Shown one piece after another: positions 1 through 30,526 of a stretch of 30,526 nt of DNA (positions within the stretch are counted from its first letter, which is position 1; each line of letters opens with the position of its first letter). The notes below the pieces were generated by a model, which was given only the letters and a program-made list of their open reading frames with translations, did no database searches and had not been told where the DNA came from. Made by a program: the position numbers and the translations under genes. Origin of the DNA: a virus. The stretch is from the IMG/VR virus record IMGVR_UViG_3300050034_000041, positions 1 through 30,526 of that record; one strand, 5' to 3'.

Positions 1-709
1 GCGAGTAGGGCAGACTGAGGCTGGGCAGAGTCGTGACTGAGTTAGTGATGTACCCTGCTGGGTTCGTTGCGCTGTATGCGCCAAGGTTCACCAACGCCCC
101 CGCCGCGTTGTTCGCGCCCGTGCCGCCGTTGGCGATTGCTACTGTGCCGGTAACATTCGTTGCCGTGGCCGCGTTGCCGGTGGTGCTGATTGGCCACGTA
201 CCTGATGTACCTGTTCCAGTCAGCGGAGCGCCGCCCAGGTTCGACAACGCCCCCGCCGCTGTAGTTGCGCCCGTGCCGCCTTGGCTGATCGGGCATACCG
301 TCCCGCAACCGGAAGTAATCTGTGTCGATGGATACAGATCACTAATCGTCACCGGCGCTGGATACATGTTCGGTGACACGCCGCCACTCATCACAACGTC
401 CAAGCCTTGATTGATGGCAGCCCAGAATATCCATCCTCCAGGGTCAGTCGAGATGGAAGCATTTGAAGTAAAGCAACTGGAAAGAGGTGCTCCTGAAGCA
501 TTGGCGTAAATCGTCGCGGGCGCAGTTGTTCCTGTATTGTAGACGCAAATCGTTGCGTATGGGACAATTCCCTGCATGTAGTTGGAGGATTTCAGGCCGG
601 AGGTAACGGCTTGGGTACCACCAAGAAAGCTATGTCCTTGAATTGCAGCGATCTGCGCCAGAACAGGAGAAGTTCCAAGCAGCAAGATAAGCAAAATTAT
701 TTTGAGCAT
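1..709 (-). CDS. Tail-fibre-like protein with signal peptide, 3' end beyond the window
   Basis: Open from an ATG at 709 to the left edge (236 codons) with no stop, so the C-terminus is missing. Residues 1-18 form a Sec-type signal peptide: Lys3, a Leu/Ile-rich core, then Pro-Val-Leu-Ala before Gln19. The middle has a short collar-like region with paired Cys. From about residue 140 the protein enters fibre-type repeats of the form GGTGA..AAGAL.NLG, seen twice about 50 residues apart; these are typical of phage tail-fibre shafts. A GAGG ribosome-binding site lies 6 bases upstream, inside a small hairpin (715-731). It is separated from the other tail genes by the plus-strand gene at 836-1396. 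A signal peptide is unusual for a virion fibre. It could instead be a secreted lysogenic-conversion protein built from fibre repeats. The repeats are clear; the role is inferred. Confidence 0.8.
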   Translation of the reverse strand, partial: MLKIILLILLLGTSPVLAQIAAIQGHSFLGGTQAVTSGLKSSNYMQGIVPYATICVYNTGTTAPATIYANASGAPLSSCFTSNASISTDPGGWIFWAAINQGLDVVMSGGVSPNMYPAPVTISDLYPSTQITSGCGTVCPISQGGTGATTAAGALSNLGGAPLTGTGTSGTWPISTTGNAATATNVTGTVAIANGGTGANNAAGALVNLGAYSATNPAGYITNSVTTLPSLSLPYS

Positions 710-714
710 CTATC

Positions 715-731
715 GCCTCATTTTCTGAGGC
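715..731 (-). promoter_or_regulatory. Hairpin covering the ribosome-binding site of the fibre gene
   Basis: GCCTCA and TGAGGC form a perfect 6-bp stem with a 5-nt loop. Read on the minus strand, the 3' arm contains the GAGG Shine-Dalgarno of the gene starting at 709, so the stem could hide the ribosome-binding site. No T-run follows, so it is not a normal terminator. Confidence 0.4.
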
Positions 732-835
732 CGTGCATCGCGGGTGATAAAAGTACTACAGAGAATCTGAGTTCAGAATACATCATCGAGTGATTTGTTT
801 CTATACTATTCCCTATTTTGTATTATGATTAGCGC

Positions 836-1396
836 ATGGAAAACAATGTCATTACCTCCGATCCGCCCGCGAAGTCAAATACGACCGCCAAAAAGCACAA
901 GATGAGCGCTGCTGGCCGCAAGGCTGTTTCCGAAGCCGCCAAAGCACGATGGGCAGCACGCAAATCAGAAACCGTTTTACCTCCAGTTCTGAACGTGCCA
1001 CCTGCTCCGCTTCCTCCCTCTCCCGCCGTACTTCAGCTTCAGGCTCAAGTGGTAGACATGGTTTCTCAGCGCGGAGAAGCCCGTTCTCGCCTCACTGAAG
1101 CCCATACCGCATACCTGCTTGCTCAGAGCAAGTTCCAGGCCGCTGAAGCTGAGTTGAAGGGCATCGAAAGTGAAGTTAGTTACCGCATCGGTTTGATCGC
1201 ACAGCTTGAAAATCGGCCGGCACAAGTCGCCAATGCAGGATACGCTTCACCATCTCCAGTTATGCAAATGCCAGCATCCCTGGGGAGCATCACTTCGGAA
1301 CCGGCCCAGGTTGCACAACAGATGAACCGCTCTCAAGAGTCATTTGCTGTTGGGTCGGCAGACGATCTACGTCGTGATATTCGAGGCATGATGTGA
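836..1396 (+). CDS. Basic-motif coiled-coil protein, moron-like
   Basis: 186 residues, ATG start. Residues 20-43 are basic and Ala-rich with the core MSAAGRKAVSEAAKARWA, a motif I associate with putative DNA-binding or histone-like segments in soil bacteria. A Pro-rich linker (about 49-63) follows, then a predicted coiled coil (about 65-127) and a Gln/Ser-rich tail. It is the only plus-strand gene within the minus-strand virion block. Its last 30 bases overlap tail-to-tail with the nuclease gene. There is no clear Shine-Dalgarno. TATTAT at 821-826 lies only ten bases before the ATG, so the message may be leaderless. Function unknown; nucleoid-binding or regulatory roles are guesses. Confidence 0.75.
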   Translation: MENNVITSDPPAKSNTTAKKHKMSAAGRKAVSEAAKARWAARKSETVLPPVLNVPPAPLPPSPAVLQLQAQVVDMVSQRGEARSRLTEAHTAYLLAQSKFQAAEAELKGIESEVSYRIGLIAQLENRPAQVANAGYASPSPVMQMPASLGSITSEPAQVAQQMNRSQESFAVGSADDLRRDIRGMM

Positions 1397-2290
1397 AATC
1401 GGAACGAATCCAAGTGATTCGGACGGTTCCTCTCCTCGCGGGCAAGCCGAGCGGAATGGGCAGGGATTTATCCTCGAAAAGCACATCGAAGGCGATTCCT
1501 CTGGTAGTTGAGTCGCCTTCCTGATCCGTTCCAACTTGTTTTGCGCCAATTCTTTCCAATCCGCTGCTCTCTCTGACACTGGAACATTGTGAATCTGAAT
1601 CACATCGGAGAGAACGCCATCATCGGCTAGAGCGTCAAGCCATTGCTCCTTGCTGAAGTCTCCCTTCTCCCTGAATATCTTCTCCCAGTTGCCATCAAAG
1701 TCCCCACCATCCCGCTTGCGAAATCGCAACTGTTTCGATACTGGATGCCGCCACCCCTTCGACAGCGGCCCGTGTCGTCTTCCATCTCGCTCCTGACCGA
1801 GCACGACGACAACCAAATCCATCGGAACTCCGTAGATCGATCCTTCCAGCGTGCGCCAGTCGTGCTCTTCCTCAACCATTCTGTAGGCGTCCCACCGGGA
1901 GCACAGAACAATCCTGCGCAGATGCGTCTCTGAGGCGTCAAGAAACGTGCCGGAAGTCCAGATGGTGCCATCGGGCAGGGGAATAGGATCGGGGCGCTTC
2001 CATGGGCCATCTGGGCGTAGAACGTAGGTGATAAACGAAGCTAGAGAGGACAGATGCTCAGCCTCAGCCAAAACATCTGTCTGGTTCGAGTCGAGTCCGC
2101 GCGTTGTCGCCAGATCGTAAAGCGCCTGTTCGGCCACATCCCAAGGGGCATCGCTAGACGCGGTGAGGCCGGTTTCAATGGCTTCATAGAGCGCCTCAGC
2201 GGGACGGATAGCAGGAGGGCGCCACCGCTGCAATAGGTATGGCAGGCGGGCGCATCGGTCTGAGCTATTGAGCGCCGTTGCGTTGTTCAT
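1367..2290 (-). CDS. Predicted PD-(D/E)XK nuclease with four-Cys (Fe-S type) cluster
   Basis: 307 residues from ATG 2290, preferred over an upstream TTG at 2350 that would overlap the previous gene further. One Cys near the N-terminus (C13) plus three near the C-terminus (C270, C277, C283; spacing X6 and X5, with CPF) matches the layout that binds a 4Fe-4S cluster in Cas4/AddB-type nucleases. The core segment around E149 and D158 (WRTLEG...GVPMDLVVVV) fits the acidic active-site strand of this fold; I could not place the E-X-K pair with certainty. Likely an exonuclease in phage DNA processing or recombination. It is the last gene of the minus-strand block and overlaps its upstream neighbour by 26 bases. 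Not a CRISPR gene: no cas neighbours or array. Confidence 0.6.
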   Translation of the reverse strand: MNNATALNSSDRCARLPYLLQRWRPPAIRPAEALYEAIETGLTASSDAPWDVAEQALYDLATTRGLDSNQTDVLAEAEHLSSLASFITYVLRPDGPWKRPDPIPLPDGTIWTSGTFLDASETHLRRIVLCSRWDAYRMVEEEHDWRTLEGSIYGVPMDLVVVVLGQERDGRRHGPLSKGWRHPVSKQLRFRKRDGGDFDGNWEKIFREKGDFSKEQWLDALADDGVLSDVIQIHNVPVSERAADWKELAQNKLERIRKATQLPEESPSMCFSRINPCPFRSACPRGEEPSESLGFVPISHHASNITT

Positions 2291-3641
2291 CTGCCATCCG
2301 TTGAAGCTGTTGGGTCTTGGAGCCGGTAGGACGAGCGCGGATAGCCGCAAGAAAATTAGCTACAGGAACGCTCATCATTTCAGGCGGAGGAGTAAACATC
2401 TGATGCAGACCATATGCCGAACGTACTGCATTATTTGCTGCGGCTTCAGGATCGGACGCCTTGAACCATGCGGGGATATTAGGAAAATATGCTCTGATAG
2501 ACCCCTTCTCCGACATGGTTGCTCCCGGTTTGGAACGTTCCCATCTCGTCATACCTCGTTCTCTCATCGAAGACGTATGCAGTTTAGAGGCATTTCCCTT
2601 TGTCTCGCTCTCGATGTTCATCAAATTCCCGACGCGCTGTTTGAGATTGCGGAAATATCCTTGCGGTTTTCCAGTAAGATGATCCATTTCAGGGTACACA
2701 TTATCACGTACCCAGTCTGCAACCGTCTTGTCTACAGCAATATCAGCGTTCCGTGATTCTGCTGAATATTGGGCGGTATCATTCATCTTTTCATAGGAGA
2801 ACAATCGCCCATTAGCCTGCATCCTTTTGAGGTCAAGTTCACCAAGAGGAATAGGCTTCTCGAATTCAGATGCTACTGCATCAATATGTGAACGCGCAGC
2901 GCGATCCGCAGTTGTAGTTTTTGGCATCCTGTCTTTTAATTTACGGATTGCATCTGACAAGGGGAATTTTCCATTAGAGTCTGGAAGATTACCCCTAACA
3001 ACTGCATATTTGCCCAACGTGTTGGCATATTCCGTGTTGAGGTTTTTTTCTGCCAAAGATACGTTGTCAAGGAATCCTCCAAGCGTATTTGGCTTACCAG
3101 AAACTTTGGCGGCAGAGCGCAAATCTCCTACCGCTTCCTCTATCATCGAAGCATCGCTCACGCCTGTAGCTCTTGTGAGTTTCGATGCCATTCCGACAGG
3201 AGTTAAAAGCTGAGATACCGCATGGGTCAATAGTGCAGGTCCAGCAAGTTCTCCAGCTACATAGTTGGGATTTGTTTTGTATTCCTCATGCAGATTCTTT
3301 AATCCTTGCCAATCCTTTTTAAGTTGGGTAATGGGATTCCAGATAACTGGATTTTCCTTTGTTCCTGGGGGAGGGCTTGCAACAAGGTCAGCTATGCCTC
3401 GACCTGCTCCTTTACCAAACTCCGCCCAAGTCTTCAGATAACCGCGCAGCGTATTTGGATCATTTCCTGTCATGTCAGATGGAGCAAGGAGTCGGTCTAA
3501 TGGGCGAGAGGGAGGAGCCATCCCCGGAGAGAGTTGGCGAGCATGTTCGCTCTCTTCTGTGGCGATTGGAGAATAGCTAGAATTAGGATCAAATTGAGCG
3601 TTTTGATATGGCTGATTCGGATTGAATTTTGGCGTTTGCAT
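2265..3641 (-). CDS. Putative internal virion or ejection protein
   Basis: 458 residues. Starts at ATG 3641 in a TAATG overlap with the gene before it, indicating coupled translation. No recognised family. The first 60 residues are Pro/Asn/Gln-rich and look disordered; the rest is predicted mostly helical with long charged stretches. There is no signal peptide or clear membrane segment. Its place after tail hub, fibre and two other structural-looking proteins is where short-tailed phages keep internal proteins ejected with the DNA, so that role is inferred from position only. Confidence 0.7.
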   Translation of the reverse strand: MQTPKFNPNQPYQNAQFDPNSSYSPIATEESEHARQLSPGMAPPSRPLDRLLAPSDMTGNDPNTLRGYLKTWAEFGKGAGRGIADLVASPPPGTKENPVIWNPITQLKKDWQGLKNLHEEYKTNPNYVAGELAGPALLTHAVSQLLTPVGMASKLTRATGVSDASMIEEAVGDLRSAAKVSGKPNTLGGFLDNVSLAEKNLNTEYANTLGKYAVVRGNLPDSNGKFPLSDAIRKLKDRMPKTTTADRAARSHIDAVASEFEKPIPLGELDLKRMQANGRLFSYEKMNDTAQYSAESRNADIAVDKTVADWVRDNVYPEMDHLTGKPQGYFRNLKQRVGNLMNIESETKGNASKLHTSSMRERGMTRWERSKPGATMSEKGSIRAYFPNIPAWFKASDPEAAANNAVRSAYGLHQMFTPPPEMMSVPVANFLAAIRARPTGSKTQQLQRMADEQRNGAQ

Positions 3642-5395
3642 TACATGGGCTCCGCTGCTGTCACTCTTCCATTTTTATCAATGGCAGTAATTTTGAATTT
3701 GTGTCCTCCTTGGACAATTGGATCACCGACCTTTAATTTTTGTTGTCCTTTTCCTCCACCGCTTTTTTGTTTAGCTATATCCGCTTCTCTCTTGTCAAGC
3801 CATGCTAGAGCGCGGGAATTGTCAGGCATTGCGTTCAGTCCTACACGCACCTGTCTTCCAATAGTCTGCATTTTTGTGAGATAACTTTCCGCATCTGGAG
3901 TTCCAGAAAGTCCAATTAGCGGCAGTTCATTCTGAATTGACTTCACGCTGAATCGTGCAGGCGATTGACCCGTAGCGGAACGAGAGCCGATAATGTCAGC
4001 CATCGACGCGATTGCGGTATCAAAGTATTCACGTTCCTGTGGCGTCATTTGCGTTCCTGTAGCTTGCTGCGCTCCAGCTTCGGCCTGAGCACGAAAGTTA
4101 GCCCACCCTGCGGCTGTGCCAAGCGTCTGAATGATTCCAGGATCGGAAATCTCCCCCATACTCTGATCGAGCAACTTGAACGCTTCCCCGAGAACTTGCT
4201 GAGCATGTTGGTTATTTGCAAGATAAGCAAACTCAACCATTGACGGTGCTTGCGGACTCTGCGGATCTCCATACAGTCCAAGCAATGCAGATACAGCAGG
4301 TTGAGACTTGCGTGCCGCTGCTGCATTCTGAGGTGTCATATTCTGGATATTAGGAAGAATGCTTTTTCCGCGTCCAACGTCAGCCTTGCCTTGCAGACCA
4401 CGTGTAATGTTTCCTTGTGGGCGAGCGTGCAACGTTGGTTCGCTCCGCGGTGTAGTACCGTGCGGAGTCGTAGATGGAATACCACTGTTTTGAGGAATAA
4501 CCGTGCTTGTTCCAGTCAAAACTTGACCACCACCTGGTGCAGTCTGTGTCCGCGTTGTCGAACTTGGTACGCGCACGGGTCCCAGAGATGGCGCTTCAGG
4601 ATTAGGTCCGCCTACAGCAGGTTCAAGCAATCTCTGATTTCCCGCCGTTTCGTAGCGGCCTTTATCGGTTCCAACTGTCCAGTACGATTTTCCGCCACCC
4701 AGGTAAACCGGAATAAGAACGGAACCTTCTGGTATTTTTGACACATCTAAAGGATTTCCATCCTCCCCATTGAATTGAATACCTTGGTCAAGCATCGAAG
4801 ATGCTGTTTTTAGGTTCACTGCTCCAGGATAGTAGGGAACAGGTCGAGCAGAACCACCGCGTTGAGCGGCTCCCTCATTCTTTAGAACCTGCAAGCGATA
4901 GGCTTCTGCCGCCTTCATCCCCTCGGGAGTCATGGCATAAGGTAGAGCACCAACAGCAAACTCGCCGGCCATCTGAGTATTCTGGTTCCTCCAGTCGTTC
5001 ACCTTGGTAGATTGCGCGGTGTCCAACTGCTGCTTGTTTTTGCCGCCCATCTTGAGCCACTGACGAATACCGTTCACAGTTTCAGCCATGCGCCCAGGAT
5101 GATCCGAAGGAACCTTATCTCCAGCGGCCTGACGAATATCGCCGATGGTCTTGGCCATGCGGCTTTCGATCATGTCATAATCGGCGTGCTTCCCATTTGC
5201 GTCTAGCTTAGGTTGGCCGACTGAATCAACAAGCGTTTTAAGGCGTTCCTGATCTGCTGCCAATTGCTGTCTGAGGGGAGCGATTTTGAATGTTAGATTC
5301 TGCTGTTCTTTGTCGCGAATGGCCTTCATGTTCACATCTTCGCGATCATGTGCCCTGTTAGCGAGATCGACGAGCGCATTCCCTGAATCTGCCAT
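3641..5395 (-). CDS. Putative internal virion or ejection protein
   Basis: 584 residues. Start chosen at ATG 5395 because it overlaps the previous stop as TAATG; an in-frame upstream start at 5428 lies inside the previous gene. The N-terminal ~110 residues are charged and helical (coiled-coil-like). A Gly/Pro/Thr/Ser-rich, probably disordered stretch lies at about 250-350, then a second helical region. The last 30 residues (GDPIV.GG.KFKITAID..GR) resemble a small beta-barrel tail seen at the ends of large phage internal proteins. I see no lysozyme or transglycosylase motif. Function inferred from position. Confidence 0.7.
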   Translation of the reverse strand: MADSGNALVDLANRAHDREDVNMKAIRDKEQQNLTFKIAPLRQQLAADQERLKTLVDSVGQPKLDANGKHADYDMIESRMAKTIGDIRQAAGDKVPSDHPGRMAETVNGIRQWLKMGGKNKQQLDTAQSTKVNDWRNQNTQMAGEFAVGALPYAMTPEGMKAAEAYRLQVLKNEGAAQRGGSARPVPYYPGAVNLKTASSMLDQGIQFNGEDGNPLDVSKIPEGSVLIPVYLGGGKSYWTVGTDKGRYETAGNQRLLEPAVGGPNPEAPSLGPVRVPSSTTRTQTAPGGGQVLTGTSTVIPQNSGIPSTTPHGTTPRSEPTLHARPQGNITRGLQGKADVGRGKSILPNIQNMTPQNAAAARKSQPAVSALLGLYGDPQSPQAPSMVEFAYLANNQHAQQVLGEAFKLLDQSMGEISDPGIIQTLGTAAGWANFRAQAEAGAQQATGTQMTPQEREYFDTAIASMADIIGSRSATGQSPARFSVKSIQNELPLIGLSGTPDAESYLTKMQTIGRQVRVGLNAMPDNSRALAWLDKREADIAKQKSGGGKGQQKLKVGDPIVQGGHKFKITAIDKNGRVTAAEPM

Positions 5396-5952
5396 TAGAA
5401 CCCCGCTCCCTGTAGACCAGCCAGCCACTGCTCTCCACCCGTTGCTCCTGCCGGCGTTGCCATTACCCCTCCAGCCGCTCCTACTCCCATGCTTGCAACT
5501 GCCGCGCTGCTGTTGAAAATATCGTTAATTTGCGCTAGGCGTTGCTGCTGTTCGGTATTGTTTTGACTGAACACGTTGTTATAGCCGCTCATGCTCTGGC
5601 TGAGTAGATTGCTTCCGAGAGATGCTCCAGAACTCATTGCGCTACCAGTGAGCGACGAGATCATGTCATTGACGCTCGACCGAGCAGTGTCCATTGTGTT
5701 CTGATTCGAGGCGTTGGTTCCACCAGAACGTGCTCCAAATGTCGCGTTGGTTTGCGTCTTCTCATTGGCCTGTTTGGAAATAGCGCCAATCTGCGGAGCC
5801 AGCAACTTGGCAATGTCGGACTGGTTTCCACTGAGCAGACCATTGATTAGCGCTGAGGAGTTTGAGAGAAGTCCTTCACCCATTGACCCAGCAAAGCCAG
5901 ATTCTCCCGTCAGCGCATTGGTTGCACCATATTCACCGCTCGAAGGCCCCAT
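5395..5952 (-). CDS. Small Gly/Ala/Ser/Asn-rich virion protein, possibly ejection protein
   Basis: About 185 residues. The start is uncertain: ATG 5952 is used here; a TTG at 5982 directly after the previous stop would add ten residues, and a strong GGAGG at 5977-5981 sits between them. Rich in Gly, Ala, Ser and Asn, with a central helix containing a Gln-rich stretch (NNTEQQQRLAQINDIF) and a hydrophobic Gly/Ala-rich C-terminal segment (about residues 150-170) that could enter a membrane. Size, composition and position resemble the small ejection proteins of short-tailed phages; no sequence family recognised. Confidence 0.65.
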   Translation of the reverse strand: MGPSSGEYGATNALTGESGFAGSMGEGLLSNSSALINGLLSGNQSDIAKLLAPQIGAISKQANEKTQTNATFGARSGGTNASNQNTMDTARSSVNDMISSLTGSAMSSGASLGSNLLSQSMSGYNNVFSQNNTEQQQRLAQINDIFNSSAAVASMGVGAAGGVMATPAGATGGEQWLAGLQGAGF

Positions 5953-5983
5953 CCCAATCCCAAAAATAGCGATACCCTCCAAT

Positions 5984-7048
5984 CTATGTAGCAGGTACAG
6001 AATTAACTAAAATGCCGTTCACAAACTGCATGGAACCCTGTGTTCCGAGTGCCGTCAACGCCGCTGTGACTATTGTTACACTTAATCCGGTTGGTGTCGC
6101 CTGAGAAAATTCTCCCGTTGTTGCATTGTAGCCAGTAAGAAACTCGCCTGCCACTGGCGCAATAGTTGCTGGTAGAGTAGGCGATGGAAGCACTGTCCAT
6201 GCTCCAGTCCCCCCATCCACATACCTTCCAGCCGATGGCGTGCCCGTTCCAATTTGCCCTGTAGCCGCACTCCCAGACACGTCGCCAAATGCCGGTTGGC
6301 TAAGATGCGGAGTTCCAGAGGTGTCAATCTGGTTCACCCATTGATGCGTTATCGGGCCAGAAGATTCAACACCACCTAATGTGCTTGACGTAGGAGTAGG
6401 CAACTGCGCTGGTGATGCGACACCAGAAATATCTGTGAATTCTGGCTGTGCGGCCGATAATGAACCAGTCGCAGCATTGTATGCTGTCAGGAACTCATGC
6501 GATATTGGTCCAAATGAAACTGGGACAATCGGAAGTGTTGCCGCAAACCAATTAGTTCCGTCGAAAGCGACAAGCGCAAAGTACGATGGTAGCAATACAA
6601 GTGTAGCCGACCCATTGATCGTTCCACTTGCTGGAGTCATCGTTGCCGTTCCTCCACCAAGTGCCGACTGGTTTGCGATGAAACAGGACCATGGAGGAGA
6701 TTGAGATGTGAGCGTGACAGCGATGGGACTGGCATTCGACAGAACAATCAAAGCGCCATCATCTGTTCTTGCTGTGGCATAGGAAGTTGAACCAGATTGA
6801 TTGTTGACTGGAATTCCACCAGGAGTTGCAGGAGTAATGCTCCCGCCGCCACCGCTTCCCCCCCCCTGAATGATTGTGTTCGATACTCCAGCCTTTATGG
6901 AATTGATATTGGCTTGCTGAATCCCGAATGCAGTTGCATGGTTCCCGAGCTTCTGAAATGCCAAGGTGAAGAGACGGTGTATCTCGTCAGGTTTCGGATC
7001 AGCCGAAATCTTGGGAACCCATGCCGTGATTGGAGGCGTTGTGCTCAT
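5984..7048 (-). CDS. Tail fibre or spike-shaft protein with internal repeats
   Basis: 354 residues from ATG 7048, in a TGATG overlap with the tail hub stop; a TTG three bases earlier is less likely. The helical N-terminus (about 1-55) probably anchors to the hub, followed by a Gly-rich hinge (GGGSGGGGS, about 62-70) and a beta-rich domain. From about residue 180 there are at least three related segments with the pattern EFLT.YNA.TG.F..A.P.F.D, at about 181-206, 231-257 and 298-321. Such repeats are typical of trimeric fibre shafts. It ends with a short hydrophobic segment. Likely receptor-binding or adaptor fibre; inferred from repeats and position. Confidence 0.75.
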   Translation of the reverse strand: MSTTPPITAWVPKISADPKPDEIHRLFTLAFQKLGNHATAFGIQQANINSIKAGVSNTIIQGGGSGGGGSITPATPGGIPVNNQSGSTSYATARTDDGALIVLSNASPIAVTLTSQSPPWSCFIANQSALGGGTATMTPASGTINGSATLVLLPSYFALVAFDGTNWFAATLPIVPVSFGPISHEFLTAYNAATGSLSAAQPEFTDISGVASPAQLPTPTSSTLGGVESSGPITHQWVNQIDTSGTPHLSQPAFGDVSGSAATGQIGTGTPSAGRYVDGGTGAWTVLPSPTLPATIAPVAGEFLTGYNATTGEFSQATPTGLSVTIVTAALTALGTQGSMQFVNGILVNSVPAT

Positions 7049-10000
7049 CAAGTGGTCGCTTTCTCAGTTCCCCATCCAGCCTGAAATGGCGGAATTGTTC
7101 CTGACTTGCCTCCCCATGCTGCGAACTGGACTGCCGTGTCGCCCGCATAGATCGTGAATGGTTCACTTGAGTTTGCAGTCCACCCAATAATCTTGAACTT
7201 GTTCGGCGGAAAGGTCAAAAACTGTTTCACTTGTTTTCCTCCTGTGCTTGGGAAAGTTAGCGTGATTGGGCTTCCATTGTCTGGAGTCATCACAAGAGTC
7301 ACCGCTGCTGTGGACTGGTAAGCAAGATTGATCCACTCCACATGCCCCCACCCTGGACCATAGCTCAACAACCCAGTTTTCCATCCAATCACAGCGGCTG
7401 GTAGGAATGTCCAGTCCGGTTGCCACTCGCTTAGGATATTTCCGCTAGTGATCGGCCATGAGAACTGGCAAGCCAAGTCCTTAACATCTGCATTAGTGGC
7501 AGAAGTGAAGTCGATGAGGTAATCGTTCTCAGACGCTCCAGTTCCTGTCGTAGCAGGAACAAATCCGGTGATAGCCGTCTGAAGCCGGTTAGCCCAGAAA
7601 GCCAGCGTGATTGCGCTTGCCGCCACCGCGCGTAGGAAGACACCGCCAATGCGCTTCACTACCCGAGTGCTGCCTTTGTTCTCAGAGCGCGTGATAATGA
7701 TAGCGGTCTGCGCTTCTGTGCCCGCAGTATCAAATGCTCTAATCGTTCCATCTGTACACCCTACGAGAATTTGATTGACTCCCGTTGCCAGAGCATGGCA
7801 GTTCACTGTGGGCGTGTAGGAGTCTACGACCCATCCCTTCGCTTCCATATCAAAGACTAGAGTCCTAGGAGTTCCATTGATGTCCTGATAGTTGTAGAAG
7901 ATGTAGCCTGGAACGCAGGTTATTGTCTGCGCCTGCGGTATGGAATCATTCGGCGGATAAATCGTCTGGTTACCGATAACCACGGGTGATGGTCCTTCTG
8001 GTTCACCATGTGGAAACAGGTTGTAGATGTTCGCGGAAATATCCTGTTCGGGTCCGCCCGCTTGCGATATAAAGATGCCATCCTTGGCCCTCCACGCGAT
8101 CAGCGCTCCTAATCCACCAAGGGCATAGCGCATGAACAGCCCACGTGTTGCTGCGGCCTGCACGGGTGTCCACAATGGTCCGGTCGTACCAGTCACCGTC
8201 GCTACCGCATCAGAGAAGTTGGGATAGAGCAGCCAGAACCGTTCCGGTGAAAACACCACATGCAGTTCTGAGGTCACAATTCCATTCTGCAATCCCTCTG
8301 AAGGTGAGCAGATATATAGCCTCTGTGAGGATGGTGCCGAATCGAAATTGTTTCCAAGTGACGTGAGCAGATCGCCTGGATTGAGCGGGTCCAAGCCCAT
8401 CATGAACGAACCACCACCAGAATCTGGAGTTGGACCCCAAATAACTGGAGAAGGCTCTGCCGCCAAGTCAGGAGCAATGATCTGCCAAGTCAGCCCAGTT
8501 CCTGCTGGAGGAAATCCGAAGGTAATGAACCCAGTGTCCGTAGTGGTAGTGTTATACACCAGCATGTGCGTGGTGTCGCTGGGCCGATTATAGAGCAGGT
8601 ACCCTATCTGCGCTCCGGTCGAGTCCGCAATCAGGATGGCCGTTCCGGGAAGCCAGCGCACATTGAATATGTCGCCACTCACCCACTGCACATTCGGCAA
8701 AAGAGGCAGAATCGGGCTGATCGTTGCTGAAACCGTACCTGGAGTTCCACCAAACGTCAATGGGAATGTTGGGACTGACGTATAGCCTGAACCCATCGCG
8801 GTAACGACTGGCGGTGTTGATGTGCTAATAACTCCCGTACCATCAATCACTACCGTAACCACTGCGCCAGTTCCCCCGCCACCGACTGCCGCAATAGGAT
8901 GAGTTCCTGGAGTTTGTCCGCTTCCCGGATTTACAGTGCCTACCGCCGTAACTTCTTGACTCACGCCTAAAACATTGCAGGTTCCAGAACGCGGAAGATC
9001 GATCGATGGGAATGGTTCGTAATTGTTATAGCTAAGAATAGGATTGTTTGCAATCGTCAGGTCGGCAAGCGTATCAGTGAATGCACCCGAACCTGAGTTG
9101 GCAATTGACAGCGTATAGGTAAAGTTATCGAGTCCCGGAGTCTGGCGATACACATCGATGGTGTCTACTTGAGGATCGATAGAGAGCGTACAAGCACCTG
9201 TTGCCGAGAAATTAGCATAATATACCGTAACCGTGAATGTGTAGAAGAACGAACGGTCAGTTCCTCCAGACTCTTCAGTGAGAACCTGAACGCCAAATCC
9301 GAATGTGGAATCTGTCACCACATCTGGCGTCAGGATGGCTCCCCACACGTCAGAAGCTCCACCCTGAAGCGTTGTCTGATTTGTTTGTGTGTTCAATGTT
9401 CCAGGAGACTTGATTTGGCCTATTACTGCGCCTTGATAAAACAGAGCAACATTCGACAGCACGCCTGTGCCATTCTGTTGTCCATTCCACGTGATAGAGA
9501 CGCTTACCCCTGTGATTTGCGCTCCCGTTGGGATTGCCGCTCCTGCAAGACCGGGCAAATCTTTGGCAATAATGTAATCCGTAAGAATGCCAGCAGAAAT
9601 TCCTTTAGTCCGTATGTCTTGTGTTCCGTTAAACGAATTGTATTCATACTGAGATGTATTGAAAGATATGTATGACGCATAGCTTGAATCGACGGAGTAT
9701 GAACCCGACTGCGAGACGAGTTGCACCTGAATGGGAACAGATTCCGGCGATGGATTAGAGGGCGCTCCGGTAATCTTAGATCGATAGAGATAGCGATACG
9801 TTACCCAGTATGGGCTTGCCGCACTCGCAACATTAACAATTGGGGCGTTCTGTGGCTCTTTGATTCCCACCTTGTAGCAGGTACCATCTGAACGCACCTT
9901 GAGCATTCCGCACACCGGACCATAGCCCGATGCCACGTAGGACGGAATGGTAACCGCAAGCGATGGATCGGCAATATAATCCCACGGCTGCGGACTGTCA

Positions 10001-10335
10001 GGAGGACGGTAGGGAAGAAACGATAGAGGAAGAGTGCTAAGTCCAGATGCTACCTGGGTATTCCCAACGTACAGACTTCCATTCGATCCAGAAAGGTAAG
10101 CATAACTCGGGGTTGCCTTGTATGGGTCATTCAGGCGAGAAATGGACGTTATTCCATTAGCGAGCGCGGACGTAAGCAGGTTCGAGCCAAGCGGATAGCG
10201 CGCAACCGTCATCGACTTGCGGTTCTTCCGGACATTCGCAAGATAAGGCCAGCCACCACCATTCGCCTCGATCTGGTCTGGCGAGGCGGAAGTATTTATA
10301 CCTCCCTGTATATCCAAACGAATTCCAGTTTCCAC
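7048..10335 (-). CDS. Large tail hub or nozzle-like structural protein
   Basis: 1,095 residues, the largest gene here. GTG start at 10335, overlapping the previous stop as TAGTG. The N-terminus (GI.LDIQGGIN...NVRKNR..MTVARYPLGSNLL) and later beta-rich segments (YLSGSNGSLYVG; FDMEAKGWVVDSYTP; VGCTDGTIRAFD) resemble the propeller-like proteins that form the tail nozzle or DNA-stabilisation ring of T7/P22-type phages (T7 gp12, P22 gp10). The match is by pattern, not confirmed homology. Residues about 463-540 hold a Gly-rich beta module also found in two capsid-region proteins. Position after connector-like genes and before the fibre supports the role. Confidence 0.7.
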   Translation of the reverse strand: METGIRLDIQGGINTSASPDQIEANGGGWPYLANVRKNRKSMTVARYPLGSNLLTSALANGITSISRLNDPYKATPSYAYLSGSNGSLYVGNTQVASGLSTLPLSFLPYRPPDSPQPWDYIADPSLAVTIPSYVASGYGPVCGMLKVRSDGTCYKVGIKEPQNAPIVNVASAASPYWVTYRYLYRSKITGAPSNPSPESVPIQVQLVSQSGSYSVDSSYASYISFNTSQYEYNSFNGTQDIRTKGISAGILTDYIIAKDLPGLAGAAIPTGAQITGVSVSITWNGQQNGTGVLSNVALFYQGAVIGQIKSPGTLNTQTNQTTLQGGASDVWGAILTPDVVTDSTFGFGVQVLTEESGGTDRSFFYTFTVTVYYANFSATGACTLSIDPQVDTIDVYRQTPGLDNFTYTLSIANSGSGAFTDTLADLTIANNPILSYNNYEPFPSIDLPRSGTCNVLGVSQEVTAVGTVNPGSGQTPGTHPIAAVGGGGTGAVVTVVIDGTGVISTSTPPVVTAMGSGYTSVPTFPLTFGGTPGTVSATISPILPLLPNVQWVSGDIFNVRWLPGTAILIADSTGAQIGYLLYNRPSDTTHMLVYNTTTTDTGFITFGFPPAGTGLTWQIIAPDLAAEPSPVIWGPTPDSGGGSFMMGLDPLNPGDLLTSLGNNFDSAPSSQRLYICSPSEGLQNGIVTSELHVVFSPERFWLLYPNFSDAVATVTGTTGPLWTPVQAAATRGLFMRYALGGLGALIAWRAKDGIFISQAGGPEQDISANIYNLFPHGEPEGPSPVVIGNQTIYPPNDSIPQAQTITCVPGYIFYNYQDINGTPRTLVFDMEAKGWVVDSYTPTVNCHALATGVNQILVGCTDGTIRAFDTAGTEAQTAIIITRSENKGSTRVVKRIGGVFLRAVAASAITLAFWANRLQTAITGFVPATTGTGASENDYLIDFTSATNADVKDLACQFSWPITSGNILSEWQPDWTFLPAAVIGWKTGLLSYGPGWGHVEWINLAYQSTAAVTLVMTPDNGSPITLTFPSTGGKQVKQFLTFPPNKFKIIGWTANSSEPFTIYAGDTAVQFAAWGGKSGTIPPFQAGWGTEKATT

Positions 10336-10526
10336 TACTTGCCTCGATCTGCTTTACGCTTTGCTCGCTTTCCGTATTCTCCCCGTCTACTTTTACTGAG
10401 GTAGATCGCTATCCGCTGCTTGTTGGCGACTTTTGTCCCCCTCTTACGCTTAGTGCGCTTATAAGTATTGCCATTTCCTATTTCTTTGAATGCTTCTTCC
10501 CTTGACGCTGAATCGCGTTGGTTCAT
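10335..10526 (-). CDS. Small, very basic protein
   Basis: 63 residues, ATG 10526, with ATGA overlap to the gene before and TAGTG overlap to the tail hub after. About one third of residues are Lys or Arg, in clusters (KRTKRKRG, KRAKRKADRGK). No family recognised. The tight overlaps on both sides support it being translated. Could bind DNA or RNA, or act in virion assembly; unknown. Confidence 0.65.
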   Translation of the reverse strand: MNQRDSASREEAFKEIGNGNTYKRTKRKRGTKVANKQRIAIYLSKSRRGEYGKRAKRKADRGK

Positions 10527-12013
10527 GCTTTTACCTCATATCTTGGTTGAGCTTTCTCCTGTTTCTGTCCCTCTGCCCTGAGGTACTTCACGAACAATCC
10601 AGAACGTGCCCATCGAGAATTCCTTGATGCGCAGAACTGGTAGAACGATTTAAGCATGGGCATGGTAGCCTGAAACGCATCATTTCCTAGCTTAAAACAG
10701 GCCAAATGCTGAGAATAATCGAGAATAGCCTGCCAGTCATCACGAGATACCTGTACGTAGGTTCCCGTATGGTCAAGCAGAGGTGCATTGCCCACGAGAT
10801 TCACCGCAAGACTCGTACCATTCCCAGGAACAGGAGCGATGAAGTCCATACCTGCTTCAATCACCGCTGGAAGATTATTCTGTGACTCCTGCCAGTTCAC
10901 CGCTAGTGCATCCATGTCGGCCAGTGCTGTTACCTTCGATACCTGCCCATTGATGAGCGTCTGGAGAAGCCAGTTCGATTGTTTCATCATCTCCAGACCT
11001 TCGGTGTATCGGGTCAAACAATAGGCCGCGCGTTGTTGATCTGTGGATTCCGCTTCCTGTCCCATCACGTCCGCGAGCGCACCGTACATCGGAAGCCATG
11101 CCCAATCGTCGGGAACACCAAGTAGTGAGGCTGTAGGCGGTGCGAATGTAGGCCCTGCATTCAATGCCAGCATGTCGAAATAGCCAGGAGTGTTTGGTGC
11201 CAAGTCCACATCGAAAGACAGCGGAGGTTCGCTTGCTACTGCCCACGACTGTGGATAGCCAACCGTCTGCAAATAGCCCGGCTCGAAGGACTGGAACGAT
11301 AGCACGTCCTCACGTGTGAGCAAATATGGTTGGAAGAACTGCATCGTGCCTGCAACAGCCCCAGAGGTAGGCAAACTCAGGCTCACCGTTGCTCCAGAGA
11401 GTCCCGTCACGAACGTCCCTGACTGAATCCCCGTTCCAGAGATAGCCTGACCATTCACAATGCCTGCTGCTGAGACTACATTGACCGTGGACGAACCGGA
11501 TAGCGCTGTGCCAGTGGTTGTAGCCATCAGAGCCATGAAACGGTTCCTGCGTGGCTCTAGGACCGTATCTGCGAGCGCATATCCGTTGCGCACACCAGGT
11601 GTTGAATTGATCGGCGCAAGCTGCGCCATATTGCAAGAAGTAGCCTGAATTACTTCCTGAATCCTCTTCTGCAATGACCACTGGAGATTCTGGAGAGTGA
11701 ACTGGCTTGATCCAGTCCACGTCCCTCCGCTGGCAGGCTCAAGCAGCATGTACTGCATCTGGGTATAAAGGTCTACGTCCGTAACTGAACGTAAACGGGG
11801 GGAGGAAACCAGCGTTCCAGTATTGATCCACTGCCCATCAGCATTAGGAATCGCAACAGTTGCGTTCCACTGCTCTACCAATGAGTTGAAGTGGCGTAAT
11901 GCTTCTGACAAATAAATCCAAAGTTCTTCCTGTGACCAGATAGACCACTGGTTTAAGCGCCCTTGAAGAGCAGAGATCGAAGCGGATTTCGATAGCCAGC
12001 TATAAGTAGCCAC
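10523..12013 (-). CDS. Virion structural protein, probable connector or tail component
   Basis: 496 residues, ATG 12013. The mostly helical N-terminal part (1-160) and C-terminal part (230-496) are split by a Gly/Ser/Thr/Val-rich beta module at about 163-227 (TTTGTALSGSSTVNVV ... ISGTGIQSGTFVTGLSGATVSL). This matches a common small beta domain inserted into phage structural proteins, usually surface-exposed. Lies between connector-like genes and the tail hub, so a head-tail joining or upper tail role is likely. The exact function cannot be read from sequence. Confidence 0.7.
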   Translation of the reverse strand: MATYSWLSKSASISALQGRLNQWSIWSQEELWIYLSEALRHFNSLVEQWNATVAIPNADGQWINTGTLVSSPRLRSVTDVDLYTQMQYMLLEPASGGTWTGSSQFTLQNLQWSLQKRIQEVIQATSCNMAQLAPINSTPGVRNGYALADTVLEPRRNRFMALMATTTGTALSGSSTVNVVSAAGIVNGQAISGTGIQSGTFVTGLSGATVSLSLPTSGAVAGTMQFFQPYLLTREDVLSFQSFEPGYLQTVGYPQSWAVASEPPLSFDVDLAPNTPGYFDMLALNAGPTFAPPTASLLGVPDDWAWLPMYGALADVMGQEAESTDQQRAAYCLTRYTEGLEMMKQSNWLLQTLINGQVSKVTALADMDALAVNWQESQNNLPAVIEAGMDFIAPVPGNGTSLAVNLVGNAPLLDHTGTYVQVSRDDWQAILDYSQHLACFKLGNDAFQATMPMLKSFYQFCASRNSRWARSGLFVKYLRAEGQKQEKAQPRYEVKA

Positions 12014-12018
12014 ATCGT

Positions 12019-12300
12019 TTACTCAAGTACCATGACAGTTACGACGTTTCCAGGCGTCCCAGCCAGATACCACCCATTGAGGTTCTGCGTCAGGAGTGCT
12101 GTAGGAATCACAAGTGGAGCGCCGCCCGCTGGAATTGGGATACCATTCGTTGCGCTTACCGAAGAATCCCCCACGTAAACCACAGCCGTAGTCGAGCCAA
12201 TCACGAGTGTCTGGAAAGATACGTTGCGCTGAATTGTTGGGTCTGTTGGCACAATCGGAATGTTTCCGCTTGCCGGTATCGTAACTGTGTAAATCTGCAT
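12019..12300 (-). CDS. Small beta-rich virion protein
   Basis: 93 residues, ATG 12300, starting directly after the previous stop. Predicted almost entirely beta, with alternating Val/Ile and a segment VVYVGDSSVSATNGIP resembling small phage decoration or fibre-base proteins. No signal peptide. Found between two connector/tail genes and presumably part of the particle; exact role unknown. Confidence 0.65.
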   Translation of the reverse strand: MQIYTVTIPASGNIPIVPTDPTIQRNVSFQTLVIGSTTAVVYVGDSSVSATNGIPIPAGGAPLVIPTALLTQNLNGWYLAGTPGNVVTVMVLE

Positions 12301-12301
12301 C

Positions 12302-13336
12302 CTAAACCCCCGAACCGCCAGGATATGATCCTAAGTTTACGCGTCCAACAGGTCCCATAGTGGCATAGCTTTCTCCATTTTGCCACTTCCCGGCCTGATG
12401 AACATGCGTGAAATTCTCGCCATCGAGATTCAAATCAATCGACAGCACCTGACCAAAGTATTCGTAATACTGCTTCTTCGCCAGTTCCGCGAGAAGGACC
12501 ATTCCCTTTCCTGAACTTGGAACCTTTGCTTCCATCTCTGCTGACTTGTCGAGAAATAGAATTTCCTTAGCCTTGAACTCCACCATGTTCTCAGTGATGG
12601 GAGCCTCGGGAAACATGCTCATCCAATCACTCTGCGATTCAGGCAACTGACCGCGACGCCTATAGGAAAGCGTGTAGGGGCAAAGGTTACCCTGCCATGG
12701 GTACAACTCAAAGCGCTGCCAGCCATAGGTAGAGCTACCTGCCCGCTGATCGATTCCGGCCGGCACAACATTGGTTGGAATGGATTTGTCTTGCCGCTCA
12801 GGATCAAGGTTAGCAAGATCGGCCCGCGTCAAGCTCCAAAAGTCCAAAGTCTGATTGTTGGTGAAGTCTTGAATAGCAATCCACTTGCGCCAGTCCTTCA
12901 CTGGAGCAACAAAGTAATGCTGGTAAATGTAGTACGGCTGACCTGAGCCGCTCCCTGGTTCCATCCATGGACGGTCTAGTGTCAACGTCACAAAGCCAGG
13001 GTTGATTGTGTTGTAGTCATAGGCCACAATATCGTATACGGCAAATGCCGGATTGCGATACTGAAGCTCGGTAATGAATGGCCTGCCACTATAGGCTACA
13101 AGAGCAGCCGTTGCCGTTGCGTCTGCAATGATCTGATTCGAATACGGAGTTGTGGTGAATGTGCCCACACCGTCAAATACCATTCCCGGTGCTAGCCAGC
13201 CAGAGAATGCACGCTGAAAACCCCAGTCTGCCTGATCGTAAATCGCCTCGAGCGCCCTGCGCACACCAGTCTGGCAACGTGCCAATGGCATGTCTGGTAC
13301 CAAACGAGTGAGCGCGAGAGCGATGTCGTAGATCAA
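12302..13336 (-). CDS. Putative head-tail adaptor or tail tubular protein
   Basis: 344 residues. The start is TTG 13336, supported by GGAG eight bases upstream and no better ATG. The helical N-terminus (IALALTRLVPDMPLARCQTGVRRALEAIYDQADWGFQRAF) fits adaptor proteins that ring the portal in short-tailed phages; the middle is beta-rich with aromatic residues. First gene after the Rho-independent terminator at 13353-13380, so it begins the tail part of the block. Assignment by position and pattern. Confidence 0.65.
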   Translation of the reverse strand: MIYDIALALTRLVPDMPLARCQTGVRRALEAIYDQADWGFQRAFSGWLAPGMVFDGVGTFTTTPYSNQIIADATATAALVAYSGRPFITELQYRNPAFAVYDIVAYDYNTINPGFVTLTLDRPWMEPGSGSGQPYYIYQHYFVAPVKDWRKWIAIQDFTNNQTLDFWSLTRADLANLDPERQDKSIPTNVVPAGIDQRAGSSTYGWQRFELYPWQGNLCPYTLSYRRRGQLPESQSDWMSMFPEAPITENMVEFKAKEILFLDKSAEMEAKVPSSGKGMVLLAELAKKQYYEYFGQVLSIDLNLDGENFTHVHQAGKWQNGESYATMGPVGRVNLGSYPGGSGV

Positions 13337-13352
13337 GAATTACACTCCTAAT

Positions 13353-13380
13353 AAAAAAGGCTGGACTGGTTAATCCAGCC
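13353..13380 (-). terminator. Rho-independent terminator between capsid and tail genes
   Basis: Read on the minus strand: GGCTGGA, an 8-nt loop, TCCAGCC (7-bp perfect stem at 13359-13380), then six T (13353-13358). It follows the 197-residue capsid-region gene and precedes the adaptor gene, so it should lower tail-gene transcription relative to capsid genes, or be read through. Confidence 0.85.
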
Positions 13381-13409
13381 CAGCCAAGGGTCCACCCGCG
13401 ACGACGGAC

Positions 13410-14003
13410 CTACAAACTTGAGATGACCGCACCAAACTGAACAGTTTCCGCGCTCAGGTTGGCGCCCGTTGGTACTTCCTGCGCAGCGGTGGACATAGTG
13501 ACGGTAAGAGTCGCTGGAGTTCCTCCCGGAGTTCCCCCAATAGTCGCTGTCGGAGGGGTCGTGTAATATCCTGGGTTCGTGACTACTGCGGCAGTTACAG
13601 TTGTAGCCGTTACAGTCACAGTGCCAGTCGCGGCTCCGCTTGAGAACGTAATCGGATAGGTACCCGGCGTCATTCCAGTTCCGGCGGCATTCTGTGTCAC
13701 CTTCGCCACTCCGGACCCACCACCGATGTTATTGAAGAACCAGCGAGCCGTCCATCCCGATTGAGAGGGAGCAGGAGCACCAGCACGAACGACATTGTAA
13801 CCAGCAGAAGTTGGGTTGAATGTCACACCATAATTCCCGCTTACGGTGGTAGCCGAGGATGGAAAATTGATGTACTCGTTCGCGCCCGGATTGTAGACAG
13901 GATCACCCGTAGCTTGCGAGTAGGAGGCGGGCCCAGAAGCATAAAGCAATGCCTGCCGGAACTCCCCCACCTGCGCGCTCGGATATACGTAATTCGTGTT
14001 CAC
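13410..14003 (-). CDS. Capsid-region virion protein with Gly-rich beta module
   Basis: 197 residues, GTG 14003 with a strong AAGGAG five bases upstream. The N-terminal half has no recognised family. Residues about 100-170 carry the Gly/Thr-rich beta module (GTGMTPGTYPI ... GYYTTPPTATIGGTPGG) also seen in the neighbouring 285-residue protein and the tail hub. Position after the capsid gene and just before a terminator suggests a minor capsid or decoration protein. Confidence 0.65.
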   Translation of the reverse strand: MNTNYVYPSAQVGEFRQALLYASGPASYSQATGDPVYNPGANEYINFPSSATTVSGNYGVTFNPTSAGYNVVRAGAPAPSQSGWTARWFFNNIGGGSGVAKVTQNAAGTGMTPGTYPITFSSGAATGTVTVTATTVTAAVVTNPGYYTTPPTATIGGTPGGTPATLTVTMSTAAQEVPTGANLSAETVQFGAVISSL

Positions 14004-14012
14004 GCTTGCTCC

Positions 14013-14870
14013 TTAGCCCTGAACCATGGGCAATGTAAGGTTTACTCGGCTGACAACATTTGCATTTGCAATATCAACCGTGTACCCAATGAATCCAGCA
14101 AGAAGCTGTGTCGTGCCAGGCGTAGCTGCCGCTACGGTTACAACTCCGTTTGTAGCGGACACATACGCAGCACTACCTGCGGCGACCGCGCTGGCCGTTC
14201 CCGGTAGCAATGGAGCAATTCCAGACTCTTGAATGACAATCCAAGAATTCGCGAGAATCTGCGCTGCTGTTGGCTGACACAGGGCCATACCGCGAACGTT
14301 ATTGAGTCCGATAGACGTAGCATCCAGAGAGCTTACAAAGTTTGGACTAACCGCCATTTCCGAAACGATTGTACCACTTGACGTGATGCCCGCAGCAGTC
14401 AGTTCCGTCAGACCCCACGTAGGCACAGAAGTGAAACCCGATCCGGGCGTAAGAAGCTGCACTCCAACAATTACACCTGCGGAGACAACCACCGAAGCAG
14501 TAGCAGCAATGCCACCCGAAGCAGTAGAGGAGCACGTAACCGTTCCGCTGCCTGAGCCAGTACCGGCTGCTGTAATAGCAACTTGGCCGACAGACTGAGG
14601 CGTTCCCCATCCAATAGGTAGACCAAATTTCACATATGTAGTGGTTGCCAATGGGGACAGGTGAACCAAGCGATAACGACCAGCATTGAGCGAAGTCCCA
14701 TACTTGATATTCCAGACCGCCGCTTCATTGGCCTGCAAATCGCAGTAGTCTCCCTCATGCAGTGACCCGCCTAGGTATGGCTGGTTCGTGATGGGGCTCT
14801 GCATCCCCGTGGGCGACGTGTATACGCCGAACGGGCCAAGATAGAAAGAGGTGTAAGGTACCTGTGCCAT
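14013..14870 (-). CDS. Capsid-associated or decoration-like protein
   Basis: 285 residues, ATG 14870, in TAATG overlap with the major capsid stop. Beta-rich. Residues about 96-160 hold the shared Gly-rich module (AAGTGSGSGTVTCSS ... PGSGFTSVPTW). The C-terminal part (about 190-285) is rich in Ala, Val and Thr. Direct coupling to the capsid gene suggests high expression and a decoration or capsid-stabilising role; inferred. Confidence 0.65.
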   Translation of the reverse strand: MAQVPYTSFYLGPFGVYTSPTGMQSPITNQPYLGGSLHEGDYCDLQANEAAVWNIKYGTSLNAGRYRLVHLSPLATTTYVKFGLPIGWGTPQSVGQVAITAAGTGSGSGTVTCSSTASGGIAATASVVVSAGVIVGVQLLTPGSGFTSVPTWGLTELTAAGITSSGTIVSEMAVSPNFVSSLDATSIGLNNVRGMALCQPTAAQILANSWIVIQESGIAPLLPGTASAVAAGSAAYVSATNGVVTVAAATPGTTQLLAGFIGYTVDIANANVVSRVNLTLPMVQG

Positions 14871-16150
14871 TACTGTCCAACCCCCTTGAATCCGAAGAGC
14901 GGCAGACCGTGCGTCGGCTGATCCCCGAAGATGTTAGTTGCATACCGCAGATAGCGGATGCTCGAAGTGATGTTGTTGGGAATACGATTCTCGTCAAAAT
15001 CCATTGCCCAACCCGAACCAGGCTTCGGCTTCAAAGCCACCAGCGAGTAAGGATCAATGAACCAGAGGCACTCACCGGGGTTGATGATTGTAGCCGAAGG
15101 AATATTCGATCCAGTCGGCGACAAAGTACCAGCCGCCACCGCCACGCCATTCAGCTTGTACGTCGGCGTGAGGAATGGAGTCAACTGAGTTGTTCCGCCC
15201 ACTCCATCGTAGAACTTTGCCGTGCTGGTATTGCCGAAAGCGCCAGGATTGCCACCGGGCAAGGTCTGCCAAGCCGCGCTCGAAGGAGCCAAAGGATCAG
15301 CATGAATCTTGCAGCCATTGAAGTCTACAGAAGGCCAACCGAAATCGGTTCCTTCCTTGACTTCCAACTGAAGCACAACGGCCTGCTGGCGGAATGCCAG
15401 AGCAATTGCGCCCCAACCGTAAAAGCTGGTGAAACCGCAACGGGCCTTCGCGCCCAGAGTGCCGAGTCGAGCATTGGCAAGCAGGAAGTGAGAGTAGTTG
15501 ATAGAGCCAGCAGCGCCGGTCGGTGTTCCACAGAAGTAAGGAGTAGAGTTGTACGCCTGCCCCACAACACCGTTGCGCGTAATACCGCCAGTCAACTGGA
15601 AGTAGTTTCCGAACGGACTCGGGTCAACGCCATTGTTGTAGATTTCCTCGAACCCGTTCATTGCCAGATGGCGGTCTGTAGAGACGCCAGCAGTCGAAGA
15701 GCCAGGAGCGCCGCCAGAGTTCCACTGGCCATGCTGATACGCCTGCATCTCGGCCATTGACTCAAGCCGCTGGGTCATGCAGTAGTTGTCAATCAATTCC
15801 TGATCGGCAACCTGTGTTTCACCTGGAGCGTTGTAGAGCTTGTACTCGGTCGGTTCGACCGTCAAGCCAGATGCCATGAATCGGATATCGTACAGCGTAT
15901 CCGTTACTCGCTGCTTGTTGGCTGGGTTGATGGTTGCACCTGGTTGAGTGGCATAACCATCCGTGTAGTCATAGATGCCGGGAGTCCGAACACCAGTCCC
16001 CTGGAAGTCGAGGTCGATAATACCAGCCTCGCGAAGAAGGGTCATCAACGGATAGTTGGTGCCAAACCAGTCGATAACGGTGCCCTTGCGGATCATTTCC
16101 CGCGAGACAGCGTCTCTTACGTTGTAGGAGAGATCATTGGGGTACGGCAT
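14870..16150 (-). CDS. Major capsid protein (HK97-fold type, predicted)
   Basis: 426 residues, ATG 16150. The N-terminal helix (VSREMIRKGTVIDWFGTNYP) and the overall helical-then-beta layout fit coat proteins of short-tailed phages. The strongest support is context: scaffold-like gene just before, portal and terminase further upstream, and coupled capsid-associated genes after. I see no protease gene and no processing site. It would form the capsid shell. Fold assignment is by pattern and context. Confidence 0.85.
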   Translation of the reverse strand: MPYPNDLSYNVRDAVSREMIRKGTVIDWFGTNYPLMTLLREAGIIDLDFQGTGVRTPGIYDYTDGYATQPGATINPANKQRVTDTLYDIRFMASGLTVEPTEYKLYNAPGETQVADQELIDNYCMTQRLESMAEMQAYQHGQWNSGGAPGSSTAGVSTDRHLAMNGFEEIYNNGVDPSPFGNYFQLTGGITRNGVVGQAYNSTPYFCGTPTGAAGSINYSHFLLANARLGTLGAKARCGFTSFYGWGAIALAFRQQAVVLQLEVKEGTDFGWPSVDFNGCKIHADPLAPSSAAWQTLPGGNPGAFGNTSTAKFYDGVGGTTQLTPFLTPTYKLNGVAVAAGTLSPTGSNIPSATIINPGECLWFIDPYSLVALKPKPGSGWAMDFDENRIPNNITSSIRYLRYATNIFGDQPTHGLPLFGFKGVGQ

Positions 16151-16184
16151 AGTTTCGGATCACCCTTTCTTCAAAAAACAGAAC

Positions 16185-17000
16185 TTAAGCGGCATTCATC
16201 CGCGTTTGAACTTCTTTGCTCACGCGGTCGCGTGCCATGCGAATCTTTTCCATCGGAGACTTGCCGGCCATTTCCTTCACACCAGCAGCATCGGAAGGCT
16301 TTGGAATGTTGGGATAGTTTGAAGTGCCACCAACGTGAAGCTCTGAATTCCCAGCAACATTGGGATGAGCGGCCTTGTACTCTTCTTCCCACTTCGCTTT
16401 CATCCCTTCAAGGCGCTTCGTCTCTGCATTCTTGGCGTTTTCCTGTTCCTTGGAGCTAACTTTGTAGGTCTGCTCCATGTAGTCATGGACAGAGAGGCGA
16501 GACTTCATGGCCTTGTCGGCAATCGTGGCAGGATCTTCAGGAACAGCAGAATTGAACACCCGCTGATAGCGGTTCATCTCGTTCATGGTCTGCCCCATCA
16601 TGCCGATACCATTCATGATGGTCTCTTCAAGCTGCTTCACAGGGTCTTTTGCTGCCGGACCCTGGTTCACCTTGGGAAGATCGGGAATATTCAGACCAGT
16701 GAATCCAGCCTTCTTGATCTCATCGATTGCAGCATCCCGAGCGCTGAGAGCCGCAGTAAGAGCAGCGTTGTTCGCCTGCAACTGAGCAATGTTTGCCTCG
16801 GTAAGGCCAGAGGTACGGATGCTGTCATCAATCACTCGCTGAAGTCCCTGCGCGTCCTGCAATTGCTTTTGAGCTTCGGCAAGTTTGCTTTGCGAATCAG
16901 ATTCCATCGCAGAAAACTTGTCGTTCCAATTCTTGAGTACGCCTGCCTTCGCGGGATCAACTGTTACTCCAAGTTCGGCAATGAGTTCCTCTACTGTCAT
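16185..17000 (-). CDS. Scaffold-like capsid assembly protein
   Basis: 271 residues, ATG 17000 with GGAG upstream. Highly charged and mostly helical, with coiled-coil-like stretches at about 30-100 and 160-215, and a basic C-terminus (MEKIRMARDRVSKEVQTRMNAA trimmed here to its core, MARDRVSKEVQTRMNAA). Charged helical proteins with a basic helical tail just upstream of the coat gene are typical scaffolding proteins, which guide capsid assembly and then leave. Confidence 0.8.
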   Translation of the reverse strand: MTVEELIAELGVTVDPAKAGVLKNWNDKFSAMESDSQSKLAEAQKQLQDAQGLQRVIDDSIRTSGLTEANIAQLQANNAALTAALSARDAAIDEIKKAGFTGLNIPDLPKVNQGPAAKDPVKQLEETIMNGIGMMGQTMNEMNRYQRVFNSAVPEDPATIADKAMKSRLSVHDYMEQTYKVSSKEQENAKNAETKRLEGMKAKWEEEYKAAHPNVAGNSELHVGGTSNYPNIPKPSDAAGVKEMAGKSPMEKIRMARDRVSKEVQTRMNAA

Positions 17001-17013
17001 GCTTTTCTCCTAA

Positions 17014-17274
17014 TTATTGCTGCGGCGGCGCAGAAGGTTGCTGAGGCTGCTGTGTAGCCGCCTGCGAACTCATCTGGATTGCCTGCACGATGGATTGAAC
17101 TGCTTGATTGAGAGGTTCTTGAACGGAAGTATTCTGCTGGGCAACCTGCTTGAGTAACATTGCAATCTTGCCCAAAGTCGTCTGAAGCGGGTTAGCTTGA
17201 GACGCACCAGCATCGGCTCCTTGTGGTGTTGGTTGGGGAGCCGATGCCTGCGGATTTGCCATTGAAGTAGCCAT
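17014..17274 (-). CDS. Small Gln/Ala/Pro-rich protein of the capsid module
   Basis: 86 residues, ATG 17274, two bases after the previous stop. Pro/Ala/Gln-rich ends flank one amphipathic helix (about 30-75, TTLGKIAMLLKQVAQQNTS onwards). No family recognised. Lies between a 37-residue basic protein and the scaffold gene; may be an assembly factor or minor virion protein. Confidence 0.65.
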   Translation of the reverse strand: MATSMANPQASAPQPTPQGADAGASQANPLQTTLGKIAMLLKQVAQQNTSVQEPLNQAVQSIVQAIQMSSQAATQQPQQPSAPPQQ

Positions 17275-17276
17275 GA

Positions 17277-17390
17277 CTACTTCTTGGCTGCTTTCTTGCC
17301 ACCGCGCTTGCGACCACGGCCCTTGCGGGTTTTCTTGCCAACATGCTCGCTAACGCCCTTGATGACCATTCCACTCTTGCGCTTTGCCAT
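17277..17390 (-). CDS. 37-residue protamine-like basic protein
   Basis: ATG 17390 with GGAG nine bases upstream, stop TAG 17277-17279. 16 of 37 residues are Lys or Arg, most in the second half (KKTRKGRGRKRGGKKAAKK). Composition resembles histone H1 tails or protamines. Located in the capsid module between a leader with alternative hairpins and the scaffold-region genes. Could be packaged with DNA or help condense it. Too short for a family call. Confidence 0.7.
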   Translation of the reverse strand: MAKRKSGMVIKGVSEHVGKKTRKGRGRKRGGKKAAKK

Positions 17391-17427
17391 GATGCTTTTC
17401 TCCTTTGGTTGACTTTCGCCCTAAACA

Positions 17428-17458
17428 GAAACAGCCCCAAAGCTGTTTCGCTTTGAGG
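17428..17458 (-). promoter_or_regulatory. Two mutually exclusive hairpins in the capsid-module leader
   Basis: In the 128-nt gap before the 37-residue gene, two stems share bases. One pairs GAAACAGC (17428-17435) with GCTGTTTC (17442-17449), 8 bp with a 6-nt loop. The other pairs 17435-17443 with 17450-17458, 9 bp including one wobble on the minus strand. Only one can form at a time, an attenuator-like layout. On the minus strand the first stem is followed only by a weak TGTTT, so termination is not assured. Confidence 0.45.
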
Positions 17459-17518
17459 CCGTTCCGATCTCCAAAGGAGTGGATTGGAATCTCTATATTC
17501 AATAATCTATCGACAACG

Positions 17519-17830
17519 CTACGCCGGTTCTTTTTTAATGTCAAGCGACTTTTCCAAAGAAAAAACTTCATCGGTCAAATCGTCCAATTCGGAGCCAAGC
17601 CGAACCTTGCCTATCTGTTCCGTCAGAACCTGTGTCACTCCGCCTTGATTCATGTTCACATTTGCTTTGCCGGTCACCTTTCCATGCTGCAATTGTGACT
17701 GAATATAAGCAATCGCCTCGGGAACACGGTCCTTGTTTCGGAGAGATATAGTCTCGCGGTAGGAGACAATCTTCTCCCGCTTAATCACTTCAATTCCTAA
17801 TTCCTTCTCAATATCTGTGCGGGTATCCAA
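17519..17830 (-). CDS. Conserved-looking hypothetical protein after the portal
   Basis: 103 residues. Start is TTG 17830, supported by AGGAGG seven bases upstream that directly follows the portal stop. Charged, mixed helical and beta, no Cys, no membrane segment. Lies between portal and capsid-module leader. Function unknown. Confidence 0.6.
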   Translation of the reverse strand: MDTRTDIEKELGIEVIKREKIVSYRETISLRNKDRVPEAIAYIQSQLQHGKVTGKANVNMNQGGVTQVLTEQIGKVRLGSELDDLTDEVFSLEKSLDIKKEPA

Positions 17831-17842
17831 ATGATTCCTCCT

Positions 17843-19888
17843 TTAGCTCGATTTGTTCACTACTCTAACCTGCCCTGATCGCGATCCTTTCATGGCTGGT
17901 TTTGGACTTTTCTTTCCAGTTTGCTTTCTTCCTCCGCCCTTGCCTTGCCCTGGACCTCCCTGTTGCTGTTCGGGAGGATGCAAACCAAGTGATGCTGTCT
18001 TATGTGCCAATGTAGCTTCAACGTCTAATTTCCATTCCGCATCTTCAAGCTGCTCTTCCTTCCAACGTTCATGCCTTACCTGATAGTCTGGAACTCCAAT
18101 TTTTTCCATCGTGGTTTCCAAATCGACAGGAATCTTCTGCTGAAGGAGCATTATTTGAGTCATTCTCTCAGTCAGGTGTGTTACGTTTAGCAACTGTGCG
18201 GGAGTATTGATAACCTTCAGCCTTTCGCAGAACCATTTTGCCCGATCCTGCCGACTGTGCGCACTAACATTATCTTCATCCTCGCCGGGAAGATGCGATG
18301 GGACCAAGGAGTTTGGATCATTATCAAAGGTCTCTACCCCAACGCTCTCCGGGCCAATCATATCCATCAGCATCTGAGGAGTGAAGTATTGCGCAATGTT
18401 GTACTTCAGCATGTTTGCGTCTTTGGAGTTGGCAATCCACTGATTCAAAGCGATGCCTTTGGCTACCGGCCCTAGATTTTCGACCATCTTGTCGAATGCC
18501 TGATCAGACATGTTTCCTTTTACTTCTCGCATGGAGGAAATGTCTGTCAAACCCAGGGCGCCTTTGATTGCAGCGCCAAGCATATCGACTCCCTTGAAGT
18601 CCTTCTCATCTACATCGACTTCAGGGGGAAGTAGGGATTTTGTCCACTTCGATGGATCGCCCTTGCCACCGACACGCACACCCTGCGCATGGAGCAAGTC
18701 TAGCTTGTCCATCTGTGTACGCGACACGCCAGTCGATACATCAGTTCCTAGGGGAGGGTCTTTGCGAACCGATAGAACGGTATTAATGTCCGAAAGGCGA
18801 TCACGGCGAGCCACTTCAAGTCCTTTGACGCCAGACACGATGGAGTAGCCCATCGGCGACCATACCCAGTCATTCACGTCGTGCTGAGTAACAGGAATCT
18901 TGGCGTGCATATCAAATGCCGTGTCATCGTAAAGTGGAACTGGGCAAGATGGGGAAGTGATTACAAGACGCAAACGAGGATACATGCGGCAATCTTTCAA
19001 CTCAGCTTTGCGGGAACGCGGCAGGCCGGAATCAGAATCAATCGTGACTATCAAGTCGCCAAGTGTGGGAACCTTGTAGCCCCAGGTTGTTTCATCCACA
19101 CCCATCTGCTGCGTGTATCCAGTGTCGTTGATACGCAGATCGTGAATAAAGTGATACCTGATTTCGGTGTACTTGTCCACCCATTCGGAAGTATTTGATC
19201 CGCCAAAGCGCCAGCGGTCATAGAACTCATAGCGCCGAAGCATGTTTTGGGTTACGTTCACTCCTGAACGTGAATATTGAGAAATCGGGGTAAGCCACTT
19301 TTGGAACTGTTCAAACCGCGCATGAGCCTCTGCCAGCCCCATCGGGAAGACGATTGTACCCGCGTAGGCGTCGTCAATGTCCGCGTTGTGGGGTAGCTGG
19401 TCAGGAAGAAACTCGCGCGGCCCCAGCGCCTCAAACTTGATCTTGGCTGTCCCTCCACCATGCCACGGGCGAGAGAACTTCTGCCACTTGTAACCACGGC
19501 CAAGCATAGCCCACTGGAGAGCCTTGCGGGTGTTTGGTACGTATAGAGAATCCCAAAACACAAACTTGAAAATATCGTTATAGAGAGCAACTGTCTTCTT
19601 TGATTGCTCCGCTTTCGACCCCATCGTGGCAATCTGGCGAAGGTCGGTAATTGTCTCGACAAATGAGCGGATGTCTGGCTGAAGAAGGTTCGACGGCATA
19701 TCCCGGTCCTGGCCGGTGCCCATCAGAAGCTGAATATCATTTGTAAGGTTTGCGATGCCGGGTTGATTCTGGACCCAGTTATCGCCCTGCTGCACAATTT
19801 CTTCGAAAAATCCCTTAATATATTGGCCAGACATCTCCCTTGGCGGTGCCTGCCATGAGATTAAACGGTCGCTGTCTCCAAGAAGCAT
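17843..19888 (-). CDS. Portal protein
   Basis: 681 residues, ATG 19888 in TAATG overlap with the gene before. Long mixed alpha/beta protein of the size usual for portals of short-tailed phages. It follows the large terminase and a small helical gene and precedes the scaffold and coat genes. The C-terminal ~60 residues are Gln/Gly/Lys-rich and basic (GGGRKQTGKKSPKP), as in many portals. Forms the ring through which DNA is packaged and ejected. Assignment rests on size, gene order and overall pattern. Confidence 0.85.
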   Translation of the reverse strand: MLLGDSDRLISWQAPPREMSGQYIKGFFEEIVQQGDNWVQNQPGIANLTNDIQLLMGTGQDRDMPSNLLQPDIRSFVETITDLRQIATMGSKAEQSKKTVALYNDIFKFVFWDSLYVPNTRKALQWAMLGRGYKWQKFSRPWHGGGTAKIKFEALGPREFLPDQLPHNADIDDAYAGTIVFPMGLAEAHARFEQFQKWLTPISQYSRSGVNVTQNMLRRYEFYDRWRFGGSNTSEWVDKYTEIRYHFIHDLRINDTGYTQQMGVDETTWGYKVPTLGDLIVTIDSDSGLPRSRKAELKDCRMYPRLRLVITSPSCPVPLYDDTAFDMHAKIPVTQHDVNDWVWSPMGYSIVSGVKGLEVARRDRLSDINTVLSVRKDPPLGTDVSTGVSRTQMDKLDLLHAQGVRVGGKGDPSKWTKSLLPPEVDVDEKDFKGVDMLGAAIKGALGLTDISSMREVKGNMSDQAFDKMVENLGPVAKGIALNQWIANSKDANMLKYNIAQYFTPQMLMDMIGPESVGVETFDNDPNSLVPSHLPGEDEDNVSAHSRQDRAKWFCERLKVINTPAQLLNVTHLTERMTQIMLLQQKIPVDLETTMEKIGVPDYQVRHERWKEEQLEDAEWKLDVEATLAHKTASLGLHPPEQQQGGPGQGKGGGRKQTGKKSPKPAMKGSRSGQVRVVNKSS

Positions 19889-20349
19889 TAGAGATTTCCT
19901 CTACGCGCATCTTTCAAGATTCGGGCATCGTCCCCGCCTTGCTCGTACATCTCTGCTGCGAGCTTGGGAACGGCCCTGATTCTCTGGCTAAGAATACGCT
20001 CATAGAGCTTGTCCTGCGCGTCCATCATCCGCAGATTCACGTCTCTATTGAATTGATCGAGATGGGCATTACGGGCAATCACGGCATCGCGGACCGACTT
20101 GCGGAATCCACGCTCTCGTTCCAGCTTGCTGACTGCGGCCCGCTCCTCGTCTTCAATGTGTTGCTGGCGGTATTGGTCCATGAATCGGTCAAGATCGGAG
20201 GCATGTAGGCATTCAATTGCCTCATAGCGGATGCCATCGGGGACATTTAGAGGGGGGGCGCCTGCAATTCCAAAGGATAAGATTCTTCCTGTGTCCAAGT
20301 CTTTGTAAACGCATGTCCGCTCGGTTTTGCACAACTGAACATTGCCCAT
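19888..20349 (-). CDS. Small helical protein between terminase and portal
   Basis: 153 residues from ATG 20349; an in-frame TTG at 20385 would add 12 residues, with GGAGG lying between the two starts. A short beta-like N-terminus contains two Cys (LCKTERTCVY). The rest is long charged helices (about 65-150). No family recognised. Coupled by TAATG to the portal, so probably made with it; an assembly factor is a guess. Confidence 0.65.
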   Translation of the reverse strand: MGNVQLCKTERTCVYKDLDTGRILSFGIAGAPPLNVPDGIRYEAIECLHASDLDRFMDQYRQQHIEDEERAAVSKLERERGFRKSVRDAVIARNAHLDQFNRDVNLRMMDAQDKLYERILSQRIRAVPKLAAEMYEQGGDDARILKDARRGNL

Positions 20350-20394
20350 ATCGGAAAGTGTACCTCCATTGGTAAGCGATAGCAATTCTAAACG

Positions 20395-22563
20395 CTAGTA
20401 TCCAGGAACAATAGACGCTTGCGTACACCATGTGTCATTCAGAGCTTCTTTTACCTTTTTGGTTAAAGGCCATCGGCTTTGTATCCTCTTCGCCGAGTTT
20501 TCCATATCGTGAAGTGTAGTCCAAGTCATCGCATCTGCGAAAATTCCATCATCATGACCCCCTTGCTGGTGCTCTAGCCGGGCAGAGTTTCCAACTCCCT
20601 TATCAAACTTCCTCACAAACAAGGCTAGTTGTCGAATAGAGATTGGGTCATTCAACACAAGCCATCCGGTATTTATGGCGTCAACATACCGATCTAGGAG
20701 AATAGAACGCGTGTACATTCTGGTGAACCATCCCTCTTGAGTTCCCTTATTTGGGTCGATATTACCCTTTGAATCATAGCGATGCATGATGTGATGGTCA
20801 AGGAATCCCATTATCTTCAGTTGGTGCTGGCATTCATCGCCAGGCTTCCGAACTTGCTCAATGATGAACTTTACCAGCAATGGATTTCCTGAGATCACGT
20901 TCTTGTTTCCATCGGTTCCATAGAGCACGGCAATGGCGGCCGCAATACGGGCCATCTGAGGAGAATTGACTCGCAAAGAATTAAAGCTGGCGACTATACG
21001 GTCTGGCTCTTCATTATGACCATAGCGGCTTACACGCAAGGCTGAACGGTCCTCATTGGGCGTGTTTAGCCCATGTGCTGTATCAATTGCAATGGCATAT
21101 TCTGCTCCAGGCTCCGGCTCCTCAAAAACCAAGAGCTTATCAAAACATGCCGCATCGGTTGAATCATCGAATGGACGCAAGGGTACTAGATTCCAGCGAT
21201 ACTCGTTTCCGTCGATACCTTCCCAGTCCAGAACAATATTCGATTCATTCTGGTTTACGTCTTCTAGATTTGGCTCGTAGGGCTGGTTTTCGTTGCCCAT
21301 CAGAATCGTTCTCCCAGTGATGGCATAAGCCGCGTAGCTCTTCTCTCTTGCTTCTGTGACAATATTGATTGTCTCTTGAGTGAAGACTGGATCATCCTTG
21401 GATTGGAAAGCATCCCCAGGAGTGACGGCATTTGCCGCCAGGAATTCTCGTTCTGCGTGCTTTGCTACGGCCTCCTCATATCCGCACTGCCAGAACCATT
21501 GGAACTCTTTTGGCATCTCCCAGTGCTGGCCGAGGAACTTCCACAGGTAGTCTGTGGAGCGCACATAAAGCTCGCCACGGCGGCGCATCTTGCGAGTGGA
21601 ATCGGTGATCTTGTGTTCCCAATCCTCTGGCAATGGGTGCTGGCGTAACCATGCTTCAGGCGGGTATAGGTCAGTTGCACAGGCTGGGGGAATGAAGAAT
21701 GCCTTGAATCGTCCTTTACCAGAAGAGTACAACTCCCAGCTTTCCTTCTGCCAAGTCGTTGCCATCGAACCAGTTCCTTCTAGAACCATGAATAGCGATG
21801 GAAGCTGGTGGCAGGCAGGGAATAGACCCTCGTCTAGTGTGTGCTTTGGGTTAAGATAGTCGCCAAGCTCAGAAATATGGAGGCACGATGGAGAATCCCC
21901 CTGTCCGATTCCAACTTCCTGAGCTCCAGCCTGCACAGAAAGCCTACTTCCATTCGTCCAGCGTGGCTCAGTAACCTTGGTGGAAGTCTGACCGACTCTC
22001 AGCCAAAATGGGAGATTATCCTGGCATGTGTCGATCATGTTCTTGAGCTTCTGTGACTGGGGAACCTGCACAGATGCCATGACAGCATAGGTGTTGGCGA
22101 CGTAGAGAATGCGATGTAGGAAGAATAGAGCAGTTACCGTCGAGACTCCAAGTTGTCGAGCCTTTAAAATGAAAAGCTGAATCGCTATCTGAAGATCGTC
22201 GCACTCAGCCAGAAACGAGAAGAATATCTTCTGAGCAATCCTAAAATTGAAGTGAACAATTTGTGTATTCGCCGCCCTGATCTTGGCATAGCGCGTGACA
22301 AAGTATTCAGCCGATGCGAAGCTAAGGAATCGCTCGTTTGCTACCCATCGCTTGATCTTCTTTATCGTCGCCGGAGTGGGGGACTTGTCATCTTTCCAAA
22401 AGAAGTATGACCGTGCTCCTGTTTTGGATGAAGCCTTTGTTGTGTACTTGTCAATTTCCTCGGCCATATAATCGCACTCATCAACAGAGTGCATGACAGG
22501 CTCCCACCCATTCTTGAGCGTGAATTCCTTGATCGTGGAATTGACGATTCTTTCGCTGTACAT
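20395..22563 (-). CDS. terL: Terminase large subunit (packaging ATPase-nuclease)
   Basis: 722 residues, ATG 22563. ATPase part: a deviant Walker A (KARQLGVST, residues 134-142, with Lys at the first position as in several phage terminases) and Walker B with catalytic Glu (HISELGDY, 229-236). Nuclease part: RNase H-like first acidic residue in IAIDTAHG (D494), a second in NEDRSAL (D505) and a late GGHDDGIFADAM segment. Drives DNA into the capsid and cuts it. Longer than the usual 450-600 residues because of an N-terminal ~100-residue extension. The start codon immediately follows the stop of the putative small subunit. Confidence 0.93.
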   Translation of the reverse strand: MYSERIVNSTIKEFTLKNGWEPVMHSVDECDYMAEEIDKYTTKASSKTGARSYFFWKDDKSPTPATIKKIKRWVANERFLSFASAEYFVTRYAKIRAANTQIVHFNFRIAQKIFFSFLAECDDLQIAIQLFILKARQLGVSTVTALFFLHRILYVANTYAVMASVQVPQSQKLKNMIDTCQDNLPFWLRVGQTSTKVTEPRWTNGSRLSVQAGAQEVGIGQGDSPSCLHISELGDYLNPKHTLDEGLFPACHQLPSLFMVLEGTGSMATTWQKESWELYSSGKGRFKAFFIPPACATDLYPPEAWLRQHPLPEDWEHKITDSTRKMRRRGELYVRSTDYLWKFLGQHWEMPKEFQWFWQCGYEEAVAKHAEREFLAANAVTPGDAFQSKDDPVFTQETINIVTEAREKSYAAYAITGRTILMGNENQPYEPNLEDVNQNESNIVLDWEGIDGNEYRWNLVPLRPFDDSTDAACFDKLLVFEEPEPGAEYAIAIDTAHGLNTPNEDRSALRVSRYGHNEEPDRIVASFNSLRVNSPQMARIAAAIAVLYGTDGNKNVISGNPLLVKFIIEQVRKPGDECQHQLKIMGFLDHHIMHRYDSKGNIDPNKGTQEGWFTRMYTRSILLDRYVDAINTGWLVLNDPISIRQLALFVRKFDKGVGNSARLEHQQGGHDDGIFADAMTWTTLHDMENSAKRIQSRWPLTKKVKEALNDTWCTQASIVPGY

Positions 22564-23316
22564 CTAGTCTTTCTTGCCTTCCAATAGCTTATGCTTGTCT
22601 TCACTCCAGTTTTGGATGTTGTCTCCCAATTGCGGGAAAGCCTCATCCCAGTCAGCATCAGCATCGGAATCCTCATCACGCTCCTCTGCTGGCCGGCCAA
22701 ACCCAAAGTTGATCTCGACGCCTCCACCCTTCTTTGTGGGAAGGAATCCTACCGCCTCATGAAGCATCTTGCGATCCGCCTGTCCAACCATTCCCGGAGT
22801 CAAAGCATTCTCCACAGTCGCGTCAACAACGTCAGGATGAGCCAGAATAGCCTTCATAGCGCTCTCAGTTGCCTTCATAGACTTGGCAGACATGAGAATT
22901 GCCCCGAGAAGCTCAACGGGGCTCACCTTGGCGCGTACGCACATTGCTTCCAGAGACAGGAGCTTTAAATCAGCAGGCTTGATGTCCCTCAGAGCGTGCA
23001 TGAATGCCATGGCGCAAGGCTGATTCGACACCGCAGCGAATGCAAATATCTGCTTGCGGGGAAGTGTCTTTCTCGACCCTCCAAAGCAGCGTGAAAGGAT
23101 CTCCGCTGGCTCGTGAGGAACCAAGGCAACCTCGGCAGGGTCAATGTCCAGGCGCTTCATCACTACAAGTGGAGTCTGTCCGCTATGCTTGATGATTGAG
23201 GCGCTTGGCGAACCTTGCGAGCGCGTCTTCTTCGGACTCGAAGGCTTTGTACTCTTCCGGGCTTTGCGGTCTGGTACGATCTCCAACCCTTGAGATGGTG
23301 GCTTCTGCTGTTTCAT
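22564..23316 (-). CDS. Putative terminase small subunit
   Basis: Up to 250 residues from ATG 23316. The start is uncertain: ATG 23160 would give about 198 residues and avoid a 134-base overlap with the previous gene. The N-terminus is Lys/Ser/Pro-rich; the core (about 70-200) is helical; the segment ALTPGMVGQADRKMLHEAVG precedes FLPTKKG; the C-terminus is acidic. It abuts the large terminase start. The role is inferred from that position and the helical core; I found no clear HTH. Confidence 0.6.
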   Translation of the reverse strand: MKQQKPPSQGLEIVPDRKARKSTKPSSPKKTRSQGSPSASIIKHSGQTPLVVMKRLDIDPAEVALVPHEPAEILSRCFGGSRKTLPRKQIFAFAAVSNQPCAMAFMHALRDIKPADLKLLSLEAMCVRAKVSPVELLGAILMSAKSMKATESAMKAILAHPDVVDATVENALTPGMVGQADRKMLHEAVGFLPTKKGGGVEINFGFGRPAEERDEDSDADADWDEAFPQLGDNIQNWSEDKHKLLEGKKD

Positions 23317-23410
23317 CAATTTCAGGATACTCCCTATCTGCCCAGCGTTCAGCGACTTTTACGGCTCGGTCGAGGATGTCGAGTAGGCGGTCAAGCTGTT
23401 TCGAGGTCAT
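23183..23410 (-). CDS. Small charged helical protein
   Basis: 75 residues, ATG 23410 in ATGA overlap with the previous gene; a longer reading from 23581 lies inside that gene and is rejected. Charged, helical (MTSKQLDRLLDILDRAVKVA at the start). Its last 134 bases overlap the longest form of the putative small terminase in another frame. No family recognised. Confidence 0.6.
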   Translation of the reverse strand: MTSKQLDRLLDILDRAVKVAERWADREYPEIDETAEATISRVGDRTRPQSPEEYKAFESEEDALARFAKRLNHQA

Positions 23411-23769
23411 GCCGTGGTCTCCACTTGCAATTCCGGGTCCATTGGCTCCCCGTCTTCCCACTTGAACTGATTCAGTGGGAAATGAGCATGGCAGTTCACG
23501 CACATCGTCCCTGAATAGAAATAGGGATCGCGGGCATAGGTTTCTGCGAGCTCCCGGCCCATCGTTGTGACCGAACCGCAACGCAGATGCTTATAGGAGC
23601 GACGGACGGGCTTCACAAACCCCTTGGCCCTCTCTATGGGGCAGAGAACCACATAGTCCTTCTGCATCCCGGTGGTGGGATCGGTCTCGCGGTGCTCTGG
23701 CGTCTCGGGGTTACCGCTCAGCATACAGCGTTTCGTGCGGTCAACGGGAGCGATATCGCTGTCTGGCAC
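23407..23769 (-). CDS. Cys-rich putative zinc-binding phage protein
   Basis: 120 residues, GTG 23769 with AGGAGG upstream and TAGTG overlap with the previous stop. Cys at 15, 43, 64, 90 and 93. The C-terminal segment MCVNCHAHFPLNQFKW looks like a CxxC-H metal site and resembles an unnamed family I have seen in other phages (from memory). Metal binding likely; role unknown. Confidence 0.65.
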   Translation of the reverse strand: MPDSDIAPVDRTKRCMLSGNPETPEHRETDPTTGMQKDYVVLCPIERAKGFVKPVRRSYKHLRCGSVTTMGRELAETYARDPYFYSGTMCVNCHAHFPLNQFKWEDGEPMDPELQVETTA

Positions 23770-24176
23770 TATGCCTCCTTTACTCGGGTGAGTGTTAGCG
23801 TCTTGTCGTCGCCGGACATGGCCATAGCCAACGTACCTAACTTCGCACACCTGAACATATCTGCTACCGCGACGACAATCACTCCGCCCGCATCGTCGAT
23901 GAGTTTAGCGAGAGAAGCGTTCACCATAATGCGGCACTCTTCCTCTGACCATATGCGCTTAGAGTGGTTAGTGAAAGTCGTTTTCAGGTCGCCTCGCTCA
24001 ACTAGAGCGTCTGCGGACTTCGATAGAAGCAGGTTTGCCAAATTACGCGCCTGCTCTACCGAGAAAACGATGTGCCCCACTCCATCTTTATCGGGCTGCA
24101 AGTCGGGGTGGTTGACGACGACTTCGCCGTTGCCGTTCGTCCCAACTTCTAAGACTCCCTTTGCGATATTACTCAC
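23769..24176 (-). CDS. Hypothetical protein
   Basis: 135 residues, GTG 24176 with GGAGG upstream and a GTGA overlap with the previous gene. Mixed alpha/beta; residues 38-56 form a likely helix (FSVEQARNLANLLLSKSADA), and a hydrophobic stretch GGVIVVAVADMF lies at about 97-108. No recognised family. Part of the coupled small-gene chain leading to packaging genes. Confidence 0.6.
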   Translation of the reverse strand: MSNIAKGVLEVGTNGNGEVVVNHPDLQPDKDGVGHIVFSVEQARNLANLLLSKSADALVERGDLKTTFTNHSKRIWSEEECRIMVNASLAKLIDDAGGVIVVAVADMFRCAKLGTLAMAMSGDDKTLTLTRVKEA

Positions 24177-24655
24177 ACGTCCCTCCGTTTCCCCTGCCCG
24201 CGCATCGACTGCGAGAATGTCGTCTGCTGAGGGTCGGGCTTCTTCAACTCCGTCGGCTTTGGAATGGGCTGGTCAGTCTCGCGGCGAAAGCGGTCAGGGG
24301 GAACCTCATCGATTGTGCCACCAAATGATTTTGTGGCATCCATCGGTATACTCTCTGAGCGATCTCCAATTCCTCCATACGTAATCCTTCCAAAGTCGTC
24401 TAGACTGTACTTTACCCACCAATCTGCATGAATTGCTCCATCTTCCATCCACCAAACAAGCGTCCACTTCGCATTGAACTTTGCATACGCCGTGTGACCG
24501 AGCAATGAGCACGTCTTGCCAAGTCCTTCGATGATTCGATCTTTAAGCGGCTCGAGCACATCCTCCGGCAATTCTCGCGTCATGCGGACTGCAATTCCCC
24601 TCTTGATTTCCGTTCCCGTCAATGGCTGAGGAATTACTACTGGTGATTCGTTCAC
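24173..24655 (-). CDS. Hypothetical protein
   Basis: 160 residues, GTG 24655 with GAGG seven bases upstream and GTGA overlap. The central region is rich in Trp and aromatics (WTLVWWMEDGAIHADWWVKY), mostly beta. The C-terminal third is Pro/Lys/Gln-rich and probably disordered. No family recognised. Confidence 0.6.
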   Translation of the reverse strand: MNESPVVIPQPLTGTEIKRGIAVRMTRELPEDVLEPLKDRIIEGLGKTCSLLGHTAYAKFNAKWTLVWWMEDGAIHADWWVKYSLDDFGRITYGGIGDRSESIPMDATKSFGGTIDEVPPDRFRRETDQPIPKPTELKKPDPQQTTFSQSMRGQGKRRDV

Positions 24656-24864
24656 GATTTCGCCTCTCTGTACCTTTCCTGCAATGCCGCCATTTTCTCA
24701 CGTGTGCTAAGCCTGGGCGGATGCTTTCCCTTTTCAATGTCGCGGATGGTCTTTCTTGTCAATCCAAGCACTTCAGCTTCCTGCTCCTGGGTCCATCTCC
24801 GCTCCCTACGCCAGCGCTTCCACTCGCTGGCATAGTCACGGGTTGGGTCGCCGTGCTGCCTCAT
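24652..24864 (-). CDS. HTH DNA-binding protein (Cro/CI-XRE type)
   Basis: 70 residues, ATG 24864 in ATGA overlap with the zinc-ribbon gene; longer readings run back into that gene. A basic N-terminus (WKRWRRERRW) is followed by a helix-turn-helix, TQEQEAEVLGLTRKTIRDIE, matching XRE-type regulators, then GKHPPRLSTREKMAAL. No oligomerisation domain. Likely a small repressor or activator; targets could be the GTGTACA sites at 25456-25504, which is only a guess. Confidence 0.75.
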   Translation of the reverse strand: MRQHGDPTRDYASEWKRWRRERRWTQEQEAEVLGLTRKTIRDIEKGKHPPRLSTREKMAALQERYREAKS

Positions 24865-25097
24865 ACCGGCCTGATGATTGTAGGAGCTTGCGGTTGATCC
24901 ATGCCCACAAACTGGGTATTCAAGGTATGGCCGCAATGGCTGCACCAGATCACAGACACCAGATGACCCGCCTGAGTCCTGACTACGTTGCACAGAAACT
25001 CCAGAGGAACATGCCCGCACTTGGGGCACTTAGGCTGCGCAATCTTCGGTGTCGTCTTGTTCACAAACTCAATCAGTTTATCGTCGCGGTCGCTCAC
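24861..25097 (-). CDS. Small zinc-ribbon protein
   Basis: 78 residues, GTG 25097, GTGA overlap with the previous gene. Two CxxC knuckles, C24/C27 (CPKCGH) and C52/C55 (CSHCGH), predict one zinc ribbon. No other domain. Possibly binds nucleic acid or protein. Confidence 0.7.
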   Translation of the reverse strand: MSDRDDKLIEFVNKTTPKIAQPKCPKCGHVPLEFLCNVVRTQAGHLVSVIWCSHCGHTLNTQFVGMDQPQAPTIIRPV

Positions 25098-25234
25098 TTT
25101 TCATGCTCCTTCTTGAAATGCTTGTGGTACTCGGTTAGGCTGAAACAGATCAAACCGCATCTTGGACAAATCCACTCGTGATCATTAACCACTTCATCCT
25201 CCAGTATCGGGCATCCATTCTCGTACTCCCTCAC
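25094..25234 (-). CDS. 46-residue C2H2 zinc-finger protein
   Basis: GTG 25234 to TGA 25094, with GTGA overlaps on both sides. Contains C-X2-C-X12-H-X4-H (CPRCGLICFSLTEYHKHF then KKEH), a classic C2H2 finger with the usual aromatic/Leu core. Such fingers are uncommon but known in phages. Probably binds DNA or RNA. Short, but the finger and overlaps support it. Confidence 0.65.
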   Translation of the reverse strand: MREYENGCPILEDEVVNDHEWICPRCGLICFSLTEYHKHFKKEHEK

Positions 25235-25449
25235 TTCTGCTCTTTTCCAATAGAAAACTTGGAGCGGGGATCGGGACTCGAACCCGAAACCTTCGGACTG
25301 GAAGACCGACGCTCTGCCTGTTGAGCTATCCCCGCAATTTTTTTATCCTGATCCCAATAGGGACTTTTACACTTTCCACACCTGATCGGCCTCCCAATAC
25401 CCCGGAAGCACCATTCCTTACCGCACGCTTTGCAATGCTTAATATCCAT
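25231..25449 (-). CDS. Zinc-ribbon protein whose reading frame runs through a tRNA gene
   Basis: 72 codons from ATG 25449. C6/C9 and C24/C27 with CKSPYWD form a zinc ribbon of a type common in phages. From about residue 39 to 64 the frame is the tRNA-Gly gene itself. The stop (25231) overlaps the next gene's GTG as GTGA, matching the other junctions, which suggests the full frame is real. A shorter functional protein ending in or before the tRNA cannot be excluded. No Shine-Dalgarno; the promoter at 25456-25483 puts the expected transcript start at the ATG, so leaderless translation is likely. Confidence 0.6.
   Translation of the reverse strand: MDIKHCKACGKEWCFRGIGRPIRCGKCKSPYWDQDKKIAGIAQQAERRSSSPKVSGSSPDPRSKFSIGKEQK
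25260..25335 (-). tRNA. tRNA-Gly (anticodon TCC)
   Basis: Full cloverleaf on the minus strand: acceptor GCGGGGA / TCCCCGC, D-arm GCTC/GAGC, anticodon loop CTTCCAG giving TCC (codon GGA), T-arm TCGGG TTCGAGT CCCGA, discriminator T as usual for Gly, and an encoded CCA (25260-25262). The anticodon stem has one U-U pair. It lies on the same strand as, and inside the frame of, the zinc-ribbon gene. Confidence 0.95.
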
Positions 25450-25455
25450 ACTGTT

Positions 25456-25483
25456 AGTGTACACTGTGCATTATTATTGTCAA
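25456..25483 (-). promoter_or_regulatory. Promoter of the leftward block
   Basis: Minus strand: perfect -35 TTGACA (25478-25483), 16-bp spacer, -10 TACACT (25456-25461). The -10 lies inside the palindrome AGTGTACACT (25456-25465). The expected transcript start is at about 25449, the ATG of the zinc-ribbon gene, implying a leaderless message. Confidence 0.65.
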
Positions 25484-25504
25484 GTGTACATAAAAAATGT
25501 ACAC
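25484..25504. promoter_or_regulatory. Operator-like inverted repeat
   Basis: GTGTACAT, five A, ATGTACAC: a perfect 8-bp inverted repeat just upstream of the -35 of the leftward promoter. The same TGTACA core is in the -10 palindrome at 25456-25465. Three related sites in 49 bp suggest cooperative binding of a dimeric regulator. Confidence 0.55.
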
Positions 25505-25561
25505 CATGCGCTCTAAAATCTTGTGTCCCTAGCGTTGGTCAAATTGCCGTCCAAGCCATCG

Positions 25562-25726
25562 TTAGCCACCCAAGTCAGGACAACCTCTCCGCAACCGGCT
25601 CATCCGGCCAACCTCCGCGCGGCACGACAACTCAGTAGAATGAGCCACATAGCCCCTACCGGTAGCACCATAGGCGCATCTGCCGCCCTCCCAGCGATGG
25701 CAAGAGCGAACAACCTGGCCGGACAT
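25562..25726 (-). CDS. Possible 54-residue Cys-rich protein
   Basis: ATG 25726 in TGATG overlap with the HNH stop, ending at TAA 25562. Contains four Cys and several Arg (SCHRWEGGRC; RLRRGCPDLGG). No family. The overlap matches the style of this genome, but the Shine-Dalgarno (GAGG) is only two bases away, so translation is uncertain. Confidence 0.35.
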   Translation of the reverse strand: MSGQVVRSCHRWEGGRCAYGATGRGYVAHSTELSCRAEVGRMSRLRRGCPDLGG

Positions 25727-26322
25727 CACCTCTGCTCTATCCCGTACATCGGGCATCCAGTATCGGGACACGCCCACGCCACCACAACTCCCTTGATGAC
25801 CTTGCCGGTGAGCACGTGGCCGCACTCGCAGCACTCAGGCGTGCAATCCTCGGCGGGCTCAGGCTCAACCTCTGCCCTGGAAACATTGCCGGCGCATATC
25901 GAGCGGAGCGCATCCATGGTGGGCTTGTGCTCGGAAGGTATCGGCTCAGCTTGAGGCAGTGGGCTGTGCGACGTGGGTATCGGTGGCTCATCCCATCCGC
26001 GCTCGATGGCCTCTAGCAGAACATCCGTCTTGCTTTGCTTGCGGACACTGCACCTGGCATCAATCCGAGAGGCCAGCACATCAGGTATCCGTATCGCTAT
26101 CAATATCTTTGCTGGGACAACACGCTTTTTATGTGGACGCTTATTGGCTTTATGCTCAATTTTATGACAATTAGAGCAAAGCACCTCAAGATTTTCTATC
26201 TCATTATTGGTGCGATCTCTATCTTTGTGATGCACCTCAAGCGCGTCGGTATTGGAGTATCCGCACCATGCACACGATGTAAGGCGTCCAGATGAAATAA
26301 CTAGGTTGCGATATGCACTCAT
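25726..26322 (-). CDS. HNH endonuclease with ribbon-helix-helix-like and zinc domains
   Basis: 198 residues, ATG 26322. HNH domain at about 15-60: zinc knuckles C17/C20 and C49/C52, HHKD at 31-34, N44 and H53. Residues about 72-110 (ILIAIRIPDVLASRIDARCS, then RKQSKTDVLLEAIERGW) look like a ribbon-helix-helix DNA-binding unit. The C-terminal 160-190 region has six Cys (160, 164, 165, 167, 185, 190), a second zinc site. Could be a homing nuclease, a packaging-associated HNH, or a self-regulating nuclease. No Shine-Dalgarno; TACACT at 26329-26334 puts the transcript start near the ATG. Confidence 0.8.
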   Translation of the reverse strand: MSAYRNLVISSGRLTSCAWCGYSNTDALEVHHKDRDRTNNEIENLEVLCSNCHKIEHKANKRPHKKRVVPAKILIAIRIPDVLASRIDARCSVRKQSKTDVLLEAIERGWDEPPIPTSHSPLPQAEPIPSEHKPTMDALRSICAGNVSRAEVEPEPAEDCTPECCECGHVLTGKVIKGVVVAWACPDTGCPMYGIEQR

Positions 26323-26323
26323 G

Positions 26324-26354
26324 CGTTAAGTGTATCACGTTTGTATTCTTAACG
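26324..26354 (-). promoter_or_regulatory. Inverted repeat overlapping the HNH gene promoter
   Basis: CGTTAAG and CTTAACG, 17 bases apart. The left arm touches the candidate -10 TACACT (26329-26334, minus strand), which sits six bases before the ATG exactly as in the zinc-ribbon promoter. No good -35 seen. Likely an operator. Confidence 0.4.
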
Positions 26355-26555
26355 TATAACAACCACACGCTACTCCCCGCTATACCGGCTCCATTGGGGC
26401 AACCCTGGTCACAACACCGGCCTGCTTGCGCCCAAACATAACCGTTGCGATCAGAGAAAATCAGAACCGTTTAGAGAGAATGGGGCGGTGAAAAGCCCTC
26501 CCATTAACTATCGATATAGCGCAAAGCATTAAATTGACACGCGTTACAACAAATT

Positions 26556-26577
26556 GCATTTTATTGCAAAATAATGC
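26556..26577. promoter_or_regulatory. Palindromic operator candidate next to the rightward -35
   Basis: A 22-bp imperfect palindrome (GCATTTTATTGC overlapping GCAAAATAATGC) in which 18 of 22 positions are symmetric. It abuts the -35 TTGACA at 26578, a typical place for activator or repressor binding. Confidence 0.45.
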
Positions 26578-26605
26578 TTGACATTGCGATACATGGTGAT
26601 AGGGT
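26578..26605 (+). promoter_or_regulatory. Rightward promoter
   Basis: TTGACA (26578-26583), 16-bp spacer, weak -10 TAGGGT (26600-26605) preceded by TGA, an extended -10. It would give a leader of about 58 bases for the gene at 26670. Confidence 0.5.
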
Positions 26606-26617
26606 GGATACAGATTG

Positions 26618-26638
26618 ATTGAGGTGTACAGCCTCAAT
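26618..26638 (+). promoter_or_regulatory. Leader hairpin
   Basis: ATTGAGG and CCTCAAT, 7-bp perfect stem with loop TGTACAG. Lies in the leader of the rightward operon; no T-run follows. The loop contains the TGTACA core seen at the leftward promoter. Confidence 0.4.
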
Positions 26639-26669
26639 ATGAGCCGGATACCCGGATTGGAGATTACAA

Positions 26670-26921
26670 ATGAATCACTCGATTAAGATCAATCGCATCC
26701 GCCGCCAAATGAGCATGGCTGCTTATCCGCGCACTGTAGAGGCTATTATGGCCTCAATCCCATCCGGCCTATTGGCAGAGATACCGAGCAAGTACTTGGT
26801 GCTCATTGCCAATGCCCTGCACATGGCGCATCGGGCAGGTAAGGACCAAGCTGAGCGCGATGTGCTAGCTGAGGGCACAATCTACTCTCCCGCCGCTGGG
26901 CGGATGCTGGAGGTGAGGTAA
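26670..26921 (+). CDS. Hypothetical protein, first rightward gene
   Basis: 83 residues, ATG 26670 with GGAG seven bases upstream. Mostly helical, basic N-terminus (KINRIRRQMSMAAYPRTVEA), then hydrophobic helices. No family. Its stop overlaps the next ATG (TAATG). Confidence 0.65.
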   Translation: MNHSIKINRIRRQMSMAAYPRTVEAIMASIPSGLLAEIPSKYLVLIANALHMAHRAGKDQAERDVLAEGTIYSPAAGRMLEVR

Positions 26922-27289
26922 TGCGGATAACGATCAACATTGCAGCCTACGGACAGCCGGGAGCCGCGATCCCAGTGCGACAACGTGGTAAATCAACCGG
27001 CGACGGAGTGTCGCAGAACGAGAAGAGCATGACCGCCCGCAAACTATCCACATACGCCGGATCATTCCTGCCGAGCGAAGTAGCCGACACGTTGCACGAT
27101 GTCTCTGACGTGATTCAATTCATGGCCGAGAATGGCTACCGTGACGCGATGGATTCCACAACTGGATTTTCCGCCAGGGCTACAGCTCCCAACGGCTTGA
27201 CTGTCTGCGTCAACGGGTATGTTTCCTACGACAATTGCCGCCACAATCTACGTCGCCGCGTCCAGTTATCAGCGGCTTCCCGCGCATAG
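26921..27289 (+). CDS. Hypothetical protein
   Basis: 122 residues, ATG 26921, coupled by TAATG, with GGAG and GAGG in the end of the previous gene. Mixed alpha/beta; basic C-terminus (CRHNLRRRVQLSAASRA). No family recognised. Confidence 0.6.
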   Translation: MRITINIAAYGQPGAAIPVRQRGKSTGDGVSQNEKSMTARKLSTYAGSFLPSEVADTLHDVSDVIQFMAENGYRDAMDSTTGFSARATAPNGLTVCVNGYVSYDNCRHNLRRRVQLSAASRA

Positions 27290-27323
27290 CCTTCGCCGCG
27301 CCGATCCACGGCAAGAGCAAAGG

Positions 27324-27365
27324 TGCAATATCCCACTAAACCGCTAACCTAGAGCGTTATCCGGG
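27324..27365 (+). repeat. Intergenic cassette element, copy 1 (diverged)
   Basis: Starts TGCAATATCCCAC, then TAAACCGCTA, followed by a weaker hairpin (CCTAGA / TCCGGG, with a wobble and a mismatch). 34 bases after the previous stop and 32 before the next ATG. Confidence 0.8.
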
Positions 27366-27397
27366 TGAGCCGCTACCAGCGGTATGGAGAATCGACA

Positions 27398-27772
27398 ATG
27401 AAGCTGATTCGGTATACCCACCACACGGTAACTCAAGACGACTGGTGCGTATCGCTTACCACTGGAAGTAGAATTGACGGAGCTATTCTCTCGGTTCATC
27501 GCCACAGGCTTGCTGGACGGGAATTGAACTGGAAGCAAACCATGAGCGGACTCGGTAATGGTCGCCTATTCCCGTCCGCTGATGTGGCTTGGCAATGGGC
27601 CTTCGATCATGGATACACTCGCCTCTACTTCACTCATGCCGACCTACGCGCTAGACGGAAGGCAGACGCCCACAAGTACACTTTCTCGAACGGCTACAGG
27701 CAGTTACGTGATGAGACACCCAACTGGTACGGCGCACAGTCCGATATGCGCTCAGAACCAGTGACGGCCTGA
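27398..27772 (+). CDS. Hypothetical protein
   Basis: 124 residues. ATG 27398 is preferred (GGAG eight bases upstream) over GTG 27365, which lies at the end of the repeat element. Rich in Trp, Tyr, His and Arg, soluble, single domain. No family recognised. A single-gene cassette between two copies of the intergenic element. Confidence 0.6.
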   Translation: MKLIRYTHHTVTQDDWCVSLTTGSRIDGAILSVHRHRLAGRELNWKQTMSGLGNGRLFPSADVAWQWAFDHGYTRLYFTHADLRARRKADAHKYTFSNGYRQLRDETPNWYGAQSDMRSEPVTA

Positions 27773-27777
27773 ATCCG

Positions 27778-27818
27778 TGCAATATCCCACTAAACCGCGA
27801 GCCCGGAGCGTATCCGGG
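27778..27818 (+). repeat. Intergenic cassette element, copy 2
   Basis: TGCAATATCCCAC, TAAACCGCGAG, then hairpin CCCGGA-gcgta-TCCGGG (6-bp stem). Begins five bases after the stop at 27772. Followed by TAGAGGCA, which holds the next gene's GAGG. Confidence 0.85.
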
Positions 27819-27832
27819 TAGAGGCAATGAAA

Positions 27833-28519
27833 ATGGAAACTCTCAGAATCACGAAGGCTGATCTGAACGAATACAACGAGTATGCCGCTTCACGCGACCT
27901 TGACTTTGACGGCCACATTGAAATCGCAGCGTCTCTAGGATGCGTAAAGGTGCGTGGATTTATCAGCGCTGCTGGTTGCTTGGGTATCGAGGCTGGCTCG
28001 GGTATCGAGACTGGCTTGGGTATCGAGGCTGGCTGGGGTATCGAGGCTGGCCGGGGTATCAAGGCTGGCCGGGGTATCAAGGCTGGCCGGGGTATCAAGG
28101 CTGGCTGGGGTATCGAGGCTGGCTGGGGTATCGAGGCTGGCCGGGGTATCAAGGCTGGCCGGGGTATCAAGGCTGGCTGGGGTATCGAGGCTGGCTGGGG
28201 TATCGAGGCTGGCTTGGGTATCGAGGCTGGCTCGGGTATCGAGGCTGGCTTGGGTATCGAGGCTGGCTCGGGTATCGAGGCTGGCTGGGGTATCGAGGCT
28301 GGCTCGGGTATCGAGGCTGGCTTGGGTATCGAGGCTGGCCTTCAAATCACAGCCAAAATGATCACAGCCAAACTGAGGATCTTCGCGGGAATCTGCATTT
28401 GGAAGATTCCATCTTCCACAGAGATGACCATCAGTGCTCAGCGTGTCGAGGGCACTGTGAGTTTTGGAGACGTGAAACTGCTCCCCAGTGAAACCCCATC
28501 AGCCACGCCAAAAGCGTAA
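27833..28519 (+). CDS. Hexapeptide tandem-repeat protein (GIEAGx)
   Basis: 228 residues from ATG 27833 (GAGG eight bases upstream); ATG 27827 is possible but too close to the GAGG. Residues about 51-170 are 20 perfect-length hexapeptides G-I-E/K-A-G-W/L/S/R. Flanks are normal: an N-terminus with ADLNEYNEYAASRDLDFDGH and a C-terminus with ITAKLRIFAGICIWKIP then EGTVSFGDVKLL. Regular Ile spacing of six suggests a repeat solenoid (beta-helix-like); function unknown. I recall similar GWGIEAG-type proteins in other phages, unverified. Confidence 0.75.
   Translation: METLRITKADLNEYNEYAASRDLDFDGHIEIAASLGCVKVRGFISAAGCLGIEAGSGIETGLGIEAGWGIEAGRGIKAGRGIKAGRGIKAGWGIEAGWGIEAGRGIKAGRGIKAGWGIEAGWGIEAGLGIEAGSGIEAGLGIEAGSGIEAGWGIEAGSGIEAGLGIEAGLQITAKMITAKLRIFAGICIWKIPSSTEMTISAQRVEGTVSFGDVKLLPSETPSATPKA
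27983..28342 (+). repeat. 18-bp tandem array, 20 units
   Basis: Twenty in-frame 18-bp units (360 bp), consensus GGTATCGAGGCTGGCTSG or variants. There are no length changes, so copy number can vary without frameshift. Not CRISPR: there are no unique spacers. Confidence 0.95.
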
Positions 28520-28522
28520 ACC

Positions 28523-28560
28523 GCATCCCACTAAACCGCTAGCCCGGAGCGTTATCCGGG
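28523..28560 (+). repeat. Intergenic cassette element, copy 3
   Basis: Lacks the AATAT part (GCATCCCAC), then TAAACCGCTAG and hairpin CCCGGA-gcgtta-TCCGGG. Begins three bases after the stop at 28519; TAGAGGCAACC then ATG follow. Confidence 0.85.
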
Positions 28561-28571
28561 TAGAGGCAACC

Positions 28572-28799
28572 ATGACACTTTCCGCAATCGAGTACCTGTA
28601 CCGCCCGATGTACCGCCCCGCGCACGATTCCGCCTTTCCTCCGGATGTGACCTGGGATTACGTCGAAGCTCCTGCCTCCGATCCGATGATTGCAGTTCGG
28701 CGCGGACTACCGCTCTCCCGTCAACCGTTCGGCGTGATCGCTTTGAATCGCCGGCTAACGTCTCAAGAGCGCACAGAATACCAGATGGAGATCGCATGA
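28572..28799 (+). CDS. Hypothetical protein
   Basis: 75 residues. ATG 28572 with GAGG five bases upstream is preferred; a longer reading from 28488 would overlap the previous gene and cross the repeat element. Contains YLYRPMYRPAHD and a charged C-terminus. Stop overlaps the next ATG (ATGA). No family recognised. Confidence 0.65.
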   Translation: MTLSAIEYLYRPMYRPAHDSAFPPDVTWDYVEAPASDPMIAVRRGLPLSRQPFGVIALNRRLTSQERTEYQMEIA

Positions 28800-29491
28800 A
28801 AACGGCAGCTCAGAAATACTCCGAATCCAATGCAGAGGCTATCCTGGCCTACTTTCGCGGCGTAGACGGCACGTTCGTTCCCACTCCCGCGCATCCTTCC
28901 CACCGGTATCCGATGGTTGACGATACTGTCGGGATTCACACCGTCCGGCTATCGCAGAACAACCTCGCCGGGTACTTGGAACAGGCATTTGTGGCAGGCG
29001 AACGGGCAGAGTTCGGCAGGATTACTGGGAAGAAGTCTCCCTTTAAGCGGGAAGGCTTGCACTCTCATGAAGAGCCGCTTCCGGGTCGCCATTCCCCCCG
29101 GAATCGTGATTGTCCACAGTGCATTGCCGACAAACTGATCTCGGAAGGGAACGTGCCCGGCGTTGAAGATTCATGCGTTGAGGAACCAGACCAGCTCACT
29201 GGAAAGCCACTCTATGCAATCGTAGAAACCAAGTTGGCGAGAATGAGTCCTGTCCAGCTAGAGTGTCGCAGGTTTGACGGCCTGGCAAGCGCGGTTGACG
29301 AACTGATCCGCCATGATGAATCACGCATTGACGAAAAGCTACGCCAGTTGATTGCGGCGGCGGACGCGGAAGCGGACCGTAATGACGGCAGAGAACCTGG
29401 GGACACTAGAGACGAGGAATCTCTGGAAGATCACAACATTCAAGGACTCGGAGCCTTTCGGGACGTGTTCGATGCGGACGGTGAACAATGA
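28796..29491 (+). CDS. Hypothetical acidic protein
   Basis: 231 residues, ATG 28796, coupled by ATGA. N-terminal globular region (about 1-85); a lone CPQC motif near residue 106 after a His/Arg/Pro-rich stretch; C-terminal half helical and strongly acidic. ATGA overlap to the next gene. No family recognised. Confidence 0.65.
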   Translation: MKTAAQKYSESNAEAILAYFRGVDGTFVPTPAHPSHRYPMVDDTVGIHTVRLSQNNLAGYLEQAFVAGERAEFGRITGKKSPFKREGLHSHEEPLPGRHSPRNRDCPQCIADKLISEGNVPGVEDSCVEEPDQLTGKPLYAIVETKLARMSPVQLECRRFDGLASAVDELIRHDESRIDEKLRQLIAAADAEADRNDGREPGDTRDEESLEDHNIQGLGAFRDVFDADGEQ

Positions 29492-29676
29492 AACCACCAC
29501 CCGGCTTGGAGATTCGCTGGAACGCGCAGGCGAGAGCATTCTTTGTAGAGTATGGCAATGTGCGCTTTTCGGTGAGTAGGACCGGCGCACTCTTGCTCGC
29601 CGATGGACTGCATTATGCCGTACAGACTCTGACCGTGGCCCAGTACACCGGACATGACGACGACGATCTTATTTAG
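29488..29676 (+). CDS. Small hypothetical protein
   Basis: 62 residues, ATG 29488, ATGA-coupled to the previous gene. Beta-rich (EIRWNAQARAFFVEYGNVRF), ending in an acidic run GHDDDDLI. The intergenic element begins at the next base after its stop. No family recognised. Confidence 0.65.
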   Translation: MKPPPGLEIRWNAQARAFFVEYGNVRFSVSRTGALLLADGLHYAVQTLTVAQYTGHDDDDLI

Positions 29677-29717
29677 TGCAATATCCCACTAAACCGCTAG
29701 CCCGGAGCGTATCCGGG
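29677..29717 (+). repeat. Intergenic cassette element, copy 4
   Basis: TGCAATATCCCAC, TAAACCGCTAG, hairpin CCCGGA-gcgta-TCCGGG. Starts at the first base after the stop at 29676. Nearly identical to copy 2. Confidence 0.85.
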
Positions 29718-29737
29718 CCAAATCTTGGAGGGCAGGT

Positions 29738-30130
29738 ATGAACCGCAAGCAGTACGCCCGTAAGACGTGCACCAGGAAGGAAAACATGAAAATTGACGAT
29801 TTGACTATCGGCGAAGCACGGCAATTGGCCTCAATGTTCGCAACTCAACCCGCTATTCCCGGCGATATAACCGGACCCTGGGAGATCGGGAAGAATTACC
29901 TCATCAGAACTGTAACCATGATCGACACGGGAAAGCTAGTGGCCGTTGGATCGCAAGAACTCGTCTTGGAGTCCGCCGCGTGGATCGCCGATACAGGGCG
30001 CTTTACTGGCGCACTGCAAACCGTAACCTTCGACGAAGTGGAACCCTTCCCCGAGGGGCGCTTGATCCTTGGGCGGGGATCAATTGTCGACGCAATCCAA
30101 ATTCCAAAGCTCCCCCGCGAGCAGAAATAG
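29738..30130 (+). CDS. Conserved-looking phage protein with AAWIADTGRF motif
   Basis: 130 residues from ATG 29738 (GGAGG six bases upstream), or 114 from ATG 29786, which has AGGAAGG upstream and starts with the better-looking MKIDDL. The core IRTVTMIDTGKLVAVGSQEL, then AAWIADTGRF, EVEPFPEG and RGSIVDA is a pattern I recall from small uncharacterised phage proteins; I recall them next to low-complexity repeat proteins, as here (unverified). Beta-rich, soluble. Function unknown. Confidence 0.7.
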   Translation: MNRKQYARKTCTRKENMKIDDLTIGEARQLASMFATQPAIPGDITGPWEIGKNYLIRTVTMIDTGKLVAVGSQELVLESAAWIADTGRFTGALQTVTFDEVEPFPEGRLILGRGSIVDAIQIPKLPREQK

Positions 30131-30137
30131 GTCAGCG

Positions 30138-30434
<297 letters not shown>

Positions 30435-30445
30435 TTTCAATCCGC

Positions 30446-30467
30446 GCCCCGCATGAAAGTGCGGGGC
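30446..30467 (+). promoter_or_regulatory. Strong GC hairpin after the dipeptide-repeat gene
   Basis: GCCCCGCA / TGCGGGGC, 8-bp perfect stem with loop TGAAAG. No T-run follows, so it is not a standard terminator. It lies 29 bases before the next start codon, in the same relative place as the hairpins of the cassette elements. Confidence 0.5.
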
Positions 30468-30495
30468 ATCGCCAATGGAATACAGAAAGGTCCAA

Positions 30496-30526
30496 ATGAA
30501 TCAGGCAATGCTCAGAACTGGTTTAG
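30496..30526 (+). CDS. Start of a second dipeptide-repeat-type gene (cut by window edge)
   Basis: ATG 30496 with AAAGG upstream opens MNQAMLRTGL, identical over 31 bases to the start at 30138, then the sequence ends. Likely a paralogous copy; the remainder is not visible. Confidence 0.5.
   Translation, partial: MNQAMLRTGL

Follow-up and report, generated by a model that had tools for sequence, protein, structure and literature searches.

A zinc-ribbon reading frame that runs through a complete tRNA-Gly in a phage, with further in-frame nested tRNAs in sister phages

Introduction

Can a protein gene be translated through a tRNA that is itself intact? The question is raised by a 30,526-nucleotide stretch of DNA from an uncultivated phage (positions 1 to 30,526 of IMG/VR record IMGVR_UViG_3300050034_000041), which is called the window here. 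One of its zinc-ribbon genes appears to contain an entire tRNA-Gly, and the initial annotation proposed that a single transcript of this gene would serve as either mRNA or tRNA precursor.

In bacterial operons of the thrU-tufB type a tRNA and protein genes share one transcript and, as is proposed for the window, the tRNA is excised from a polycistronic message carrying protein genes. There the tRNA lies between genes, whereas the window tRNA lies within a reading frame, so that its release would destroy the message of its host gene. Rickettsia palindromic elements, which are in-frame inserts in protein genes, likewise show an RNA-folding insert tolerated in a protein with the frame intact, but they are a single repeated element, whereas the inserts described here are tRNAs of differing isotypes in one gene family. 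Overprinted phage genes show the same dense overlap, which in our family includes a +1-frame gene in the linker of sister phages; the window differs from them in that one overlap partner is an RNA gene. Some mitochondrial tRNA genes, like the window tRNA, share nucleotides with neighbouring genes, but in a mite mitogenome, for example, these overlaps are at most 14 bp and lie at gene edges (PMC3091742), whereas all 76 nt of the window tRNA are internal and in frame. A search of the open-access literature did not find a phage tRNA nested in frame within a gene.

Results

The claim that a tRNA-Gly lies in frame within the zinc-ribbon gene was borne out: the ORF holds the full tRNA without a stop (Table 1). 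The product reads MDIKHCKACGKEWCFRGIGRPIRCGKCKSPYWDQDKKI, then AGIAQQAERRSSSPKVSGSSPDPRS, then KFSIGKEQK; the tRNA spans codon 39 into codon 64 and encodes AGIAQQAERRSSSPKVSGSSPDPRS, with one base left over that opens the following codon. ARAGORN called a tRNA-Gly(tcc) on the strand of the ribbon ORF, at 25335-25260. The identical tRNA in a near-identical contig (L001/L058; 99.9%), which carries the same ORF, scored 65.4 bits against Rfam RF00005 over the complete model (1-71; cut-off 29 bits), and the cloverleaf folds at -31.9 kcal/mol (z -2.66). By reading the sequence, a U31-U39 mismatch is its sole defect, and it has U73, G1-C72, C2-G71 and the anticodon UCC, all in keeping with a bacterial tRNA-Gly. 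Among the glycine codons of the large genes in the window, GGA, which this tRNA reads, ranks first (37%), a preference that fits with the tRNA being useful to the phage. The RNA of the whole ORF shows no excess stability over shuffles (z -0.08), and a folded regulatory leader was rejected on this ground.

Table 1. Positions of the features of the window locus, and tRNA sequences nested in the equivalent genes of sister phages.
Feature	Position	Strand	Basis or remark
Zinc-protein ORF	25231-25449	minus	72 aa, 72 codons; ATG at 25449
Zinc-ribbon N-module, codons 1-38, MDIKHCKACGKEWCFRGIGRPIRCGKCKSPYWDQDKKI	25336..25449	minus	motif CxxCG-x-W...P-x-x-C-x-x-C...W and IMG/VR matches
Complete tRNA-Gly(UCC), CCA encoded	25260..25335	minus	ARAGORN, Rfam, fold
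Post-tRNA tail ending KFSIGKEQK, and stop TGA	25231..25259	minus	sequence
Promoter TTGACA-16-TACACT	25456..25483	minus	sequence; -10 ends 6 nt before ATG 25449
Operator-like palindrome GTGTACAT-5-ATGTACAC	25484..25504	unassigned (.)	upstream of -35; read from sequence
Second GTGTACAC copy	25457-25464		overlaps -10; read from sequence
C2H2-like zinc gene, GTG start	25094..25234	minus	relatives in L059, L060, L067
Zinc ribbon 2	24861-25097	minus	coupled operon
HTH gene	24652-24864	minus	coupled operon
160-aa protein gene	24173-24655	minus	coupled operon
L064, intact tRNA-Lys(CUU)			73 bits; between linker and C-module CPSCGAMNGMHQRGC
L069/L085, intact tRNA-Met(CAU)			70.1 bits; between ribbon and C-terminal ribbon CTRCGESNNVIVWGPGHRCVSC
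L065, decayed relative of window tRNA-Gly			36.8 bits; directly behind ribbon, frame open
L073, 5' half of a tRNA only			in frame, ahead of C-module

Searches of Pfam and PHROG returned no match to the product, and its assignment as a zinc ribbon therefore draws on the motif and on IMG/VR relatives. Two CxxC knuckles with a W and a P between them and a W after them are present in the window ribbon, and an alignment of 13 ribbon sequences has C3, C6, W10, C20, C23 and W24 invariant. The tail beyond the tRNA matched no domain, and no homologue except the one in the 99.9% identical contig; it contains the likely ribosome-binding site of the next gene, GGAAAAGAG.

The transcript is probably leaderless, since the -10 element ends so close to the ATG, and an equivalent layout, with about 6 nt from the end of the -10 to the start codon, is present ahead of this gene's homologues in L062, L073 and L003. 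The GTGTACAC palindromes near the promoter (25449-25504) may be repressor sites. As the initial annotation had noted, the stop TGA of the ribbon ORF shares GTGA with the GTG start of the next gene in the style of its neighbours: the next four operon junctions are also 4-nt NTGA overlaps, which link the genes of the operon remainder (24173..25097, minus strand). Elsewhere in the window, an ORF at 27827-28519 consists of many repeats of six residues (GIEAGx), and 30069-30499 holds two more ORFs of low complexity.

Relatives of the phage were gathered with the 722-aa terminase, which found 17 loci, and 60 when used as an alignment; all are metagenomic contigs. A terminase scan of genome contigs gave no relative, searches of annotated phages yielded no protein relative, and nucleotide matches were confined to tRNA genes. 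The N-module matched 55 further IMG/VR loci, nearly all of which align over this module only, and ribbon homologues of unrelated phages mostly end no more than ten codons past SPYWD, many of them 2-10 codons past it.

The equivalent gene in close relatives is built of modules: an N-terminal zinc module, then a linker that varies, then a short zinc module at the C-terminus. The N-module is either the window's ribbon or MGALKSxxCSxxHxMVxxNLYxRxDGxRECLTCK. The C-module, carried by L064, L085, L062, L071 and L073, is of several types, and these swap partners: L059 and L084 have a C-module in common behind differing N-modules, as do L060/L006 and L064/L071. In a search of the whole collection, the CPxCxxMNGMHQRGC module formed the C-terminus of a longer ORF every time, behind three different N-modules, one of which (in L157) is an apparent ribbon-helix-helix module assigned by eye. 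AlphaFold was confident for only the N-ribbon of the L085 product and uninformative for its C-module. The window product, which ends in SKFSIGKEQK, carries no C-terminal zinc module and has the N-module alone in common with the family.

Most relatives have no tRNA at this place, and L002, L003 and L062 carry the ribbon without a tRNA and with C-termini unlike that of the window. This is the outcome that the initial annotation had named as a refutation, and it counts against the window's particular tail. Four sister loci do carry nested tRNA sequences (Table 1), and these all lie in the same tRNA frame as that of the window. The L065 copy has a broken anticodon stem and a D-loop without GG. Behind the tRNA, the frame stops at the start or ribosome-binding site of the next gene in four of four cases: at GTGA in the window, ATGGGGACTAA in L064, TGAGGAAAAAATG in L065 and TGAGGACTTTATG in L085. 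The three isotypes (Gly, Lys and Met) suggest as many acquisitions, but a single old insertion whose tRNA was later replaced could also account for them. A short ORF of L073 contains, at 1047-1121, a tRNA-Lys(CTT) whose D-arm is odd (A8, GTGT/GCAT stem) but whose T-arm and acceptor are sound. A tRNA-like sequence in L060 was rejected as a nested case, being decayed and outside any ribbon frame.

A pattern scan covering all of IMG/VR looked for ribbons with a tRNA start (TAGCTCA...AGAGC) 12-42 nt behind them. Its true matches were limited to the window phage and L065; the other 12 lack an in-frame ribbon-tRNA arrangement and most lack any tRNA, so the direct ribbon-tRNA form is observed in the window's phage family alone. 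Relaxed ARAGORN thresholds yielded only noise.

Protein sequence beyond the tRNA is conserved in two of the sister phages. Over 16 codons, the C-module of L064 differs from that of L071, which has no tRNA, at 2, 2 and 9 sites in codon positions 1, 2 and 3, and none of 5000 shuffles aligned as well. The tail of L085 aligned with that of L062, also without the tRNA, better than all 5000 shuffles. In neither L064 nor L085 does an in-frame start codon occur between the tRNA end and the first C-module cysteines; to make this module, a ribosome would have to translate across the tRNA or begin at a GTG or TTG that lies in frame within it.

Openness by itself is weak evidence for coding, because tRNAs are often stop-free. 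We counted stops per frame in a control set of 59 tRNAs from three tRNA-rich phages, and 24, 11 and 26 were free of stops in frames 0, 1 and 2, respectively; the chance is thus about 35% for a given frame and 41% for frame 0, the window's frame. Four of four family cases (Gly, Lys, Met and the decayed L065) are open in frame, for which random placement gives a probability of about 0.35^4 = 0.015, a value that is suggestive only because the four cases were picked via their open frames.

The linker of many sister phages is also overlapped by a +1-frame ORF that begins right behind the ribbon. Three of these ORFs (L060 3478-3759, L074 1453-1749 and L006 5047-5361) have CPFCxxPRVxRSDYxRCNxCxxNWL in common and appear to encode a conserved second zinc protein, with both frames under selection; they make a good case of overlapping genes on their own. 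We shuffled synonymous codons of the +1 ORF in nine phages and scored the openness of the zinc frame. The probability that this frame is open by chance ranged from 0.0016 to 0.50 per phage, and the product is 3e-11 over all nine and 1.7e-7 without L006 and L014, which were selected for length because both came via the ribbon search. The third frame holds 3-10 stops across the overlaps. Some +1 ORFs, which have no homologue, may not be real genes. The +1 ORF stops at T8-A9-G10 of the nested tRNA in L064 and at the same bases of the half tRNA in L073.

Discussion

On balance we favour a reading in which ribosomes translate the zinc gene across a nested tRNA that is probably functional, and in which translation and release of the tRNA are rivals for one RNA. 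Such read-through is likely for the family and, for the window, plausible. The proposal of one transcript acting as mRNA or tRNA precursor thus gained ground at the level of the family, from the nested Lys and Met tRNAs and the conserved protein past the tRNA in L064 and L085. Maturation of the tRNA and actual translation across it are inferred from these sequences, and processing may or may not act as a regulatory switch.

The linker after the N-ribbon would act as a nest able to host another gene while the ribbon frame remains open, and the window nest would hold a probably working tRNA-Gly(UCC), set in its stop-free frame. On some transcripts ribosomes would read across the tRNA and make the ribbon with a tail of about 34 residues, mostly tRNA-encoded; a ribosome finishing this tail would couple to the next gene via GTGA. 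Other transcripts would fold and be cut by RNase P and the 3' tRNA-processing enzymes, which would free tRNA-Gly, leaving the ribbon fragment without a stop and the downstream message detached from it. More broadly, and tentatively, functional tRNAs may be kept in frame in the zinc-gene linkers of several phages, with each transcript either translated or cut.

If this is true, supplying tRNA and making the zinc protein and downstream gene products are mutually exclusive outcomes, and ribosome and RNase P are forced to compete for one RNA. The locus would then be a small, tractable system for interference between translation and tRNA maturation. It would also offer a route that turns tRNA sequence into protein-coding sequence, of which the decayed tRNA of L065 and the half tRNA of L073 resemble later stages. 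Annotation pipelines that bar overlap between CDS and tRNA would trim or lose such genes.

A tRNA may instead have landed behind a ribbon gene with no nearby stop, leaving a frame that is open by luck and a tail without a role. An incidental open frame is possible for the window taken alone, given the control frequency for frame 0, the domainless tail and the many ribbon homologues elsewhere that end shortly after SPYWD. Luck leaves unexplained, however, the in-frame C-modules conserved beyond the tRNA in L064 and L085, and the post-tRNA stops that coincide with the next gene's start in every case. Read-through is preferred because of the nested Lys and Met tRNAs and the conserved C-modules beyond them, and we regard the incidental account as unlikely.

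We give little credence to co-option of the tRNA sequence as coding sequence that no longer makes a functional tRNA. L065 would suit such a history, with its damaged tRNA and open frame, as would L073, which retains just an in-frame 5' half, but the window, L064 and L085 tRNAs score 65-73 bits and have paired stems, an anticodon and CCA, which is unexpected for a relic.

Phage attP sites frequently copy tRNA sequence and two relatives carry 3' halves of tRNA-fMet, but the nested tRNA is very improbable as an attachment site rather than a working gene, and we do not favour this reading, since the window copy comprises the entire tRNA, 5' half and CCA included, and lies inside a gene, and separate 3'-half tRNA-fMet copies are present in the contigs of L086 and of L069, whose phage has the nested tRNA-Met as well. 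The tRNA-fMet 3' halves (GGGCTCATAACCCAAAGG...CCCCGCAACCA) at L139 769-815 and L140 659-715 (minus) resemble attP cores, suggesting integration into a host tRNA-fMet.
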